A stretch of 64,000 nt of DNA from Myxococcales bacterium 68-20 (lineage in GTDB: Bacteria; Myxococcota_A; Polyangia; Polyangiales; Polyangiaceae). Within the stretch, counting starts at the first letter, position 1. The number at the start of each line of letters is the position of its first letter. Positions 1 to 64,000 of the stretch are shown here, in pieces. Made by a program: the position numbers and the translations under genes. Under the pieces are notes generated by a model. That model worked only from the letters and a program-made list of their open reading frames with translations. It searched no databases and had not been told where the DNA came from. The stretch lies in assembly GCA_001899635.1 (NCBI GenBank), contig MKVQ01000040.1, forward strand, positions 65,915 to 129,914, read 5' to 3'.

Positions 1-369
1 CTCGGCCGTTGGGTAATGGAACAGGTCCGCGCGCCTGGGTACGGGATCGCCGCTGCCTGTTCGTACGCACTTACCGGATTGGTCGTATTGCCAGTGATGG
101 AACGGACAGCGCAGGCAGTTGTCGACGACCTGGCCGACGGTCAGATCGGCCCCCATGTGTGGGCAGTACGAGCTCACGACAGAAGCGACGCCGTTCTGTC
201 CTCGGAAGACGGCGACGCGCCCGTCGAGGACCTCGCGGCTGATCACCTGTCCGGGGGCGACGTCGGCGGATGTCGCAACGGGAAACCAGGTCTGCGAATA
301 GAGACCTCCGGTACCTTCCCGGAGTGAACGAGCCACGGGTTGAACGCTCGAGTCCTGGACTGCGGTCAT
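1..369 (-). CDS. Rieske [2Fe-2S] oxygenase, N-terminal part (partial)
   Basis: The reading frame starts at an ATG (367-369, minus strand) and runs off the left edge, giving 123 residues. It contains a complete Rieske motif: CPHMGA followed about 18 residues later by CPFHHW, i.e. C-x-H and C-x2-H ligands for a [2Fe-2S] cluster. Such domains open the alpha subunits of Rieske non-haem iron oxygenases, which hydroxylate or demethylate aromatic and steroid substrates in the cytoplasm. The catalytic iron domain lies outside the window, so the substrate cannot be named. A GGAGC precedes the start at a usable distance. An AraC-type regulator lies directly upstream in the same direction and may control it. 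Ferredoxin-only proteins are a less likely alternative, because the frame continues past the Rieske domain. Confidence 0.82.
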   Translation of the reverse strand, partial: MTAVQDSSVQPVARSLREGTGGLYSQTWFPVATSADVAPGQVISREVLDGRVAVFRGQNGVASVVSSYCPHMGADLTVGQVVDNCLRCPFHHWQYDQSGKCVRTGSGDPVPRRADLFHYPTAE

Positions 370-508
370 GGCAAGGCTCCTTTGCTGTAGGTCCGTCGAA
401 ACGGCTCCCGCGCCGGCGCACACGTACGTACGCACGCACGCCGCGCGCTTCAGCGACCGTAGGTCCACCCCGGATCTGCGGCTATCCGATCACCGCAGCG
501 ACGATCCG

Positions 509-1531
509 TTATTCGCAGCGAACTTTGGATGAAGCGTCGGAGCCCGAGCGCAGCGTCTGCGAAGGAGGCTCGCCGTATCGCTCTTGGTACGCCGCAGCGA
601 AGCGCCCGAGGTGCGTGAAACCCCAGCGCGTCGCGACTTCGGTCACCGTCACGCCCGCGGCGAGATCCGCGGCCAGTAGATCGTGATGGACGCGCGCGAG
701 CCGGACCTGCCGCAAGTAGGACATGGGTGACATCCCCACGTAGCGCTGGAACCCGGCTTCGAGCGAACGCACGCTCCGGCCCACTGCGGAGGCGAGCTCG
801 GCGACGGTCAGCGGCTCGTCGGCACGGGCCTCGATGATGTCGACCGCGCGCTTGACCGTGCCAGGACGAACTGCCGCCTGCGGCGCGGCGAGGGAGTCGG
901 AGTGGTCGTGCCTCTGGGCGAGGAGGAGCCCGGTGAGGAGGACGTTCTCGAGGTGCGCGGCGACGAGCGGCTGCGCGACGATTCCGTCGGACCGCTCGAA
1001 CTCCGAGACCAGCCACCGCACGGCGGCGAGCCAGCTCGCGGCCAAGCCTGTGGTGAGGTCCATTCCAAGGTCGAATCGGATCGGGTGGCGGACGGGGCGG
1101 CCGAGCAGGCGTTCGAGGTGCTGCTCGAGCGCGCGACGCTCGAGCTTCACGGCGAGTTGCGCGCAATCGCGCTCCCAGTCGACGGCGACGTGCTTCCCCG
1201 GGCTGAATACCGCCGCGCGCGTCGGTGAGGAGATGACCTCCTGTCCTCCGCAGGTCGACCGCGTCCGGCCCGTGAGCGGAATGTTGACGTGATACGACGA
1301 TACGAGCTCGTCCGTCGTCAGGTGAACGGCTGCCTCGTAGCGCGCGTAGCCGACGGTCACCACGCCGAGTGACGCGGCGTTGAGCTGGGCGTCGACGCGC
1401 GCCTGTCGCTCGCGGACACGGAGCTGGATCGGACAGTAGACCGAGCTCGAGAGCTCGCTCGCCTCGTCGATCCTCGACGTCCGATACACAAGGTGCCGCG
1501 CGAGCGGCGGCTCTCGCAGGGGGTCGCGCAT
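509..1531 (-). CDS. AraC-family transcriptional regulator
   Basis: The 340-residue protein has the layout of the AraC-binding-like class: an N-terminal ligand domain (about residues 20-200) and a C-terminal pair of helix-turn-helices (about 235-335). The second motif contains GVTVTEVATRWGFTHLGRF, the usual second HTH with its G-F/Y-x-x-x-x-x-F ending. I chose the ATG at 1531, because the frame stays open upstream but the extra residues look non-coding. The length then matches the family (about 320-340 aa). It lies 139 bases upstream of the Rieske oxygenase gene in the same direction; regulators of this class often control ring-hydroxylating oxygenases, so that gene is the natural target (inference). 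It is divergent from a second AraC gene at 1670. Confidence 0.85.
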   Translation of the reverse strand: MRDPLREPPLARHLVYRTSRIDEASELSSSVYCPIQLRVRERQARVDAQLNAASLGVVTVGYARYEAAVHLTTDELVSSYHVNIPLTGRTRSTCGGQEVISSPTRAAVFSPGKHVAVDWERDCAQLAVKLERRALEQHLERLLGRPVRHPIRFDLGMDLTTGLAASWLAAVRWLVSEFERSDGIVAQPLVAAHLENVLLTGLLLAQRHDHSDSLAAPQAAVRPGTVKRAVDIIEARADEPLTVAELASAVGRSVRSLEAGFQRYVGMSPMSYLRQVRLARVHHDLLAADLAAGVTVTEVATRWGFTHLGRFAAAYQERYGEPPSQTLRSGSDASSKVRCE

Positions 1532-1669
1532 CGATGTTTCTCGAGGGCGCGCCGCGCTCGGCTCGCCACGCCTCGCTCCATGACGTAGCACGGCGCACGC
1601 GAACGACGAAATCGCGAGGCCCGACGACGAACGACGAGGCCACTGCGTCGCGGGCATCTTCACGAAACC

Positions 1670-2506
1670 GTGATCCGAATTGATCGTCCGGACGAGGTTG
1701 ATCGTCGGCAGACGCACAGCCATCATTGCGACGTGCCGACGAGTCAGGTGAGCGTGCGAACCTATAGCGGCGAGCAGACCTCCCATCGGCACGAGTGGGA
1801 TCAGATCATCTTGCCGCTCGAGGGAACGCTGACGCTGGCGGTGGGGGCTCGTGAAGGTCGCGTCCGCCGTCTCGCCGGAGGCCTCGTCAGGGGAGGCGAG
1901 AGCCATGCCTTCGCGGCGAAGGGCTCGAACCGCTTCGTCGTCATCGACGTCGACACGCAGGAGCTTTCGGCGGTCGACGCCGCGCGCGCATGGCTCGATC
2001 GCGTAGGGCGAGGGAGGATCTTCTTCGACCTCGACCCAGTGCTCGTCGACACCGCTCGATGCGCCGCCGCGAGCTCCGACCGATCGTCGTCGTCGCTGCG
2101 CGAAGAGTGGGCGCGTCTCCTCGTCTTGATGATCGCCGAGCGCAGCGTGGATGAGCCCGCAAAGGCCCGCTCGTCGTCGCGGCTTCGCAAGATCCTCGCC
2201 TTCATCGAACAGAATGCGTCTCGGCAACTCACGGTTGCCGAGATGGCGGCGGTGGCCGAGCTCGGCGCGAGCCAGGTTCACTGGCTCTTTCGCCACGTCG
2301 TCGGGTGCACGCCGCAGGAGTACGCGACGCGCGTTCGCCTTGTCGGTGCGCGCAACGCTGTCGCCACCACGGAGCGATCACTCGCGAGCATCGCGCTCGA
2401 CTGGGGCTACGCCGATCAGGCGAGCTTCACGCGAGCGTTTCGAAGACAGTTCGGCTACACGCCGGGCGCGCAGCGGCGAGTGGAGAAGCGGTCCAAAAGG
2501 CCGTAG
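1670..2506 (+). CDS. AraC-family regulator with cupin sensor domain
   Basis: The protein has 278 residues. The first 100 or so form a cupin-like sensor (HRHEWDQIILPLEGTLTLAV carries the conserved His/Glu pattern), and residues about 170-270 form the AraC DNA-binding domain, ending SIALDWGYADQASFTRAF. The start is taken as GTG at 1670; no better ATG lies in frame nearby. It is divergently arranged with the other AraC gene (138 bases apart), so the two may share a control region. The GNAT acetyltransferase gene follows after 66 bases in the same direction and may be co-transcribed. The ligand cannot be read from the sequence. Confidence 0.85.
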   Translation: MIRIDRPDEVDRRQTHSHHCDVPTSQVSVRTYSGEQTSHRHEWDQIILPLEGTLTLAVGAREGRVRRLAGGLVRGGESHAFAAKGSNRFVVIDVDTQELSAVDAARAWLDRVGRGRIFFDLDPVLVDTARCAAASSDRSSSSLREEWARLLVLMIAERSVDEPAKARSSSRLRKILAFIEQNASRQLTVAEMAAVAELGASQVHWLFRHVVGCTPQEYATRVRLVGARNAVATTERSLASIALDWGYADQASFTRAFRRQFGYTPGAQRRVEKRSKRP

Positions 2507-2572
2507 ACGCGGACAAGACAGCGCGGCTTCGAAGGCGCATCGTCCCTCGCGAAAGAGACGAGGAGCAAGCGC

Positions 2573-3079
2573 ATGAGCGAACCGATTCTCGAGCTGCGTC
2601 CGATGATTGAGCGCGACCTCGACGGCCTCTGGGAGGCATTCTCGGAGGTCATCGAGGAGGGCACGAGCTACGTCCAGGACGAACACACGACCCGCGACGC
2701 TTTCGCGGAATACTGGCTCGCACGAGGAGGCGAGCAGTGGGGCGCCGCTGCCGACGGGCGCGTCGCCGGCGCCTACACGCTCCGAGCCAACCACGTCGGG
2801 CGCGGCTCGCACGTCGCCACGGCTTCGTACGTCGTTGCGCGTTCGGCACGTGGGCAGCGGCTCGGGAGGCGCATGGGCGAGCACTCGATCGGTCGCGCGC
2901 GCGCCCTCGGATTTCGGGCGATTCAGTTCAATCTCGTCGTGAGCTCGAACGCGCCAGCGGTGGCGCTCTGGGGCGCTCTCGGCTTCGAGATCGTCGGGAC
3001 GCTGCCAGGAGCCTTTCGCGATCGGATACGCGGCTTCGTCGACGCGCACGTGATGTACCTGAAGCTCGATCAGGGATGA
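2573..3079 (+). CDS. GNAT-family N-acetyltransferase
   Basis: The 168-residue protein shows the GNAT fold signature: the acetyl-CoA pyrophosphate-binding motif A region with ARGQRLGRRMGEHSIGRAR (about residues 92-110), followed by the motif B pattern SNAPAVALWGALGFEIVGTL. The N-terminal ELRPMIERDLDGLWEAF is typical of the family. It transfers acetyl from acetyl-CoA to an amine. The pattern resembles phosphinothricin/amino-acid acetyltransferases, but the acceptor cannot be determined. An AGGAGC precedes the ATG. It follows the cupin-AraC gene closely and converges with the gene that ends at 3084. Confidence 0.85.
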   Translation: MSEPILELRPMIERDLDGLWEAFSEVIEEGTSYVQDEHTTRDAFAEYWLARGGEQWGAAADGRVAGAYTLRANHVGRGSHVATASYVVARSARGQRLGRRMGEHSIGRARALGFRAIQFNLVVSSNAPAVALWGALGFEIVGTLPGAFRDRIRGFVDAHVMYLKLDQG

Positions 3080-3083
3080 ACGA

Positions 3084-3542
3084 TCACTTCCGCGCCACGT
3101 GAGCGCGAGTTGCGCTCTTCGTCTTCGCGGTCGCCTTGGCCTTGGCCTTCGCGGTCGTCTTGGCCTTGGCCTTCGTCTTCGGAGGAGGCGGTTTGCCGGC
3201 ACCGCGTTTCCGCGCACGCGCCGTGCTCTCGCGCTCGATCGCTTCGATGACGTGACTCGGCATCTTCACGTCGCCCTCGCGCACGCTCGTCTTGCCGTTC
3301 GCGATCTCGAAACGTAATCCCGAGTCCGAATCGAACACATGATGGAAGAGGACCCTGCCCTTGGCCTCGAGCTCCTGGGCGGCGTCGAGGACCGCCTCGA
3401 CGCCGCCCACCTCGTCGCGATGTAGGAAGCCGCGGAACGTCACGACGGGGCCCTCGCCGACGGCGTCGAAGAAATAGGAGCTGAGCTCGTTCGGAGGGGC
3501 GCTCGGATCGACGGGCGCCTCGCGTGCAGTCCACTCGAGCAC
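3084..3542 (-). CDS. Hypothetical protein with Lys/Ala-rich tail; probably the 3' part of a frameshifted gene
   Basis: As it stands, this frame gives 152 residues from a GTG that has no clear ribosome binding site. The body contains FRGFLHRDEVGGVEAVLDAA and ends in a basic tail of repeated Lys-Ala units (about residues 118-145) resembling histone-H1-like tails, which often bind nucleic acid. The protein-like sequence continues upstream of the GTG in the same frame (PEGLARRSPAELARQGKVTV) but meets no start before a stop. A well-placed start with its own GGAG lies in another frame at 3661 (see the next entry). I do not recognise the family. Confidence 0.6.
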   Translation of the reverse strand: MLEWTAREAPVDPSAPPNELSSYFFDAVGEGPVVTFRGFLHRDEVGGVEAVLDAAQELEAKGRVLFHHVFDSDSGLRFEIANGKTSVREGDVKMPSHVIEAIERESTARARKRGAGKPPPPKTKAKAKTTAKAKAKATAKTKSATRAHVARK

Positions 3543-3661
3543 CTGGCCGACCGTGACCTTGCCTTGTCTCGCCAGCTCCGCAGGGGAGCGGCGCGCCAGG
3601 CCTTCGGGCCATTGGCGGTCGGAAAGCGAACGTTACCGTCGACGAGATAGAACCAAGCCAT
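3543..3661 (-). other. Probable 5' part of the gene at 3084-3542, out of frame by one base
   Basis: An ATG at 3661 (minus strand) with GGAG nine bases upstream begins MAWFYLVDGNVRFPTANGP. At the CCC run 3606-3608 the coding sense passes to the frame that continues into the gene ending at 3084. One extra C there would give a single continuous product of about 192 residues. Either the gene carries a one-base deletion or the sequence has an error in the short C run. The opening W-F-Y-x-x-D-G resembles the start of GYF_2-type domains, but this is only a resemblance. Confidence 0.5.
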
Positions 3662-3699
3662 TCTGCGGGTCTCCTACTGACCTTCGGGAGCTGACGAGC

Positions 3700-4047
3700 T
3701 CAGTTCTCGATCGTGTAGCAGTCGAAGCGATACGTGCTCGACGCGGCGGCTTCGATCTCGCGCGCGACCTTCATGCCGAGCTCTTTCCAGGTCTCGTCCC
3801 CATCCGCCATGACCTCTTCGGGCATGCCGTAATAGTTGTACGACGCGTAGAGGAGCATGCAGAGAGCACCGGACTCGGTCTCCCCGTAGTCGTAGCGGCG
3901 CGGCTCGATCGCTTCGTCGTGCTCGTCCTTCACGTCGAGCTTTCGCGTGGCCTGCCGCATCATCTCGACGATCGCGTTCTGCTCTTGCTCGTCGATCTCG
4001 TTGCTGTCGGCGCGTCGAACGAACAAGGCGGGACCAAAGGCGGACAT
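3700..4047 (-). CDS. Small acidic hypothetical protein
   Basis: A 115-residue protein with no signal peptide or membrane segment, rich in Glu, Asp and Tyr (for example CMLLYASYNYYGMPEEVM). I do not recognise a family. Codon use matches the neighbouring genes and the frame has a plausible ATG, which support it being real. It lies 38 bases upstream of the frameshifted gene in the same direction, so the two may be co-transcribed. Confidence 0.6.
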   Translation of the reverse strand: MSAFGPALFVRRADSNEIDEQEQNAIVEMMRQATRKLDVKDEHDEAIEPRRYDYGETESGALCMLLYASYNYYGMPEEVMADGDETWKELGMKVAREIEAAASSTYRFDCYTIEN

Positions 4048-4089
4048 GCGCGAACGTTAATCGAGCCGTCTGCCGCGGACGACGACGCG

Positions 4090-4275
4090 AGATGCAGTGC
4101 GCTCCGCAGGCATGTACGTAGTACAGGGGCCAGAGCCACTTCGCTGCGAAGCGAGTTCCGGATGTCTTCGCGTGTGCGCGCATCCAGGCGATGAGCGCCG
4201 GAGCCCCCCTCGGGCCGTCGAGCTTCGCGAATGCTTTGCCGTGGGCCTCCCACTTCGCTGCGGAGCCGCGCGCGG
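4090..4275 (-). pseudogene. Possible remnant of a coding sequence
   Basis: Between the small acidic protein and the HExxH lipoprotein, one minus-strand frame reads like protein for about 55 residues (KWEAHGKAFAKLDGPRGAP, then LIAWMRAHAKTSGTRFAAKW and LWPLYYVHACG). The flanking residues in that frame look non-coding. There is no start codon with a ribosome binding site. This may be the leftover 3' part of a decayed gene. Chance cannot be excluded in such GC-rich DNA. The rest of the 296-base gap shows nothing I can name. Confidence 0.25.
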
Positions 4276-4343
4276 GGCGGTCGGCGCGGGTCGAGCGGAA
4301 GTGCCCGCTCGACCCGGCGCGCGAGCGGGCAGTCGCTATGCGG

Positions 4344-5468
4344 TCACTCGCACTCGAGCTTTCGGAGCGCGTCGATCTCGGCCAAGAGGGCAGGCTCGTT
4401 GACGAGGGCCTCGATGGCCTCGTCGTCGAGGCCGAGGCCGGGGACGTCCTTCGTCGCCTGGAGGTAGAACCAGCCACGATCCCAGATCGAGAGCGTCGCC
4501 TGACGCCAGCACGCGTCTTCGCTGATCAGCTTGTACGCGTCAGGGTAGTCGGTCCGCGCCATCGCGAGGTAGCGCTCGATGTACCAGAGGAACGTGAGGA
4601 TGCCGTCGCGTTCGCTCGCATTCGAGCGGGCGTACTGCTCCTTGAAGGCGAGCGCCGTCGCGAGCGAGTTCACGTACTGCGTGGCCTCTTCGAGGACGAA
4701 GTTGTAGCCTTGCGCGCCGCTCTGGCCGGTGAGATACGTGTTCGCGTAGTTGTCACAGCCCTTCGCGCCGCCGCCGCAGGGCGTCCGCTTCCGGGCGTGA
4801 GCGTCCTTCGTGATGAGGCTGCGCGCGAACGTCTTGCCGCCGCGGCTCGTCGTGTCGCCGGCCTTGCACATGAACGTGAGGTCGGGGCGGATCACGTAGG
4901 CGGACTCGTCTCGGCTCGACTTGCCGAGGTCGTAGAAGTGCCCGCACTCGTGAACGGCCGTCGAGGCACTGCGCATGACGCCGTCTGCGCTCGACCTGTT
5001 TCCGAGGAAGACGTCGACGCAGTCACCCGACGGCGTCGAGCGAGGGCTCGCCATGCCACCCTGCACGATCGCCTTGCCGACCGGATAACGCTTCTCGAGC
5101 GCCGTGAGGAGGAACTCCTTTGCCGTCTCCCGCGAGAACGGCACGCCGGTGAGGCTCGTCTCCGTCGGGAGCGGCTCGGTGTATGCGTTCTGCCCGCAGC
5201 CCGGCTTCTCCGGCTTCGGCGCCGGCGTACCGGCGTCGCCCTTGCCGTTGCCGTCACCGTCACCGTTGCCGTTGCCGTTGCCGTCACCGTTGCCGGTACC
5301 GTCGCCGTTGCCGTCTCCGCCGGTCGGCGGAACATCCACCGGCGTCGTGCCGTCGAGGCTACTGGCGTTCTGCGGAGTGTCGTCGGTCCCGCAGCCGGCG
5401 CTCGTAACACACGCGAACGTGACGAGCCCGAGCGCGATCCATCCAAGAGCGGTGTGCTGCTTTCCCAT
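4344..5468 (-). CDS. Lipoprotein with Gly-Asp-Asn repeat linker and HExxH zincin-like motif
   Basis: The 374-residue protein begins with a lipoprotein signal (MGKQHTALGWIALGLVTFA) and a lipobox ending at Cys26 (TSAGC). Residues 51-78 are a low-complexity linker of Gly alternating with Asp/Asn. The globular part holds STAVHECGHFYDLG, with His173, Glu174 and His177 matching the zinc metallopeptidase HExxH pattern. A later FVLEEATQYVNSLAT could supply a third zinc ligand, as in gluzincins. I chose the ATG at 5468 because it gives a clean signal peptide; the frame is open further upstream. It is probably an outer-membrane-anchored peptidase or a degenerate relative. The family is not recognised beyond the motif. 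Confidence 0.75.
   Translation of the reverse strand: MGKQHTALGWIALGLVTFACVTSAGCGTDDTPQNASSLDGTTPVDVPPTGGDGNGDGTGNGDGNGNGNGDGDGNGKGDAGTPAPKPEKPGCGQNAYTEPLPTETSLTGVPFSRETAKEFLLTALEKRYPVGKAIVQGGMASPRSTPSGDCVDVFLGNRSSADGVMRSASTAVHECGHFYDLGKSSRDESAYVIRPDLTFMCKAGDTTSRGGKTFARSLITKDAHARKRTPCGGGAKGCDNYANTYLTGQSGAQGYNFVLEEATQYVNSLATALAFKEQYARSNASERDGILTFLWYIERYLAMARTDYPDAYKLISEDACWRQATLSIWDRGWFYLQATKDVPGLGLDDEAIEALVNEPALLAEIDALRKLECE
5235..5318 (-). repeat. Imperfect short tandem repeats encoding Gly-Asp/Asn
   Basis: Six-base units of the type CCGTTG/CCGTCA (plus strand) are reiterated here inside the lipoprotein gene. They encode Gly followed by Asp or Asn about fourteen times and form a flexible linker between lipid anchor and catalytic-like domain. 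Such arrays can change length by slippage without breaking the frame, because the unit is a multiple of three. Confidence 0.7.
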
Positions 5469-5607
5469 GGGCAGGCTTGTCGCATTGCCCAATCGGATTT
5501 CAAAACAGGCCGATGGTCGGAGACTGCTTTGAAGCTCATCCAACCAACGAAGCTCGTCCGCGAATCCAAAGTCGAGCTCGCGAGTCCCTTGTCCGGCTCG
5601 ATGGAGC

Positions 5608-8088
5608 TCAGTGTGCTCGGGCGAGATCGGGCCGGCGCTTCGCTCGTGCAGTGTCGGAAGCGGCCTTGCGCTCGACTTCGAGCACACGGTTCGTCGTTCG
5701 GAGGAGCGCGTCCGCGCTGAGGCTGAGCGAGTCGATCCCTCTCTCCACGAGGAACGCGGCAAGCTCGGGATAGTCGCTCGGCGCTTGCCCGCAGATGCCG
5801 ACCTTGCGTCCTCGGGCATGGGCGATCTCGAGGAGGTGCTCGAACGAGCGCATCACCGCTTCGCTTCGCTCGTCGAAGAGGCGGGTCACCGACGTCGAGT
5901 CGCGATCCACTCCCAGCGTGAGCTGAGTGAGGTCGTTCGATCCGATCGAGAAGCCATCGAAGATCTCCGCGAACCGGTCGGCGAGCAGGATGTTCGACGG
6001 GATCTCGGCCACCAGGTAGACCTCGAGGCCAAGCTCCCCGCGAACGAGGCCACCTTCGCGCATCGTCTCGAGGACACGCGTGCCTTCCTCCGGAGTGCGA
6101 CAGAACGGGATCATCACGGCGAGGTTCCGGAGGCCCATCGTCTCCCGAACACGGCGGACGGCGGCGACCTCGAGGAGGAAGCCCTCCTTGTATCGGGGGT
6201 CGTAGTAGCGGCTCGCGCCACGCCAGCCGAGCATGGGATTGGGCTCGTGCGGCTCGAACGGCGCTCCACCGACGAGGTGAGCGTACTCGTTCGTCTTGAA
6301 GTCGCTGAACCGAAGGATGACCGGCCGCGGGTGGAACGCGGCGGCGATCGTCGCGATCCCTTGCGAGAGGCGGTCGACGAAGAACTCCGTCTTGTCGGAG
6401 TAGCCACGCGTCACTGCCTCGACGTCACGCTTCATCTCCGGCGCAAGGCTGTCGAATCGCGTCAGTGCGAGCGGATGGACACCGACCCAGCCGGCGAAGA
6501 CGAACTCCATCCGGGCCAGGCCGACGCCGTCGCTCGGGAGCATCGCGAGCTTCAGCGCGCGCTCGGGATTGCCGACGTTGAGCATGATCTTGGTTCGAGG
6601 ATGCGCGAGAGACGACAGGTCGATCTCCTCGACCTCGAAAGGTAGCTCGCCGGCATAGACCGAGCCGACCTCGCCCTCGGCGCACGAGACCGTGATCGGC
6701 GCCCCGTTCGCGATCAACGCCATCGCGTCCTTCGCGCCTACGATCGCCGGCAGACCGAGCTCGCGCGCGACGATGGCCGCGTGGGACGTCCGGCCCCCTC
6801 GCTCCGTGACCACGGCGGCCGCCGCCTTCATCACGGGCTCCCAGTCCGGATCGGTCGTCTCGGTGACGAGCACCTCTCCTGGACGAAACCGATCGAGCTC
6901 GGCGGGGCCTCGGATGTGGTTCGCTCGCCCCGTCGCGATGGCGTTGCCGATGGCGAGCCCTTTGACGAGCACGCGCGCGCCGCCGTGAATCTCGTAGAGC
7001 CGGACCCGCGGTGTGACCCTCTGACCATGCACCGTCTCGGGACGCGCCTGCACGACGTAGAGCGCACCGGTCAGGCCGTCCTTCGCCCATTCGATGTCCA
7101 TCGGAGTCGGCTGTCCTCGCAGCTCCGAATAGTGTCGCTCGATGCGTAGGGCCCAGTGCGCGAGCTCGAGCGCATCGTCATCGGAGAGCGAAAGACGGTC
7201 TCGGTCCGCCGGTGCCACCGGAGCGCTCTCGATCAGATCGGGGACCACGTCGTCGTAGACGAGCATCGTCTCCTTCGATCCGACCTTCTTCCAGACGAGG
7301 GGGCGGAAACCTCCCTCGAGGGTCGACTTGTGAACGAGGATCTGGTCGGGCACGACGCGTCCCTGCACGACGCTCTCTCCCAGACCCCAGCTCGAAGTGA
7401 TGAGCACGACCCCTCGATGCCCGCTGTCGGGATCGAGCGTGAAGATGACGCCCGCGCTCGCGCGATCGGAGCGGACCATCTTCTGGATGCCCACGGAGAC
7501 CGCGACCTTCATGTGGTCGAATCCCATGTCGAGCCGGTAGCTGATCGCGCGGGGCGTGAAGGCGCTCCCGAACGCGCGGCGGACCGACTCCTCGAGCGCC
7601 GCGAACCCTCGGATGTTGAGGAAGCTCTCGAGCTGTCCGGCGAAGCTCGCGGTCGGGAGGTCTTCGGCGGTGGCCGACGAACGCACCGCAACGTCGGTCG
7701 CCGGCTCGCCGTACTCCTCCGACATCAATCGGTAAGACGCATCGAGCTCGGCGACGACGAGTGGCGGGAGAGGCGCCCGCTGGATCAACTCGCGCACCTC
7801 GGTGGACCGGCGAACGAGATCGTGGATGTCCTCCTTCCTCACCTCTCGCATCGCCTCTCGGATGGGACCTTCGAGCTTCGATGCTGCGAGGTGCTCGCGG
7901 TAGGCGTCCGCCGTCAGCGCAAAGCCGCCGGGGACACGCACGCCGGCCGGCTCGAGCGTCGAGATCATTTCGCCGAGAGATGCATTCTTGCCGCCGACTA
8001 GGGCGACGTCGCCGAGCCGGAGCTCACCGAACTGGCGAACGAAACGCATGCGAGGGAGGTGCAGCACGCCACGTACCTCGTTGGTCAC
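5608..8088 (-). CDS. ppsA: Phosphoenolpyruvate synthase
   Basis: An 826-residue protein with the full three-domain layout of PEP synthase: an N-terminal ATP-binding domain (VGGKNASLGEM; DVAVRSSATAEDLPTASFAG), a swivelling phosphohistidine domain (GGRTSHAAIVARELGLPAIVG, His near residue 435) and a C-terminal PEP-binding TIM barrel (FSIGSNDLTQLTLGVDRDS). It converts pyruvate, ATP and water to PEP, AMP and phosphate, a gluconeogenic step. The start is GTG 8088 with GGAG upstream; ATG 8049 is an alternative that would begin exactly at the usual family start. It lies 20 bases after a small Cys-rich protein gene and is probably co-transcribed with it. Confidence 0.93.
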   Translation of the reverse strand: MTNEVRGVLHLPRMRFVRQFGELRLGDVALVGGKNASLGEMISTLEPAGVRVPGGFALTADAYREHLAASKLEGPIREAMREVRKEDIHDLVRRSTEVRELIQRAPLPPLVVAELDASYRLMSEEYGEPATDVAVRSSATAEDLPTASFAGQLESFLNIRGFAALEESVRRAFGSAFTPRAISYRLDMGFDHMKVAVSVGIQKMVRSDRASAGVIFTLDPDSGHRGVVLITSSWGLGESVVQGRVVPDQILVHKSTLEGGFRPLVWKKVGSKETMLVYDDVVPDLIESAPVAPADRDRLSLSDDDALELAHWALRIERHYSELRGQPTPMDIEWAKDGLTGALYVVQARPETVHGQRVTPRVRLYEIHGGARVLVKGLAIGNAIATGRANHIRGPAELDRFRPGEVLVTETTDPDWEPVMKAAAAVVTERGGRTSHAAIVARELGLPAIVGAKDAMALIANGAPITVSCAEGEVGSVYAGELPFEVEEIDLSSLAHPRTKIMLNVGNPERALKLAMLPSDGVGLARMEFVFAGWVGVHPLALTRFDSLAPEMKRDVEAVTRGYSDKTEFFVDRLSQGIATIAAAFHPRPVILRFSDFKTNEYAHLVGGAPFEPHEPNPMLGWRGASRYYDPRYKEGFLLEVAAVRRVRETMGLRNLAVMIPFCRTPEEGTRVLETMREGGLVRGELGLEVYLVAEIPSNILLADRFAEIFDGFSIGSNDLTQLTLGVDRDSTSVTRLFDERSEAVMRSFEHLLEIAHARGRKVGICGQAPSDYPELAAFLVERGIDSLSLSADALLRTTNRVLEVERKAASDTARAKRRPDLARAH

Positions 8089-8108
8089 TCCTCAGTTTGC
8101 TCCTCGAA

Positions 8109-8327
8109 TCAAACGCGGAGAGCCGGCTCTTCGATTGCCCTGCTGAGCCCGGCGCGAAGCTCGAATCCATTGCATCCGCAGGTGCCGAACACCCGGAGCG
8201 AGAACTTCGACAGCGAGGGCTGCATGCAGGCCGCCTCTTCCCCGTCGAGCGGCGCTTTGGCCGGCGAGTCGAAGTATTTGCAGTGACTGCAGTGCCCCCA
8301 CTTCTTGTCTTGCTTCCTCTTCTCCAT
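8109..8327 (-). CDS. Small Cys-rich protein, possible metal-binding
   Basis: A 72-residue protein with GGAGG seven bases before its ATG. The pattern WGHCSHCKYFDSP, then ACMQP, then FGTCGCNGFE gives five Cys in CxxC, C and CxC arrangement, suggesting a structural zinc or iron-sulfur site. It lies immediately upstream of ppsA (20-base gap) and downstream of hsp20 in the same direction. It may act with PEP synthase or simply share its transcript. I do not recognise a named family. The upstream 241-base gap to hsp20 shows no convincing gene. Confidence 0.7.
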   Translation of the reverse strand: MEKRKQDKKWGHCSHCKYFDSPAKAPLDGEEAACMQPSLSKFSLRVFGTCGCNGFELRAGLSRAIEEPALRV

Positions 8328-8568
8328 GGCGTGCCTCCGCGATGTCTCCGAGCATGCGCATCTCGTGCCTCGCCCGGGCCGGGAGGCGCTCGTGCCCGTC
8401 GGCGCCATGACCGCCCCGACGCCGAATCGCTCCCGTCGATCGAGCTCATCGATGTGGACCCGGAGTGGCGTCCCCAGAGCGAAGCCCGCGGTTGGTGTGT
8501 CGTTTGCGCTGCGTGTCACGGTCGCGGCGATCGTGCGTGCCGAGCGCGGTGATGAGAGGATGGGGTCG

Positions 8569-9198
8569 TCAGTGGACGTCGCCGCCCTGACTGCCCTCTC
8601 CCGTCTTGGCAACCCCACTCTTGATCTCGATCTTCCGGCTCTCCCGTCCGGGGATGGCGAGGGAGATCTCGAGGACGCCGTTGTCGAAGCTTGCCTCGAT
8701 GCGCTCCGGGTTGATGCCCTCCGGGAGCGTGAGACGCCTCTCGAACGTTCCGTAGCGGCGCTCGCTGTAGAGCCGGCCGCCGACGGTTCTCTCCGCCTCC
8801 TGCTTACGCTCACCGGAGACGACGAGCTCGTTGCCGACGATCTCGACATTGACGTCTTCGCGGCGGAGCCCAGGCAGATCCGTGCGAAGTACGAGCTTGC
8901 CACCACGCTCGAACGTCTCGATGGCCGGCATCCAAACGTCACGTGCCATCTCGAACGGAGTGATTGGCGCGAAGAGCGATGATGATGGGCCGAAACCGAC
9001 TCCCGAGAGGAAGCGGTCCATGTCATTCATCAGCCGTCGCATGGTGGCAAAGGGGCTTGCCCACTCCGAGGTCGCGAGCCCGCCACGCGGGGCACGCTCC
9101 AGCGCCGTCTTGCCTTGCTCTTCCGGTTGCGCGACCTGAACGCTGGTCGTCGTCTCCTGGGCTTTCTCCTCACTGCTTGTCTTCTGCTCTCGAGCCAT
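8569..9198 (-). CDS. Hsp20/alpha-crystallin small heat shock protein
   Basis: The 209-residue protein carries an alpha-crystallin domain (about residues 85-190): RTDLPGLRREDVNVEIVGNELVVSGER, then a FERRLTLPEGINPERIEASFDNGVLEISL block typical of bacterial Hsp20. The first 50 residues are Glu/Gln-rich and likely disordered; FATMRRLMNDMDRFLSGVGF is the usual amphipathic N-terminal segment. It is an ATP-independent cytoplasmic holdase that forms oligomers. AGGAG lies about seven bases before the ATG. I did not find a recognisable heat-shock promoter or CIRCE element upstream. Confidence 0.92.
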   Translation of the reverse strand: MAREQKTSSEEKAQETTTSVQVAQPEEQGKTALERAPRGGLATSEWASPFATMRRLMNDMDRFLSGVGFGPSSSLFAPITPFEMARDVWMPAIETFERGGKLVLRTDLPGLRREDVNVEIVGNELVVSGERKQEAERTVGGRLYSERRYGTFERRLTLPEGINPERIEASFDNGVLEISLAIPGRESRKIEIKSGVAKTGEGSQGGDVH

Positions 9199-9421
9199 GG
9201 CTCTGCTCCTGTGGTGTTTCGGTCGGGCCTCCGCGAGGCGCGCCGGTGCGTCGTCTCTCCTCGCGAAGCAACCGCCATACCCCTCGGCCAGGAGCGTCGT
9301 GCCGAGGTCTCGATCGCGGGAAACGGACCGTCACGCGTGGGGGACTGGCCTCGCGGACGCGCGCGCCTGAGGAAGGTAGGGGCGGTAGGCAGTCGAACAG
9401 CTCGGCTGTAAGCTGACGTTG

Positions 9422-10174
9422 ATGTCTCGACGTCGAATCACGAACCTGGCCTCGATCCTCCCCATCGCGATCCTGCTCGGCGGGAGCATCGCGGCTTGCG
9501 TGGGCGAGGACGCCGCGACGCCGGTCTCGCCTGGCGGTGTCGATGCGGGGCTGCTCGACGATGCCGGAACGAGCGATCCGAGCAGCCTCCCGGACGGCGA
9601 CGCCCCCGGCGCGGAGGACGCCAGCGCTCGTGGCATCGTGTTCGTCACCACCGCGAAGGTCGATGGTGCCTTCGCAGCGGAGGCCAAGTCGCCGATGGCG
9701 GCCGCGGACGCGATCTGCGCGAACGAAGCTGTCGCCGCCGGATTGAGCGGAACCTACGTTGCCTGGCTCTCGTACGAGGACGGCAACGGCACCAAGTTCA
9801 ACGCGGCCGCGCGCATCGGCGAGATGCCGTACTACCTGCCGAAGGGCGACGACGGGAGCGCACCCGTCCTGTTCACGAAGGGGAAGCTCGATCTCGTGAA
9901 GAACGGCTCGAACGTCCCGCTCGATCGGACCGCCACTGGAGCACCGGTCGACTTCGACGAGAACCCGATGGTGGCGTGGGTGTGGACGGGCACCGAGGGC
10001 TCCGGCGAGGTCGCGCTCTCGACGTGCAAGTCCTGGACGAGCGCGTCCGCCAGCGATACCGGCGCCACTGGGAACGCGCGAAAGATCCCCGAGTCCACGA
10101 CGACGGATTGGACCGCCCTCGGCAATCGTCCGTGCGATTCGAAGCGCCGCTTCTACTGCTTCCAGAAACCCTGA
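9422..10174 (+). CDS. Lipoprotein with DUF1554-type domain
   Basis: A 250-residue protein starting with a lipoprotein signal (RRRITNLASILPIAILLGG) and a lipobox ending SIAAC. After a Pro/Asp-rich linker comes a domain beginning GIVFVTTAKVDGAFA, with AADAICANEAVAAGLSGTY and AWLSYEDG, the pattern of DUF1554, a domain frequent in myxobacterial and leptospiral surface proteins. It ends FYCFQKP with paired Cys (RPCDSKRRFYC). Function unknown; likely on the outer membrane. ATG 9422 is taken rather than the TTG just before it. A hairpin follows between this gene and the convergent one. Confidence 0.75.
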   Translation: MSRRRITNLASILPIAILLGGSIAACVGEDAATPVSPGGVDAGLLDDAGTSDPSSLPDGDAPGAEDASARGIVFVTTAKVDGAFAAEAKSPMAAADAICANEAVAAGLSGTYVAWLSYEDGNGTKFNAAARIGEMPYYLPKGDDGSAPVLFTKGKLDLVKNGSNVPLDRTATGAPVDFDENPMVAWVWTGTEGSGEVALSTCKSWTSASASDTGATGNARKIPESTTTDWTALGNRPCDSKRRFYCFQKP

Positions 10175-10191
10175 GACTCTGACGCGTTCCG

Positions 10192-10219
10192 GATGCGCTG
10201 CTGCCGCCGCGCGCGCGCA
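10192..10219. terminator. Hairpin between convergent genes
   Basis: GATGCGC (10192-10198) and GCGCATC (10213-10219) are perfect 7-bp inverted copies with a 14-base loop, located between the stop codons of the convergent genes ending at 10174 and 10234. There is no U-tract. Confidence 0.35.
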
Positions 10220-10233
10220 TCGCGTCGCGAGCG

Positions 10234-11205
10234 TCATCGGCCTCCCACGTCGATGCGTGTCGGGTTGCGGGCGAAACGCGCCGCGAGCCCGTCGAGCGCC
10301 TTCTGCACCTCCGGCGCGGCGCTCTTCCTTGCTTCGGCGATCAACGCCGGAGTCTGCGGAGCATCGACCACCATCAGCGCGTTCGACGCTGCGCCGCGCG
10401 CCTCGCCGACGTGACGGACGAACGCCTCGACGAGGGCGCGTGCCGCGACCTCGCGGATCTGCGCCTCCTCCCCGCGTTCGGGCATCGTCTTCCATGCCCA
10501 CGCGTTGCCTGCTCGACCGAGCGAGCGAGCGGTCACGCGCGCGGTCGCATCGTCGCTTGCGGTGCGGAGGCGCGCGGCCAGCGCTTCGACGACGTTCGCC
10601 CGGCGACACTCTCCCATGCCAGCGAGGATCGCGCGGGTCCGATCGCCGGAGCCCGACGATGCAAGTGCCGCGAGGAGGCGGGTCGCAGCCTCGTCGTTGC
10701 CGATGCGCGCGATCGCCTCGCTTACCGTGCGCGTCGTCTCCACTTCCTCCGCCGGATCGTCGAGGATCGCCGAGAGGACGGCGAGGCTTCGCTTGTCGTG
10801 AAGCAGCCCGACGGCCTCGATGAGGTCCCGGCGCAGCGCCGGCGCCGCTGCTGCGGGGACGTCGCGCGGGAAGGAGAAGGCCAGCATCTCCAGTGCGGGC
10901 ATCAGCGCGCTCGGACCGAGCTTCGCGACATAGAGCGCGATGGGAGCTTTGCGTGCGCGCGCGCGGGCGTCTGCCTCGGGCGCAAGGGCGACGATCTTGC
11001 TCACCGCTGCGAAGGAGCGGGGCTCGGCCGTGCGCGCTCGAGCGACGTCGCGACGGAGATCGGCTAGCTGCTGCGCGGGCATCCGCGCTGCCGCGACCTG
11101 AATTTCGGGTGCTGCGGCGAGCGCGGTCTCGGGGACCGCCGCACCGCCCAGCGCGAGACAACAGGCCGTGAGGAAAAGGTGCCTCTTCGTCAGCATCGTC
11201 TTCAT
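10234..11205 (-). CDS. Exported HEAT-repeat-like protein, coupled to PAD
   Basis: The 323-residue protein has an export signal (KRHLFLTACCLALGGAAVPE with ALAAAP as a likely cleavage region) followed by alpha-helical HEAT-like repeats rich in Ala and Arg (for example RRDLIEAVGLLHDKRSLAVL and VSEAIARIGNDEAATRLLAAL). Such solenoids usually bind other proteins. Its ATG overlaps the stop of the upstream peptidylarginine deiminase gene by ATGA, with GGGAG inside that gene as ribosome binding site, so the two are translationally coupled. It may be a partner or substrate of the deiminase (inference). Confidence 0.75.
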   Translation of the reverse strand: MKTMLTKRHLFLTACCLALGGAAVPETALAAAPEIQVAAARMPAQQLADLRRDVARARTAEPRSFAAVSKIVALAPEADARARARKAPIALYVAKLGPSALMPALEMLAFSFPRDVPAAAAPALRRDLIEAVGLLHDKRSLAVLSAILDDPAEEVETTRTVSEAIARIGNDEAATRLLAALASSGSGDRTRAILAGMGECRRANVVEALAARLRTASDDATARVTARSLGRAGNAWAWKTMPERGEEAQIREVAARALVEAFVRHVGEARGAASNALMVVDAPQTPALIAEARKSAAPEVQKALDGLAARFARNPTRIDVGGR

Positions 11206-12989
11206 CGTCCGCTCTCCCACCAGCGAGCCTCGGGGACTCGCCGGGTCGTGTTCGAGCCGCAGTGCACTTCACCGAAGATGCGGTGGTATGCGTCCCAGTC
11301 CTCCACCCAGTTGACGTTGATCCCGATGTTGCCGAGCGACTCTTCGAACGCGGCCTTGAAGATGTCCACGCCGTCGATCCGCGGACCATGGGGATCGGGG
11401 GCAGCGAAGCGGGTGTCGGAGAGATAGACGCCGTTCACCATGCCCGGCTGGTAGGCCACCGATTTGCCCGCGTGGTACGTGTGGAGGAACGGGACCTTGA
11501 TGATCTCTTCGTCCGTGAGCCCGATCTCCTTCTTCAGGATCGCGAGCTGTGCGTCGACCTCGGCGGCGGCCTCCGCGCTCGCCTGCATGACCTCGCGATC
11601 GGCGAGGACCTGATCGATCGTCACCTCGGCCGGGCTAGCCTCCCCCGTGTCGACGTCGATCCACGAGTAGCCGATGAACATCGGCACGTTGCCGTGCCCC
11701 GCTCGCGACGCGTTCGCGAGCATCTTCATCGAGAGACGCGCGTCGTTCGCGAGCAGCGCCCAGCCGCGCGGCGACGGCGCCCTCACGAAGGAGATCGTCT
11801 CGTCGACGTGGCCGACGAAGAGCCACGAGGTGTCGATCTCGATCTGCGGCTGCTGGCCTTGAGCGTCGACCATGGTGGCGAACGCCCTGTCCACGTGCCA
11901 CGAGTCCGTCGAGCCACGAAGGACGCGGCCGAACGGATAGAAGACGCCGTCCTTCTTGTATGGCGGCACCGTCTCGAAGTTGCCGAACGAGTTCAGCGTG
12001 TCCATCTCGATCCTGCTGTTCGCGAGGTCGAACTGCTGGACACCGGCGACGTCCTTGCCGCGGAGCGCGAAGACGACGCGTCCGGCTGGTCGGAGCGGCG
12101 TCTCCTTCTTCTTCGGGTTGAAGATGTTCGCCGAGCGATAGTTGACGCGCATCACGTGCTGCGAGTGGCCCGGGCCGGGCATCGTCATGTATGCGGGCTC
12201 GAAGAAGTCCTGAGCCCACTGATCGTTGACGCTGAGCCCTTGCGGCTCGCCGAGCCCCGCCGCCCTGGACGCGGCCGCGAGGTCACCGTGCATCGCCTCC
12301 TGTCCCTGCGTGAGCGTGTTGGGAATCCAGACCGTCTCTGCGGGGAGCAGGTGGTGGTAAGTCATCACCGGGGCGACGCGCATCCGGACGGTGTCCGTGA
12401 AGACGCCCTTCTCCTGTGAGCTGACCGTGAGCTCGACGTCGACGTAGCCGTCCCACTCCGCTGGATCGCGGACGATGTCCTTCGCCTCGATTCCGAGCTC
12501 GATACCGGCCTCGAGCTCCTCGCGAGAGAACTCCGTGTCGTCGGTGATGACCTCGAAGTCCGTCGGTCCCGTGCCGGTCTTCTTGAAGAGCCGCACGAGA
12601 TCTCTCGCCGCCGCGGTCGCGACGACGACGCGGCCGGTAGCGTCTGCGGGCTGTGGCCCCGGGCGCGTCTTCAGGCGCGCGAGGTCACGTGCGTCATCTT
12701 CGCCGTTGACGACGTCGTCCTGCGCATCGTTGCACAGTGCGATCGTGAAATCGCTCGTGCTCGACTCGCAGCGCTGGCTGTCGTCGTCGATGTTGGCGAG
12801 AAAGATCGCGCCGGTCTTGGCATTCCAGGCCGTCTTGTTCGCGTCGGAGTCGTCGTCGAACCGCACCTCTCCGTCGCGGTTCGCATCGGCTCGGAGATCG
12901 GCGAGCGACGGTGCGGGGCGTCCACCGTGATCGGGGCCGCATGCGACCACGCCGATCACGAGGAGCATCGCTTTCGGTATTCGCTCCAT
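11202..12989 (-). CDS. Peptidylarginine deiminase (vertebrate PAD type), lipoprotein
   Basis: The 595-residue protein matches the PAD C-terminal catalytic domain (PF03068). The active-site residues of vertebrate PADs are all present: Asp261 in QWAQDFFEPAYM, His394 and Asp396 in FVGHVDETISFV, and Cys577 in FGEVHCGSNTTR (equivalent to Asp350, His471, Asp473 and Cys645 of PAD4). It should convert protein arginine to citrulline, releasing ammonia. The N-terminus from ATG 12989 is a lipoprotein signal with lipobox GVVAC (Cys17), so it is expected outside the cytoplasm. DANRDGEVRFDDD (35-47) resembles an EF-hand/dockerin calcium loop, fitting the calcium dependence of PADs. It overlaps the HEAT-repeat gene and follows the copper enzyme gene by 228 bases. 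Confidence 0.88.
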   Translation of the reverse strand: MERIPKAMLLVIGVVACGPDHGGRPAPSLADLRADANRDGEVRFDDDSDANKTAWNAKTGAIFLANIDDDSQRCESSTSDFTIALCNDAQDDVVNGEDDARDLARLKTRPGPQPADATGRVVVATAAARDLVRLFKKTGTGPTDFEVITDDTEFSREELEAGIELGIEAKDIVRDPAEWDGYVDVELTVSSQEKGVFTDTVRMRVAPVMTYHHLLPAETVWIPNTLTQGQEAMHGDLAAASRAAGLGEPQGLSVNDQWAQDFFEPAYMTMPGPGHSQHVMRVNYRSANIFNPKKKETPLRPAGRVVFALRGKDVAGVQQFDLANSRIEMDTLNSFGNFETVPPYKKDGVFYPFGRVLRGSTDSWHVDRAFATMVDAQGQQPQIEIDTSWLFVGHVDETISFVRAPSPRGWALLANDARLSMKMLANASRAGHGNVPMFIGYSWIDVDTGEASPAEVTIDQVLADREVMQASAEAAAEVDAQLAILKKEIGLTDEEIIKVPFLHTYHAGKSVAYQPGMVNGVYLSDTRFAAPDPHGPRIDGVDIFKAAFEESLGNIGINVNWVEDWDAYHRIFGEVHCGSNTTRRVPEARWWESGR

Positions 12990-13217
12990 GGGCCCTGGTT
13001 TCAGCAACTTCCACGCCGTGGTGGTGCGCCGGAGCGCGGAGATTCATCGACTCGCGATCCATCTGCTTGTGCTCCATTGCTTGTGGCGAGGCGGAAGGCG
13101 ACGACGCGCATGCCGCCGTGCGTGCGCCGTTCACGCGACGCGGTGGAACAACGCAAGGCAAGGAGCGGCGCCGCCGCTCGCTCGTCGCGCGGTCGATGCG
13201 GTCCGACAGGCAGGGCG

Positions 13218-14612
13218 TCAATCGACGAAGACGAGGATCGCCTGGCACATCTCGTCGAGGCTGTCGCCGCCGAGTCGGATCGCGGGTGGCGTCGAGATGC
13301 GACGTTCGTTCAGCGCACGGGCGAGATTCCGGTTGTCGCGCGTGTTGTCGTACGTGCAGGTGACGCGCAGCGTATCGCCGCCTCGGATGGTGGGTAGCTG
13401 CTCGATCGGGGAGTCGTACGAGTACGTGCGCTGCCAGCTGAAGTCGTACTTCGGCACGCCGAGGAGGCACTCCGATGCGGGCTCTCCGTCGGTGGGGGCT
13501 CTGCGGTCGATCTCGAGCTTCAGACCGACGCCGGCCCAGTGCATGTGTGCGCCGACGGCGGCCAGCCGCGTCTCGGCGATCGACGGCGGGATGCGGAGCT
13601 CCATCGTCTCCGTGTGCCCCTTCGCATTCGACGGGATGAGGAAGCGCGGACCGTCGGCGGGATCGTCGGGGCCGGGAAGCAGCCTCGCCGCGTTGTTCTT
13701 CGAGTCTTCGGCGTTGCCGACGAGGACGAAGCCGGCCACGCGCTGGGGGGCCTGCTTCGACGCTTTCAGCTCGAGGTTCACCCGTCCCGTCGTCGTCTTC
13801 ACAAGCGGGTGGTAGTGCACCTGGACGAGGATGTGGGCTCCCTTCGGGAGCTTGACGGCGGCGTTCTCGCCATACTTGGTCGACGTCCCGCCCGGTGACC
13901 AGGCGAGGAGCAACGTCTGCTCCTCGATCTCGGGGCCGCCGAAGCATGGATAGCTTCCTGCGCGTCCTGCCTTCGCGAACCCTTCGCGCTTCGCGTCGAT
14001 GTAGACGAGCGCGTGATGGACCACCTTCTGGTCTTCGGGGACGACGAGGCTCTCCTCGACCCATGTGTCCGCATCGAGCTTGGGATCGACCGGAAAGCAA
14101 CGGATCTCGTCGTTGGCTCCGCCCTCGACCATGTGCGAGGCTGCGGCCTCGAACGTGTCCGTCTTGCCGGCGAGCCCGGCCGCGGGAACCTCCGTCGTCG
14201 CAGCGACTCGCACGGGGCCGTCGCCGCGGGGCATCCCGTCGTCGACCCAGGCCGCGAACATGTCGATCTGCTCCTGGGTCATGCTCAGGTCGTTCTTGTA
14301 GCCGCGGCTCACCGTGCAGCTCTCGTCGTCGAACGCGCCCCACGGCGGCATCTCGCGCTGTGTCACCTTCTCCTTTGCGAGCGCGCCGAAGGTCTTCAAG
14401 TCTTCGTAGGTCGCAAGCGGGAACGGCGCCATGCCGCCCTCGCGATGGCACGTCACGCACTTCTGCTCGACGAGCTGCTGGATCGAGCCTGTGAATGTCA
14501 CCGATCCGCGACCGGAGCCGGGGCCATCCTTCGACGACGAGCACGACACCGCTACGAGCGCTGCGACGAGCACGGCGATGATGGCTGCGACGATACTGCT
14601 TCGCTTTGCCAT
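13218..14612 (-). CDS. Lipoprotein: cytochrome c domain fused to type-II copper monooxygenase-like domains
   Basis: The 464-residue protein starts with a lipoprotein signal ending AVSC (Cys24). A single haem-binding site, CVTCH (52-56), lies in a small cytochrome-c domain. Two domains of the ascorbate-dependent copper type II monooxygenase family follow (peptidylglycine/dopamine hydroxylase fold). Candidate ligands are His199-His200 (VVHHALVY) and His266 (VQVHYHP) for the CuH site, and His356/His358 (GAHMHWAG) with Met455 (DEMCQAIL) for the CuM site. It probably hydroxylates an unknown substrate in the periplasm, with the haem supplying electrons. ATG 14612 with AGGAAAG upstream is preferred over the slightly earlier start. 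It sits between the molybdoenzyme and the deiminase. Confidence 0.82.
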   Translation of the reverse strand: MAKRSSIVAAIIAVLVAALVAVSCSSSKDGPGSGRGSVTFTGSIQQLVEQKCVTCHREGGMAPFPLATYEDLKTFGALAKEKVTQREMPPWGAFDDESCTVSRGYKNDLSMTQEQIDMFAAWVDDGMPRGDGPVRVAATTEVPAAGLAGKTDTFEAAASHMVEGGANDEIRCFPVDPKLDADTWVEESLVVPEDQKVVHHALVYIDAKREGFAKAGRAGSYPCFGGPEIEEQTLLLAWSPGGTSTKYGENAAVKLPKGAHILVQVHYHPLVKTTTGRVNLELKASKQAPQRVAGFVLVGNAEDSKNNAARLLPGPDDPADGPRFLIPSNAKGHTETMELRIPPSIAETRLAAVGAHMHWAGVGLKLEIDRRAPTDGEPASECLLGVPKYDFSWQRTYSYDSPIEQLPTIRGGDTLRVTCTYDNTRDNRNLARALNERRISTPPAIRLGGDSLDEMCQAILVFVD

Positions 14613-14706
14613 GGCTTTCCTCACCTGAGAACGGCAGTCACTCGATCGCGATGCGTGCCCTGCGAGCGCACCGCGCTGCCCCGCGGTGACGTTCGCTTCA
14701 CGGCAC

Positions 14707-16002
14707 TCAGGGCATCATCGTCGGCGGTAGGACGGCGAGCTCCAGCGGTGCGTGACCGTTGTAGCCGAGCCCTTGCTGGTTCCAGACGACGTCCTCCGGT
14801 CGCGGCTGCGTGTTGCCCGCTGCGTCGCGCGCGCGTGACATCACGCGGTAGCGTCCGGGCTCGACGCGCGGCCACTCGAGCTCGAAGCGCGTCCACATCA
14901 TCGACTCGGGCTTGCCGAGCAGCTGCGCCTGTCGCCATGCGGGGCTCCAGACGGGCCGCCACGTATTCGGGGCGACGAGCCTCTCGATCGAGAGGTCGAC
15001 GCGGTCGATGGCTCCGGCTCCCGACCACGCGCGTCCGCGAAGGACGATGTCGCCGGGCATGAAGGTCGTGTCCTCGTGGAGCTCCATCGCGCTCCTCACG
15101 TGTCCGACCGTAGGCCTGTACGGCTCGGCGATGTCGGGGCCGGAGATCACCTGTCGATCCTGGAACGTCGGGTACGGGAGCTTCTGCTTCGAGGCCTCGA
15201 TGCGGCCGACCCACTTGACGGCGGTGTTGCCGCCCCAGCCGGAGAAGATGACGCGTGCCGGCCAGCCGTGATCCACGGGGAGCGGCTCGCCGTTCATGCG
15301 AAGCGCGAGCAACGTGTCGCTCTCGAGGACCTTCTGGATCGGGATGACCTGCGCATACCGAGCGACCGCGCCGTCGCCGGTCGGGATCACGTCGAGGCCG
15401 GTGAACATCACGTCCGTCGCCCCGTCGAGGCCGGCCGCCTCGAGCAGGTCCTTCAGTCGGACTCCCGTCCACTCGGCTGCGCCTACGGCGCCGAAGTGCC
15501 ATTGCGTGAACCCGATTGGCAACCAGCCTCTGGCCTTCTGCGGAAGCCTCGGAAAGAACGCGCGGCAGTTGGCGCCGCAGTCGATCACTCGTCGCAAGGT
15601 CACCTGCGGCATGGCCTGGAGCTGCGCATAGGTGAAGGTTCGCGGCCGGCCGATCGCGCTGCCGAGGATCTCGAGCTGCCAGGTCTGCGGATCGACGCTC
15701 GGAGGACGCACCCGGCTGTGGACGTAGAAGCGGGCGTTCGGGACGGTGTCCTCGTAGTACTTCGCCTCGCCCCAGATCATCTCCTCCGCACCCGGCTCGC
15801 GGGTGACGAAATAGAGCGACGACGTCGGCTTGATGACGCGGTCGGAAGGCGCGGGCTGGGCGGCTGCGATCACGCCGCTCGTCAGCGTCGCGGCACGCAC
15901 GCCGCCTGGGCGCGGTCGCGGCGCGCATCCGTCGGCGAGCGCGAGCGCGGCAACGCCGGTGGAATAGTGGAGGAACTGCCGGCGCGATCTCGATGAAGAC
16001 AT
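14707..16002 (-). CDS. Sulfite-oxidase-like molybdopterin oxidoreductase, Tat-exported
   Basis: The 431-residue protein begins SRSRRQFLHYSTG, a twin-arginine motif, with a possible lipobox (ADGC). Residues about 95-300 form the oxidoreductase molybdopterin domain with the Mo-ligand Cys at 142 (RVIDCGANCRAFF) and the typical EWTGVRLKDLLE. Residues about 300-425 form the Mo-co dimerisation domain (GRAWSGAGAIDRVDLSIERL). The reaction is oxidation of sulfite or a related oxyanion, but no haem domain is present, so electrons must go to a separate partner, perhaps the cytochrome domain of the downstream gene (inference). ATG 16002 gives the Tat signal; the frame is open upstream without coding character. 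Confidence 0.88.
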   Translation of the reverse strand: MSSSRSRRQFLHYSTGVAALALADGCAPRPRPGGVRAATLTSGVIAAAQPAPSDRVIKPTSSLYFVTREPGAEEMIWGEAKYYEDTVPNARFYVHSRVRPPSVDPQTWQLEILGSAIGRPRTFTYAQLQAMPQVTLRRVIDCGANCRAFFPRLPQKARGWLPIGFTQWHFGAVGAAEWTGVRLKDLLEAAGLDGATDVMFTGLDVIPTGDGAVARYAQVIPIQKVLESDTLLALRMNGEPLPVDHGWPARVIFSGWGGNTAVKWVGRIEASKQKLPYPTFQDRQVISGPDIAEPYRPTVGHVRSAMELHEDTTFMPGDIVLRGRAWSGAGAIDRVDLSIERLVAPNTWRPVWSPAWRQAQLLGKPESMMWTRFELEWPRVEPGRYRVMSRARDAAGNTQPRPEDVVWNQQGLGYNGHAPLELAVLPPTMMP

Positions 16003-16308
16003 GACCCACCTCCGGACGTGCCGGAGGCAGCAGCGTGTGTGCCATGCGCCGATCGATCCGGAGTCGCGGGCGTACGGTCCCGCGTCACTCGACGACCGTG
16101 CGGATCGGATCATGGATCACCGATGCGCTCGTCCGAGTATGGAGCGCATGATCCGGGTATCGTCCTCGCTTCGCCGGCGCCAAAAAAGCCCAGCGACGCT
16201 GCCTACATCGGAGCTATCGCGCCTTGCGCCGAGAATCGAGGTTGTTCGGTCAGCAACGCTTTCTCTGCGTGGCACGGCATCGCGCTTGCTCGAGCTGTCC
16301 CGGCGGCG
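16003..16308. other. Divergent intergenic region with a bulged inverted repeat
   Basis: This 306-base gap separates the leftward molybdoenzyme gene from the rightward kinase operon and must hold both promoters. GAGCGCATGATCCG (16142-16155) can pair with CGGATC plus ATGCGCTC (16106-16111 and 16123-16130), skipping eleven bases, which makes an imperfect inverted repeat. I see no clear -35/-10 pair, no sigma-54 type promoter and no gene. Confidence 0.4.
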
Positions 16309-17799
16309 ATGGGCAGCGTGATGGAAACGCAGGGGCAGCTACGCGACGGCGAACGATACGAGCTGCTCGGTGAGCTCGCGAGCGGAGGCATGGCCACCGT
16401 CTATCTCGCGCGCATGCGCCGGCCGATGGGCTTCTCGCGTCTCGTCGCGATCAAGTGCATGCACCCGCAGTTCGCCAAGGACCCGAGCTTCGTCTCGATG
16501 TTCCTGGACGAAGCGCGGCTGACCGCGCGGCTTCGTCATCCCAACATCGTTCCCACCCTCGACATCGTCCACGACGACGGTCACCTCCTCCTCGTCATGG
16601 AGTACGTCGAGGGCGCGTCGCTCGCGTCTCTCCTCAGCTCCGTGAGATCGAGGGGCACTCGCATCCCCGTGCCGATCGCGTGCGCGATCGTTCACGATAT
16701 GCTGCTCGGTCTCCACGAGGCGCACGAGGCGAGGGACGATGAGAACGTGCCGCTCGCGATCGTCCATCGTGACGTGTCCCCGCAAAACGTCATCGTCGGA
16801 CTCGACGGTCTCTCTCGCGTGCTCGACTTCGGAGTCGCGAAGGCACGCCAGAACACGCACCATTCGAACGACAACGAGATCAGGGGCAAGATCCCCTACA
16901 TGCCGCCGGAGCAGCTCTTCGGCGAGGGGCTCGATCACAAGGTCGACGTCTACGCGGCCGGCGTGACGCTGTGGGAGGCGCTCGTCTGCCAACGTCTCTT
17001 CGAAGGTCCGAGCGAGACCGCGCTCGTCCGCAAGATCAGCGAGGAGCCGATCGCGAGGCCGAGCGAGCACGTCGGTGATCTCCCGCCCGCGATCGACGCG
17101 ATTGTCATGAAGGCGCTCTCGCGCGAGCCCGCGTGCCGCTACGAGAGCGCGCTGGCGATGGCGGAGGCGATCGCGGCCATCGTGAAGCTCCCCACGCGCA
17201 CCGAGGTCTCAGCGTGGGTCCGCCAATACGTCGCGCCGCGCGAGGTCCCTTCCGGCAGGAAGCTCCCCGTCGCCGACGATCCGGAGGTGGACCCGGAGAC
17301 GACGATGATCGCGATCCTCGAGAAGGCGAGCATGCTCCGCCCCTCGGCGAAGCGTCCGGCACCGGCCGCCCCGCGGGCTGCTGCGACGCGCTTTGCGCTC
17401 GGTGTCGCCGCGCTCGCGCTCGCCGTGGCAGGAGTCGCCGTCGCGCGCAGCGCGAAGAGCGAGGCCGCCCAGCTGTCCGCAGTAACCACGACGGCGGCAG
17501 TGGTGGCGCCCCCCGCTGGCGAAGCTCTCCCTGCTGTCGCGCCGGCGAGTCCGGTTGTCGTCACGACCACGTCCACGAGCGAGGAGAGCGCGCCCCGCCC
17601 TGAGCAGCACGCCCGCTCCGTCGCGCGCGTGGCGCGGCCGGTCGCTCGAGCGGCGTTGCCGAAGGCCGTCCCGACAGCGCCGTCGCCGGCGGCGTCGGAA
17701 CCCGTGCCCGCGCCCGTGCCGGAGACGAAGCCGGGCTGCAAGATCCCGTACACGATCGATTCCGACGGTCACAAGCACTACAAGGTCGAATGCATCTGA
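16309..17799 (+). CDS. Transmembrane serine/threonine protein kinase
   Basis: A 496-residue bacterial Ser/Thr kinase. Kinase domain about 17-290: glycine loop ELASGGMATVYLAR, catalytic Lys49 (VAIKCM), HRD at 153-155 (IVHRDVSPQNVIV), DFG-type LDFGVAK (Asp173) and MPPEQLF as the APE equivalent. One membrane helix (362-379) is followed by an Ala/Pro/Thr-rich outer segment ending in CKIPYTIDSDGHKHYKVEC, a two-Cys tail seen in many myxobacterial kinases. Translation may start at ATG 16309 or 16321. The gene heads an operon of four more genes and probably phosphorylates the downstream FHA-AAA+ protein or feeds signals to it (inference). Confidence 0.92.
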   Translation: MGSVMETQGQLRDGERYELLGELASGGMATVYLARMRRPMGFSRLVAIKCMHPQFAKDPSFVSMFLDEARLTARLRHPNIVPTLDIVHDDGHLLLVMEYVEGASLASLLSSVRSRGTRIPVPIACAIVHDMLLGLHEAHEARDDENVPLAIVHRDVSPQNVIVGLDGLSRVLDFGVAKARQNTHHSNDNEIRGKIPYMPPEQLFGEGLDHKVDVYAAGVTLWEALVCQRLFEGPSETALVRKISEEPIARPSEHVGDLPPAIDAIVMKALSREPACRYESALAMAEAIAAIVKLPTRTEVSAWVRQYVAPREVPSGRKLPVADDPEVDPETTMIAILEKASMLRPSAKRPAPAAPRAAATRFALGVAALALAVAGVAVARSAKSEAAQLSAVTTTAAVVAPPAGEALPAVAPASPVVVTTTSTSEESAPRPEQHARSVARVARPVARAALPKAVPTAPSPAASEPVPAPVPETKPGCKIPYTIDSDGHKHYKVECI

Positions 17800-18563
17800 T
17801 GCGAGGCGCCGCGTCGGTCGCATCGCTCTGCGCGCTCCTCGTGGCCTCCACGATCGTGCGTGCGGAGGACGCGCCCACGAGCGGGCCCGACAAGGCGGCG
17901 TGCGTTGCTGCACTCGACGAGGCGCAGGCATCGCGTGCCGCTCGTAAGCTCCTCGCCGCTCGCGCGAGCTACGTCACGTGCTCGCACGAGGCGTGTCCCG
18001 ACATGATCCGCGACGATTGCTCGAAGGGGCTCCGCGAGGTGGACGAGGCGATCCCCACGCTCGTCCTCTCGGCGAGCATCGACGGGAAGGACGCGACGGA
18101 CGCGAAGGCGATCCTCGACGGCGAGCGTCTCGCAGGTGGGCTCGACGGCCGCGCGATTCCGGTCGATCCCGGCCCGCACGTCGCCCGCTTCGAGCGACCC
18201 GGCAGCGGCGCGGTCGAGGTGAAGATCGTGGCCCGTGAGGGCGAGAAGAATCGCCTCGTCAGTGCGACGTTCGCCGTGCCGCGCCCGGAGGCCGCGCAGG
18301 TGAAGGGCGAGGGCTCGCGCTTCCCGACGGTGCCCGTCGCGTTCGCGGCGGCCGGCGCGCTTGCGCTCGGCGGCGCGTTCCTCGTCCACCTCGACATGAT
18401 CGATCGCGCCAACGAGCTCGGGAATGCGTGTGCTCCGCGATGCTCGCAGTCGGACCGTGACGCGCTCAGCGATCGGCTCGTCCTCCGGAACGTGTCGCTC
18501 GGAGTCGGGATCGGCGCGCTCGTCGTCGCCGCGGTTACGTATGTGGTCGGTTCTCGGAGGTAG
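17799..18563 (+). CDS. Periplasmic/membrane protein, PEGA-like, kinase operon
   Basis: A 254-residue protein whose ATG overlaps the kinase stop (TGATG); an in-frame ATG at 17790 is the alternative. It has a signal peptide (ASVASLCALLVASTIVRAE), a Cys-containing helical part (SYVTCSHEACPDMIRDDCSK) and a beta-rich PEGA-like middle (DGERLAGGLDGRAIPVDPGPH). Two hydrophobic segments follow near the C-terminus (VPVAFAAAGALALGGAFLV and LGVGIGALVVAAVTYVVG). This layout is common beside myxobacterial Ser/Thr kinases. It probably senses or anchors something at the envelope; exact role unknown. Confidence 0.75.
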   Translation: MRGAASVASLCALLVASTIVRAEDAPTSGPDKAACVAALDEAQASRAARKLLAARASYVTCSHEACPDMIRDDCSKGLREVDEAIPTLVLSASIDGKDATDAKAILDGERLAGGLDGRAIPVDPGPHVARFERPGSGAVEVKIVAREGEKNRLVSATFAVPRPEAAQVKGEGSRFPTVPVAFAAAGALALGGAFLVHLDMIDRANELGNACAPRCSQSDRDALSDRLVLRNVSLGVGIGALVVAAVTYVVGSRR

Positions 18564-18569
18564 GTTACG

Positions 18570-19850
18570 ATGAGCGCGCAAAACATGACGAAACCTGGAG
18601 AGATGGCCACCGTTCGTCGGACGCGCTTCTCGCGTCCACCGACTGCAGGCTCTGCATTCGTGATCACCGTCGTGGAGGGGCCGGACGCCGGGCTCGTCAC
18701 GTCGCTCGATGCGACGGGGCCGACCCGCGCGCTGCTCGGTCAGAGCCCGGTCTGTACGATCCGCCTGACCGACCGCGAGGTCTCGCGCCGTCACGCTGCG
18801 CTCTCGGTCACGGACACGAAGCTCGTCGTCCTCGATCTCGGCTCGACGAACGGCACGACCGTGAACGGCGTGCTCATCAAAGAGGCTGCGCTCCAGGGCG
18901 GCGAGGCGATCCGTATCGGCTCGTCGGTGCTCTCGGTGAAGCGCGGTGAGGCGCGCGCGGCCGACCTCGGACAGACGGCGTCGTTCGGGCGAGTCATCGG
19001 CGAGTCCGCCGCGATGAAGCGGCTCTATCCGGCGCTCTCGCAGCTCGCGGGGAGCGACCGGCCCGCGCTCCTCGAGGGCGAGGCCGGCACGGGCAAGGAG
19101 CTCGTCGCCGAGGAGTTGCACCGCGCGAGCGGCCGCACCGACGGTCCCTTCATCACGCTCGAGTCGAGCACGATCCCCATCGCGGAGCTGAGCTCCCGCC
19201 TGTTCGGCGCCGGAGGCCTCTTCGAGCAGGCGCGCGGCGGCGTCCTCTTCATCGACGAGATCGGAGACCTCCCGCGTGACGTGCAGGCCACGCTCCGTGA
19301 GACCCTCGGGAAGGTGCGCGACGTTCGCGTCGTCGCTGCGACGCGCCGCGACCTCGATCGAGACGTCGCACAGGGCCGCTTCGACGACGATCTCTTCTTC
19401 CTCCTCGCCGCTGGTCGCATCGAGCTGCCGGCGCTCCGCGATCGTGAGGGAGACGTCACGCTCCTCGCTCGTCACTTCTGGCAGGAGCTCGCTCCGTCCA
19501 CCGGCGCCGCGACCGATCTGCCCGAGGACTTCCTCCCGCGCTTCGAGCACTACCCCTGGCCGGGCAACGTGCGCGAGCTTCGCAGCGCGGTCCTCGCGCG
19601 CATGACGATGGGTGAGCTCGGTCCGACGTATCGGTCCGACGAGGCGAAGCAGCAGGGGCTCGACTTCCTCAGCGCGGTCATCGAGGAGGATCTTCCGTTC
19701 CCGACCGCGCGCGAGCGCGTCGTCTCCGAGTTCGAGCGTCGTTACGTCGAGCGCGTGCTCGCGCGCCACAACGGCAACGTCACCCAGGCGGCACGCGCGA
19801 GCGGCGTCGCGCATCGGTACTTCCAGCTCGTGAAGGCGCGCCTCAAGTGA
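18570..19850 (+). CDS. FHA domain-AAA+ enhancer-binding-like protein lacking the GAFTGA loop
   Basis: The 426-residue protein has an FHA domain (about 45-125, with REVSRRHAALSV and LDLGSTNGTTVNG, a phosphothreonine-binding module), an AAA+ domain with Walker A GEAGTGKE (170-177) and Walker B VLFIDE (225-230), and a Fis-type HTH at the end (NGNVTQAARASGVAHRYFQL). Members of the sigma-54 activator family carry GAFTGA between these motifs to contact sigma-54. Here that loop is missing: LSSRLFGAGGLFEQARGG goes straight on. It probably does not activate sigma-54 in the usual way. It follows the PEGA-like gene by six bases with GGAGG as its ribosome binding site. The FHA domain points to phosphorylation by the operon kinase. 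Confidence 0.9.
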   Translation: MSAQNMTKPGEMATVRRTRFSRPPTAGSAFVITVVEGPDAGLVTSLDATGPTRALLGQSPVCTIRLTDREVSRRHAALSVTDTKLVVLDLGSTNGTTVNGVLIKEAALQGGEAIRIGSSVLSVKRGEARAADLGQTASFGRVIGESAAMKRLYPALSQLAGSDRPALLEGEAGTGKELVAEELHRASGRTDGPFITLESSTIPIAELSSRLFGAGGLFEQARGGVLFIDEIGDLPRDVQATLRETLGKVRDVRVVAATRRDLDRDVAQGRFDDDLFFLLAAGRIELPALRDREGDVTLLARHFWQELAPSTGAATDLPEDFLPRFEHYPWPGNVRELRSAVLARMTMGELGPTYRSDEAKQQGLDFLSAVIEEDLPFPTARERVVSEFERRYVERVLARHNGNVTQAARASGVAHRYFQLVKARLK

Positions 19851-21505
19851 CGAGTCCGGCGCGTGTCATCCGCGGGGCCGTGCTCGCGATGACCGCGTCG
19901 GTGATGGCCTGCGCGCCGTCGACGTTCGACAACCTGACGAACGGGGCGCCCGACGCTCCTGCGGACTCGGTCGGCGCACCGCACACGCGCGATGACGTCG
20001 TCGATCCGACGCTTCCGGCTCCGCGCCCGATCTCCCCGCTGTCGGTCACATGGGTGAACACCTCGAGACCGCGCTTCCGCTGGGCGCCGTCCGCGGGGCT
20101 CACCGGCGCGGTGCTCGAGCTCTCGCGCACCCGCGATTTCGCCGGCGAGGTCCGGCGCTTCGTCGGGAGCGGCTCCGATGCCGTGCCCGATGTCGATCTC
20201 GAGGCCGGGATCTGGTTCTGGCGTCTCAAGGGACGCGGGAGCGGATCCGAGGGCGTGCTCACGAGTCCGGTCTGGGAGGTGCTCGTCCGCGGTCCCGGCG
20301 CCACCGGCGCTTCGGAATCACCGAACGGCGGCATCCTCGATCTCGACGGAAACGGCGAGCCGGACCTCGATGTCGTCATCATGGTCGTGGGGGAGAAGCC
20401 GGGGGACCCGATCGAGCCGGCACTCGTCACGCTCCTCGGACAACCGGGTGGAAAGTACAACTTGTTCGACGAGCGAAGCACGATCGGGACCCTGGTCGAG
20501 ATCCCCGACGTCGCGCTCGCGGGGGCGATCGACATCGACGGCGACGGCTACAGTGACAGCGCCTTCGCCGAGATCCACACGAACCCGAGCGAAGCCGTAG
20601 AGAAGGTCGGAGCACTCTACGTCTTTCACGGTGGACCGAGCGGGATAGACACCGACAAGGACCGCGCGTATGGCTGGCTGCCGGCGCCGGTCTTCGAGAT
20701 GCTCCCGTACGTCGAGGCCTCGGGAGACGTGAATGGCGACGGCTACGGCGATCTCGCGTCGTCCTTTCGAGACCTCGCCTTCGCGAACCTCGGTGGACCG
20801 AAGGGAGCGGGCACGCTGACGGTGTTCGCGCACCAGGATCCGAAGCTCGGTCCTGCACCGCTCACCGGAGGCTGCGACCTCGACGGCGACGGCATCTCGG
20901 ACGTCGCGATTGCGTCATCGGATACGAGCTCGCCCATCCGCTATGCAAGCGGCGCGCGCGATCGCTTCGCCGGGCTCACGAGCCCGACCTTCGGCGGTGA
21001 GATGAGCGTGCCATCGCGGGCGACCGCGCTGACGTCGGGCGACTTCGACGGCGACGGGACCGCCGACGTCGCCTTCACCACGACCGTCGGCGGCGAGCCG
21101 GCCGTGTGCGTGTACTCGATCAAGAGCGGGTCGATGACCATGCGCTCGTGCTGGGTGAACGCCGGCGCGCCCGCCGACGGCTTCGGTCGGAGCCTCGCTG
21201 CAGGCGATCTCGATGGCGACGGGAGAGACGAGATCATCGTCGCCAGCACGTCGGGGCTCGTGTTCCTCTCGCACGAGGTCGCCGGCTTCACGAGCGAGGG
21301 CACCACCTTCGTGGCGACGCCGATCCCCGGGAGCTTCGGCGCCCGCGTCGCGATGATCCATCCCGGTCGTCCCACCAAGGCGAAGTGGGCCGTCTACGGC
21401 GCGGACGGGCAGTCGATCGTCATCTTCACCGGCACCGAGGTGACGCAGAAGATCGACCTCTCCAACGACGAGTACTTCGTGAGCGTCGGGGTCTCGATCC
21501 GGTGA
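19847..21505 (+). CDS. FG-GAP/VCBS repeat lipoprotein (first of two paralogues)
   Basis: A 552-residue protein starting at a GTG that overlaps the previous stop (GTGA). The signal ends in lipobox VMAC. After a linker comes a fibronectin-like domain (WVNTSRPRFRWAPSAG, LEAGIWFWRLKG) and then repeated calcium-binding-like D-x-D-G-D-G units (IDIDGDGYSD, DVNGDGYGD, DLDGDGISD, DFDGDGTAD, DLDGDGRDE), which form an FG-GAP beta-propeller. It is probably an outer-membrane or periplasmic binding protein. Its place in the kinase operon suggests its level is controlled with the FHA-AAA+ protein, or that it is part of the sensed structure. Confidence 0.82.
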   Translation: MTSPARVIRGAVLAMTASVMACAPSTFDNLTNGAPDAPADSVGAPHTRDDVVDPTLPAPRPISPLSVTWVNTSRPRFRWAPSAGLTGAVLELSRTRDFAGEVRRFVGSGSDAVPDVDLEAGIWFWRLKGRGSGSEGVLTSPVWEVLVRGPGATGASESPNGGILDLDGNGEPDLDVVIMVVGEKPGDPIEPALVTLLGQPGGKYNLFDERSTIGTLVEIPDVALAGAIDIDGDGYSDSAFAEIHTNPSEAVEKVGALYVFHGGPSGIDTDKDRAYGWLPAPVFEMLPYVEASGDVNGDGYGDLASSFRDLAFANLGGPKGAGTLTVFAHQDPKLGPAPLTGGCDLDGDGISDVAIASSDTSSPIRYASGARDRFAGLTSPTFGGEMSVPSRATALTSGDFDGDGTADVAFTTTVGGEPAVCVYSIKSGSMTMRSCWVNAGAPADGFGRSLAAGDLDGDGRDEIIVASTSGLVFLSHEVAGFTSEGTTFVATPIPGSFGARVAMIHPGRPTKAKWAVYGADGQSIVIFTGTEVTQKIDLSNDEYFVSVGVSIR

Positions 21506-21557
21506 TGCGCCGAGCCTGACGGCGCGCGCTCGACCTCGTACGCTCGAGGGGATCCAC

Positions 21558-23213
21558 ATGCGTGCCGCCGTCCTCCGAACGTCCGTCGCCTGGCTCGCCG
21601 CCTGCGCGCTGGCGTGCGCTCTCGGCGGGCCGATCGCGTGCGGACCGCCCGACAGTTTCGACGGCCTCGTCGGTGGATCGCTCGACGCCGGGAGTGAGGC
21701 CGATGCGCCGGCGGTCGAGCTGCGACCCGATCCGGAGCTTGCACCGCCCCGGCCGATCGCGCCGCTCTCGCAGTCGTGGATCAACGGCCCGCGCCCGCGC
21801 TTCGAGTGGCAGCTCGCCTCGGGAGCGACCGGTGCGCGCATCGAGCTCTGCCGCACGCGCGCTTGCGACGGCGAGAAGAAGACGCTCGACGTCGCGGGGA
21901 TCGCGACGACGCTCGACGAGGACCTCGCGCCTGGGATCTGGTTCTGGCGTCTTGTGAGCACGACGCCGGAGTCGTTCGGCACGAAGCCGAGCCCGGTGTG
22001 GGGGCTGCTCGTGCGTGGCGGACCGTCGGGCAAGAGCGCGCCGAACGGATCGATCGTCGACGTCAACGGCGACGGGAGGGCCGATCTCCTCGTCACGCTC
22101 GAGTACGAGTCGGGCTCGGGGGCTGCGTTCATCGAGCTCGTCGCGTTCCTCGCGGACAAGGACGACTCGACGTCGTTCGTCACGACGCACGGTGGTCGCC
22201 CCGTCGTGGGGGCGTTCGTTCGGTCTCCCGATCCGCCGATCGCCGCGAACGACATCGACGGCGACGGCATCTCCGACGTCGTCTTCGCCGATGTTCTCGG
22301 CTCCGACGCTCCCGCTCCGATCCTGGTCACCGTTCCGGGGTCGGCCACGGTGGCTGATGCGCTCGATGTCGACCGAGCGACCCTGGCGAGCCTTCCGCCG
22401 CTCGACTCGACCCCGAACCTCGCCGCGGTGGGAGATCTCGATCGCGACGGATGGGGAGACGTCGCCGTGACGACGGCGCACTTCGGGGTCGCGACGTTCG
22501 GGACGAGGTCGGGGCTCGGACCGTTCCAGTACCTTCTCCAGCTCGGACCCGGCCCGAACGACGATGCCGGCGTGCCGCGGACGAGCGCGTTCGCGCTGAC
22601 CGGCGCACTCGACCGGGATGGCGACGGCCTCTCCGATCTCGTCCTCGAGTCGCTCGAGCCCGAGGCGCCGTTCTTCCTCTACTCGGGCGATCCAGAGCGG
22701 GTGTTCCGGTTCGAGATCCCGACGCTGGCCGGCGCGCCGACGATCGGCGCGGCGAGCGCCTTCGCCGCCGGTGACTTCGACGGTGACGGCCTCGGCGACA
22801 TCGCCTTCGTGACGACCGCGGGCGGCAAGCCGGCGATCTGCTTCTCCCGCGGGAGCGAGCCGATCGCGGGGATGCGCCTCGTCTGCTGGTCGCCCGCGTC
22901 ACCCTCGGCGGGGTTCGGCTCGAGCATCACGGCCGGCGATGTCGATGCCGACGGGCGCGATGAGCTCATCGTTGGGTCCTCGGATGCCGGCATCGACATC
23001 CTGGCCCTCGACGCCAAGGGGATGGTCGCTGCCCAGCACCTCGACACGCCGTTCGGCACCACGCTCACGACGATCCTCCCGGGGCGGCCGGCGCCTGCGG
23101 TCTGGGCCGCGACCCGAGCCGACGGGAGCGCGATCGGTGTCTTCGCGGGCAGGGTGCTGGCGACCCGCCTCGACGTGGTCGAGGCGACGCGGTTCGGGCG
23201 CACGATTCGGTGA
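21558..23213 (+). CDS. FG-GAP/VCBS repeat lipoprotein (second paralogue)
   Basis: The 551-residue protein is a paralogue of the preceding one: same lipoprotein signal type (lipobox near PIAC), same fibronectin-like block (WINGPRPRFEWQLASG, APGIWFWRLVS) and the same order of D-x-D-G-D-G propeller repeats (DIDGDGISD, DLDRDGWGD, DRDGDGLSD, DFDGDGLGD, DVDADGRDE). It starts 52 bases downstream with GAGGGG before ATG 21558. The pair arose by tandem duplication and has diverged substantially. Function unknown; surface-exposed binding or structural roles are usual for the fold. Confidence 0.82.
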   Translation: MRAAVLRTSVAWLAACALACALGGPIACGPPDSFDGLVGGSLDAGSEADAPAVELRPDPELAPPRPIAPLSQSWINGPRPRFEWQLASGATGARIELCRTRACDGEKKTLDVAGIATTLDEDLAPGIWFWRLVSTTPESFGTKPSPVWGLLVRGGPSGKSAPNGSIVDVNGDGRADLLVTLEYESGSGAAFIELVAFLADKDDSTSFVTTHGGRPVVGAFVRSPDPPIAANDIDGDGISDVVFADVLGSDAPAPILVTVPGSATVADALDVDRATLASLPPLDSTPNLAAVGDLDRDGWGDVAVTTAHFGVATFGTRSGLGPFQYLLQLGPGPNDDAGVPRTSAFALTGALDRDGDGLSDLVLESLEPEAPFFLYSGDPERVFRFEIPTLAGAPTIGAASAFAAGDFDGDGLGDIAFVTTAGGKPAICFSRGSEPIAGMRLVCWSPASPSAGFGSSITAGDVDADGRDELIVGSSDAGIDILALDAKGMVAAQHLDTPFGTTLTTILPGRPAPAVWAATRADGSAIGVFAGRVLATRLDVVEATRFGRTIR

Positions 23214-23221
23214 CGTAGACC

Positions 23222-23249
23222 TTGAACGCGGTTCACATGGCCGTAGGAT
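23222..23249 (+). promoter_or_regulatory. Candidate sigma-70 type promoter, short leader
   Basis: TTGAAC (23222-23227) and TAGGAT (23244-23249) are separated by 16 bases, close to the TTGACA/TATAAT consensus. The GTG start of the next gene follows six bases after the -10 element, so the transcript would be essentially leaderless. Confidence 0.5.
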
Positions 23250-23255
23250 GCGCGT

Positions 23256-23999
23256 GTGTTCGAGGATCTCGAGGAGGAGGGCACCGATGTGACGCCGGAG
23301 TCACCGGATCGCGCGATCGCGTGGGCCATCTGGTCCCGCGGCGATGCCGGTGCCCTCACATCCGAGGAGGCGTGGGCGATCCTCTACGAGCGCTACCCCG
23401 ACGATCCGCGCTTCCTCCTCCTCAACTCGTACGCCGAGCTCAGCGAGAGGAAGAAGCTGGCAGACGGTCCGAAGGCCGAGGCAAGCGTGCTCTCACCGGC
23501 CTACTTCATCAAGAAGGTGGAGCGGGTGCTCAGCGCCGCGACCGACGCTCTGCACCCGCAGATCCGAGATCTCGTTGCCTTCGGCGGGGCAATCCTCGCG
23601 GGCGCGAAGGGCGAGGAGGGAGCGGCGGTTGCCGGCCTGCGCGCGCGGCTCGGCGCCGAGGAAGGCGATCCGAAGCGCGACGAGCGCGACCGTGCCGGGC
23701 TTCGCCTCCGACGCTTCGAGCGCGAGATCGTCAAGGAGCTCCACGATCGAACGGAGGGCGGCAAGCCACTTGGCGTTCGCGCGGCCGCGCCGGTGCCGAC
23801 CTCGCCCGCGAGCGACTGGGCTGCCGCGACCGCCGATGCGGGCAAGCCCCGCCACAAGTACTCCGCGACCGAGCGGTTCGAGCGCGGCGAGCTCGTCGAG
23901 CACCCGAAGTTCGGCGTCGGCGTCGTGACGGGGACCGAGCCCGGCAAGGCCGTCATCCTCTTCGAGAGCGGCGTCCGCAAGCTCGTCGCCGGCGCCTGA
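23256..23999 (+). CDS. Hypothetical protein with UvrD/PcrA-type Tudor-like C-terminal domain
   Basis: A 247-residue cytoplasmic protein from GTG 23256. The first 185 residues are helical and unrecognised. The last 45 (FERGELVEHPKFGVGVVTGT, then AVILFESGVRKLVAG) match the small Tudor/SH3-like domain found at the C-terminus of UvrD/PcrA helicases, where it contacts RNA polymerase. A 95-residue protein at 60210-60497 ends in the same domain. The function could involve binding RNA polymerase or nucleic acid (inference). It has its own promoter candidate and converges with the sulfur transport genes. Confidence 0.7.
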   Translation: MFEDLEEEGTDVTPESPDRAIAWAIWSRGDAGALTSEEAWAILYERYPDDPRFLLLNSYAELSERKKLADGPKAEASVLSPAYFIKKVERVLSAATDALHPQIRDLVAFGGAILAGAKGEEGAAVAGLRARLGAEEGDPKRDERDRAGLRLRRFEREIVKELHDRTEGGKPLGVRAAAPVPTSPASDWAAATADAGKPRHKYSATERFERGELVEHPKFGVGVVTGTEPGKAVILFESGVRKLVAGA

Positions 24000-24014
24000 G
24001 CGTCCTCGGCTATC

Positions 24015-24037
24015 CCGGAGCAGATGGTCGGCTCCGG
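24015..24037. terminator. Hairpin between convergent genes
   Basis: CCGGAGC (24015-24021) and GCTCCGG (24031-24037) are perfect inverted copies with a 9-base loop. An overlapping 14-base palindrome occupies 24029-24042. Both lie between the stops at 23999 and 24051. There is no U-tract. Confidence 0.45.
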
Positions 24038-24050
24038 AGCCGCTCTCCGA

Positions 24051-24527
24051 TCAGGTGGTCGTGCTTCCGCCGACGTCATCGGCTGCGCGGCCTGCCATCG
24101 ATCGCGCCACCGCGCTCTCGATTAGCATCCCGATCGTCATTCCGACGACGAAGACCAGTGCACCGAGGGAGCCGCTCCCGGCCGAGACGATGCCCGGGCC
24201 GGGGCAGAAGCCGCCGAGGCCCCATCCGACGCCGAACACTGCGGCTCCGAGCACGAGCCTGCGGTCGATGTCCTTGCGCGTCGGGAGGTGGAACTTCACG
24301 TCGAAGAGCGGCGACGAGCGCCTCCGCACGAGTCGATGAGCGATCAAGTGAACCGTGATCGCGCCCACCATCACGAACGCGAGGCTCGGATCCCAGCTCC
24401 CGAAGAGATCGAGAAAGCCGACGACCTTCGACGGCTTCGTCATCCCGGCGATCGCGAGGCCCACTCCGAAGAGCATGCCCGCTCCGAGGGCCGACGCACG
24501 CGCCCCCATGACATTCGACTTCATCAC
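24051..24527 (-). CDS. YeeE/YedE-family sulfur transport protein (second half, DUF6691)
   Basis: A 158-residue membrane protein with about four hydrophobic segments and the signature GVGWGLGGFCPGPGIVSAGSG, whose conserved Cys is thought to carry thiosulfate or sulfur across the membrane in YeeE-type channels. Its ATG overlaps the stop of the upstream gene by four bases. The two together make the split YeeE/YedE (PmpA/PmpB-like) transporter. With the neighbouring TauE-like gene this forms a sulfur-compound transport operon. A sulfur dioxygenase or rhodanese, often found beside it, is absent here. Confidence 0.85.
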   Translation of the reverse strand: MMKSNVMGARASALGAGMLFGVGLAIAGMTKPSKVVGFLDLFGSWDPSLAFVMVGAITVHLIAHRLVRRRSSPLFDVKFHLPTRKDIDRRLVLGAAVFGVGWGLGGFCPGPGIVSAGSGSLGALVFVVGMTIGMLIESAVARSMAGRAADDVGGSTTT

Positions 24528-24952
24528 TGACCTCCGAGGAGATGGCGCACGACGAACACCGTGACGATGCCGGAGGTCATGAAGGCGCCCGTTGCTGCCA
24601 GCGAGCGGGCCGACAGTCGAGCGAGCCCGCAGACGCCATGTCCGCTCGTGCAGCCGCTGCCGAGGCGTGTCCCGAGCCCGACGAGGACGCCGGCGACCAG
24701 CGTGATTGGCAGCGTCGCGCTCCAGGTCGTCGCGAACGCCGCCGGAGCCAGCAAGCGCAGGAGCGCTCCGGCGAGGACGAGGCCTCCGACGAACATCAGT
24801 TGGAAGCTCCGGTCGCTCGTGGCGCGATGGAGCAGACTGCCATAGATGCCGCTGATGCCGGCGACCTTGCCGTGAGTGAAGAGGAGAACGGATGCGGAGA
24901 GCCCGATGAGCGCGCCTCCGAGCAGAGCCGAGATGGGGGTGAAGTCATTCAT
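24524..24952 (-). CDS. YeeE/YedE-family sulfur transport protein (first half)
   Basis: A 142-residue membrane protein with about four helices and the conserved LGSGCTSGHGVCGLAR, with two Cys, typical of YeeE/YedE transporters. It lies three bases after the TauE/SafE gene and overlaps the partner half by ATGA, so the three are surely one operon. It likely moves thiosulfate or a related sulfur species inward. Confidence 0.87.
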   Translation of the reverse strand: MNDFTPISALLGGALIGLSASVLLFTHGKVAGISGIYGSLLHRATSDRSFQLMFVGGLVLAGALLRLLAPAAFATTWSATLPITLVAGVLVGLGTRLGSGCTSGHGVCGLARLSARSLAATGAFMTSGIVTVFVVRHLLGGQ

Positions 24953-24955
24953 CGT

Positions 24956-25798
24956 TCAACGTCCTTCGTTGGCCCCGTGGGGACGGAGCTCCGGTGAGCG
25001 GCGCGTCGCGAGGAAGATCGCGCCGAGCGCCGTCGCCGAAGCGAGGGCCGCGACGATCGGAGGTAGCTCCTTCGCGAACACGAAGAGTCCCATTCCAATC
25101 ACGAGCCAGGCGAACGCCTGCCGGAGACGCTCGGGCGAGACCTTGCGTCCGACCGCCGCGCCGATCAGGCTGCCCAACACCGCCGCGCCGCTGACGACGA
25201 GCGCGAGCGTCCAGTCGAGCTCCACATGCGCCAGATGACCCGCGAGGCCGGCCGACGACTGGAGCGCGATGACGAACAGCGATGTCCCGATCGCGCGGGG
25301 GACCGCGAGGCCGCCGAAGATCGTGAGTGCGGGGACGATGAGGAAGCCGCCGCCCGCGCCGACGAGCCCGGAGAGCAGCCCGACGGATGCGCCGAGCACG
25401 AGCGTACGGTCGACGGCGAGGCGAGGGGCATCCGTGGTGGCAGTCCTCCGTTCCTTCAGCATCGCCGTGGCGGTGACGAGCATGACGAGCGCGAAGGCGA
25501 GGAGGAGGACCGCTCCGGGGATGTACTGCGCAAGACGAGCGCCGAAGAAAGCGCCCACCATCGCCGCGACTCCGAAGAGGCCACCGACCTTCCACTCGAC
25601 GTTCCGGGCCCGCGCATGCACGATCGTGGCGACGGCGCTCGTCGTCCCGACGACGAAGAGCGACGTCGCGATCGCGGGCTTCGTGTCCAGCGCAGCCGCA
25701 TACACGAGCATCGGCATGGTCAGGATCGCGCCCCCGCCGCCGAGCATGCCCAGCACGACGCCGATCGCGAGCGACAGAGCAGCGACCAAGGCGAGCAT
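24956..25798 (-). CDS. TauE/SafE-family sulfite/organosulfur exporter
   Basis: A 280-residue polytopic membrane protein from ATG 25798 with about eight helices and the duplicated family motif: LGMLGGGGAILTMPMLVY near the start and GLLSGLVGAGGGFLIVPAL in the second half. These permeases move sulfite, sulfoacetate or similar anions. It is first in the operon with the two YeeE/YedE halves. The frame is open 20 codons further upstream, but that part is charged and non-membrane, so I use the internal ATG. Confidence 0.88.
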   Translation of the reverse strand: MLALVAALSLAIGVVLGMLGGGGAILTMPMLVYAAALDTKPAIATSLFVVGTTSAVATIVHARARNVEWKVGGLFGVAAMVGAFFGARLAQYIPGAVLLLAFALVMLVTATAMLKERRTATTDAPRLAVDRTLVLGASVGLLSGLVGAGGGFLIVPALTIFGGLAVPRAIGTSLFVIALQSSAGLAGHLAHVELDWTLALVVSGAAVLGSLIGAAVGRKVSPERLRQAFAWLVIGMGLFVFAKELPPIVAALASATALGAIFLATRRSPELRPHGANEGR

Positions 25799-26109
25799 CA
25801 CATCCGTCCTTTCCGCGTCGCGCGCGCCGGAGCGTCCAGGTCGGCGCCGCGGAGGCATGGCCGGTCACCGGGCAGTGAGCTCTGCCTCTGGAAGGCGCGT
25901 GCGAGGCCGGAACGGCACGGCATGGCCGCTCCGCTGATGCGGGAATCGCGAGGTTTCATCGTGGCTCGGACGTGTGAGCCACCAGCCGCCGGAAAGGGTT
26001 CGCGGCGCCGGCGTCGAAAATCGCTCGACCTTGCCGCTGAGGTGGGGCGCAGCGCGCGACGCGGCGTGGAGATGGAGGAGCGCGGTCGGGCGCACTATGC
26101 TGCCGGCTC
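25799..26109. other. Divergent intergenic region between the sulfur operon and the ECF gene
   Basis: This 311-base stretch holds the start regions of two divergent transcripts. The only motif I can point to is TATGCT (26096-26101), a -10-like hexamer eight bases before the ECF start codon. I see no gene and no clear operator. Confidence 0.35.
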
Positions 26110-26913
26110 ATGGACGAGACGCTCGTCATCCGTGCGCGTTCGGGAGATCGCGCCGCGATGGAGGACCTCCTCGCTTCGGTCGCTCCTTCGATCCGTCGCT
26201 TTGCGATGCGGATGTGTCGCAACGAGGCCGATGCGGACGACGTCCTGCAAGACGCGCTTCTGTCGGTCGCAACGAACCTCGATTCGTTCGAGGGGCGCTC
26301 GTCCGTGCCGAGCTGGGCGTTCGCGATCACGAGATCCGCGTGCACGCGCCGACGCCGAGGGAAGAAGAACGAGCCGGCCGCCGGGGATGACGTGCTCGTG
26401 GGGATGGAGACGCGCGAGCCTGGTCCGGAGGACAGCGCCGCGAGCAGCGAGATGGCGGAGCTCGTCGCGCGCGCGCTCGACGGTCTACCGGACGACTATC
26501 GCGAGGTGCTCCTTCTCCGCGATGCCGAGGGCCTCACCGCGCCCGAGGCGGCCGTCGTCCTGGCGGTGTCGGTCGACGCGCTGAAGAGCCGCCTTCATCG
26601 CGCCCGCGCCGCGCTTCGCGAAGCCCTCCGCCCGACGCTGGAGGCGGACGCTACGCCGCGCGCCGCATGTCCCGACGTCGTTCGCGCGCTCTCACGGAAG
26701 CTCGAGGACGAGCTCGACGCGAGCGCGTGCGCCGAGATGGAGAAGCACGTCGACGGCTGCCCCGCCTGCGCGCGCACCTGCGATACGCTCAAGGACGTCT
26801 TGCGCGCGTGTCGCACGTCGCCCACTACCGTCCTGTCGCCCGAGCTCGCTGCGCGCGTGAAGGAGGCCGTTGCGCAGTGGCTCCTTCGCCGGGACGTCCG
26901 TACGCTGGGATGA
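26110..26913 (+). CDS. ECF sigma factor with fused C-terminal zinc-finger anti-sigma-like domain
   Basis: A 267-residue protein. Sigma region 2 (about 10-80: RRFAMRMCRNEADADDVLQD) and region 4 (about 125-175: LDGLPDDYREVLLLRDAEGL, SVDALKSRLHRARAAL) are clear. The last 80 residues add CPDVVRALSRKLEDELDASA and MEKHVDGCPACARTC, a His-Cys3 type putative zinc finger like those of anti-sigma factors. No separate anti-sigma gene is adjacent, so the fused finger may restrain the sigma within one chain. It lies divergent from the sulfur operon and 105 bases upstream of the kinase-like lipoprotein, a possible target. Confidence 0.87.
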   Translation: MDETLVIRARSGDRAAMEDLLASVAPSIRRFAMRMCRNEADADDVLQDALLSVATNLDSFEGRSSVPSWAFAITRSACTRRRRGKKNEPAAGDDVLVGMETREPGPEDSAASSEMAELVARALDGLPDDYREVLLLRDAEGLTAPEAAVVLAVSVDALKSRLHRARAALREALRPTLEADATPRAACPDVVRALSRKLEDELDASACAEMEKHVDGCPACARTCDTLKDVLRACRTSPTTVLSPELAARVKEAVAQWLLRRDVRTLG

Positions 26914-27018
26914 GGGCGCGTTTGGCACGAGCGCTCGAGCTCGCCGTCGTCCTCCGAGCGCGGCCTTGGTCGGCGAGCCACGTGACGGCGTCGTGTGGAC
27001 CTGTTTGAATCGGGCCCG

Positions 27019-28755
27019 ATGCGTTCGGCGATCCTGCGCGCTCAGGCCGTGATGATCGTGTGCGCGGCCGCAGGCTGCGCCGCGACGCCTCGGACCTTCC
27101 CGCTGCGTGTGCCGTTCACGCGCGACACGGACATGGAGCCGGTCAGCGTGAAGTGCGTGAAGCGGCCGAACGACAAGGATCCGAACCACGTCTCGTGCGC
27201 GCCCGAGCCGTACATCTCGCCGCTCGCATGGGACGCCGCAGACAACACCTTCTTCCGACCGATCTCGAAGGTCTTCGCGGTCGATCCCGCGCGCGAGGCG
27301 CGCAACGTCAACGCGCTCGACGAGGTCCCCGACTCGGCGTGGTTCACCAACCGCATCGGCAAGAAGCGGCCCTCGCTCGAGGAGCTCGTCCGCGGCGCCT
27401 GCCAGACCGAGGACATGCTCGACCCCGACTCGGCGCAGGCGGGGGAGTACGTCATCGATCAGGGAAAGCCGAACGGCGCTTCTCCCGGCTTCCGCGTGAA
27501 GATCGGCGGCAAGAAGAAGTACATGTTCAAGACCGACTTCGTGAAGGAGCCGGAGCGCCCGAGCGCCGCCGCCGTGATCGGCACCGCGCTCTACCATGCC
27601 GTCGGCTTCAACACGTCCTGTGAGCAGGTCGTCTATGTCGATCCGACCGTCTTCGAGCTGAAGCCTGGTCTCAAGGTCACCGCGAACGACGGCGTCACGC
27701 GTCCGTTCGACAAGGCGGCCCTCGACAAGGTGATCGATGAAGCCGGCAAGCGTGGCGACAAGCGACGCTTCCAGGCGAGCGCCTGGCTCGGCGGCTACCT
27801 CCTCGGTCCCTTCAAGTACGAAGGTACGCGGCGCGACGATCCGAACGACGTCATCCCCCACGAGGACCGGCGCGATCTCCGCGGCGGTCGTCTCCTCGCC
27901 GCCTGGCTCCATCATTTCGACGCGCGCGAGCAGAACAGCATGGACTCGTGGATCGCGGTCGACAAGGACAACCCCGAGTCGTCACCGGGCTGGGTCAAGC
28001 ACTACTACCTCGACACGAGCGACTGCCTCGGGAGCCTCTGGGACTGGGACGGCATCTCGCGTCGCATGGGCGACTCCTACGTGTTCGACTTCGCGGACAT
28101 CGGGATCGACTTCATCACGCTCGGCGCGATCGAGCGGCCCTGGGAGCGGAAGAAGCTCGCGAGGGGGATGGAGATGTTCGGCTACTTCCACTGGGAGGAG
28201 TTCGACCCCGAGCGCTGGCTGAACGAATATCCGAACCCCGCCTTCAGCCGCGCGACGGAGCACGACAACGCCTGGATGGCGCGCATCCTCTCGCGCTTCG
28301 AGCGCGCGGACATCAGGGCGATCGTGGCCCTCGGCAAGTTCACGAACGCCGACGCCGACGAGTACCTGACGGAGGTGCTCGAGCAGCGCCTCCGCAAGAT
28401 CCTCGACCGGTATCTGACGCGGCTCTCGCCCATCAGCGATCTTCGCGTCGACGGCGCGGACAAGCTGTGCGCGACCGACCTCGCCCGCCGTCGCGCGGTG
28501 CGCCCCGAGGCCGAGTTTCGCTACGAGGCGACGCTGAAGAGCGATCGCGGCACGAGCTCGGTGAAGGTCGACGTCGGACCCGACGGCGATCTCTGCATGA
28601 CGCTTCCGCACGTCTCTCCCCCGGGCGGCGCTCCGGCGTACGTTACCGTCACCGTCAGGAGCGGCGCCGCGAAGGGCCCGCTCGAGGCGCACTTGTACGA
28701 TCTCGGGCCCGCGGGCGGCTTCACGATCGCTGGGCTGACACGTCCCAAGCCCTGA
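27019..28755 (+). CDS. Lipoprotein with atypical-kinase-like motifs
   Basis: The 578-residue protein starts with a lipoprotein signal (RAQAVMIVCAAAGC, Cys20). Its body does not match a family I can name with certainty. It shows a pattern recalling HipA/PI-kinase-like atypical kinases: Lys171 in YMFKTDF, a helix SAAAVIGTALYHAVGFNTSC, a catalytic-loop-like HHFDAREQN (Asp301, Asn306) and YLDTSDCLGS (Asp332) in the DFG position. If active, it would phosphorylate a substrate outside the cytoplasm. ATG 27019 is chosen to give the signal; the frame opens eight codons earlier. It converges with the dihaem gene. Confidence 0.7.
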   Translation: MRSAILRAQAVMIVCAAAGCAATPRTFPLRVPFTRDTDMEPVSVKCVKRPNDKDPNHVSCAPEPYISPLAWDAADNTFFRPISKVFAVDPAREARNVNALDEVPDSAWFTNRIGKKRPSLEELVRGACQTEDMLDPDSAQAGEYVIDQGKPNGASPGFRVKIGGKKKYMFKTDFVKEPERPSAAAVIGTALYHAVGFNTSCEQVVYVDPTVFELKPGLKVTANDGVTRPFDKAALDKVIDEAGKRGDKRRFQASAWLGGYLLGPFKYEGTRRDDPNDVIPHEDRRDLRGGRLLAAWLHHFDAREQNSMDSWIAVDKDNPESSPGWVKHYYLDTSDCLGSLWDWDGISRRMGDSYVFDFADIGIDFITLGAIERPWERKKLARGMEMFGYFHWEEFDPERWLNEYPNPAFSRATEHDNAWMARILSRFERADIRAIVALGKFTNADADEYLTEVLEQRLRKILDRYLTRLSPISDLRVDGADKLCATDLARRRAVRPEAEFRYEATLKSDRGTSSVKVDVGPDGDLCMTLPHVSPPGGAPAYVTVTVRSGAAKGPLEAHLYDLGPAGGFTIAGLTRPKP

Positions 28756-28766
28756 CGGCCTGGGAC
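28742..28766. terminator. Hairpin overlapping the stop codon between convergent genes
   Basis: GTCCCA-a-GCC pairs with GGC-c-TGGGAC around loop CTGAC (28742-28766), nine pairs with one internal mismatch. It includes the stop codon of the upstream gene. There is no U-tract. Confidence 0.45.
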
Positions 28767-28798
28767 CTGCGCTCAGCGCCGAAGCCGCATCGCTCGGG

Positions 28799-30649
28799 TC
28801 AGAGCGTCTCGACGAACGCCACGATGTCCGCGATCTGGTCCTTCGTCAGATCCGCGATGTCGCCGTGCTTGGCGCCTCCGCATTTGGGATCGAAGCGATC
28901 GAAGAGCGTCGACGCGCAGCCATTGTGCATGAACGGGGCACGCCAGCCGATGCCCACGAGGGAGGGCACCTGGAGGACCTCGCCGGTGCCGACGTCGACG
29001 GACTGGTTGTTCGTGAGGCGGCTGCCCGAGTGGCAGCTCGCGCAGCGCTGGCCGAAGAGCTCCTTGCCTTGCGCCGGAGCGTCGGCCTCGCTCCGCAGCT
29101 TCGGCGGCGGTGGAAGCGTGAAGAGGTAGTGGCCGAGCGTCCCGACGTGCTCCTTGTCGATCTTCGGGCCGCCCATGCGCTCGACGAAGACGTGGTCCAC
29201 GAGCGTGGAGAGGTCCTTCATGTCGCCGGCCCAGTGGAAGGGTTCGGTGCCCTTCGTGGTGCCGAGGAGCGAAGGCGTTCGCCGCGGGCCCATGTCGACG
29301 AAGTTCCACGTGTGGCCATCGTCCGTGCCTTCGGCGTGACAGGAGGCGCACGCGATGTTGCCGCCGGCGTTCGAATGGAAGATGGCGTGGCCCGTGTCCG
29401 CGCGGGTGTCGGTCGAGAGCACGATCGTCTTCCACGGGCGACGTCGATCCTCGCTCATGATGTGGAGCGCGGCCGGCTCTCGCGTCTGGACGACGAGCTC
29501 GTCCTTGTCGTCGAAGGCCGCCGCGACCGCCTGGCCGGGCACGTCTCCCTCGATCGTGCTCACACACTCCTGAGCCCCCATGCGGAGCTGCGCGGCGTGC
29601 ACGACGAAGAGCTGCGCCAACCCCTTGGTGTACGCGTTCCCGGCAGCGATGACGACGTACTCGCGGCCGTTCGTCGCGACGTCGACCGGGAGGACCGCCG
29701 ACGGGAGACGCACGGAGCCCTTCGTGCCGCCCTCCTTGCCAACGAGCCACAGACGCGTACTCACGATGCCGACCGACGTGGTGCACCCGACGATCCCGAA
29801 CGCCGAGCTCCCGCCGTAGCCGCCCGGCTCCGGGCGGACCGGCTCGGGCGACGGGTCCTGCGTGACCACGGCGGTCTCTTCGTCGGTTTGCTCGCTGCTC
29901 TCGGGATCCGGCTCAGCGGCGATCGCGCGCCAGGCCAGGTTGGAGTTCCCGAGCGATCGCACCGCCATCGGTGTGCCGTCGGCCTTCATCGGGATGACTT
30001 CCGCGGAGCGGAAGCGTGTGGTGAGGATTCCATCGCCGACGAGGACGACGTCGCGCAGATCGCGAGCCATGGTCGAGCGGCGGAGCGCGTTGCCGCTGCC
30101 GGTTGCGAAGGTCAGGAGATCGCCGGTCGCGCATGCCACGTAGAGCACGTCCTTCTTCGCGTCGAATGCGATGCCGCGCGGTGCGGTGCAAGCGCTGCGA
30201 GTCGTTACGGAGCCGGTCGCGAGATCGATCGTCGCGACCTCCCCGGTGTTGCGCAGGAGCACGTGCGCGCGTCCCGAGGCGTCGATCGTCACGCGCCCGG
30301 GTTCGCTTCGATGCGCGAGCGCAACGACGTGGCGGACGGTGCGGCTCGGGAGGTCGACGACGTAGACGCGATCGCGATCGGAGTCGGCGGCGACCGCGAG
30401 CCCCTGCTTGCGATCGATCGCGAGGGTTCCTCCGCTGATCGGCGGCGGCGACTCCGCCTGTTCGACGAGCGGTCCGAAATCGGGCTGCGGTCCGGTCGGC
30501 GCGAATGCCTGGGGCGGAGCGGGCGCGGTGGTGCCGTTGTCGCGTGCGCTGCTGCATGCTGCGATGACGAGCGGTATGCCGAGCAGGAGATGGCGCGTCC
30601 TCGACGCGCGAGCCCACGAGCGCCCGAAGGTCCATGTCTGCGTCGCCAT
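28799..30649 (-). CDS. Dihaem cytochrome c/beta-propeller lipoprotein
   Basis: A 616-residue protein with GGGAGG before ATG 30649 and a lipoprotein signal (LLLGIPLVIAAC). The first two thirds form a YVTN-like propeller (YVVDLPSRTVRHVVALAH, DVLYVACATGDLL). The last third has two c-type haem sites, both CASCH (NIACASCHAEGTDDG and RCASCHSGSRL), with cytochrome-peroxidase/MauG-like context (GPRRTPSLLGTTKG, RAPFMHNGCASTLFDRF). It is likely an extracytoplasmic electron-transfer or peroxidase-type protein. Its substrate is unknown. Confidence 0.82.
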   Translation of the reverse strand: MATQTWTFGRSWARASRTRHLLLGIPLVIAACSSARDNGTTAPAPPQAFAPTGPQPDFGPLVEQAESPPPISGGTLAIDRKQGLAVAADSDRDRVYVVDLPSRTVRHVVALAHRSEPGRVTIDASGRAHVLLRNTGEVATIDLATGSVTTRSACTAPRGIAFDAKKDVLYVACATGDLLTFATGSGNALRRSTMARDLRDVVLVGDGILTTRFRSAEVIPMKADGTPMAVRSLGNSNLAWRAIAAEPDPESSEQTDEETAVVTQDPSPEPVRPEPGGYGGSSAFGIVGCTTSVGIVSTRLWLVGKEGGTKGSVRLPSAVLPVDVATNGREYVVIAAGNAYTKGLAQLFVVHAAQLRMGAQECVSTIEGDVPGQAVAAAFDDKDELVVQTREPAALHIMSEDRRRPWKTIVLSTDTRADTGHAIFHSNAGGNIACASCHAEGTDDGHTWNFVDMGPRRTPSLLGTTKGTEPFHWAGDMKDLSTLVDHVFVERMGGPKIDKEHVGTLGHYLFTLPPPPKLRSEADAPAQGKELFGQRCASCHSGSRLTNNQSVDVGTGEVLQVPSLVGIGWRAPFMHNGCASTLFDRFDPKCGGAKHGDIADLTKDQIADIVAFVETL

Positions 30650-30759
30650 CGTCGTTCCTCCCTCTCTCGGTCCTGATTCTCGATCCCCAAGCCGGCTGCC
30701 GGCCTCAATCACACATTCGAGAGTCGCGCGACCGTCGTTCGACGGCTCATCTTTCGCGC

Positions 30760-31428
30760 CTACTCGCAGCACGACGGATAGTCCCCCTGCACCCACGCCC
30801 CTCCAACACAAGAATAGACGAGCTCACGCCCGAGGGCGCACGATCCGTAGTCGCAGTCCATCGGGTGGACGCAGTCGACTCCGATACCGGGCCGCTGAGC
30901 CGGGCAGCCGTTTCCCGGGGGCGGCGTGCAGCGCCAGTGGCCGGGAACGCTGTTCGTGCCTGCGTCCTCGTCGGCGGCGGGATCGAGTGTCCCCCCGTCG
31001 GGATCGGGGACACACGCGCACGTGCCTTCGACATAGCTGCATCCGACCGTGCTGTCGTTGCACGCGCTGCCTGGGACGATCGCGGCGATCGTGTCGGGGC
31101 AGCGACCGAAGCAGGCGCTCCGCGAGCCTCGTTCCCAGAGGCCGTTGTCCGCGCATTCGAAGAGGTCGTTGCAGGGCCGATCGAGATCGTGGCCGTACTC
31201 GCACGCCTCCGTCCGTTGCACGCAGGCATCGCCGATGCGAGGTGGGTCGTAGCCCGGACACGGCGAGTTCCCCGGGACCGACGGCAACGGCGGGGGAGAC
31301 GGAGGGTGATCTTCGGCGAAGCCGCCGGAGGCGGCGAATGGTGGCTCTCCCCCGCCAGAGCATGCAGCGACGAGGGCGGCTCCTGCGAGGAGCGCCGCCA
31401 GAGCACCGAGCGAGCAGATCCGGGTCAT
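30760..31428 (-). CDS. Cys-rich lipoprotein (paralogue of its upstream neighbour)
   Basis: A 222-residue protein with lipoprotein signal (ALAALLAGAALVAAC). The mature part is Cys-rich and internally repeated: CEYGHDLDRPCNDLFEC and CDYGSCALGRELVYSC show the same C-[ED]-Y-G pattern, separated by GTCACVPDPDGG. It ends PSCCE. Its ATG overlaps the stop of the upstream paralogue by ATGA. It is the last gene of the ECF/FecR operon. Spaced Cys pairs suggest a disulfide-stabilised surface protein; no known family could be named. Confidence 0.78.
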   Translation of the reverse strand: MTRICSLGALAALLAGAALVAACSGGGEPPFAASGGFAEDHPPSPPPLPSVPGNSPCPGYDPPRIGDACVQRTEACEYGHDLDRPCNDLFECADNGLWERGSRSACFGRCPDTIAAIVPGSACNDSTVGCSYVEGTCACVPDPDGGTLDPAADEDAGTNSVPGHWRCTPPPGNGCPAQRPGIGVDCVHPMDCDYGSCALGRELVYSCVGGAWVQGDYPSCCE

Positions 31429-32096
31429 TCGCAAGGCGCGCCTCCCGCGACCCAGACGCCCCCGTTCGAGCATTCCATCAGGAGGCCGCGCTTGAACGCG
31501 CAGCTTCCGTAGTCGCACCAGAGGTTGCCCATGCACGAAGCGCCGAGTCTCGGGCGGTTCGTCGGGCAGACCGGCTCCGGTCGCACGCAGACCCACCTGC
31601 GCTCGTGCTTCGTCGCGCCGTCAGGGCCCGTCGAGCAGGCGCAGACGCCGTCCGTCATGCTGCACACGGCCTCGTCGTTGTCGGTGACGGGACCACCATC
31701 CGTGTCGAGCGTGCACGGCTTGCCGTCGATCGCGGCGATGTCCGTCGCGACGGGACAGATGCTCGAGAAACATGCTTCGTTCGGGCGCGCGGTCCACGCC
31801 CTTGCGGCAGACATCGCGCCGATGCACGAGAGGACCGCGTTGCATTGCCGATCGGCGCTCGTCCCGTATTCGCACACGGAGCCGGGGGCCGGGCATGCGC
31901 TGTTCTCGCGCGGGCGATCCGCCGGGCAGCTGACCAGCGGGTCGTTGATGGAGACGGCGCCTGTCCCGGCGTCCACCACCACGACCGGGGCGTCGGGGGG
32001 ATCGCCGTCGGGATCGGCGTAGACGTCGCCGCACGCGCTGGCGAGCGTCATGGCCGTCAGGGCCAGGGGGCCGAGGAGATGCGAAGAGCGTCTCAC
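31425..32096 (-). CDS. Cys-rich lipoprotein, ECF/FecR operon
   Basis: A 223-residue protein from a GTG overlapping the upstream stop (GTGA), with a signal ending LASAC. It shares with the next gene the repeats VCEYGTSADRQCNAVLSC and LWCDYGSCAFKRGLLMEC, a central VCACSTGPDG and the C-terminal GGVWVAGGAPCE. The two proteins are clear paralogues, and each contains two related Cys modules. Likely on the outer membrane surface; function unknown. It overlaps its neighbours on both sides by four bases, so all are expressed together. Confidence 0.78.
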   Translation of the reverse strand: MRRSSHLLGPLALTAMTLASACGDVYADPDGDPPDAPVVVVDAGTGAVSINDPLVSCPADRPRENSACPAPGSVCEYGTSADRQCNAVLSCIGAMSAARAWTARPNEACFSSICPVATDIAAIDGKPCTLDTDGGPVTDNDEAVCSMTDGVCACSTGPDGATKHERRWVCVRPEPVCPTNRPRLGASCMGNLWCDYGSCAFKRGLLMECSNGGVWVAGGAPCE

Positions 32097-33169
32097 GGGA
32101 ACATGACCTCCAGGCGAAGCGCGAGCGCGCCGAAAGGCGTGCCCCAGTACGCGACGTGCATGCCTCGATCGCGCGCGACGAGCCGGCTCGTCGTCGAGCC
32201 GAAGATGCCGTCGGCAGTGAGACGAAGCGCTTTGTAGACCCTCATCGAGAGCCCGACGCTCGCATGTGCCGCGAAGGATGCGGCGCTGTCCGAGGTTTCG
32301 GCCGAGGGTCCCAGGCCATCGAAGGCCGGCCTTCTGGCAGGACGGATCGCACGGATCCAGGCGACGCCGACGCCAGCTCCCAGGCGAGGGATGAAGCGAG
32401 CGTCGGTGCTCGCGAGCGGGATACCGATCCCGCCGCCGGCGAACGCCGGTGCGACGGCGAGCGTGTTTCCAAAGCCCGGTTCGGATGAGTCGAGCGGATA
32501 TTCGAGACGCGCGGTCGCCGTGAGGTTGCGGAAAACGCCGAGCTCCGCCTGTCCGGAGAAGGCAGCGACGCGCGCGTCCACGCCCATCAGCGCCGAAAGG
32601 CCCGCGCTTGCGAGGAACGCAGGCGCGCGACGTGTCGCGCGAGGCGCGGAGTCGGCCGGCTTCGGTGCCGGCGGATCGAAGTCTTCCCAGCCCATCGGGA
32701 CGAAGGGAGGTGGCGCGGGTGGAGGCGAGCTGCTTTCGCGGGCCTCCTCTTCGGCCTCGTAGGTCGCGATCGTCGCGCGCGTCACCTCGGCGGCACGGAC
32801 GGCGGTGGTCTCGCGTTCGGACACGCCATCCTCGCGGACGACGACGACGTCTTTCAATCGAAGCGAGCCGCCGTCGGCGACCCACACGCCGACCTGGTCC
32901 CCGTCGGAGCAGGCAGCCGCGATCGCGGACTCCTCCTGAGCAACGCGGACGACGGCGCTCCTCGCACAGCCGTCGAGCGCGCCGACGCGGAGCGTCTCGA
33001 ACCCGAGGGCGGTCAGCTCCTTCTGGACGCGCGCCGCGATCGCGTCGTCGTCCGGACCTGCGACGATCACGCGATGAGCCGGCGCTGCCGATGCGGACCC
33101 GATCGATCCTGTCGTTGCGAGCGTCAGTGTCGCGACGGCCACTGCGGTTCGGCGGATCAGGCGGGTCAC
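32093..33169 (-). CDS. Envelope protein with signal peptide and probable beta-rich C-terminus
   Basis: The 358-residue protein starts at a GTG overlapping the FecR stop (GTGA). It has a signal peptide (VAVATLTLATTGSIGSASAA), a small N-terminal alpha/beta part (HRVIVAGPDDDAIAARVQKE) resembling domains in other myxobacterial envelope proteins, a Pro/Ala linker (about 150-190) and a Gly/Ala-rich C-terminal half with alternating hydrophobic strands ending in Phe-Pro (LALRLEVMFP), suggesting an outer-membrane barrel. Function unknown. It is the third gene of the ECF operon. Confidence 0.72.
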   Translation of the reverse strand: MTRLIRRTAVAVATLTLATTGSIGSASAAPAHRVIVAGPDDDAIAARVQKELTALGFETLRVGALDGCARSAVVRVAQEESAIAAACSDGDQVGVWVADGGSLRLKDVVVVREDGVSERETTAVRAAEVTRATIATYEAEEEARESSSPPPAPPPFVPMGWEDFDPPAPKPADSAPRATRRAPAFLASAGLSALMGVDARVAAFSGQAELGVFRNLTATARLEYPLDSSEPGFGNTLAVAPAFAGGGIGIPLASTDARFIPRLGAGVGVAWIRAIRPARRPAFDGLGPSAETSDSAASFAAHASVGLSMRVYKALRLTADGIFGSTTSRLVARDRGMHVAYWGTPFGALALRLEVMFP

Positions 33170-34515
33170 GGTGTCCTCGGATCCGGATCGGCGGAGCTCA
33201 GCTTCCGCGCGAGCTTCGCGTGAGGGCCATCGGGATAGGCGGCGAGGTAACGCACCGCGAGCCGCTCTGCGCGAGCGCTGTCTCCTGCACGGCTGCGGGC
33301 CTCGATGGCACGACCGAGAGCCTCGCGTGCGAGGCTGCCGGTCGGACGCTCACGAAGGTACGTCTCGAAGTGATCGCCCGCGACCGTGAGCTCGCGCCGG
33401 ACATCCATCGCGATCCGTCCGAGCTCGAAGGCTGCCGTCGCGGCAGCGTCGCTTCCGGCAAAGCGACGACGCGCGATCTCGAGCGCCTCCGTCGCGCGAT
33501 CGAAGCGGCCCGCATAGCGAGCGGCATCGCCAAGAAGAAGGAGCTCGGGGCCCGAAAGCGCGGCGCATGTCGTGTCGAAGCCGTTCGCCTCCGCTGCCGT
33601 CATCGCCTCGGCGTGGGAGCCCTTCCGTGCGAGGTCGACGACCGAGCGCGATGTGTCGATTCGCTCACTCTTCGAGGTGCGCACCGTGGGCTGCGCCGAC
33701 GGGGACGGCTCGGCGGGACGGACGGTGCTCGGCGTGCTCGCTTTCGAACGCGTCTGCTCTCCGTCGGGCGTGGCGGTGTCGTCCGGCGAGGTGTCCGGGG
33801 CCGAGGCGCTCGACGTCTTGTCCTTGCACGAGACCTCGAGCTGCTCGCCCGTGGTGAGTCGTCGTCCCTCTGCGCCGAGCAGCCCGCAGCCATGCACGAC
33901 CACGGAGCCTTCCGTCATCCGAACGGCGAGGCTGCTCGAAGCCGGATCGTAGACGACGTCGAACTGCGTGCCGGTGACCTGCACCTCGAACGGGCCGGCC
34001 GCCACCGACCACCGGGTGTCGTCGCGATGAACCACCGAGACATGGACCGTGCCGCTCTCGACGAGCACCCGCGCGCCGTTCCGTGCGACCTCGGCGACGC
34101 GCAGCCGCGCGTCCGGGGCGAGCCGCAGCGTGCTCCCGTCCGAGAACTGCACCCGCGTCTCCGCGGCCTCCGGTGCCGCGATGAACGCGCCGGTCGCGCC
34201 GGGAAGCTCGTGCGAGCCTTCCCCGACGATGAACGAGAGGCTCGGCGGACTCTCGGCCTCGACCCCCTGCGCTTCGAGCGGCTTGTGCGGCCAGGCGAAG
34301 AACGCCGTCAGCGCGATCGCCGCGGCGAGCGCGAGAGCGGCCGCGGCTCCGAGGCGGAGGTTCGGATACGCGCGCCGCCGGTGCCTCGTCGCTCGCAGGT
34401 GCGGGACCTCGCGAGCGACGATCTTCGCGCGGACGCGTGACATCGCATCGCCGCGGGTGCGCGCTTCCTCGAGCGAGGCGGAGACCTCGGCGCCGAGCTC
34501 GGCGAGCCTCTTCAT
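33166..34515 (-). CDS. FecR-domain transmembrane regulator with TPR-like C-terminus
   Basis: A 449-residue protein whose ATG overlaps the sigma factor stop (ATGA). The N-terminal 60 residues are cytoplasmic, one helix follows (LRLGAAAALALAAAIALTAF), then a FecR domain (about 110-230: VQFSDGSTLRLAPDARLRVA, GPFEVQVTGTQFDVVYD), a low-complexity Ser/Thr/Pro stretch, and a helical tail (GDAARYAGRFDRATEALEIA, GDHFETYLRERPTGSLAREA) with TPR/YbgF-like character. FecR proteins relay envelope signals to ECF sigma factors, so it most likely controls the preceding sigma. Confidence 0.87.
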   Translation of the reverse strand: MKRLAELGAEVSASLEEARTRGDAMSRVRAKIVAREVPHLRATRHRRRAYPNLRLGAAAALALAAAIALTAFFAWPHKPLEAQGVEAESPPSLSFIVGEGSHELPGATGAFIAAPEAAETRVQFSDGSTLRLAPDARLRVAEVARNGARVLVESGTVHVSVVHRDDTRWSVAAGPFEVQVTGTQFDVVYDPASSSLAVRMTEGSVVVHGCGLLGAEGRRLTTGEQLEVSCKDKTSSASAPDTSPDDTATPDGEQTRSKASTPSTVRPAEPSPSAQPTVRTSKSERIDTSRSVVDLARKGSHAEAMTAAEANGFDTTCAALSGPELLLLGDAARYAGRFDRATEALEIARRRFAGSDAAATAAFELGRIAMDVRRELTVAGDHFETYLRERPTGSLAREALGRAIEARSRAGDSARAERLAVRYLAAYPDGPHAKLARKLSSADPDPRTP

Positions 34516-35180
34516 TTCGAGCCTCCCTCGAGCGTCCAGCGTCCGCCTTCCTCGAGCCAGGGCCGGAGGGCCTCGTGACGCTTCGCGCGCGCGACGAAGT
34601 GCTTCTCGGCGTCTTTCAAGCGTCGCTTCGCCGTCGAGACGCTGACATCGCATGCGAGCGCGACCTCGGAGAGCTCCATCCCTTCGATGAAGCGGAGGCT
34701 GAAGAAGACGCGGTCGTCGGACGACATCCCGGAGAGGACGTCGTACGTGCAGCGTGTCGCCTCGTTTACCTCCTCGCTCGCGATGGGAGTCGGCCGCTCT
34801 GGTAGCTCATCGACGAAGCGCAGCCACCTCCGCCGCGTCCGGCGGCGGATCCACTCGCGTGCGGTGTACACGGTGATGCCCGTCAGCCAGCTCTTCAGCC
34901 GAGACGGGTCCTCGACGCCGTCGATGCCTTCGAGCGCCCGGACGAAGATCTCGTGGAGGACGTCCTCGGCCTCCGGCTCGGGACCGAGGAGGCTCCAGAT
35001 CAGACGCTCGACGTGCCCGCCGTAGCGATCGAAGAACATCCCCGCAGCGGCCGTCGATCCGCTCCGGATCTCGCTCACGAGGACGGCGTCCGTCATCCCG
35101 GGCGCCCGACCGGCGCTGCGCGGATGGAGCTCACGCACCACGGAGGTGCGCGTCTCGGAGCTGGTCTTGCGGACGGGCAT
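34512..35180 (-). CDS. ECF-type RNA polymerase sigma factor
   Basis: A 222-residue sigma factor: region 2 about 40-105 (GPEPEAEDVLHEIFVRALEG), region 4 about 145-200 (MSSDDRVFFSLRFIEGMELS, then EVALACDVSVSTAKRRLKDA). The start is taken as ATG 35180; ATG 35096 would drop 28 residues that are not part of the sigma fold, and I cannot exclude it. It heads a five-gene operon whose members overlap in turn by four bases. FecR as second gene implies control from the envelope. Confidence 0.87.
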   Translation of the reverse strand: MPVRKTSSETRTSVVRELHPRSAGRAPGMTDAVLVSEIRSGSTAAAGMFFDRYGGHVERLIWSLLGPEPEAEDVLHEIFVRALEGIDGVEDPSRLKSWLTGITVYTAREWIRRRTRRRWLRFVDELPERPTPIASEEVNEATRCTYDVLSGMSSDDRVFFSLRFIEGMELSEVALACDVSVSTAKRRLKDAEKHFVARAKRHEALRPWLEEGGRWTLEGGSK

Positions 35181-35533
35181 CAAGGCCGGTTCTCTGAAGT
35201 GTCCGGAGCCCTGGCCGACGGCTCACGATTGTGACGACGAACCGGGAGGACGGGTGCATGCCTTCCCCCATGGCCAGCTCGATCGCCATCTAGCAGCCGC
35301 GTCGCAACCCGGCCACGGCCGCGCGAGCGCATTCGTGGATCTCGCCGAACACCGCGAAACCAGGCCGCTCTTTCCGGCGCCACCCCCGCGGCTCTCGGCC
35401 TCGCGTGCGGAGGCACGGTCGCGGCCACCTCTGCGAGCAGTCGGTGGCGGGAGCCCCGACAGGTCGACCGCCGACGGTGCGGCGGCAGCCCGAGACCCCC
35501 GCGGTGGCGGGAGGATTTGCTACGGTTCTCGCC
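35181..35533. other. Divergent intergenic region with a 12-base direct repeat
   Basis: This 353-base gap separates the ECF operon from the acyl-CoA dehydrogenase gene. CGGTGGCGGGAG occurs twice in direct orientation (35442-35453 and 35502-35513), exactly 60 bases apart, just before the dehydrogenase start. TACGGT (35521-35526) is a possible -10 element seven bases from its GTG. I see no gene. Confidence 0.4.
35442..35513 (+). promoter_or_regulatory. Candidate paired regulator site upstream of the acyl-CoA dehydrogenase
   Basis: Two identical copies of CGGTGGCGGGAG start 60 bases apart, close to six helical turns, and the second ends 20 bases before the start codon. This spacing would let one regulator bind both copies on the same face. 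Confidence 0.3.
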
Positions 35534-37210
35534 GTGGCCTTCTACCAAACCCCCCCTGAGCTCGGAAACACGTACCTCGGCGATGACGTCCTCCGCCGCT
35601 ATCTGAGGAACACGTTCTCTGCCGACGTGCTCGCCCGGGTGGAGCCCGAGCTGAGCGACATCGGCGAGCTCGCCGGCGGCGACCTGTACCGCGAGGCGCT
35701 CGCGAGCTACCGCGAAGAGCCTCGCCTCGAGCAGTGGAACGCATGGGGTCACCGCGTCGACCACATCGAGCTCACGCCGCTCTGGAAGAAGGCGCAGCGG
35801 ATCACGGCCGAGAAGGGCATCGTCGCCACGGGCTACGAGAAGAAGAGCGGCGCGCTGTCACGCGTCCATCAGTTCGCGCTGGTCTATCTCGTCGAGCCGT
35901 CGTGGCACGTGTACTCGTGCCCGCTCGCGATGACGGATGGCGCGGCGAAGACGCTGCTCGTCACGAAGAACCAGAAGCTCATCGAGCGCGCGTTGCCGCG
36001 CCTCACGAGCCGCGATCCCCAGACGGCCTGGACGAGCGGACAGTGGATGACCGAGCGCACGGGCGGGAGCGACGTCGCGATCAGCGAGACGATCGCGCGG
36101 CCGGTCCCGGGCGAAGACGGCGTCTTCACGCTCCACGGCACGAAGTGGTTCAGCTCCGCGACGACGTCGCAGATGGCGCTCACGCTCGGCCGTCCCGAGG
36201 GCAATCCGCCGGGCGGAAGCGGGCTCGCGCTGTTCTATGTCGAAGTCCGCAATCCCGACGGCTCGATGAACGGTATCGGAGTCAACCGCCTGAAGGACAA
36301 GCTGGGCACGCGCATGGTGCCGACCGCGGAGCTCACGCTCGACGGCGCGCGCGCGATCCCCGTCATCGGTCTGAAGGACGGGATCAAGAACATCACGCCG
36401 ATGTTGACGATCACGCGCACGTGGAACGCGGTCTGCGCCGTCGCCGGAATGCGCCGCGGGCTCGCGCTCGCGAAGGACTACGCGCGCCGTCGCATCGCGT
36501 TCGGCGCTCCGCTCTCGGAGAAGCCGCTTCATGTCGACACGCTCGCGGCGATCGAGGCCGAGTCCCAGGGCGCGCTGCTCCTCGCGTTCCGCACCGTCGA
36601 GCTCCTCGGGAAGGAGGAATGCGACGAGCTGAACGAGCACGAGGCCGCGCTCCTCCGCCTGCTCACGCCGATCTCGAAGCTCGTCACCGGTAAGCAGGCC
36701 GTTGCCGTCGCCAGCGAATGCCTCGAGGCCTTCGGCGGCGCTGGCTACATCGAGGACACCGGCCTGCCGCGCCTGCTTCGCGACGCCCAGGTTCTCCCGA
36801 TCTGGGAGGGGACGACCAACGTGCTGTCGCTCGATCTCCTCCGCGCCCTCGCGAAGGGCGGGAGCCTCGAGCCGATCGTGCGCGAGGTGCGCGCGTGCGT
36901 CGAAGGCGCGGATCCGTCGCTGAAGGAGCCCGCCGAGGCCGCGGTCCGCGCGACCGATCACGCTGCCGCGTGGTTGATGCGGACGCTCGAGGCCGGCGGT
37001 CCGTCCGGCGTCGAGGCGGGCGCGCGCAGGCTCGCGCTCACGCTCGGACGTGCACTCGAGCTCGCGCTCCTCGTTCGCGAGGCGACGCGCTCGAAGCGCT
37101 TCGGCGACGACGCCAAGCCGGCCGCCGCGGCGCGCCGCTTCTGGCGCAACGGCGTCGATCTCGTGCAGGACGAGGCGTTCGACGTCGACGCGAAGACGCT
37201 GATGGGCTGA
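35534..37210 (+). CDS. Acyl-CoA dehydrogenase family protein, AidB-like
   Basis: The 558-residue flavoprotein has the acyl-CoA dehydrogenase fold with the AidB-type long N-terminal region (FYQTPPELGNTYLGDDVLRR). Markers: MTERTGGSDVAISET (substrate/FAD loop), GTKWFSSATTSQMALTLGRP, GMRRGLALAKDYARRRIAFG and AFGGAGYIEDTGLPRLLRDA, then LPIWEGTTNVLSLDLLRAL. AidB-type enzymes are linked to alkylation damage response and bind DNA in enterobacteria; whether this one does is unknown. The start is GTG 35534. It is followed by a hairpin and a convergent gene. Confidence 0.87.
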   Translation: MAFYQTPPELGNTYLGDDVLRRYLRNTFSADVLARVEPELSDIGELAGGDLYREALASYREEPRLEQWNAWGHRVDHIELTPLWKKAQRITAEKGIVATGYEKKSGALSRVHQFALVYLVEPSWHVYSCPLAMTDGAAKTLLVTKNQKLIERALPRLTSRDPQTAWTSGQWMTERTGGSDVAISETIARPVPGEDGVFTLHGTKWFSSATTSQMALTLGRPEGNPPGGSGLALFYVEVRNPDGSMNGIGVNRLKDKLGTRMVPTAELTLDGARAIPVIGLKDGIKNITPMLTITRTWNAVCAVAGMRRGLALAKDYARRRIAFGAPLSEKPLHVDTLAAIEAESQGALLLAFRTVELLGKEECDELNEHEAALLRLLTPISKLVTGKQAVAVASECLEAFGGAGYIEDTGLPRLLRDAQVLPIWEGTTNVLSLDLLRALAKGGSLEPIVREVRACVEGADPSLKEPAEAAVRATDHAAAWLMRTLEAGGPSGVEAGARRLALTLGRALELALLVREATRSKRFGDDAKPAAAARRFWRNGVDLVQDEAFDVDAKTLMG

Positions 37211-37224
37211 CCGCTCGTCAGCCC
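37204..37224. terminator. Bidirectional hairpin spanning both stop codons
   Basis: GGGCTGAC (37204-37211) and GTCAGCCC (37217-37224) are perfect 8-bp inverted copies with a 5-base loop. The arms contain the stop codons of both convergent genes (ending at 37210 and 37218). Confidence 0.6.
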
Positions 37225-38723
37225 TTCGTGACCATCAGCGCCGCGAGGAGGGCGAAGCCGAGCATCGCCACCAGCAGCGCGATCGCGAGGCCTCCTCCCG
37301 GCGCCCTCGCGGTCACGCGGTCACGGTCCGCCCCCGTCTCGTCGAGGTCGGCGTGGAGCATCGTCGCGCGCGCCTCGCGTGAGGCCGCCGTGAGGAGCAA
37401 CACCTCGAGCACCGCCGCGGCGAAGAGCGAGCCGAGACCGATGAAGAGGCCGAGTCGATGGCTCGCGCGGTTCGCAGCGCCGCGCGTCGCCATCCCGTCG
37501 AGGGCGAGCCAGCGCGGGAACCCGCGCGCAGGGCGCTTCGCGAGCCACGGGCCGATGCTGCACGCCTCTTCCGGACGAACGCCGGGCGCGCCGCCGACGA
37601 GGAACGGCTTCGCGATCGCCGCGCCTGCGAGGCGCTCGGCGCCGCGCGGCTCGCCCGAGACGACCAGCCAGTGGAGCCCGGGGGCGAGCGGAGGCATCTC
37701 GAAGCGCGCGCGTGGGATGGGATCACCCGGCTCGATCGTTAGCGGGAGCGCCGCAGCGAACACGCGCCCGCGTTCGTCGTCGACCTCCGCGTAGACGACC
37801 GTGCGCGGGTTCGGCGCGACGAGCACGACCGTCTCCGCCTTCGCTTCGGGCACGAAGCGCGGTGCGCCGATGAAGAACGCGCCCGGCGCGACTGGCAGCG
37901 CTCCGAACCACACACCCGTTCGGCCGTCGGGATCCTTCGCATCGATCTGGACGCCGGCGACGTGACCCACCGCGACCGCGGCGAGCTCCGCCCAGCCGTT
38001 GCACCCGACCTTCGGCGCCTCGTTCTCGAGGCGGAGCCCGGCCTCGGGCGTGGCTTGTACGGTGACACGCGACGGATCGGGGGCGACGAGGCGCGCCCAC
38101 AGCGGGGTGTCGAAGCCGACGACGAGCCGTTCGCCTTCGACGAGCACGTCGATCGCGATCGCGCCTTCGCGCTTCGACGGTCGTGCGGCCGCGCGCTCGC
38201 CCGTGTCGTCGGTATCGCGCGTCCAGCGGGGGCTCTGCCAGTCGACGAATCCGTGCGCGAGCGGCTCCGCCTCTCCGGCAGCGCGCACCTCGAGCTCGAC
38301 GGGATCGTTCGGCGCGAGATCCGGGAGCGCCAGCGCCGCCTCCGCGATCCCGTCCATGTTGCTCGCGCCCGTCCAGCGCGACTCCTTTCCCTTGCTTCGT
38401 GCGACCACGGTGAGGTCGCGCATCGCGACCGTCTCGCGGACGCCGCGATCTTCGACGTACGTGAGGACCTGCCACGCGAAGGGAACCGGAGCGCCTGGGC
38501 TCGCCGGCGTGCCCGGCGGCGCGGCGAAGACGCTCGCGGCGCGCACCGCATTGCCGGCGCCGACGCGCAGGCCGATCATGAGCGTCGCGACCGCGACGAT
38601 CGGCGCCAGGACGATGAGCGCGGTACGGCGCCGGTTCTTCGCCCGGGCCTTGGTCGGGACCTCGGGCGTCCGCTTCGTCGGGAGCGGCGGATCGGCGCTC
38701 GGCGGCTCCGAGTCGTGCTTCAC
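37218..38723 (-). CDS. Membrane protein with large external domain (hypothetical)
   Basis: A 501-residue protein beginning at a GTG that overlaps the stop of the upstream hydrolase (GTGA). It has an N-terminal helix after a charged stretch (TALIVLAPIVAVATLMIGLR), a beta-rich domain of about 350 residues, and two helices near the end (LGLFIGLGSLFAAAVLEVL and LAIALLVAMLGFALLAALMV). The large domain should be outside the cytoplasm. I cannot assign a family. Coupling to the esterase-like gene suggests a joint role in the envelope. Confidence 0.72.
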   Translation of the reverse strand: MKHDSEPPSADPPLPTKRTPEVPTKARAKNRRRTALIVLAPIVAVATLMIGLRVGAGNAVRAASVFAAPPGTPASPGAPVPFAWQVLTYVEDRGVRETVAMRDLTVVARSKGKESRWTGASNMDGIAEAALALPDLAPNDPVELEVRAAGEAEPLAHGFVDWQSPRWTRDTDDTGERAAARPSKREGAIAIDVLVEGERLVVGFDTPLWARLVAPDPSRVTVQATPEAGLRLENEAPKVGCNGWAELAAVAVGHVAGVQIDAKDPDGRTGVWFGALPVAPGAFFIGAPRFVPEAKAETVVLVAPNPRTVVYAEVDDERGRVFAAALPLTIEPGDPIPRARFEMPPLAPGLHWLVVSGEPRGAERLAGAAIAKPFLVGGAPGVRPEEACSIGPWLAKRPARGFPRWLALDGMATRGAANRASHRLGLFIGLGSLFAAAVLEVLLLTAASREARATMLHADLDETGADRDRVTARAPGGGLAIALLVAMLGFALLAALMVTKG

Positions 38724-40168
38724 GGCCCCCACCGCACGGTGACCTTCGAGCCGGGCACGTCGATCGCGATCGGCTCGTCGCCCTCGTCGCCCTTGCCGCC
38801 GAGTGCGCCCTTCGCGAGCACGATCTCGCGCACACCTTCGGCGGCGCGGACGTGAATGCCGCCGTCGTCGCGGCGCTCGACGTCGATGAAGGCGTCGCCT
38901 CCGCCGGCGCGCACGAGGCGGACACCGTACGCCTCGGAGTCCACATCGCGCACGCTCCGGAACGAGACGCGTGAAGGCCGCTCCGGCGCGACTGCGGAGG
39001 CCGCGCGATCGACGACGTGGCGAATGTGCTTCACGACGAGCGGCCCCTCGTGCCCCATTCCGTCGACGCGCTCGAGCTCGACGGAGAAGCCGGCCTTCTT
39101 CATCGCGTCGCGGAGCATCGTGCTCTGTTTCATCGGCGAGATGCGATCGTCCTCGCCGTGAACGAGGAAGACCGGCAGGTGGCGTGCGTTCTCGATCACG
39201 TCGAGCGCGTTCACGCGGCGTGCGCCCTTTTCATCGCCGAGGATCCCCTTCACGTAGGAGGAGAGATCGTAGCGGCTGTCGCCGAAGTAGCTCGCGACGA
39301 AAGCGAAGCGATCGGGCCGGTGGAAGGCGATCGTCGTCGCGCCCGCGCCGCCCATCGACGCGCCCCAGATCGAGACGCGCTGCCTGTCGATCGCGAGCTC
39401 ACCGGCGAGCGCGTCGATCGCGCGCATCACCTCGTCCTCGGCGTCCGCGACGTAGAGCGAGTTGCCGAGGCCGCTCGGCATGAGGAGGACCATGTCTCGA
39501 AGGCCGGCCTGCTCGAGCAGCTCGTTGTAGGCTGCATACGTCCAGGGACTGCCGTTCCACGGATGGGCGCCGACGAGGAGCGCGGCCGGCCGCGTGCGAT
39601 CGTGACCGCCGGGGACGAAGACGACCGCCTCTCCGCCGCCCTTCGCCGTGTGCGGGCTCGCGAACGTGAGGCGCGTGAGGCCGTCCGACGAACGCACGAC
39701 CGCGCCGATGCGCGCGGGCTCGCTGCACGCGATTCGTTTCTCGTAGCTGCTCGCCGCGATCTCGATCGCGATTTCGTGGGGCGCGTCGTCCCCGAGGCGC
39801 AGGACGAGCGGACCCTTCGACCCACGATCCTTCACCATGCCGTCGACGAGGACACGCTCGCGCCCGTTGCAGTGCGGGACGAGCACGGCCTCTCCCTGCG
39901 CGCGGAAGCGGACGGTGTGGAGGCCGGGCGTCTTCGGGGCCGAGAGCTCGGCCCACGCGATCTCGGAGGCCGCGCCGCTCGCGCGTTTGATCGTCACGCG
40001 CTCGACCGCGGCCCCGGACACGGTGTCGTGCGAGAGATCGGCCGCGGCCGCGCGGGGGTAGGAGAGGATCGCCGCGAGCGCTCCAGCAGCCGCGAGCATG
40101 CCCGACGAACGCGCCCCGCATCGCGAATGATGTCTCCATACGCATCGAGTCGCATTGCGGCGCGGCAT
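38720..40168 (-). CDS. Exported alpha/beta hydrolase (esterase/peptidase-like)
   Basis: The 482-residue protein has an N-terminal signal (GMLAAAGALAAILSYPRAAA) and an alpha/beta-hydrolase domain (about 165-370): nucleophile Ser in SIWGASMGGAG, acid in FLVHGEDDRISPM and His in GMGHEGPLV. RPAALLVGAHPWNGSPWTYA is the region before the oxyanion hole. It likely hydrolyses an ester or peptide in the periplasm. ATG 40168 yields the signal. It is translationally coupled to the downstream membrane protein gene. Confidence 0.82.
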   Translation of the reverse strand: MPRRNATRCVWRHHSRCGARSSGMLAAAGALAAILSYPRAAAADLSHDTVSGAAVERVTIKRASGAASEIAWAELSAPKTPGLHTVRFRAQGEAVLVPHCNGRERVLVDGMVKDRGSKGPLVLRLGDDAPHEIAIEIAASSYEKRIACSEPARIGAVVRSSDGLTRLTFASPHTAKGGGEAVVFVPGGHDRTRPAALLVGAHPWNGSPWTYAAYNELLEQAGLRDMVLLMPSGLGNSLYVADAEDEVMRAIDALAGELAIDRQRVSIWGASMGGAGATTIAFHRPDRFAFVASYFGDSRYDLSSYVKGILGDEKGARRVNALDVIENARHLPVFLVHGEDDRISPMKQSTMLRDAMKKAGFSVELERVDGMGHEGPLVVKHIRHVVDRAASAVAPERPSRVSFRSVRDVDSEAYGVRLVRAGGGDAFIDVERRDDGGIHVRAAEGVREIVLAKGALGGKGDEGDEPIAIDVPGSKVTVRWGP

Positions 40169-40266
40169 CAGGCGAAAGTTACCAGAGGCTCCAGCACCGA
40201 CGCCCCGAGACGCTCCAGCACGATCCGAGACGCCGCGTTCGCGCCGTTTTCGATCACGTGTGTTGC

Positions 40267-40295
40267 TTGACAACTCACGACGCGAGGCTCAATGT
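40267..40295 (+). promoter_or_regulatory. Candidate promoter for the PLP enzyme gene
   Basis: TTGACA (40267-40272) and CAATGT (40290-40295) are separated by 17 bases. The -35 is a perfect consensus; the -10 is weak. Transcription from here would give a leader of about 150 bases that includes the hairpins at 40339-40452. Confidence 0.4.
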
Positions 40296-40338
40296 TTGCG
40301 CGTTCCTCGTGGAGGAGCCGCGCGGCCTTTCGCCCACC

Positions 40339-40452
40339 TTGGGTGACGCGCGTTAGAAATATCACCCTAAGCCGTTGGGACGACCGAGCTGCTCCGGAGA
40401 GGAGCCCTCGGCGGTGGCCAAAGCTCACGGTGGGCGAGAAGGATCTCGCCCG
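40339..40452 (+). promoter_or_regulatory. Structured mRNA leader with Shine-Dalgarno in a hairpin loop
   Basis: Three hairpins precede the start codon: GGGTGA/TCACCC (40341-40346 with 40362-40367), CCGAG..GCTCC/GGAGC.CTCGG (40384-40411), and GGGCGAGA/TCTCGCCC (40432-40439 with 40444-40451). The last has loop AGGA (40440-40443), the only ribosome binding site, nine bases before the ATG. This may sense temperature, a ligand or translation of a neighbour. I could not match it to SAM-I, SAM-II, SAM-IV or SAH riboswitch patterns, although the gene acts in sulfur amino acid metabolism. Confidence 0.5.
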
Positions 40453-41724
40453 ATGTCATCGTCTCCTCGTTCCTCTGAAGGTCTTCGTCTCTCGACGCTC
40501 GCGGTTCGCGCGGGACAACCTCGGCAGGACGCCTTCGACGCCGTCACCACGCCGATCGCCTGCACGGCGACCTACGCGTTCTCGTCGAGCGCCGAGCTCC
40601 GCGACCACTTCGAGGGTCGCGTGCAGCGCGACGAATACGGCCGCTACGGCAATCCGACCGTTCGCGCCGCCGAGCAGAAGCTCGCAGCGCTCGAATGGCC
40701 GAGCTCGTCGACCACGGGCGCCGTCCTCTTCGGCAGCGGGATGGCGGCGATCACGACCGCGCTCTTCGCGCTCCTGAAGAAGGGGGACCACGTCGTGCTC
40801 CCGGGGGAAGGCTACCGGCGGACGCGCGCATTCGTCACGCAGGTGCTGGCACGCTTCGGCGTCGAGTGCACCGTCGTCCCCGCCGGCGACGCCGAGGCGC
40901 TTGCCCGCGCGATCGAGCCGCGGACGCGCGTCATCCTCACCGAGTCGCCGACGAACCCGTACCTGCGTGTCGTCGACCTGCCGGCGCTCGTCGAGCTCAA
41001 GCGCCGTCATCCGCGCGTGAAGCTGATCATCGACGCTACCTTCGCGACGCCGGTGAACATGCGCCCGCTCGAGCTCGGGGCGGATCTCGTGGTCCACTCC
41101 TGTACGAAGTACCTCGGCGGGCACAACGATCTCCTCGCCGGCGTCGTGTGCGGCGACGAGGCGCTCGTCTCGCTCATCCGCGACGCGCGGGACGTGATCG
41201 GTGGCGTGCTCGATCCGCACGCGGCCTATCTCCTCCTGCGCGGCCTCAAGACGCTTCCCCTCCGGGTCGAGCGGCAGAACACGACCGCGCTCGGGATCGC
41301 CCGCTGGCTCGAGACGCAGCCGGGCGTCGAGCGCGTCTACTATCCCGGCCTCGCGAGCCACCCCGACCATGACGTCGCAAAGCGGCTGCTCTCCGGCTCG
41401 GGCGGAGTCGTGAGCTTCGTCCTTCGCGCGGACCTCGACACCACCGCGCGCGCGCTCGACGCGTGTCGCCTCGCGGCCATCGCGCCGTCGCTCGGCGGCG
41501 TAGAGACGTTGATCGAGCAGGTCGCTCTGATGTCGTACTACGGCCTCTCGAAGGAGGAGCGCGCGGCGCTCGGGATCGCCGATGGTCTCGTGCGTCTCTC
41601 CGTGGGCCTGGAGGACCCGACGGACATTCGCGACGACCTCGCCCGCGTGCTCGAGGTCGTGCGTCGTGCGGCTTCGGGCGCGGACGGCGCGAGGGAGACG
41701 AAAGAGGTGCGTACCCTCAGTTGA
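40453..41724 (+). CDS. Cys/Met metabolism PLP-dependent enzyme (cystathionine synthase/lyase family)
   Basis: A 423-residue PLP enzyme of the MetB/MetC/MGL family. Markers: EYGRYGNPTVRAAEQ, GSGMAAITTALFALL, ESPTNPYLRV, VHSCTKYLGGHNDLLAG with the PLP Lys at 219, and SLGGVETLIEQVALMSYY. Its activity (gamma-synthase, beta- or gamma-lyase) cannot be fixed from sequence alone. The ATG at 40453 follows an unusual leader with the Shine-Dalgarno in a hairpin loop. It is a lone gene. Confidence 0.88.
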   Translation: MSSSPRSSEGLRLSTLAVRAGQPRQDAFDAVTTPIACTATYAFSSSAELRDHFEGRVQRDEYGRYGNPTVRAAEQKLAALEWPSSSTTGAVLFGSGMAAITTALFALLKKGDHVVLPGEGYRRTRAFVTQVLARFGVECTVVPAGDAEALARAIEPRTRVILTESPTNPYLRVVDLPALVELKRRHPRVKLIIDATFATPVNMRPLELGADLVVHSCTKYLGGHNDLLAGVVCGDEALVSLIRDARDVIGGVLDPHAAYLLLRGLKTLPLRVERQNTTALGIARWLETQPGVERVYYPGLASHPDHDVAKRLLSGSGGVVSFVLRADLDTTARALDACRLAAIAPSLGGVETLIEQVALMSYYGLSKEERAALGIADGLVRLSVGLEDPTDIRDDLARVLEVVRRAASGADGARETKEVRTLS

Positions 41725-42088
41725 GACGGCCTCGCCTGAGAGGGCCTCGCCGTCGCCGGCACCGGAATCGTCGGGGCGCGCTCCTCGCGCCGTACGCTCG
41801 CATGAGCTCGTGCTCGAGCTCGAACTCGTGCCGTCGCGCGCTCCCGCGGTCGTTCCGGTATCGCGCTCGTCTCCCTCTCGAGGGCGCCGCGCTCCCGCTG
41901 CCCAACCGCGGCTCGGCGCCGTGCCGTGGATGGCAGCGAGCGGAGCTCATCATTGGTCCGCCGCCGCGCTGGGCCGAATGACACGCCCAGAACGGCCGCG
42001 GACGCGCAGAAACGAGCGGGCTCGGGGGGGTGATTTGGAGACAAAGCTTGTCAAACGGCGCCACCGTCCCTTAAACCCCCTCCCTGGA
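41725..42088. other. Intergenic region before sdhC
   Basis: This 364-base stretch contains no gene I can support. It is rich in short CG inverted repeats of no clear pattern. TTGTCA (42048-42053) with TTAAAC (42071-42076), 17 bases apart, could be a weak promoter for the cytochrome gene. No tRNA or riboswitch recognised. Confidence 0.35.
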
Positions 42089-42784
42089 ATGTCTTCCGCC
42101 GCCGCAAGCACGGGCCGACCTGTCGATGGATCGTTCATCCGCTCCCGGTTGGGGTCGTTCCTCGCCGTCGTCCCTCTGACGATCTGGACGATCGACCACC
42201 TCTGGAACAACCTCGCAGCCTTCAAGGGCGCCGAGGCCTGGCAGTCGCAAGTCACCGAGTACTCGCACCCGATCGCGTTCGTCGCCTCGTCGCTCGTCGC
42301 GCTCCTGCCGCTGGCGCTCCACACGATCTGGGGCATCGGCCGCCTCCGGACGTCGAAGGTGAACATCGCCCGGTACCCGTACTTCAGCAACCTGAAGTAC
42401 ATCCTGCAGCGGATCACGGCGGTCGGCGTCCTGTTCTTCCTCGGCGCGCACATCTGGCTCGCGATGCTTCAGCCGCGCCTGGTGGTGGGCCGGCCCGAGC
42501 CGTTCGCCGACATCGCGCACGAGATGGCGCATCACGTGCCGACGCTGCTCGTCTACACGCTCGGCGTCCTCGGCGTCTCGTATCACCTCGCCAACGGGCT
42601 CCACACGTTCGCGATGGGCTGGGGCATCGCCACCAGCCGCCGCGCGCTGCGGAAGCTCCAGGCCGTCATCTGGGTCGTCTTCCTCGGAATGCTCGCGATG
42701 GGCTGGGGCTCCATCTACGCGCTCTACGATGCGGGCAGCCAGCTCCCCGCGACGACCGTGCAGCAGACGAACGCCTCGCGCTGA
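42089..42784 (+). CDS. sdhC: Succinate dehydrogenase cytochrome b558-type membrane subunit
   Basis: A 231-residue membrane protein with about five helices and conserved His in TIDHLWNNL, SHPIAFVASS, LALHTIWGIG, LGAHIWLAML and YHLANGLHTFAMGWG, the pattern of the single-chain dihaem cytochrome b of B. subtilis-type succinate dehydrogenase/fumarate reductase. It would anchor the flavoprotein and iron-sulfur subunits and pass electrons to quinone. Unusually, no sdhA or sdhB follows; the next gene is an ABC binding protein. Confidence 0.85.
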   Translation: MSSAAASTGRPVDGSFIRSRLGSFLAVVPLTIWTIDHLWNNLAAFKGAEAWQSQVTEYSHPIAFVASSLVALLPLALHTIWGIGRLRTSKVNIARYPYFSNLKYILQRITAVGVLFFLGAHIWLAMLQPRLVVGRPEPFADIAHEMAHHVPTLLVYTLGVLGVSYHLANGLHTFAMGWGIATSRRALRKLQAVIWVVFLGMLAMGWGSIYALYDAGSQLPATTVQQTNASR

Positions 42785-42892
42785 CCGTCGCAGCGCCGTC
42801 GCTTCGGCGGGGGCGCCCACTGCGGAGTCTCTTGGGGGGCACGGCTGTGTCCGTCGGGTGACGCCATCGGGGTGCCGTGATATTCGGCGGCG

Positions 42893-44035
42893 ATGGTATC
42901 CAGGCGGGTCTTCGGCGTAGGCGTGTCGCTCGCCGCCGCCCTGCTGCTCGTCGGATGCGAGAAGGACGACCCGAACGAGATCAAGGTCGGGGCCTACCTC
43001 TCACTCTCGGGCGCCGACTCCACGTTCGGCACGGACACCCGGGAGGGCATCGAGCTCGCCGTCGAGGAGACGAACGCGGGCGGTGGCGTGAGGGGCAAGC
43101 GGATCCGCGTCATCTACGAGGACGACAAGTCGAACACGTACGAGGCGGTGCAGAAGGTCCGCCAGCTCATCGACCGCAACAAGGTCGTCGCGATCCTCGG
43201 TGAGGTCGCCTCGAGCCGTTCGCTCGCCGCCGGGCTGATCGCGAACACGAGCCACGTGCCGATGGTCACGCCTTCGTCGACCGCGGTCGAGGTCACCCGG
43301 AACCGGAAGTGGGTGTTCCGCACGTGCTTCACCGACGATCAGCAGGGGGCCGTCGCCGCGCGGTTCATCACGAACGACCTGAAGAAGAAGAAGATCGGCC
43401 TCTTCTTCGCGGCGCAGGACTCCTACTCGTCCGGGCTGGCGCGCGCCTTCCGGACCGAGATCCGGAAGCTCGGCGGGGAGATCGTCGTCGACAAGGGCTA
43501 CCAGAAGGGCGAGACGAACTTCCGCACGTACCTCTCGGAGCTGAAGGCCGCGAATCCCGAGGTGGTGTTCGTGCCGAACTACTACAACGAGATGGTGCTC
43601 ATCGCCCGTCAGGCGAAGGAGATCGGCATCCCGGGGAGCATGTTCGTCGGTGGTGACGGGTGGGACTCGTCGAACCTCGTCGACGGTGCCGGCGCCGAGC
43701 TCGAAGGCGCGCACTTCACGAACCACTACGCGCCCGACGTGCCGTGGGAGAACTCGAAGAAGTTCGTCACCGCGTTCACTGCAAAATACAAGCACCTGCC
43801 GACGAGCCTCACGGCGCAGGGCTACGACTCCGCGAAGCTCCTCTTCGACGCGATCGAGCGCGCGACCGAGCCGACGCCCGCCGCGATCCGCGATGCTCTC
43901 GAAGCCACGAAGGACTTCAAGGGTGCGACCGGCACGATGACGATGGACAAGGATCACAACGCGAACAAGCCGATCGTCGTCGTCCGAATCGAAGACAAGA
44001 AGTTCCTCTACGCGACCCAGCTCCTGGCGGAGTGA
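42893..44035 (+). CDS. livJ: ABC transporter substrate-binding lipoprotein, branched-chain amino acid type
   Basis: A 380-residue periplasmic binding protein of the LivJ family with lipobox LLVGC. Markers: IKVGAYLSLSGADSTFGTDT, GIELAVEETNAGGGVRGKRI, AILGEVASSRSLAAGLIAN and VGGDGWDSSNLVDG. It binds a branched-chain amino acid, amide or similar small molecule outside the membrane. The livH permease gene follows after seven bases. No livM, livG or livF are present, so the transporter must be completed from elsewhere. The ligand could differ from Leu/Ile/Val. Confidence 0.86.
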   Translation: MVSRRVFGVGVSLAAALLLVGCEKDDPNEIKVGAYLSLSGADSTFGTDTREGIELAVEETNAGGGVRGKRIRVIYEDDKSNTYEAVQKVRQLIDRNKVVAILGEVASSRSLAAGLIANTSHVPMVTPSSTAVEVTRNRKWVFRTCFTDDQQGAVAARFITNDLKKKKIGLFFAAQDSYSSGLARAFRTEIRKLGGEIVVDKGYQKGETNFRTYLSELKAANPEVVFVPNYYNEMVLIARQAKEIGIPGSMFVGGDGWDSSNLVDGAGAELEGAHFTNHYAPDVPWENSKKFVTAFTAKYKHLPTSLTAQGYDSAKLLFDAIERATEPTPAAIRDALEATKDFKGATGTMTMDKDHNANKPIVVVRIEDKKFLYATQLLAE

Positions 44036-44042
44036 GCCCCAC

Positions 44043-45026
44043 GTGAAGATCCTCGAGGCCATCCTCACCGGCATCACCCAGGGCGCGATGATCGCCCTCG
44101 TGTCGCTCGGCTACACGATGGTCTACGGCGTGCTGAAGCTGATCAACTTCGCTCACAGCGAGGTGTTCATGATGGCCGCCTACTTCGGCCTCGTCTTCCT
44201 CGCGCTGCTCATCGGTGACGTGTCGTCGGTCGACGGGATCATCTCGCAGGCGAGCGCGACGACGACCTTCGCGTCGGTCTTCGGCGTCCTCCGCGGACAC
44301 CCGCTCGCGGCGACCGCGGCCGCGACGATCCTCGCGATGCTCGCCGCGTCGGCGCTCGGCGTCGGCGTCGAGCGCGTCGCGTATCGACCGCTCCGGGGCC
44401 GAGGGAAGGGGGCGCTCGTCCGCGTGACCCCGCTCGTCACCGCACTCGGGATGTCGGTCCTGCTCCAGAACCTGGCGCAGCTGCTCTTTTCGGCGCGCTT
44501 CCGGCCCTACCCGCAGGTCCTCGAGGGCGAGGTCCAGGTACCGGGGCTCGGCCCGATGACGAGCTCGCGGGCGCTCATATTGGTGACGGCGATCGTCGTG
44601 ATGGCGATGCTCGAGCTGATCGTGAAGCGGACGTGGTTCGGCAAGGCGATGCGTGCCCTCAGCGCGAACGAGGAGGCCGCTCGTCTGATGGGCATCCGCA
44701 CCTCGCGGGTCATCTCGATGACGTTCGCGCTCGGCTCGTCGCTCGCGGCGCTGGGCTCGGTGCTCTTCTGCCTCGATCAGTCGCAGGTCTACCCGACGAT
44801 GGGCGTCGTCATCGGCACGCGCGCGTTCGTCGCGGCGGTGCTCGGCGGGATCGGAAGCATCACGGGCGCGATGCTCGGTGGGCTCCTCATCGGGATCATC
44901 GGCGAGCTCGTGAAGCTCACCGACTATTCCGGCGGCGTCGACGTCCTCGTCTTCCTCGTGCTCATCCTCGTCCTCCTCGTACGGCCCGCGGGGCTGCTCG
45001 GCTCGACGCGCATCGAGAAGGTCTAG
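44043..45026 (+). CDS. livH: Branched-chain amino acid ABC transporter permease
   Basis: A 327-residue membrane protein of the LivH family with eight or so helices. Markers: GITQGAMIALVSLGYTMVYG, LKLINFAHSEVFMMAAYFG, RALSANEEAARLMGIRTSRV (the cytoplasmic EAA-like loop that contacts the ATPase) and RAFVAAVLGGIGSITGAMLG. It forms half of the membrane channel for the substrate bound by the upstream protein. The second permease and ATPases are not in the window. Confidence 0.88.
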   Translation: MKILEAILTGITQGAMIALVSLGYTMVYGVLKLINFAHSEVFMMAAYFGLVFLALLIGDVSSVDGIISQASATTTFASVFGVLRGHPLAATAAATILAMLAASALGVGVERVAYRPLRGRGKGALVRVTPLVTALGMSVLLQNLAQLLFSARFRPYPQVLEGEVQVPGLGPMTSSRALILVTAIVVMAMLELIVKRTWFGKAMRALSANEEAARLMGIRTSRVISMTFALGSSLAALGSVLFCLDQSQVYPTMGVVIGTRAFVAAVLGGIGSITGAMLGGLLIGIIGELVKLTDYSGGVDVLVFLVLILVLLVRPAGLLGSTRIEKV

Positions 45027-45105
45027 CGTCCCGAGCCCGAGGTCTCTCGGGCTCCGATCGCGAGCGCGGCACCTCGGTTGCATCTCGCGCCGCGGAGGTT
45101 CCGTC

Positions 45106-45540
45106 ATGACGAGCGTTCGCCGCCGAGTCCTGTCGATCGCGTGCGTGGGGTTGGGTGTCTTGGCCGCTGCCGGATGCAAGCGCGAGCGCGCGCACGAAGG
45201 CGGGTCGGGCTCCACCACCACCCGGAGCGCGGAGGTCCGACTGATGACGGAGTCCGCCACCGCCCGCATGGCCGACGCGCGCTGCAACCGCGAGCTCGAC
45301 TGCACGCATGTCCGCGCGGGGCAGGCCGCCGCGACCCTCGAGGGCTGTCGGAGTCGGACCGGTAGTGAGCTTTCGAGGTCGCTGAACCCGGAGGCGTGCC
45401 CGCGCGGAATCGATCAAGCCCAGCTCGTTCAATGCGTCGCTGCGCTCGAGCATTCAAGCTGCGTCGACCCGATCGGCGCGCTCATCGAGTACGAGGACTG
45501 CAAGATGAGCAAGCTGTGCCTTGCGGGCGAAGGGCCCTGA
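45106..45540 (+). CDS. Small Cys-rich lipoprotein, DUF6184-like
   Basis: A 144-residue protein with signal SIACVGLGVLAAAGC. Six Cys in the mature part fit the pattern seen in a family of small myxobacterial lipoproteins (DUF6184-like): ADARCNRELDCTHV, GCRSRTG, EACPRGI, QCVAALEHSSC, YEDCKMSKLC. Likely three disulfides. Function unknown. It stands alone and converges with the receiver-PATAN gene. Confidence 0.7.
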   Translation: MTSVRRRVLSIACVGLGVLAAAGCKRERAHEGGSGSTTTRSAEVRLMTESATARMADARCNRELDCTHVRAGQAAATLEGCRSRTGSELSRSLNPEACPRGIDQAQLVQCVAALEHSSCVDPIGALIEYEDCKMSKLCLAGEGP

Positions 45541-45548
45541 TCGCTCGC
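45523..45548. terminator. Hairpin spanning a stop codon between convergent genes
   Basis: GCGGGCGA (45523-45530) pairs with TCGCTCGC (45541-45548) with one G-U pair and a 10-base loop that holds the stop codon of the lipoprotein gene. There is no U-tract. Confidence 0.4.
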
Positions 45549-45565
45549 TCGAAGGGTCTTCGGGA

Positions 45566-46435
45566 CTACGTCGCCGTCTTCGGTCGTGGAGGCGGGGCGC
45601 GGTCGGGGCGGACGATGACCTTTTCCTCGACGCGCCTGCTGTCGACGGCGTCGACGAGGTCGTCCACGTCGAGCTCGTGCAGCGGCCCCTTCTCCTCGTC
45701 CTCGAGGCGCATCGCTTCGAGCACGAGCGCGCCGACGGAGGCGCGGGGGCCGGGGAGCGAGCGGCTCTCTCGCGGCTGGAACGAGAAGCGTCCGGCGCGC
45801 CACGAGAGCACTTCCCGAAGCACCTCGAGCGCGGGCCGTGGGGCTCCGGCGACCTCGGTGCTGGCGAAGAGGCCGTCGGTGAGGGCGAGCGAGGCTCGCT
45901 TGCCGCTCATCGCGACCACCTCGACGAGCCCGCTCCGGCGCTCCATCTCGAACATCATCAGCAGGCTCGCCAGCGGAAACGCCGAGAGGTCGCCTCGGAT
46001 CGCGGCGGCGATCGACGTCGAGGACGGCGAGCCCTCGACGTCCTTGCCGTCGAGCCGGCGCGCCATCGCGATGAGCGCGGCGATCTGAGCCACGATGTCG
46101 TCGTCGGAGACCGGGCGCGCGAGGAAGACGTCCGCGCCCACGTTCAGGCTCTGGGTGCGGACACCACGGTCCGTCGCTTCGCCGACGAAGAGGATCGGCA
46201 CCTTCGAGATCGAGCCCGGCTCGGTTCGGACCTTGCGCGCGACCCAGGCGCCGTCGATGTCGGGCAGCTCGGGGTTCAGGACGATGCAGTCCGGCACGGT
46301 CTCGCAAGCCTTGCGAAACCCGACGATCGCCTCACCACAGGCGTCGACGACATACCCTTTCTCCTGAAGGGCGCGGACGAGAGCAGTGCCTACCCGTTCG
46401 TCCGCGTCGATCACGAGCACGCGGCCTCGGATCAC
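45566..46435 (-). CDS. Degenerate response-regulator receiver fused to PATAN/DUF4388 domain
   Basis: A 289-residue protein. The receiver (about 5-115) has the fold markers VLVIDADERVGTALVRALQE and PDIDGAWVARKVR, but the phosphoacceptor Asp is replaced by Asn54 (IVLNPELPDIDG) and the conserved Lys is Arg (FLARPVS). It therefore probably cannot be phosphorylated in the normal way. The rest (about 145-250: IRGDLSAFPLASLLMMFEME, SGKRASLALTDGLFASTEV) is a PATAN/DUF4388 domain used for protein interactions in gliding and signalling proteins. Position suggests a single-gene unit. Confidence 0.83.
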   Translation of the reverse strand: MIRGRVLVIDADERVGTALVRALQEKGYVVDACGEAIVGFRKACETVPDCIVLNPELPDIDGAWVARKVRTEPGSISKVPILFVGEATDRGVRTQSLNVGADVFLARPVSDDDIVAQIAALIAMARRLDGKDVEGSPSSTSIAAAIRGDLSAFPLASLLMMFEMERRSGLVEVVAMSGKRASLALTDGLFASTEVAGAPRPALEVLREVLSWRAGRFSFQPRESRSLPGPRASVGALVLEAMRLEDEEKGPLHELDVDDLVDAVDSRRVEEKVIVRPDRAPPPRPKTAT

Positions 46436-46444
46436 GGCCTGTAT

Positions 46445-47236
46445 CTAGCATGCACCTTCGCCAGCCGCGAAAACCCTGACGAAGGTTCGTGGTGCACGCT
46501 TCCTCCGCCGGCACGCGGTGGTGCCATCCATGTAGCAAACGCTGAGCGCGCGGCGCGCATGCCCGGCCTGCGAACGGGCGGAGCGGTGCCACACGTGATT
46601 GTGGATGAGGAGCACCTCGCCGGCCACGGCAGGGATCGGCTGAGCCAGCGCCTCCGCGCCGATCTCTTCGAGCTTTTCGTTCGGCACGACGCCGCCCAGC
46701 GGCGTGGCAAGCCCAGCCTTGTGCGTGCCCGGCGCGACCTCGACGCATCCTCCGTCGAGCGGTGCGTCATCGAGCGCGGTCCAGACCTGGAGCGTGGGGT
46801 CGCGATCGAGGCCCCAGAACTCGCCGCCGTCCTGATGCCACGGCAGATTGGAGCCGCCGCCCGCGTGCTTGTTCATGAGGAAGGCTCGATAGAGCGTCAC
46901 GTCGACGTTCGGATAGACGCGCGACGCGATGCGGCGAAAGACGTCGCTCGTGATCCACTCCCAGAACAAGGGATCGAGCTCGAGCTTCTCGACCTTGCGG
47001 TACTTGAGCGACGGGCCCTTCCACCCCTTGCCGTACTCGAGGTCCTCGTAACGCCCGGACTCCGAATCGTGCTGGAAGAAGAGGCCCGGGTAGCTCACCT
47101 CACCGAGCATGATCGCGTCGGCGCGCTCGCGCAGGCGTGCGACCGTCTGCTCGTCGGCGAGCTTGCCGAGACGAGCCCAGCCGTGTTCGCGGTAGTGCGC
47201 GATCGCGTCGTCGAGCTTCGCGTCGTCGATGTCCAT
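46445..47236 (-). CDS. Phytanoyl-CoA dioxygenase (PhyH) family protein
   Basis: A 263-residue non-haem iron, 2-oxoglutarate oxygenase. Iron ligands are His134 and Asp136 in PWHQDGGEFWG and probably His217 in HNHVWHRSA; Arg228 is a candidate 2-oxoglutarate ligand. YRAFLMNKHAGGGSNLPWHQ is typical of PhyH. The substrate is unknown. Its ATG overlaps the stop of the aldo/keto reductase gene (TGATG), so the two enzymes are made together. Confidence 0.85.
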   Translation of the reverse strand: MDIDDAKLDDAIAHYREHGWARLGKLADEQTVARLRERADAIMLGEVSYPGLFFQHDSESGRYEDLEYGKGWKGPSLKYRKVEKLELDPLFWEWITSDVFRRIASRVYPNVDVTLYRAFLMNKHAGGGSNLPWHQDGGEFWGLDRDPTLQVWTALDDAPLDGGCVEVAPGTHKAGLATPLGGVVPNEKLEEIGAEALAQPIPAVAGEVLLIHNHVWHRSARSQAGHARRALSVCYMDGTTACRRRKRAPRTFVRVFAAGEGAC

Positions 47237-48252
47237 CAGCGCACGTACTTCGTGTCGGTTCCCGTCCACGTCCGGTAGAGCGCGTCGATGCGAGCGCGCA
47301 CCTCCGGCGAGAGCGCGCGCTTGCAGGCGAGGGCGCCCTCGTCGAGCTGCGCGACGCTCGCGGGTCCGAGGAGGATCGAGTCGACGCCGGGCGCGCCCGC
47401 GAGCCACGCGTAAGACAGCTCGAGGAGGCTCATGCCCTCCGCCTTCGCGATCTCGGCGAGCGTGTCGACGCGGTCGAACATCGCGTCCGTGAAGTAGCGC
47501 CCCTGGTAGAGGCGGTTCTTGTCGAAGCGCGACCCCTTCTGCGTGGCCCCGTCGCGCGTGTGCTTGCCGGTGAGGAGGCCGCCTGCGAGCGGGTTGTAGA
47601 CGGTCGTGTGGATCCGATAGCGGCGCGCGAACGCGAACCACTCGATGTCGAGCTGGCGCAAGAGCACGTTGTAGAGCTGCTGCGCGATCGCGGGCTTCGG
47701 AAGACCGCGCTTCTTCAGCGCGTCGCCGTCGGCCAGGTGCATCATCTCGAGCACCTGCCAGGCGGCGTAGTTCGAGACGCCCCAGGCCCTGATCTTCTTC
47801 TTCGCCACGAGGTCGGCGACGGCGTCGAGGGTCTCCTCGATCGGCGTGCCGTGGTCGGGCACGTGGAGGTAATAGATGTCGACCCAGTCGGTGCCGAGGC
47901 GCCGGAGGCTCTCGTCGATGGCGGCTTCGATCCGCGCCGGGCTGAGGCCCTCGGGTTTGCCGTCGACCCGACCGAACCCGCACTTGGTGGCGAGCACCAC
48001 TTCGTCCCGCTTCCCCTTCAGCGCACCGCCGACGATGCGCTCGGAGATGCCGTCGCCGTAGGCGTTCGCGGTGTCGATGTGACGGATGCCGAGCTCGAGA
48101 GCGCGCGCGAGGATCCTCTTCGATTCGGCCTCGTCGGTGCGGCGTCCGAAGTTCATGGCGCCGAGGCAGGTCGGCGCAGCGCGGTCGCTCGGGCCGCCGG
48201 CCGCATCGGCCGTGCGGAGCTCGAGCACCTTCTGGAGAAGGGGCGATTCCAC
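47236..48252 (-). CDS. Aldo/keto reductase
   Basis: A 338-residue NADPH-dependent TIM-barrel oxidoreductase. Catalytic tetrad: Asp and Tyr in HIDTANAYGDG, Lys in LATKCGFG and His in IYYLHVPD. KIRAWGVSNYAAWQV and AWLAGAPGVDSILLGPAS mark the NADPH-binding C-terminal half. It reduces an unknown carbonyl. It is translationally coupled to the PhyH gene. A perfect palindrome lies about 65 bases upstream and may be its operator. Confidence 0.88.
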   Translation of the reverse strand: MESPLLQKVLELRTADAAGGPSDRAAPTCLGAMNFGRRTDEAESKRILARALELGIRHIDTANAYGDGISERIVGGALKGKRDEVVLATKCGFGRVDGKPEGLSPARIEAAIDESLRRLGTDWVDIYYLHVPDHGTPIEETLDAVADLVAKKKIRAWGVSNYAAWQVLEMMHLADGDALKKRGLPKPAIAQQLYNVLLRQLDIEWFAFARRYRIHTTVYNPLAGGLLTGKHTRDGATQKGSRFDKNRLYQGRYFTDAMFDRVDTLAEIAKAEGMSLLELSYAWLAGAPGVDSILLGPASVAQLDEGALACKRALSPEVRARIDALYRTWTGTDTKYVR

Positions 48253-48317
48253 GCGGCTCGATTAGCACCGTGAGCGCCTCGAGCGTAGTGCTCGGTCGGC
48301 CGGGCTTGGAGTGGAGC

Positions 48318-48337
48318 GTAACTCTTAAATGAGTTAC
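48318..48337. promoter_or_regulatory. 20-bp perfect inverted repeat in a divergent promoter region
   Basis: GTAACTC (48318-48324) and GAGTTAC (48331-48337) are perfect inverted copies around TTAAAT. It lies between the divergent aldo/keto reductase and phosphofructokinase genes and has the size of a dimeric repressor site. Confidence 0.5.
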
Positions 48338-48423
48338 CGGTGGGGGATGTCTTCATGCACGGGCTCGCGGAGCCCCTCGGGGGGCTAGTAGACTGCCGGC
48401 CGGGAGACCTCTTCAGGGGACAC

Positions 48424-49743
48424 ATGACGAACGAAAAGCTCGCGATCCTCGTCGGCGGAGGCCCTGCGCCTGGCATCAACAGTGTGATTGGGGCAGCGAC
48501 CATTCGCGCCTGTACCTCAGGTGTCGAGGTCATCGGCATCCAGGATGGCTACCGCTGGCTCATGGAGGGTGACACGTCACGAGTGACCGCCCTCACGATC
48601 GCCGACACGAGCCGCATTCACTTCCGCGGCGGCTCGCACCTCGGGATCTCGCGCGCGAACCCGACGAAGAGCCCGGAGCTCCTCGCGAAGTGTCTCGACA
48701 CGCTCGATCGCCTCGGCGTCGGGATGCTCATCTCCATCGGCGGTGACGACACGTGCTTCAGCGCGTCGACGCTCGCGAAGGCGTCGAAAGGACGGCTTCG
48801 CGTCGTCCACGTCCCGAAGACGATCGACAACGATCTCGATCTCCCTCAGGACGTCTATACGTTCGGCTTCCAGACGGCGCGCCACATCGGCGTCGAGATC
48901 GTCAAGAACCTGATGGTCGACGCGAAGACGACCTCGCGCTGGTACTTCACCGTCGCGATGGGCCGAAAGGCGGGCCACCTCGCGCTCGGGATCGGCAAGT
49001 CCGCCGGCGCCACGCTCACGCTCGTGCCCGAGGAGTTCACCGCGCACGCGGGGCCCGACGGCGTTCGTCTCCGCGAGATCGTCGACACCCTCGCGGGCGC
49101 GGTCATCAAGCGCCTCTCGCAAGGTCGCCCGGATGGCGTCGCGGTGCTCGCCGAGGGCCTGGTCGAGGTGGTGAATACCGCCGACATCGCAGGCCTCGAG
49201 GGCGTCGAGCGCGACGCTCACGGCCACATCCGCATCGCCGAGGTCGACTTCGGCAACATCGTGAAGGCCGCCGTGCAGCGGAGGCTTTCCGAGCTCCGCA
49301 TCACGAGCACGATCGTCTCGAAGAACATCGGCTACGAGCTCCGCTGCGCCGATCCGATCCCCTTCGACATGGAGTACACGCGCGACCTCGGCTACTGCGC
49401 GGCGCGCTACGCGATCGAAGGTGGCGATCAGGCGCTCATCAGCATCCAGCGTGGGCGCTTCGTCCCGGTGCCGTTCGACAAGATCATGGACCCGCATACG
49501 GGCCGCATGCGCGTACGCATGGTCGACGTCGAGTCCGACCGCTACAAGATCGCGCGGAGCTACATGCTTCGCCTTCGCGCCGCCGACTTCGAGGACAATG
49601 TCGAGCTCGCGCGCCTCTCCCAGGCCGCGAACCTGAAGCCCTCCGAGTTCGTCGAGCGTTTTGGCTACCTCGCCGAGGGCGACCCGCGCACTAGCATCGC
49701 CCCGATGCGCGCCGCCACCCCGAGCCAACCGCCGGGCAGCTGA
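48424..49743 (+). CDS. pfp: Phosphofructokinase, pyrophosphate-dependent type by residues
   Basis: A 439-residue PfkA-superfamily enzyme that phosphorylates fructose 6-phosphate at C1. It has GGDDT (106-110) where ATP enzymes have GGDGS, and PKTIDND (131-137) where ATP enzymes have PGTIDND. In this superfamily that Asp and Lys favour pyrophosphate over ATP, and the reaction becomes reversible. AMGRKAGHLALG is the substrate-site MGR motif. ATG 48424 with a G-rich upstream stretch is the start. The gene is divergent from the reductase/PhyH pair. Confidence 0.87.
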   Translation: MTNEKLAILVGGGPAPGINSVIGAATIRACTSGVEVIGIQDGYRWLMEGDTSRVTALTIADTSRIHFRGGSHLGISRANPTKSPELLAKCLDTLDRLGVGMLISIGGDDTCFSASTLAKASKGRLRVVHVPKTIDNDLDLPQDVYTFGFQTARHIGVEIVKNLMVDAKTTSRWYFTVAMGRKAGHLALGIGKSAGATLTLVPEEFTAHAGPDGVRLREIVDTLAGAVIKRLSQGRPDGVAVLAEGLVEVVNTADIAGLEGVERDAHGHIRIAEVDFGNIVKAAVQRRLSELRITSTIVSKNIGYELRCADPIPFDMEYTRDLGYCAARYAIEGGDQALISIQRGRFVPVPFDKIMDPHTGRMRVRMVDVESDRYKIARSYMLRLRAADFEDNVELARLSQAANLKPSEFVERFGYLAEGDPRTSIAPMRAATPSQPPGS

Positions 49744-49764
49744 CGGCACGGAGCGCCTCGAGCG

Positions 49765-49792
49765 GGACGCGCGTCCGTTCGGGCGCGCGTCC
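49765..49792. terminator. Hairpin between convergent genes
   Basis: GGACGCGCG (49765-49773) and CGCGCGTCC (49784-49792) are perfect 9-bp inverted copies with a 10-base loop, between the stops at 49743 and 49798. There is no U-tract. Confidence 0.5.
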
Positions 49793-49797
49793 GCGCA

Positions 49798-51852
49798 CTA
49801 TTTCTTGAACAGCTTGCCGAACAGGCCGCCGAGTGTCTCCGGCGGTGCGGGCTTGCTCGCGGTTCCCCCGCTCATCCCCGGCGGCGGCTTGCTCACTCCG
49901 CCGCGCATGTTGTGGAGGCGGACCTCGCGCATCGCGTCGAGGTTGCGCGGGTTCAGCTCCGCGGCCTTCTTGAAGTCCTTGAGCGCCTTGTTCGGCTCGT
50001 CGGCGCGCTTGTAGAGCATGCCGCGGTAGAAGAACGCGCGCTCGCAGTTCGGGTTCTTCTGGATGCAGCGGTCGAGCACGAGGGTCTTCTCGAGCGTCTT
50101 CTCGCGGCTCAGCCACTCGGGCCTCTGTGCATCGAGCCACGCGAGCGTCGCCAGGTAGTCGGCCTGCTCGCTGTCGAGCGCCACGCAACGCTTGATGATC
50201 TCGTATGCTTGGGGGTCGCCCATGTTCCTCTTGAGGAGGAACTCCGCCTTCTGGAACTCGGTCGCGGCCTCGAGGATCGCCTGAATCTTCGCCTGGTCGT
50301 CGGGCGTCGCCCCGCCTTCCTTGAGCAGCGTCATGTAGTCCTGACGCTTGCTCGCATCCATCAGCGTGGCGTGCGCTTCCGTCAGGTGGGTGAAGACCTT
50401 GCTGCACGCGTCCTTCACGTCGACGAGCGCGGGCGGGAGACGGTCCGGGTGCCACACCTTCGCGAGGCCGATGAAGGCCTTCTGCACGGCCTCGGGCGCT
50501 GCATCGCGTTCGATGCCGAGCATCTGGAAGTAGTCCTGCGAGGTGATCTGCTCGGCGCGCTCGAGGATCTTCGTCTTGAGCGCGTTCTGCTCTGCGGTGA
50601 GCGGACGGGTGCTCGGTGGCGGCGCGGCCGAGCTCGTCGCTGCCGGCGGCGGAGGATCCGTGGTGCCGAGGCCGTGCGGGACAGCTGCCGGCGCGGGGAC
50701 GCTCGGCGCGGGGACGCTCGGCATCGCCGGCGGCATCGCCGACTGCTGGATCGTTTGCGTGATCATCGAGCCGATGTCCATCAAGCCGCCCGGGCTCGCG
50801 GCCGGTGCGTTGATGACGGGCTCGACCGGCAGAGCGGGCGAGGAGGCCGGCGGCGGCGGAACGAATGCGCCCGTCGGCGGTTGCTGCATGCCGAACGCGC
50901 TGACGGGCGCCCTCATCCCCGGGCTCGACGCGCGCTCGTCGTTCGCTCCCGAGTGAGCGACCTGCTCCTCGACGATCAGCGGAGCCCGCGCCGCCTGCCG
51001 CTGGAGCTGGACGCGCGCGAATGCCTGTCCGCTCGACGGCGGGCCTTGCGGGTTCATGGCCTGCCGGGGGGCGGGCGCGCTCGGCTGCGGTGGTGGCGCG
51101 GCCTGCGCCTGCGCCTGCGCATCGAGCAGCTCCACCTGCTTCATGATCATCAGGAAGTAGACGAGGATCTGCCCCACGCCTGGCCCGACGATGTTCGTGA
51201 TGTCGACCACGCGTACCGGCCGCTGGCGCAGCAGCTCGATGGCCTGCCACTCGTTCGGAGCGAACGCGAAGCGCTCGAGCTGCGAGCTCGGTGAGGCCCG
51301 GAGCAACGCGGTGCCGGCGCGCCGGAGCGTGGCATCGACGTGCTCCCACGCCGGAGCCTCGCGTACACCGCGCCAGAGCACGGGGAACGGATCGATCGGC
51401 GTTGGTGGGCCTCCGAAACCCTGGAGCAGATCGATGCCGTCGTAGTACGCGAACGTCGTTTCGGTCGGCAGGCCGAAGAGGTGTTCGACCTTGCGCTCCA
51501 CTTGAGAGCGAAGCGCCGCATCGAGCCGGGCTGGATCGATCGCGCCCATCTCGAGAAGGACTTGCCCCTGGAGCCGGGAGCTCTCCTGCATCCGGGCGAG
51601 CGACGTCTGGAGCTGATCCGGCGAGATCATTCCGAGCTCCGTCATCACGGTGCCCAGGTAGTGCATCGGCTGATGCGTGCGGATCTTCGCCGGACAGCCG
51701 CCGATCACGAGCATCGTCGCCGTCGAGATCGCGCCTTGCGAGAGCTCGAACGTCCCCGTCAGTCGACGCTCGAGCGCGTAGACGAGGAGATGAGGGAAGG
51801 GCGTCTTCACGAACGCCCCTGACGCGGTTGGTGCCGGAAGCGGATTTTGCAT
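49798..51852 (-). CDS. PATAN/DUF4388-like, DnaJ and TPR multidomain protein
   Basis: A 684-residue cytoplasmic protein. The N-terminal part (about 10-230) is DUF4388-like (LLVYALERRLTGTFELSQGA, IDPARLDAALRSQVERKVEH). A long Pro/Ala/Gln-rich linker follows (about 260-440). A J domain (about 458-520) contains the HPD motif in KVWHPDRLPPALVDV, so it can stimulate DnaK ATPase. The C-terminal third has TPR-like helices (CERAFFYRGMLYKRADEPNK, ALKDFKKAAELNPRNLDAMR). This layout is common in myxobacteria and probably recruits DnaK to specific partners. ATG 51852. Confidence 0.85.
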   Translation of the reverse strand: MQNPLPAPTASGAFVKTPFPHLLVYALERRLTGTFELSQGAISTATMLVIGGCPAKIRTHQPMHYLGTVMTELGMISPDQLQTSLARMQESSRLQGQVLLEMGAIDPARLDAALRSQVERKVEHLFGLPTETTFAYYDGIDLLQGFGGPPTPIDPFPVLWRGVREAPAWEHVDATLRRAGTALLRASPSSQLERFAFAPNEWQAIELLRQRPVRVVDITNIVGPGVGQILVYFLMIMKQVELLDAQAQAQAAPPPQPSAPAPRQAMNPQGPPSSGQAFARVQLQRQAARAPLIVEEQVAHSGANDERASSPGMRAPVSAFGMQQPPTGAFVPPPPASSPALPVEPVINAPAASPGGLMDIGSMITQTIQQSAMPPAMPSVPAPSVPAPAAVPHGLGTTDPPPPAATSSAAPPPSTRPLTAEQNALKTKILERAEQITSQDYFQMLGIERDAAPEAVQKAFIGLAKVWHPDRLPPALVDVKDACSKVFTHLTEAHATLMDASKRQDYMTLLKEGGATPDDQAKIQAILEAATEFQKAEFLLKRNMGDPQAYEIIKRCVALDSEQADYLATLAWLDAQRPEWLSREKTLEKTLVLDRCIQKNPNCERAFFYRGMLYKRADEPNKALKDFKKAAELNPRNLDAMREVRLHNMRGGVSKPPPGMSGGTASKPAPPETLGGLFGKLFKK

Positions 51853-52203
51853 CGCGGCTAGCTCCCCCAGTCTACACGCATGGTGAACGTCGAGAAGGAT
51901 CAAGCGCCGGTCGACGGGCGCCTCGTCTCACCTCGCCCCATCTCGCCGCCTCTCGCTCTGGGCGCTGGTTTTTGCCCGTGTCCGGATCTCGTCGTCGTCT
52001 CGTCATGGTCTCGTCACCGATCGCTCACCACTGCGCGTGGTTGGGGCGCGAGCCCCAAGTTGGGCTCGCGCCGCTACGATCTGCAGCGCGAAAGCCTCGA
52101 GCGAAACTCCACATCATATCCCGGCCGAGGGCCCTCGGTCATCCTTCTCGCTCGTTCATTGCGGACGCGCGGGAGGGAGATGCGCAGGAGGGGGGAAGGC
52201 CCC
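51853..52203. other. Intergenic region with palindromic repeat
   Basis: This 351-base region separates two leftward genes. Its only clear structure is the inverted repeat at 52041-52072. No gene, promoter or RNA could be supported. Confidence 0.4.
52041..52072. repeat. Intergenic palindrome, family core TTGGGGC..GCCCCAA
   Basis: TTGGGGC/GCCCCAA (52041-52047 with 52052-52058) makes one hairpin, while GGCGCGAGCCC/GGGCTCGCGCC (52045-52055 with 52062-52072) makes an alternative 11-bp stem. Related cores occur at 57777, 60615 and 60742. Confidence 0.5.
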
Positions 52204-52902
52204 TCAATTCGAGTCCGCCGAGTCCGCGGAGTCCGCGGAGTCCGCCGAGTCCGCCGTGTTCGCCCCGGCTCCCTCACTCGGCTTCGTGGCGACTCCGCGG
52301 ATGGTGGGGCGGACGATCGGGAGCGCCTTTCGCATGCTCTCTTTCGTCAGCGACTCGATGGTGAAGCCGGCGCGCGCGATCGCTGCTTCGGTCCCGCGGG
52401 TGAGGTGGCAGTTGCCCGCGAGCCGACTCCAGATCGGCTCGACGCGCGCCTGCCATCGAAGGCGGCTCGGGGCGTCTTCCGCAGCAACGTGCTCGAGGAA
52501 GAGGAAGGCACCGCCGGGGCGGAGGACGCGGAGGACCTCCGCGAGCGCCTGCGCGGGATCCGGCACCGAGCAGAGCACGAGCGTCGAGACGACCGCATCG
52601 AAGGAGCCTGCCTCGAACGGGAGCGCGCTCACGTCGGCGCGTATGACCTCGGCGCGTGCGGCCTCGGGCCGTCGCCGGAGGCGAGTGAGCATGTGCTCCT
52701 CCGGGTCGGTGAGGACGAGGCGCTCGAGGGTAGGGGGGTAGTGAGCGAGGTTCGCGCCGGTGCCGGCTCCAATCTCGAGCACCCGCTTCGCCCGAATGGG
52801 CTCGGACAGTCGACCGAGGAGATCGTGGCGCCAGTCCGAGAGGCAGGCGCGCTCGGTCCTGCGCATGAATGGGTCGTATGCGGCGGCAAAGAGCCAGCTC
52901 AT
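52204..52902 (-). CDS. SAM-dependent methyltransferase (class I, UbiE-like)
   Basis: A 232-residue methyltransferase with motif I VLEIGAGTGANL (41-52), acidic loop VLTDPEEHML, motif II-like DVSALPFEAGSFDAVVSTL and LRVLRPGGAFLFLEH, the usual UbiE/Methyltransf_11 series. It methylates an unknown small molecule. The C-terminus is extended by five Ala-Asp-Ser repeats encoded by a 9-base tandem repeat. It is divergent from the large kinase gene (186 bases). Confidence 0.87.
   Translation of the reverse strand: MSWLFAAAYDPFMRRTERACLSDWRHDLLGRLSEPIRAKRVLEIGAGTGANLAHYPPTLERLVLTDPEEHMLTRLRRRPEAARAEVIRADVSALPFEAGSFDAVVSTLVLCSVPDPAQALAEVLRVLRPGGAFLFLEHVAAEDAPSRLRWQARVEPIWSRLAGNCHLTRGTEAAIARAGFTIESLTKESMRKALPIVRPTIRGVATKPSEGAGANTADSADSADSADSADSN
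52211..52255 (-). repeat. Five copies of a 9-base tandem repeat in the methyltransferase 3' end
   Basis: The plus-strand unit GAGTCCGCC/G is repeated five times, giving Ala-Asp-Ser units near the C-terminus of the encoded protein. The repeat keeps the frame, so copy-number changes only alter tail length. Confidence 0.75.
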
Positions 52903-53088
52903 GTTCCCGTTCCCCTTCCCGATCGGGCGTCGGTCGCCCTCGGGTCCTTGCTAGCGCGCCTCCCAACGCGCGTCGACCGGCGTCGGTCGCCCTGTCCCTG
53001 GGCTCGGCCGAAGGACCCGATGTGCGAGCAGGACCGCTCCGCGCCTGTCTACCGGCCACGGCTGTGGCAGAATCGCAGGAACGCCCAG

Positions 53089-56000
53089 ATGTCGAGCGCC
53101 GCTCCAGTCCCGATCCAGATCGCGCAGTTCGAGACCGTGCGCCGGCTCGGGTCGGGCGGGATGGCGGAGGTCTTCCTCGCCAAGAAGCGTGGTGCCGAGG
53201 GCACCTACAAGGTCGTCGTCGTCAAGCGCATCCTGCCCGCGTACACGACGTCGCGTCGCTTTCGCTCGATGTTCATCGACGAGGCGCAGCTCGCGACACG
53301 CCTGAACCACCCCAACGTCGTCCAGGTCTACGAGTTCTCCAACGAGGGCGACGACGGGCACATCCTCGCGATGGAGTACGTCGAGGGATGCGACCTCGGC
53401 CATCTCATGAGCGCGGCGAAGAGCACTGCAACGCGCATCCCGCCATGGGTCTCGTCGTGGATCATCGCCGAGGCGGCGAAGGGCCTCCACTACGCACACG
53501 AGAAGCGCGACGAGGGCGGTGCGCCGCTCGACATCGTCCATCGTGACGTCTCTCCGCAGAACGTCCTCCTCTCCTACGAGGGCGTCGTGAAGATCGCGGA
53601 CTTCGGGATCGCGAGCGCACGCCTCGTCGACGAGGAGGCTGGCGTCCTCAAGGGCAAGTTCGGGTACATGTCCCCCGAGCAGGCACGCGGAGAGAAGGTC
53701 GATCGACGGAGCGACCTCTACTCGCTCGGCGTGATCCTCTGGGAGTGCCTCACGGGCCGACCGCTCCACGGCGGGCTCGGAGGAGAGGCGCTCCTCGCCG
53801 TCGTTCGTTCCGGCAAGGTCGAGCCGCCGAGCGTCTATCGGAGCGATCTCCCCGAAGAGCTCGAGACGATCGTGATGAAGCTCCTCGCGCCGAACCGCGA
53901 GGATCGCTTCGTGTGCGGTCGTGACGTCGCCGCGGCGGTCGCGCGCGCGATGCTCGTGCAGCAGGTGCTCGTCGACGCCTCCTCCCTCGAGCAGACGATC
54001 GAGGAGCTCGTCCCGCGCTCGGGGCCGGCGCTCAAGAGCAGCGAGGTGCCTCCGCCGCACGTCCCCGAGCACCACACGCAGGCGGCGGCGCCCGTGGCGC
54101 TCGCTCAGGGAGACGGCGCGCGTGAGGTCTCGCGCGTTCCGAGCCCGTCGGTCCCGCCTGGTGCGAGGGCGAGCATCCTGCCTGGACCGCCGTCGAAGCG
54201 CTCGGACGCTCGCGAGGTGCGGCACGTGGCGATCGTCACGCTGCGGCTCGTGCCGGGCGGGGAGGAGTACTCGCTCGACGACACCGAGCGTCGAGCCCTG
54301 GCGCGTGCGCTCGAGCGATCGCGCTCGATGCTCGGCGACATGGCCTACAAGCGCGGCATGCGCTGGGTGTGGACCGGCGACTTCGAGGCGCGAGCGATCG
54401 CCGGCCTCGGCGCGAAGCCCGCGAAGGCCGCTTCCGATACCGCCTGGCTCGCGGTCGAGACCCATGAGGCGCTCCAGGGCATCGCGGACGACCTTCCTCA
54501 TCCCGTCGGCGCGTCGCTCTCGATCGTGCGCGGGATCGCTTCGGGGACGCGCGATCCCGAGGGCAACCTCGTTCGCTACGTGCTCCACGAACCGGTGACG
54601 TACCTCGCCGACGTACTCGCGCACGCGACACCGATCGGCACGACATGGGTCGCCGGCGGTGTCTATCGTCAGGTCCGTCGCGGCTTCCGCTGGCACGACG
54701 CACCCACGCTCGACCTGCATCGGTCCGACGTCGCGCCCGTGCAGAACCTCCCGCCGACGATGCGGATCTACACGCTCGAGCGGAGCCTCTCGCGTGAGGA
54801 GATGGCGCAAGAGCAGGCGAGCGCGCAGAACGACCTCATCGGTCGCGACGCCGAGAAGGCCGAGCTCCACGCAGCCTACCACGCAGCCGTCAAAGGCTCC
54901 GATAGCTCGCCTACCGGCCTCGTCATCACGCGAGTGGTCGTCGGCGAGCTCGGTATCGGCAAGTCCGCGCTCGTCGCGACGTTCACGGACGAGGTGCCCC
55001 CGAACGCGCGGGTCGTCCGAATCGAATGCTCGCCCGTGCGGATCGAGGTCCCGTACAACACGCTGGCCGACTTCGTGCGCGACGCGGTCGGCGCGAGCGG
55101 TGACGAGTCGTACGAGGACATGGCGCTCCTCATTGCGCGCGCCGGTGGTGGAGGCGGTGACGAGACGAGCCCGACGGTCGCGCGGCTCGCGGAGATCGCT
55201 TCGAACCAGCAACAACGGCAGGAAGGCAGCGAGGACGAGGACGCTCACTATCGGAAGAAGCTCCTCGTGAGCGGCGTCCGTCATCTCGTCGCGGCGATCG
55301 CTCTCGAGCAGCCGCTCGTCATCGTCGTCGACGGACTCCAGTGGGCGGACAAACCCTCCCTCGATCTGCTCACCGAGCTCCTGAAGCAGCAGGACCCGCT
55401 GCCGGTGCTCGGCGTTCTCGTCACGCGCCCCGACGATCGCGTCGCGAACCTCCTCGAGGGCAAGGTCCGCATCGATCTCCACGGTCTCTCGAGCGAGGAG
55501 CAGATCCGCCTCGTCGAGACGCGTCTCAATGTGCGCGAGGGCGTGCGCCAGGTGTGCGCCGAGCTCTTGCCGCGTGTCGGCGGCAACCCCTTCTACCTCC
55601 TCGAGATGATCGACGCCCTGCTCGAGCGTGGCGTCCTCGAGATCCGAGGGGACGCGCTCGTGCGCGAAGGAGGCGGTGAGCTCGACGCGATGGTGCTGCC
55701 GTCGACGCTGGAGCAGCTCCTCGCCGATCGAATCCACGAGCTGCCGGGCTCCGAGCGCATCATCGTCGACTGGCTCGCGATCGCCGGAGGTCCGCTCGGC
55801 TTCGCCGACCTCGCGAAGCTCAACACGCGGGCCTCGCTCCGTGCGAGCGAAGACGCGATCGTGCGGCTCTGCACGCGTGGCCTCTGCGATCGCAAAGGCG
55901 ACGTGCTCGACTTCCGTCATCCGCTCACGCGCGACGTCGCATACGCGACGCTCGACGCGACGACGCGCTCGAGGATGCATCGCTCGCTCGGGCAGCACCT

Positions 56001-57567
56001 CGCCGAGACCTCCCTGGCGCGGGGCGTCTCGGCCGCGATCGTGGCGCGTCATCTCGTGAAGGGTGACGCGGGCGAGCGGGCGGCGGTGTTCTATCTCGAG
56101 GCGGCGAACGCGGCGCGGAACGCGTATCAGATGCAGCTCGCGGTCCGCTACTTCCTCCGCGCGGCGCAGTATCTGCCGACCGCCGACATCCGGAAGCTCG
56201 GCGTCTACGAGGCGCTCGAGGCGACCTTCCGCGTCCTCGGCCGGAGGGCGGAGCGCGTCCGCCACCTCGAGAACCTCCGGCGCACCGCGAAGCTCATCGC
56301 CACGCCTCGCGCTGCGTGCCTCGCGCTCCTCCGCACCGCGCGTTACGACCTCGACGAAGGGCATCTCGCGCACGGGCTCCCGGTCGCGAAGAAGGCAGCG
56401 AGCCTCGCCCACGCGTCGGCGTATCCGAACTACGAGATCGAGGCCGAGCTCCTCGTGAGCGAGCTCGCGCGCGAGATCGGAGACGTGCAGGGCGCCCTCG
56501 CGGCGAGCGACCGCGCGCTCGCCGCATGCAACCCTACGGTGAACCCCGGCGTGCCGGTTCGCATGCGCGCGGACGTTCTCCGTACGCGCGGCGTCCTCCT
56601 CCGGCGCGTCGGGCGCGTGCGCGAGGCGGTCGATGCCTACGTCGAGGCGATCGCCGTGTTCCGCAAAGTCGGGGCGCGCAGGGCCGAGGCGCGCGCGAAG
56701 AACGCGCTCGCGTACGCGATGTTCGTCCAGGGGCGCTACGAGGACGCGATCGCGCTGGCGCTCGAGTCGATCCGGATCGACCTCTCCGTCGGCGGGCGCT
56801 TCCAGCTCGCGAAGACGCTCACCAACATCGGCCACTCCTACGCCCGCCTCGGCGACATGCCGCGCGCGCAGGCGTACCTCAAGCGCGCGCGCGAGGCGCA
56901 CGAGCGCTACGGCGATCAGGACGGCCGCGCGGACACCTTGCTCGTCTCGGCGGAGGTCATGCTGGAGCTGGGCGATGTCGACGGCGCGGAGGCCTACATC
57001 CGCGAGGCCTCGCAGATCGCGCAATCGACCGGCAACGCCTACGACATCACGCACGCATCGGTCGTCGGTGGCGCGCTCGCGCGGTATCGCCGTGATGCGC
57101 CGATGGCGATCCACAATGCGCTCTCCGCGCGGCGTTCGGCGGAGCACCAGGCGCTCGTCGCGTATCACTTCTACGCAATGGCGGTCGAAGCCGCGGCGCG
57201 CGTCGACGCGGGCGAGGTGCACGCCGCGACGCTCCTCGCGACGACGGCGCTCGGCGCGGTGGAGGCGCTGCAGGGCTGCGAGTACGGCCTCGAGATCCGT
57301 GTCCTCTGCGCGGACGCGCTCAAGCGAGCGGCGTCACCTCAGGCGCCGCAGGCTCGCCAGAAGGCCGTCGACTACGCAGCGGCGCTGGCCGGAACGATCC
57401 GCGACCCGCGCCTCAAGCGCCGGTTCACGGAGCGTCCGCTGGTCACGACGCTGTTCGACGACACGCCGACGCCGGAGCGCGGCTCGCGGACCGATGACTC
57501 GTCGCTGGTTCTCGGGAGTCGTCCGTCATCGGGCCCTTGGCGTGTGGGAGAGAGCGGCTCGCGCTGA
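53089..57567 (+). CDS. Ser/Thr kinase - cyclase-like - AAA ATPase - TPR hybrid
   Basis: A 1492-residue cytoplasmic signalling protein. Kinase domain 15-290: RRLGSGGMAEVFLAKK, HRD 151-153 (IVHRDVSPQNVLL), IADFGIASAR and GYMSPEQARG. Residues about 375-565 resemble a class III nucleotide cyclase (RWVWTGDFEARAIAGLGAKP, NLVRYVLHEPVTYLADVLAH), but the first metal-binding Asp is absent (IVTLRLVPGGEEYS), so it is probably a pseudo-cyclase. The AAA_16/MalT-type ATPase has Walker A GELGIGKS (619-626) and Walker B VIVVDGLQWAD near 745. The last 500 residues are TPR-like repeats. ATG 53089 with AGGA is preferred over the open upstream frame. Confidence 0.9.
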   Translation: MSSAAPVPIQIAQFETVRRLGSGGMAEVFLAKKRGAEGTYKVVVVKRILPAYTTSRRFRSMFIDEAQLATRLNHPNVVQVYEFSNEGDDGHILAMEYVEGCDLGHLMSAAKSTATRIPPWVSSWIIAEAAKGLHYAHEKRDEGGAPLDIVHRDVSPQNVLLSYEGVVKIADFGIASARLVDEEAGVLKGKFGYMSPEQARGEKVDRRSDLYSLGVILWECLTGRPLHGGLGGEALLAVVRSGKVEPPSVYRSDLPEELETIVMKLLAPNREDRFVCGRDVAAAVARAMLVQQVLVDASSLEQTIEELVPRSGPALKSSEVPPPHVPEHHTQAAAPVALAQGDGAREVSRVPSPSVPPGARASILPGPPSKRSDAREVRHVAIVTLRLVPGGEEYSLDDTERRALARALERSRSMLGDMAYKRGMRWVWTGDFEARAIAGLGAKPAKAASDTAWLAVETHEALQGIADDLPHPVGASLSIVRGIASGTRDPEGNLVRYVLHEPVTYLADVLAHATPIGTTWVAGGVYRQVRRGFRWHDAPTLDLHRSDVAPVQNLPPTMRIYTLERSLSREEMAQEQASAQNDLIGRDAEKAELHAAYHAAVKGSDSSPTGLVITRVVVGELGIGKSALVATFTDEVPPNARVVRIECSPVRIEVPYNTLADFVRDAVGASGDESYEDMALLIARAGGGGGDETSPTVARLAEIASNQQQRQEGSEDEDAHYRKKLLVSGVRHLVAAIALEQPLVIVVDGLQWADKPSLDLLTELLKQQDPLPVLGVLVTRPDDRVANLLEGKVRIDLHGLSSEEQIRLVETRLNVREGVRQVCAELLPRVGGNPFYLLEMIDALLERGVLEIRGDALVREGGGELDAMVLPSTLEQLLADRIHELPGSERIIVDWLAIAGGPLGFADLAKLNTRASLRASEDAIVRLCTRGLCDRKGDVLDFRHPLTRDVAYATLDATTRSRMHRSLGQHLAETSLARGVSAAIVARHLVKGDAGERAAVFYLEAANAARNAYQMQLAVRYFLRAAQYLPTADIRKLGVYEALEATFRVLGRRAERVRHLENLRRTAKLIATPRAACLALLRTARYDLDEGHLAHGLPVAKKAASLAHASAYPNYEIEAELLVSELAREIGDVQGALAASDRALAACNPTVNPGVPVRMRADVLRTRGVLLRRVGRVREAVDAYVEAIAVFRKVGARRAEARAKNALAYAMFVQGRYEDAIALALESIRIDLSVGGRFQLAKTLTNIGHSYARLGDMPRAQAYLKRAREAHERYGDQDGRADTLLVSAEVMLELGDVDGAEAYIREASQIAQSTGNAYDITHASVVGGALARYRRDAPMAIHNALSARRSAEHQALVAYHFYAMAVEAAARVDAGEVHAATLLATTALGAVEALQGCEYGLEIRVLCADALKRAASPQAPQARQKAVDYAAALAGTIRDPRLKRRFTERPLVTTLFDDTPTPERGSRTDDSSLVLGSRPSSGPWRVGESGSR

Positions 57568-57690
57568 GGCACCTCCTGCGCCTGCGCGCCCAGCTCTGCC
57601 GCGACCCGCCGATCGGGAGCTCGAAAGCGGCCGCCTGACGCAAGACGATGCATCAGCGGCTTGCCCATCGCTCGGGCGTCCGCGCTAAAC

Positions 57691-57704
57691 TGACCAGAAG
57701 GTCA
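57691..57704. promoter_or_regulatory. Short palindrome upstream of the patatin gene
   Basis: TGACC (57691-57695) and GGTCA (57700-57704) are perfect inverted copies around AGAA, about 140 bases before the patatin start. It could be an operator half-site pair. Confidence 0.25.
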
Positions 57705-57776
57705 CCCATCCGGGGTCTACCGACCCCTCGCTCGCCAGCGCGCGCCCGCCGTCCGGCGGAACCGACGCTGGACCAA

Positions 57777-57794
57777 TTGGGGCTCGGGCCCCCA
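57777..57794. repeat. Intergenic palindrome related to 52041
   Basis: TTGGGGC followed by TCGG and GCCCCCA (57777-57794) matches the core of the palindrome at 52041, with one altered base in the right arm. It lies in the gap before the patatin gene. Confidence 0.4.
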
Positions 57795-57844
57795 CTACCC
57801 GCAGTCGTGGGCCTTACGCCCGCATCGAGTTCGACTCCCTATTC

Positions 57845-59137
57845 ATGACGACGACGGCTCTTCAAAATCGGCCGAGCCGCCGCACAGCGATGATCCTCTC
57901 CGGAGGCGGTGCTCGCGGCGCATACGAGGTGGGGGTCCTCTGGTACATCTTCGACGATCTCTCGCGCATGCGAGGGGCGCCGCCGAAGATCGACATCCTG
58001 TGCGGCACGAGCGTGGGCGCGATCAACGCCTGTTACCTCGCGGCGCACCTCACCGATCCGGTGCTCGGGATGCGCCGACTCGTGCATCTCTGGAGCGAGC
58101 TCCAGATCACGCGCGTGCTCGGGTTCGGTCCGCGCCAGTTCGTGGGCATTCCGAGGCTGCTCCTCGGCGGGGGAGGTGAAGGGACGGGGCTCTTCGACGT
58201 GAGGCCCATGGCTGAGCTCGTCCAGCGCGAGATCAGCTGGCGAGCGCTCGCACGGGCTCTCCGGCGCAAGCAGCTCCGCGCGCTCACGGTCTCGACGACC
58301 GAGGTCTCGAACGGTCGCACCGTCGTCTTCATGCAGACGGCGCCCGACGTCGACATCCCGCGCACCGCGCCGCCGCGCACGCTCTTCCGCGCCGATCACA
58401 TCGGGCCGCATCACGCCCTCGCGAGCGCGGCGATCCCGCTGCTCTTCCCGCCCGTTCGCATCGACGACGAGCTCTATCTCGACGGCGGGCTCCGCCAGAA
58501 CACGCCGATCGCCCCCGCGCTGCGGCTCGGAGCGACCCACGTCTTCGCGATCGGAAGCTCGCGCGAGTTCAAGGGCGTACGCGCCCACGAGGGCGCGCAC
58601 GACCTCAAGGCGCCGGGCGCGGCCTTCCTCCTCGGCAAGGTGCTCAACGCGTTCTTGCTCGATCACGTCGACGTCGACCTCGAGCTCCTCAACAGGCTCA
58701 ACAACGTCATCCGCGACGGCACCAAGCACTACGGTCCCGGCTTCATCGACGCGATGTCGAGCCAGGCGGAGAAGAGGAACGCTCCCGCCTACAGGTTCGT
58801 CAACGCGTTCACCTTGAGGCCGACCGAGGACATGGGGAAGCTCGCGAGCGACCACGTCCGACGCGGCAAGCTCACCGGCAATCCGTTCCTCACCAAGCGC
58901 CTCCTGAGCGCGCTCGACATCGGTGTCGGCGACGAGGCCGACCTCGCGAGCTACCTGTTGTTCGACGGACACTTCTGTCGCCAGCTCATCGAGATGGGAC
59001 GAGCCGACGCGCATGCCCACCGCGACGAGATCCTCGCGTTCTTCGGCGATGCCGACGAGGACGGCGGCGGCGCGATGGAGTCCGAGGACTCAGGCGTCTG
59101 GGACAAGCCCTCCCTCACGCTGCCGATTGGAACCTAG
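57845..59137 (+). CDS. Patatin-like phospholipase
   Basis: A 430-residue patatin-family protein. Oxyanion-hole motif LSGGGARGAYEVGVL, nucleophile Ser in CGTSVGAINACYLAA (GxSxG) and catalytic Asp in YLDGGLRQNTPI (DGG). These Ser-Asp dyad enzymes hydrolyse acyl groups from phospholipids or other lipids. It lacks a signal peptide. The C-terminal part is acidic (FFGDADEDGGGAMESED). ATG 57845. The next lipoprotein gene starts close behind. Confidence 0.9.
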   Translation: MTTTALQNRPSRRTAMILSGGGARGAYEVGVLWYIFDDLSRMRGAPPKIDILCGTSVGAINACYLAAHLTDPVLGMRRLVHLWSELQITRVLGFGPRQFVGIPRLLLGGGGEGTGLFDVRPMAELVQREISWRALARALRRKQLRALTVSTTEVSNGRTVVFMQTAPDVDIPRTAPPRTLFRADHIGPHHALASAAIPLLFPPVRIDDELYLDGGLRQNTPIAPALRLGATHVFAIGSSREFKGVRAHEGAHDLKAPGAAFLLGKVLNAFLLDHVDVDLELLNRLNNVIRDGTKHYGPGFIDAMSSQAEKRNAPAYRFVNAFTLRPTEDMGKLASDHVRRGKLTGNPFLTKRLLSALDIGVGDEADLASYLLFDGHFCRQLIEMGRADAHAHRDEILAFFGDADEDGGGAMESEDSGVWDKPSLTLPIGT

Positions 59138-59207
59138 CGTGACGCCATTCGAGCGCGAGCGCGATCGCCCAGGGAACAAGCCGGCGCTCGGCAAGGTTGT
59201 TCCCCGG

Positions 59208-59768
59208 GTGAAAGCGCAAAATGCAGGGCGGTCGGCACTCTTCCTCCTCGTGGGGCTCTGCTGGGCGCTGGCAGCGTGCGACCGCAAGCCCGTCCCCAGC
59301 GACGGGCCGCCGTCTCCGTCGCCGTCGAGTAGCGCCGCCGCTGCCCTTGCCATGCCCGACGCGGCCGCACCGTCCACATCCACCGAGACGGTCGAGGTGC
59401 CGGAGGTCCGCATCCGGACGGACGGAGACACGACCGTCCGCGTGACGTGGGTCACGCCGCAGGACACGGCGGTGAACGACGAAGCCCCCTTTCGCGTGCG
59501 CTGGAATCGAAGCGATGGGCTCGCGGACGCGCCGAACGATGTGAAGTCGACGGGCAACGCGGTGAAGGACGGCTTCGAGGTGAAGGTGCGTCCGATGCCA
59601 GGCGCGCCGAACGCCACGCTCGGCGGCGAGATCAACATCGTCGTCTGCGATTCCCTCACGCACAGCGTCTGCGTTCCGGTGCGTCGCTCCGTCGAGCTCG
59701 GGTTCATCGCCGTGAAGGACGCCGCGGAGGAAGCCAAGGTCGCGATCCCGCTGCCCGCGGCGAAGTGA
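59208..59768 (+). CDS. Lipoprotein of unknown function
   Basis: A 186-residue protein from GTG 59208 with signal RSALFLLVGLCWALAAC (lipobox LAAC). A Ser/Pro/Ala linker is followed by a beta-rich domain (TTVRVTWVTPQDTAVNDEAP, GFEVKVRPMPGAPNATLGGE) ending with two Cys (VVCDSLTHSVCV). GTG 59139 would add 23 charged residues that spoil the signal, so I prefer 59208. It is 70 bases downstream of the patatin gene and may be co-transcribed. Confidence 0.65.
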   Translation: MKAQNAGRSALFLLVGLCWALAACDRKPVPSDGPPSPSPSSSAAAALAMPDAAAPSTSTETVEVPEVRIRTDGDTTVRVTWVTPQDTAVNDEAPFRVRWNRSDGLADAPNDVKSTGNAVKDGFEVKVRPMPGAPNATLGGEINIVVCDSLTHSVCVPVRRSVELGFIAVKDAAEEAKVAIPLPAAK

Positions 59769-59845
59769 TCGCGGCCCCTCGGCTCGTCCGAACGGCATTA
59801 CCCTACCGGCGCTGGCGTCTGCCTCGGCCGAAACTCCGCGCCGAA

Positions 59846-59860
59846 GCGGGGCGTCCCCGC
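59846..59860. terminator. Hairpin between convergent genes
   Basis: GCGGGG (59846-59851) and CCCCGC (59855-59860) are perfect inverted copies with a 3-base loop, between the lipoprotein stop (59768) and the VOC gene stop (59865). There is no U-tract. Confidence 0.4.
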
Positions 59861-59864
59861 GCCG

Positions 59865-60206
59865 TCACTTCTCCTGGACGAGACAGAGAGGGATCGCGTC
59901 GGGATCGCGGAACCGCGCGACGATCGCGTCCGTGGTCTCCTCGACCGTGAACGTGACGCCGCGATTCTCGTAGATCGCGATGGCTTCGCGGATCGGCACC
60001 TTGGGGTAGAGGTGCACGGAGGGGCCAGCCCCTCCGCTCGGCGTGTCGCTCGCGCGCAGCTCGATCAAAAACCCCTCACCCGCGTCGATCACGGCCGATC
60101 CGTCGGCTGCTTCTCGAACGAGCTTCATCCCGAGCGTCTCGACGTAGAAGCGCACCGCGCGTCCGACGTCGCTGACATCGAGGATGACAGCGCCTCCGCG
60201 GATCAT
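59865..60206 (-). CDS. VOC-family (glyoxalase/bleomycin resistance-like) protein
   Basis: A 113-residue single vicinal-oxygen-chelate domain: ILDVSDVGRAVRFYVETLGM, then GFLIELRASD and VARFRDPDAIPLCLVQ. These small proteins dimerise and often bind a metal; possible ligands cannot be set with confidence. It starts three bases after the preceding Tudor-like gene on the minus strand, so they share a transcript. Confidence 0.83.
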   Translation of the reverse strand: MIRGGAVILDVSDVGRAVRFYVETLGMKLVREAADGSAVIDAGEGFLIELRASDTPSGGAGPSVHLYPKVPIREAIAIYENRGVTFTVEETTDAIVARFRDPDAIPLCLVQEK

Positions 60207-60209
60207 CGT

Positions 60210-60497
60210 TCAGGCCTGCCCGTGACCGAGCTTCTTCTTCCCGTCCTGGAAGAGAATTTCGACCCGTGAAGCTTCTGCGTCGGTGACGACGCCCTTACCG
60301 AACTTGGCGTGGAGGACGAGCTGTCCCTTCGTGTAGCGCTGGGAGAGGACGTACTGGACGAAGGCGTCGTCCGGTTTGCCGTCCATCTGCTCGTCCCAGG
60401 AGCGTTCGGGCTCGGTTGGTTTCGCCCAGAAGTCTGTCCCGTCGTCCTTGTCGCGGCTGCCCCCCGCCCCGCGCTGCTTGGTGCGCTTCATCGACAT
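60210..60497 (-). CDS. Small protein with UvrD/PcrA-type Tudor-like domain
   Basis: A 95-residue protein with AAGGGG before its ATG. The first half is basic and acidic by turns (KRTKQRGAGGSRDKDDG). The second half is RYTKGQLVLHAKFGKGVVTD plus VEILFQDGKKKLGHG, matching the small C-terminal domain of UvrD/PcrA helicases and the C-terminus of the protein at 23256-23999. It may bind nucleic acid or RNA polymerase (inference). It forms an operon with the VOC gene. Confidence 0.72.
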   Translation of the reverse strand: MSMKRTKQRGAGGSRDKDDGTDFWAKPTEPERSWDEQMDGKPDDAFVQYVLSQRYTKGQLVLHAKFGKGVVTDAEASRVEILFQDGKKKLGHGQA

Positions 60498-60614
60498 TGG
60501 AGCACCCCTTTTACCAGAGCGCGGACTCCTTGGCATCAAGCCGTCGCAGAAGACGACGACGAACCGCTGCGCTGGCGCGGGTATCCGACGTGACGTTTCG
60601 GTGGCGGCGCCGGA

Positions 60615-60633
60615 GTTGGGGCTGCGCCCCAAC
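60615..60633. repeat. Intergenic palindrome GTTGGGGC..GCCCCAAC
   Basis: GTTGGGGC (60615-60622) and GCCCCAAC (60626-60633) are perfect 8-bp inverted copies with a 3-base loop. It shares its core with the elements at 52041 and 57777. Confidence 0.5.
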
Positions 60634-60741
60634 CACTTGCAGAGGTGTCCCTTCGGCCCCGCGTTGCGTTTCACCCGAAAAAATCGAAGAGCGCCGCAGG
60701 GTGGGGGGAACGACTGCGGGGGCGCGGGCACCACTGCGGGA

Positions 60742-60761
60742 GGTCGGGGCGCGAACCCAAA
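60742..60761. repeat. Degenerate copy of the GGTTGGGGCGCGAGCCCCAA element
   Basis: GGTCGGGGCGCGAACCCAAA differs from the element at 52039-52058 by two substitutions and one missing base, suggesting a decayed copy. Confidence 0.3.
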
Positions 60762-60875
60762 GAAGAGCACGAGCGCGAGAGAGCTCAGCGTCCATCGCGG
60801 CTGATCCGTCTGCTCGGCCCGACGGTCGGTCTCCGTCTCGAATGCGGCTGGGACGGGCGCTAGATTCGGCAGCGA

Positions 60876-62933
60876 ATGGACCAGACGCTCGAGGCACCGG
60901 CGCGTGCCCAACTCCGCCATGACGAGCTCGTGAAGGAGATCCGCGCGCACGACTACCGCTACTACGTGCTCGACGACCCGAGCATCACGGACGCCGAATA
61001 CGACGCGCTCATGGTGGAGCTCCGCGGCCTCGAGGAGCGGCATCCCGAGCTCGTCACTCCCGACTCGCCGACGCAGCGGGTCGGAGGCGAGGCACGCGCG
61101 CTGGTGACGAAGGTCCAGCACGAGGTACGGATGTACTCGCTCGACAACGCGTACTCCGCCGTCGAGATGGCGGAATGGAACCGCCGTATGGTCACGAGCG
61201 GTCTGCGCGACGGCGACGTGCCGAGCTTCACCGTCGAGCCGAAGCTCGACGGCGCGAGCATCGAGGTCGTCTACGACGGCGGGCGTCTCGTGCTTGCCTC
61301 CACGCGCGGCGACGGTGTCTTCGGCGAGGAGATCACCGCGAACGTGCGGACGATCCGCGGCGTGCCCGCGCGGATCCCGTTCACCGACAAGCTCACGCTC
61401 CGCGGTGAGGTGGTCATCTATCGTAAGGACCTCGCCGCGCTCAACACCGAGCGCATCGGCGCGGGGCTCGAGCCGTTCGCGAACCCGCGCAACGCGGCTG
61501 CCGGCGCGCTCCGTCTCCTCGATCACCGCGAGGTGGCGAAGCGGCCTCTGCGCGTCGTCTTCTATCAGGTGGTCGAGGGCGCGAAGGTAGCGCCGACCCA
61601 CGGGGAGACGCTCGACTGGCTCGCCGCGCAAGGGCTGCCGACCCATCGTAGGCACGAGGTCCTCCTCTGGGTGGGCGTGATGGACGCGATCGCGCGGATC
61701 GATCGATCGCGTGGCGACTACCCGTTCGAGACCGACGGCGCCGTCGTGAAGGTCGACGCGTATCGACAGCAGGACGTCCTCGGCGCCACTTCGAAGTTTC
61801 CCAAGTGGGCGATCGCCTACAAGTTCCCGGCCGAGCGCGCCGTCACGCGCGTGAACGAGATCGTGGTCCAGGTCGGTCGCACGGGCGCCCTCACGCCGGT
61901 CGCGATCATGGACGGGGTCGAGCTCGGCGGGACGATCGTCTCGCGTGCGTCGCTCCACAACGGCGATCAGATCCGCGAGCTCGACGTGAACGTCGGCGAT
62001 CGCGTCGTCATCCAGAAGGCTGGCGAGATCATTCCACAGGTCGTCGCGGTCGCGGAGCGGAGCCGCCCGCCCGGAAGCGCGCCGTTCGAGATGCCGAGCG
62101 CGTGCCCGGCGTGCGGGACACCCGTCGTCAGCCGGCTCCGGGAGGCCGGCAAGCCCGAGCTCGGCGCGGAGGCGACCGTCCGCTGTCCGAACCGCGAGTG
62201 CCCCGCGCAGGTCATGGGGCGCATCCTCTATTTCGCGAGCCGTCCGGCGATGGCGATCGACAAGCTGGGCGAGTCGCTCGTCCTGCAGCTCACGCGCACG
62301 GGCCTGGTGAAGGACGTCGCCGATCTCTACGACCTCGACGAGGCGAAGCTCACCGGGCTCGAGCGGATGGGGAAGAAGAGCGCCGAGAACGTCCGTGCCG
62401 CGATCGAAGGCTCGCGCGAGCGGACGCTCGACCGGCTCATCGGTGGTCTCGGCATCCCCGGAATCGGTCAGGTCGCGGGCCGGCAGCTCGCGGAGGTCGC
62501 CGAGACCCTTCCCAACCTCCTCTCCTGGTCGGAGGCGGAAGCGCGGGAGAAGGTCGGTAGCATCCACGGCTTCGGGGCCAAGATGGTCGACGCCGTCGTG
62601 GCCTTCCTGAACGACCCCGAAGAGCGACGCGTCCTCGAGAAGCTCCGCGATCGGGGCGTGGGGCGCCCGCAGCCGATCCACGTCGTCGCCGCGTCAGGCC
62701 CGCTCGCCGGCAAATCGTTCTGCGTCACCGGTGTGCTCACACGAAAGCGCGAAGAGGTGCACGCGCTGCTCCGGTCCGCGGGGGCGACGGTGCACGACTC
62801 GGTGAAGAAGGACACGACCTACCTCGTGGCAGGGGACAAGACCGGCAAGACGAAGCTCGATCAGGCTAGGAAATTCGGCGCGAAGATCGTCTCGGAAGAA
62901 GAGATGGACGCGCTCGTGGCCGGCGCCGTGTAG
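60876..62933 (+). CDS. ligA: NAD-dependent DNA ligase
   Basis: A 685-residue LigA with all domains: Ia (HDYRYYVLDDPSITDAEYD), adenylation domain with nucleophile Lys123 in EPKLDGASIE and TRGDGVFGEEITANVRTI, OB fold (VGRTGALTPVAIMDGVELGG), a Cys4 zinc finger (CPACGTPVV and CPNRECPAQ), helix-hairpin-helix repeats (LGIPGIGQVAGRQLAE) and a C-terminal BRCT domain (KSFCVTGVLTRKREEVHALL). It seals nicks in replication and repair. Length is normal. ATG 60876 lies ten bases after a TAGATT element. Confidence 0.97.
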   Translation: MDQTLEAPARAQLRHDELVKEIRAHDYRYYVLDDPSITDAEYDALMVELRGLEERHPELVTPDSPTQRVGGEARALVTKVQHEVRMYSLDNAYSAVEMAEWNRRMVTSGLRDGDVPSFTVEPKLDGASIEVVYDGGRLVLASTRGDGVFGEEITANVRTIRGVPARIPFTDKLTLRGEVVIYRKDLAALNTERIGAGLEPFANPRNAAAGALRLLDHREVAKRPLRVVFYQVVEGAKVAPTHGETLDWLAAQGLPTHRRHEVLLWVGVMDAIARIDRSRGDYPFETDGAVVKVDAYRQQDVLGATSKFPKWAIAYKFPAERAVTRVNEIVVQVGRTGALTPVAIMDGVELGGTIVSRASLHNGDQIRELDVNVGDRVVIQKAGEIIPQVVAVAERSRPPGSAPFEMPSACPACGTPVVSRLREAGKPELGAEATVRCPNRECPAQVMGRILYFASRPAMAIDKLGESLVLQLTRTGLVKDVADLYDLDEAKLTGLERMGKKSAENVRAAIEGSRERTLDRLIGGLGIPGIGQVAGRQLAEVAETLPNLLSWSEAEAREKVGSIHGFGAKMVDAVVAFLNDPEERRVLEKLRDRGVGRPQPIHVVAASGPLAGKSFCVTGVLTRKREEVHALLRSAGATVHDSVKKDTTYLVAGDKTGKTKLDQARKFGAKIVSEEEMDALVAGAV

Positions 62934-62944
62934 CATCGCCCGCG

Positions 62945-63721
62945 ATGGGCGCACTTCTGATCATCGGAGGTATTCTTTTCCTATTCGGTGTGATCGTCAC
63001 GGTGACGAACATCAAGAATTACAAACGACGCCAGCGCATCATCGCGACGCCCACCTCGCCGATCGCGCAGGCACCGGGTAACGGTCTCGTCGAGATCAAG
63101 GGGCGCATCGCGCCGAGCGAGCAGGGCCTCGTGCAGACGCCGTTCAGCGGTCGTCACGCCGTGTGGTGCCGCGTCACGGTGCAGGAGCTCCGTTCGTCGG
63201 GACGCAGCTCCTACTGGCACACGATCCTGACCGAGGTCGATGGTCGCTTGTTCATGGTCGACGACGGCTCGGGTCAGATGGCTCGCGTCATGCCGACGGC
63301 GGCCAACGTGATGCTCGACAAGGTGAGCGTCGCCTCCAGCGGCACGTTCAACGACGCTGCACCTCATCTCGAGGCGTTCCTCCAGTCGCGCGGTCTGAAG
63401 AGCACCTCGTGGATCGGGTTCAACAAGAGCATGCGCTACGAGGAAGAGATCCTCGCGCCGAACGATGCTCTCTACGCGCTCGGTCCGTCCCGCCGAGAGC
63501 CGGGCCCGCCGGTGCACGACGGGTATCGCATGGTCCCGAGCAGCCAGCTCGTGATGTTCCAGGGCGCGGGCCCGGACGGCGAGCTGTTGCTCACGAACAA
63601 GACGGAAGACCAGCTCACCGGCAAGCTCCTCACCGGCTTCGTCGTCGGTCTCGTCCTCACCGGGCTCGGCGTCCTCCTTGGCCTCGGGGGCGTCGCCGCG
63701 GTCATCGTCGAAACCCTCTGA
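62945..63721 (+). CDS. Membrane protein with GIDE domain
   Basis: A 258-residue protein with an N-terminal helix (LLIIGGILFLFGVIVTVTNI) and a C-terminal one (LLTGFVVGLVLTGLGVLLGL). The middle matches the GIDE domain found in bacteria and in eukaryotic membrane E3 ligases (PF12483): VEIKGRIAPSEQGLVQTPFS, GRHAVWCRVTVQEL and WHTILTEVDGRLFMVDDGSG. No RING domain is present. Its job is unknown. It follows ligA by eleven bases and is probably co-transcribed. Confidence 0.78.
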   Translation: MGALLIIGGILFLFGVIVTVTNIKNYKRRQRIIATPTSPIAQAPGNGLVEIKGRIAPSEQGLVQTPFSGRHAVWCRVTVQELRSSGRSSYWHTILTEVDGRLFMVDDGSGQMARVMPTAANVMLDKVSVASSGTFNDAAPHLEAFLQSRGLKSTSWIGFNKSMRYEEEILAPNDALYALGPSRREPGPPVHDGYRMVPSSQLVMFQGAGPDGELLLTNKTEDQLTGKLLTGFVVGLVLTGLGVLLGLGGVAAVIVETL

Positions 63722-63725
63722 CGCG

Positions 63726-63740
63726 CGGCTCGGCGAGCCG
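63726..63740. terminator. Short hairpin after the GIDE gene
   Basis: CGGCTC (63726-63731) and GAGCCG (63735-63740) are perfect inverted copies around GGC, just after the GIDE stop, followed by TT. Confidence 0.35.
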
Positions 63741-63770
63741 TTCCGCTAGGGCGTGGCCGCCAGAGACAGA

Positions 63771-63829
63771 AACAGGAGGGCGGGAAGACGGGAAGGATCA
63801 TTGACCAAATCCCTTCCCGCCTTTCTGTT
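63771..63829. terminator. Long convergent-region hairpin
   Basis: The 17-base arms 63771-63787 and 63813-63829 pair throughout (15 Watson-Crick plus two G-U), with a 25-base loop. It lies between the convergent GIDE and LuxR-type genes. On the minus strand a short pyrimidine-rich stretch with several U follows, so it may terminate the LuxR transcript. Confidence 0.55.
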
Positions 63830-63867
63830 GAATCTCTCTCGGTTCGCCTAGACGAACGGCATTGGCT

Positions 63868-64000
63868 CTAGGTGCGGACGCGGCCCAGTCGCCCGAGCTC
63901 CCACGTCCTCGCGATCAAGCGGGCTCGGCTCTCGACGTCGGCTTTGTCGAGGACCGCGCTGATGTGCACCTCGACGGTTCGGCGAGCCATGCGGAGATTG
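63868..64000 (-). CDS. LuxR-type HTH regulator, C-terminal fragment (partial)
   Basis: A minus-strand frame enters from the right edge and ends at 63868. Its 43 residues include RTVEVHISAVLDKADVESRA, the second half of a LuxR-type HTH (recognition helix and following helix; consensus T-V-x-x-H-x-x-x-I-x-x-K-L). The N-terminal part lies outside the window, so it could be a response regulator or a stand-alone regulator. Confidence 0.7.
   Translation of the reverse strand, partial: NLRMARRTVEVHISAVLDKADVESRARLIARTWELGRLGRVRT

Follow-up and report, generated by a model that had tools for sequence, protein, structure and literature searches.

A PAD lipoprotein gene and its HEAT-repeat neighbor

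The window analyzed here is a stretch of 64,000 nucleotides from Myxococcales bacterium 68-20. It carries on its minus strand a gene for a lipoprotein homolog of peptidylarginine deiminase (PAD) and a gene for an exported HEAT-repeat protein, the two overlapping by four bases. The features, in window coordinates, are as follows.

11202..12989, minus: PAD lipoprotein gene, 595 aa
12939..12989, minus: lipoprotein signal peptide and lipobox, VVA/C17 (sequence; lipobox rule)
12411..12896, minus: PAD middle domain with the DANRDG stretch inside it; limits approximate (PF08527 and PAD4 alignments)
12684..12794, minus: calcium-ligand stretch N66-D102, aligned with PAD4 N153-D179 (alignment)
11214..12404, minus: PAD catalytic domain (PF03068 match)
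12207..12209, minus: catalytic Asp261, PAD4 D350 (alignment)
11802..11810, minus: catalytic His394 and Asp396, PAD4 H471 and D473 (alignment)
11259..11261, minus: catalytic Cys577, PAD4 C645 (alignment)
11202..11205, minus: ATGA overlap, the partner start codon over the PAD stop codon (sequence)
10234..11205, minus: exported HEAT-repeat partner, 323 aa (HEAT_2 profile, AlphaFold2, neighbor conservation)

The PAD reading frame lies on the minus strand, the plus strand over 11202-12989 being interrupted by an internal stop, and its start codon may be ATG 12989 or, alternatively, TTG 13007. The sequence-only reading had taken the product for a PAD homolog and named a PF03068 search beforehand as a test; the profile matches residues 196-592 at 306 bits (cut-off 25; E=5e-91), and the 27 PDB sequences matched are all PADs. 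Superposition on PAD4 was the other test named beforehand, and it was passed at the level of the fold: the AlphaFold2 model of the mature protein (pLDDT 96.1) superposes on human PAD4 with bound inhibitor over 508 residues (Z 50.7, 2.0 Å), the top ranks being tied within 1 Z. The middle-domain profile PF08527 scores 18.9 bits over residues 32-82, under its cut-off of 24.8. For both the family profile and the predicted model, however, the alignment to PAD4 begins in the middle domain, and this domain is counted as present. Its start is the segment DANRDGEVRFDDD, which had been read as an EF-hand near the N-terminus; that reading is ruled out by the PF08527 region, by the profile alignment to PAD4, and by D35, R38, and G40, which are unchanged in 25/25 aligned rows, the window included. 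The stretch ahead of the middle domain is about 30 residues long, and for PAD_N there was no Pfam match at E 1. Judged by its sequence, the window PAD is of the two-domain type, with middle and catalytic domains and without an N-terminal domain.

The HEAT-repeat gene is the least expected feature of the locus. It is the next gene downstream of the PAD, beyond the interval covered by the sequence-only reading, which did not mention it. The protein has a Sec-type signal, judged by eye, and matches HEAT_2 at 25.2 bits, slightly under the cut-off of 27.7; its family is matched broadly by generic HEAT repeat models only. Its AlphaFold2 model is all-helical (pLDDT 94.9), and a fold search returned generic HEAT matches only, so that no function is named by fold. 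The general HEAT-repeat fold is shared with alphaRep and the CpcE/CpcF bilin lyases, with identities of about 12-26% among the rows seen. The PAD is acidic in 87/87 loci and the HEAT protein basic in 78/87. Scans for promoters and terminators gave nothing above chance.

Catalytic residues, calcium ligands, and export

The motifs QWAQD, GHVDE, and EVHCG occur in the order first reported and align with PAD4 D350, H471, D473, and C645. The catalytic Asp/His/Asp/Cys set is invariant in 97/97, 14/14 (Streptomyces), and 38/38 aligned rows; these conservation counts leave out three degenerate or very divergent rows (L146, L149, and L150) and one that is too short (L096). In the N66-D102 stretch, N66, D68, D70, D88, D99, and D102 are found in 97/97 rows and D91 in 84/97; from their PAD4 equivalents these are presumably calcium ligands. 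The ligands of calcium site 2 (PAD4 E351 and D369) are missing from the window PAD, which has F262 and R285 instead, and two site-1 positions vary, F335 being Phe in 81/97 rows and Thr being the commonest residue at F338 (45/97); calcium control may therefore differ from that of PAD4. D313 aligns with the calcium-switch Asp (PAD2 D389, PAD4 D388) and is Asp in 87/97 rows and also in 11/14 Streptomyces rows. Since PMC8826395 reports glycine at this position in actinobacterial PADs, the alignment used here may differ from the one used there. The same paper says that the linker of fungal and actinobacterial two-domain PADs holds a triple-histidine motif; at its place, matched by eye, the family consensus is HHL and the window PAD has YHHLL.

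The signal of the window PAD, MERIPKAMLLVIGVVA followed by C, is short and hydrophobic and ends in a lipobox, which supports the proposed assignment as a bacterial lipoprotein. The lipobox rule was devised for this analysis. A stricter first version, failed by the window gene and passed by 20/32 and 45/80 loci, was judged too strict and replaced by a relaxed version with a shuffle control. The relaxed rule is passed by the window PAD and 87/95 window-type rows vs. 4% of shuffled N-termini, and by 29/32 rows of a second Myxococcota type. Streptomyces PADs have mostly Sec-like N-termini, and 0/14 pass. Rows cut by contig ends (L065, L082, and L096) were dropped from this count; the second type was counted without L117, L118, L131, L133, L141, L146, L149, and L150, and one further row of that type was skipped because the start of its middle domain was not recognized.

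Distribution and conservation of the pair

PADs are present in 94/377 Myxococcota genomes, about a quarter, mostly with a lipobox. This distribution rules out an isolated acquisition and shows PADs to be common in the phylum. The sequence-only reading took bacterial PADs to be known mainly from the unrelated Porphyromonas enzyme and some cyanobacteria; the family has also been reported in Actinobacteria and Proteobacteria (PMC8826395 Table 1). A phage or plasmid origin was rejected: there was no phage match, and the four plasmid matches were three from Streptomyces and one from Embleya. Two genes upstream were likewise set aside as members of the system, the copper-monooxygenase-like gene having no match beside any other PAD and the molybdopterin gene one short match only, in a Streptomyces locus.

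The pairing was counted in 356 genomes, taken from their handles to be G000-G355 of the 377, where a HEAT partner adjoins 98/114 PAD places. For PADs of at least 150 bits the partner is adjacent in 96/103; a 97th (G048, the same as L141) has a weaker partner, and four of the remaining six begin 2-71 bases from the start of their contig. Of the 66 places with a window-type partner, 64 are beside a PAD, and 0/266 PAD-less genomes contain one, with about six candidates scored per genome. The second Myxococcota PAD lineage has a HEAT partner of its own, of a second kind, which lies beside a PAD at 34/52 places; this is not an independent test, since 33 of the 34 partners originally picked out next to PADs in these genomes served to construct its profile (A4). 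The other 18 places, some of them fragments, have no PAD nearby; ten are full-length and all belong to genus code g112, where the stretches examined contain no PAD.

At the level of loci, a BLAST search, repeated by profile, placed the partner beside 93/98 non-Streptomyces PADs and 0/14 Streptomyces PADs. In three of the five partnerless loci the available DNA ends 1-67 bases beyond the PAD; the other two, L038 and L088, keep the catalytic residues and have no HEAT neighbor within about 8 kb. No HEAT partner accompanies the very divergent PAD of L149, or those of L146 and L150, whose catalytic residues are apparently lost. Where the window-type partner lies downstream, the 4-base start-stop overlap recurs in 83/87 cases. 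Distances among PADs and among their HEAT partners show a correlation of r=0.80 (at most 0.23 after shuffling, no species-tree control), and the nearest PAD neighbor is also the nearest HEAT neighbor in only 41/74 pairs; the 74 pairs remain after removal of near-copies, and the sets L001-L032 and L033-L112 come partly from the same genomes. A literature search found nothing on a PAD and HEAT pair.

In a quick tree (SH-aLRT only, thinned to 102 rows), window-type PADs join Streptomyces PADs with SH-aLRT 98, while one of the two Myxococcota lineages falls on the side of human PAD4; the tree was made without cyanobacteria or fungi, which leaves the human row without a secure position. By this position, in a tree without fungal rows, and by the linker motif, the window PAD appears to fit the fungal and actinobacterial two-domain type. 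It shares 38-40% identity with Streptomyces two-domain PADs, which likewise lack calcium site 2 but differ in having neither lipobox nor HEAT neighbor. With vertebrate PADI1-4 (PF03068/PF08527/PF08526) it shares the catalytic residues, the fold (Z about 50), and most positions of calcium site 1 and of the middle-domain ligands; unlike them, it is an exported lipoprotein with a HEAT partner gene and without an N-terminal domain or calcium site 2. The late-branching cyanobacterial PADs of clade Ai, compared by description only, belong to the same enzyme family and have middle and catalytic domains, but differ in their calcium sites 2 and 4 and a degenerate N-terminal domain (PMC8826395), the window PAD lacking the site 2 ligands and N-terminal domain of the animal and clade Ai type.

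The PPAD of Porphyromonas gingivalis is extracellular and was absent from the sequence matches. This bacterial citrullinating enzyme is described as an extended agmatine deiminase without the middle domain (PMC8826395).

A putative module for citrullination outside the cytoplasm

The reading favored here, with a probability of roughly 65%, is that the locus encodes a calcium-dependent PAD that is active outside the cytoplasm and works with a dedicated HEAT partner. The two genes would form a module for protein citrullination in that compartment. The first would supply a lipid-anchored, two-domain PAD, probably acting on arginine in proteins or peptides, its substrates presumably lying outside the cytoplasm; the second, translationally coupled to it, would supply an exported HEAT-repeat protein acting on or with the enzyme. 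That a Streptomyces relative citrullinates a peptide in vivo (PMC9266682) counts in favor of this reading. Calcium in the envelope would keep the calcium sites of the PAD filled, and another control would be needed. Most likely the HEAT protein binds the PAD and either holds it in check or presents substrates to it.

The HEAT protein could instead be the main substrate of the PAD, with citrullination in the envelope tuning its binding to something else. Its median arginine content is 9.2% vs. 4.3% for the PAD, higher in 86/87 loci, and several arginines are kept (R83 and R251 in 53/55 rows, R201 in 50/55). However, the window is GC-rich, four of the ten other window genes measured have 9-11% arginine, and the best conserved HEAT arginines may be structural; a substrate role is rather unlikely. 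A somewhat smaller chance is given to a deiminase that tailors or breaks down exported peptides or small guanidino compounds and does not act on folded proteins. A known Streptomyces relative modifies the lasso peptide citrulassin (PMC12971885, PMC9266682), although the Streptomyces loci considered here may differ from that enzyme, and the fold is common to other guanidino-group enzymes (PMC8826395). Against this, the family retains both the middle domain and the equivalent of W347 found in protein-acting PADs, and the HEAT cluster occurs in 64/80 loci while every other neighbor cluster, the PAD and overlapping frames aside, occurs in at most 17, the smaller ones being unannotated. That the two are merely co-expressed envelope proteins without functional contact is very improbable: dosage alone can preserve operons, the partner lies upstream of the PAD in 6/93 loci, so that the usual overlap is not essential, and the second-kind HEAT stands alone in the ten g112 genomes, but the window-type partner is never found in a PAD-less genome, and in both of two PAD lineages a HEAT partner has been retained.

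Beyond the locus, it is conceivable, if doubtful, that PAD and exported HEAT protein form an ancient two-part system that citrullinates the cell envelope or neighbors and predates the split of the two Myxococcota PAD lineages, the Streptomyces and animal PADs being descendants that lost the partner and rely on calcium control.

Most work on citrullination concerns animals and disease. In this phylum of predators and soil dwellers, sampled PAD genes mostly lie next to the gene of an exported HEAT protein, which hints at a bacterial system of protein modification so far unstudied. If the pair does work together, it would provide a bacterial home for citrullination, offer a natural partner protein for study, and add evidence about the origin of animal PADs.

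The window enzyme and its calcium sites

A reading frame at 11202-12989 was proposed from the sequence alone to encode a lipoprotein peptidylarginine deiminase (PAD). The frame is present there and lies on the minus strand, the plus strand not being open throughout.

Genes at and around the PAD of the window
9419-10174, plus strand: putative lipoprotein, weakly similar to DUF1554 and to LenA-type endostatin-like proteins
10234-11205, minus strand: HEAT-repeat partner of 323 residues, directly downstream of PAD, with a Sec-type signal judged by eye
11202-12989, minus strand: PAD lipoprotein gene, its product of 595 residues comprising a signal and the middle and catalytic domains of a PAD
13218-14624, minus strand, upstream of PAD: copper type II monooxygenase-like protein that includes a stretch resembling cytochrome c, neither match reaching its cut-off
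14707-16113, minus strand, upstream of PAD: sulfite-oxidase-type molybdopterin protein

The copper monooxygenase-like and molybdopterin genes are not conserved next to other PADs.

As an enzyme, the window PAD belongs to a known family. The Pfam catalytic-domain profile PF03068, suggested as a check, matches it at 306 bits (cut-off 25); PF08527 reaches 18.9 bits over residues 32-82, under its cut-off of 24.8, and a search of NCBIfam returned no match. In a phmmer search of the PDB, human PAD3 is hit at 1e-44 with PAD1, 2 and 4 close behind, and a 67-row PAD profile finds PAD4 at 3.5e-89 along the middle and catalytic domains of the latter. The AlphaFold2 model of the mature protein (pLDDT 96.1) superposes on human PAD4 over 508 residues (Z 50.7, 2.0 Å, 27% identity), so that the superposition set beforehand as a test is borne out at the level of the fold, for a predicted model. 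The first ranks of the structure matches are ligand-bound PAD4 entries, tied among themselves. The complete active site claimed in the sequence-only reading also stands, with D261, H394, D396 and C577 aligning with D350, H471, D473 and C645 of PAD4, and in the alignment with human PAD4 this tetrad is invariant in 97/97 window-type rows, 14/14 Streptomyces rows and 38/38 rows of a second Myxococcota type. The supposed EF-hand was mistaken, the DANRDG stretch being the start of the PAD middle domain.

At calcium site 1, Q260 is Gln in 96, E264 Glu in 92 and E339 Glu in 95 of the 97 window-type rows; F335 is Phe in 81 of 97, and Thr or Leu predominate at the F338 position. Of the ligand positions in the middle domain, N66, D68, D70, D88, D99 and D102 are invariant in these 97 rows, with Asp at the D91 position in 84. 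The D125-to-N change of calcium site 6 presumably falls on residue N37 of the window PAD, a placement of ours made through the PAD2 sequence. Save for residues named in PMC8826395, the assignment of window PAD residues to individual calcium ions follows background knowledge of PADs. Passages of PMC8826395 describe site 6 with that change in actinobacterial and fungal PADs, and identify the calcium-switch aspartate as PAD2 D389, aligned with PAD4 D388. Asp occupies the D388 position in 87/97 window-type rows and 11/14 Streptomyces rows, whereas glycine is reported there for actinobacterial PADs in the same passages; the two alignments may thus differ at the switch position. Calcium site 2 is absent from the window PAD, which has F262 and R285 at the positions of PAD4 E351 and D369. 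The second type keeps it (E351 in 38/38 rows, D369 in 36/38); according to a passage of PMC8826395, only animal and late cyanobacterial PADs possess this site.

Export, distribution and lineages of the PADs

The lipoprotein signal proposed from the sequence is supported, as a short signal of lipoprotein type ending VVA|C17. A custom lipobox rule is satisfied by 87/95 window-type and 29/32 second-type PADs, against 4% and 3%, respectively, of shuffled N-termini, and by 0/14 Streptomyces PADs, whose N-terminal signals are mostly Sec-like as judged by eye. In the PADs of four loci (L014, L018, L021, L024), a single or double Somatomedin B domain (PF01033) lies between lipobox and enzyme, which fits an exposed position.

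PADs were found in 94/377 Myxococcota genomes (66/236 among the better assemblies) and in 0/14 control genomes, and a scan of named genomes gave at least 521 confirmed PAD stretches. The window's own genome (11.9 Mb, 52 contigs) holds three PAD genes. Among the matches listed, the closest relative is from Labilithrix (63-64% identity), and the 80 loci kept are, going by title, mostly from Myxococcota or Deltaproteobacteria, with 14 from Streptomyces and a few others, including a Holophagae MAG. Table 1 of PMC8826395 counts 295 bacterial species with PAD, 69 of these Proteobacteria; the string "Myxococc" is absent from its main text, and the 69 could include myxobacteria under an older classification.

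The second lineage was sampled in 40 stretches (L113-L152), comprising most PADs without a window-type partner, two stretches coming from genomes other than the 356 surveyed. All but L146, L149 and L150 (37/40) carry a distinct PAD type, in which the middle domain is shorter, a lipobox is usually present and the residues of calcium site 2 are kept. In a quick unrooted tree of 102 catalytic domains, without cyanobacterial or fungal rows, a branch with SH-aLRT 97 has this type on one side, human PAD4 falling there too. Window type and Streptomyces are joined (SH-aLRT 98), and the HEAT-paired Myxococcota loci L028-L031 fall outside Streptomyces. The draft genome G320 (82% complete, 5% contaminated) contains both a PAD of the second type and an apparently inactivated one of window type, in contrast to a statement in PMC8826395 that no species has both of its PAD types; the contrast concerns a single draft genome and types equated here with those of the paper. 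Two PAD-like lipoproteins, at L146 (G320, like L142) and L150 (genome G229), have apparently lost catalytic residues, and the partner profile found no HEAT neighbour at either locus.

The HEAT-repeat partner genes

The ATG of the window's partner gene overlaps the PAD stop codon (ATGA), and the GTG start at 11220 given by the ORF caller is probably too early. A partner match lies beside PAD on the same strand in 93/98 non-Streptomyces loci (87 downstream, 6 upstream), a profile search recovering the identical 93, and sequence matches to the window partner place one beside PAD in 0/14 Streptomyces loci. At three exceptions (L010, L071, L079) merely 1-67 bases remain past PAD; by the profile search L038 and L088, with about 8 kb of sequence, are truly without a partner. 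The four-base overlap recurs in 83/87 downstream partners. Clustering of open frames up to 8 kb on each side put HEAT in 64/80 loci (some overlapping frames counted); apart from PAD and frames overlapping it, no other cluster exceeds 17/80. Pfam HEAT_2 is matched by 54/55 family members, and the AlphaFold2 model of the partner is all-helical (pLDDT 94.9), resembling designed alphaRep and other HEAT proteins.

Across the 356 Myxococcota genomes, the partner profile scores at least 70 bits at 66 places, 64 of them adjoined by a same-strand PAD. At the remaining two the partner match is partial, and in their genomes the PAD match begins close to a contig start, at a distance of 71 or 9 bases. Scores then drop to at most 46 bits, at places that resemble generic HEAT, and the profile, scoring some six candidates per genome, found the window-type partner in 0/266 PAD-less genomes.

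A first clustering of loci L113-L152 revealed another exported protein at PAD, on the same strand, in 34/40, with an NTGA context at the PAD stop in 19/34 pairs. Profile search added L123, L132 and L141, where it lies directly downstream and starts four bases into the PAD end, bringing this second kind of partner to all 37 second-type loci. HEAT_2 is matched by 33/33 aligned members. Compared as profiles, the two partner kinds match with 96% probability along 213 columns; between repeat proteins this is a sign of likeness, not of descent. Taken together, the 356 genomes have a partner of one or other kind at 98/114 PAD places, downstream at 96 and upstream at 2, and at 96/103 PADs scoring at least 150 bits. 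Of the seven left, one (genome G048, locus L141) has a weaker second-kind partner, four lie at contig starts, one (genome G091) opens a tandem of two PADs, the second of which adjoins the partner, and one (G320, contig C187) has apparently lost its catalytic residues. Second-kind HEAT proteins also occur away from any PAD, at 18/52 places, which counts against a strict link between PAD and HEAT. Ten of these 18 (L153-L161, L164) are spread over ten genomes sharing the genus code g112; L162 (G216, contig C45) likewise has no PAD nearby.

Among the papers listed from a library with few subscription journals, none was on myxobacterial lipoprotein PADs or the PAD-HEAT pair, judging by title or opening of the abstract. 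As far as these searches went, two things are new: that the lipoprotein form is the rule across a phylum, and that a HEAT partner gene is conserved beside PAD.

Proposed working of the pair

The nearest experiments come from two papers: PMC8826395 reports activity of a cyanobacterial PAD on eukaryotic proteins, and PMC9266682 the conversion of a lasso peptide by a Streptomyces pad gene in another host strain. Conservation of the catalytic set makes an active deiminase that depends on calcium the likeliest reading of the window PAD. PAD is negatively charged in 87/87 cases and HEAT positively in 78/87; their divergence is correlated (r=0.80, 74 pairs, uncorrected for species kinship), the nearest PAD also being the nearest HEAT in merely 41/74. 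The opposite charge, the joint divergence and the missing partner at L146 and L150 are hints that HEAT may bind PAD. The rival reading of the HEAT protein as a substrate of the enzyme, which seems unlikely to us, finds support in arginine at 9.2% in HEAT against 4.3% in PAD. Under the binding reading, the HEAT protein, made together with PAD, would act as its control or substrate adaptor. Calcium levels around an exported PAD would be higher than in the cytoplasm, so that its switch may stay on for most of the time.
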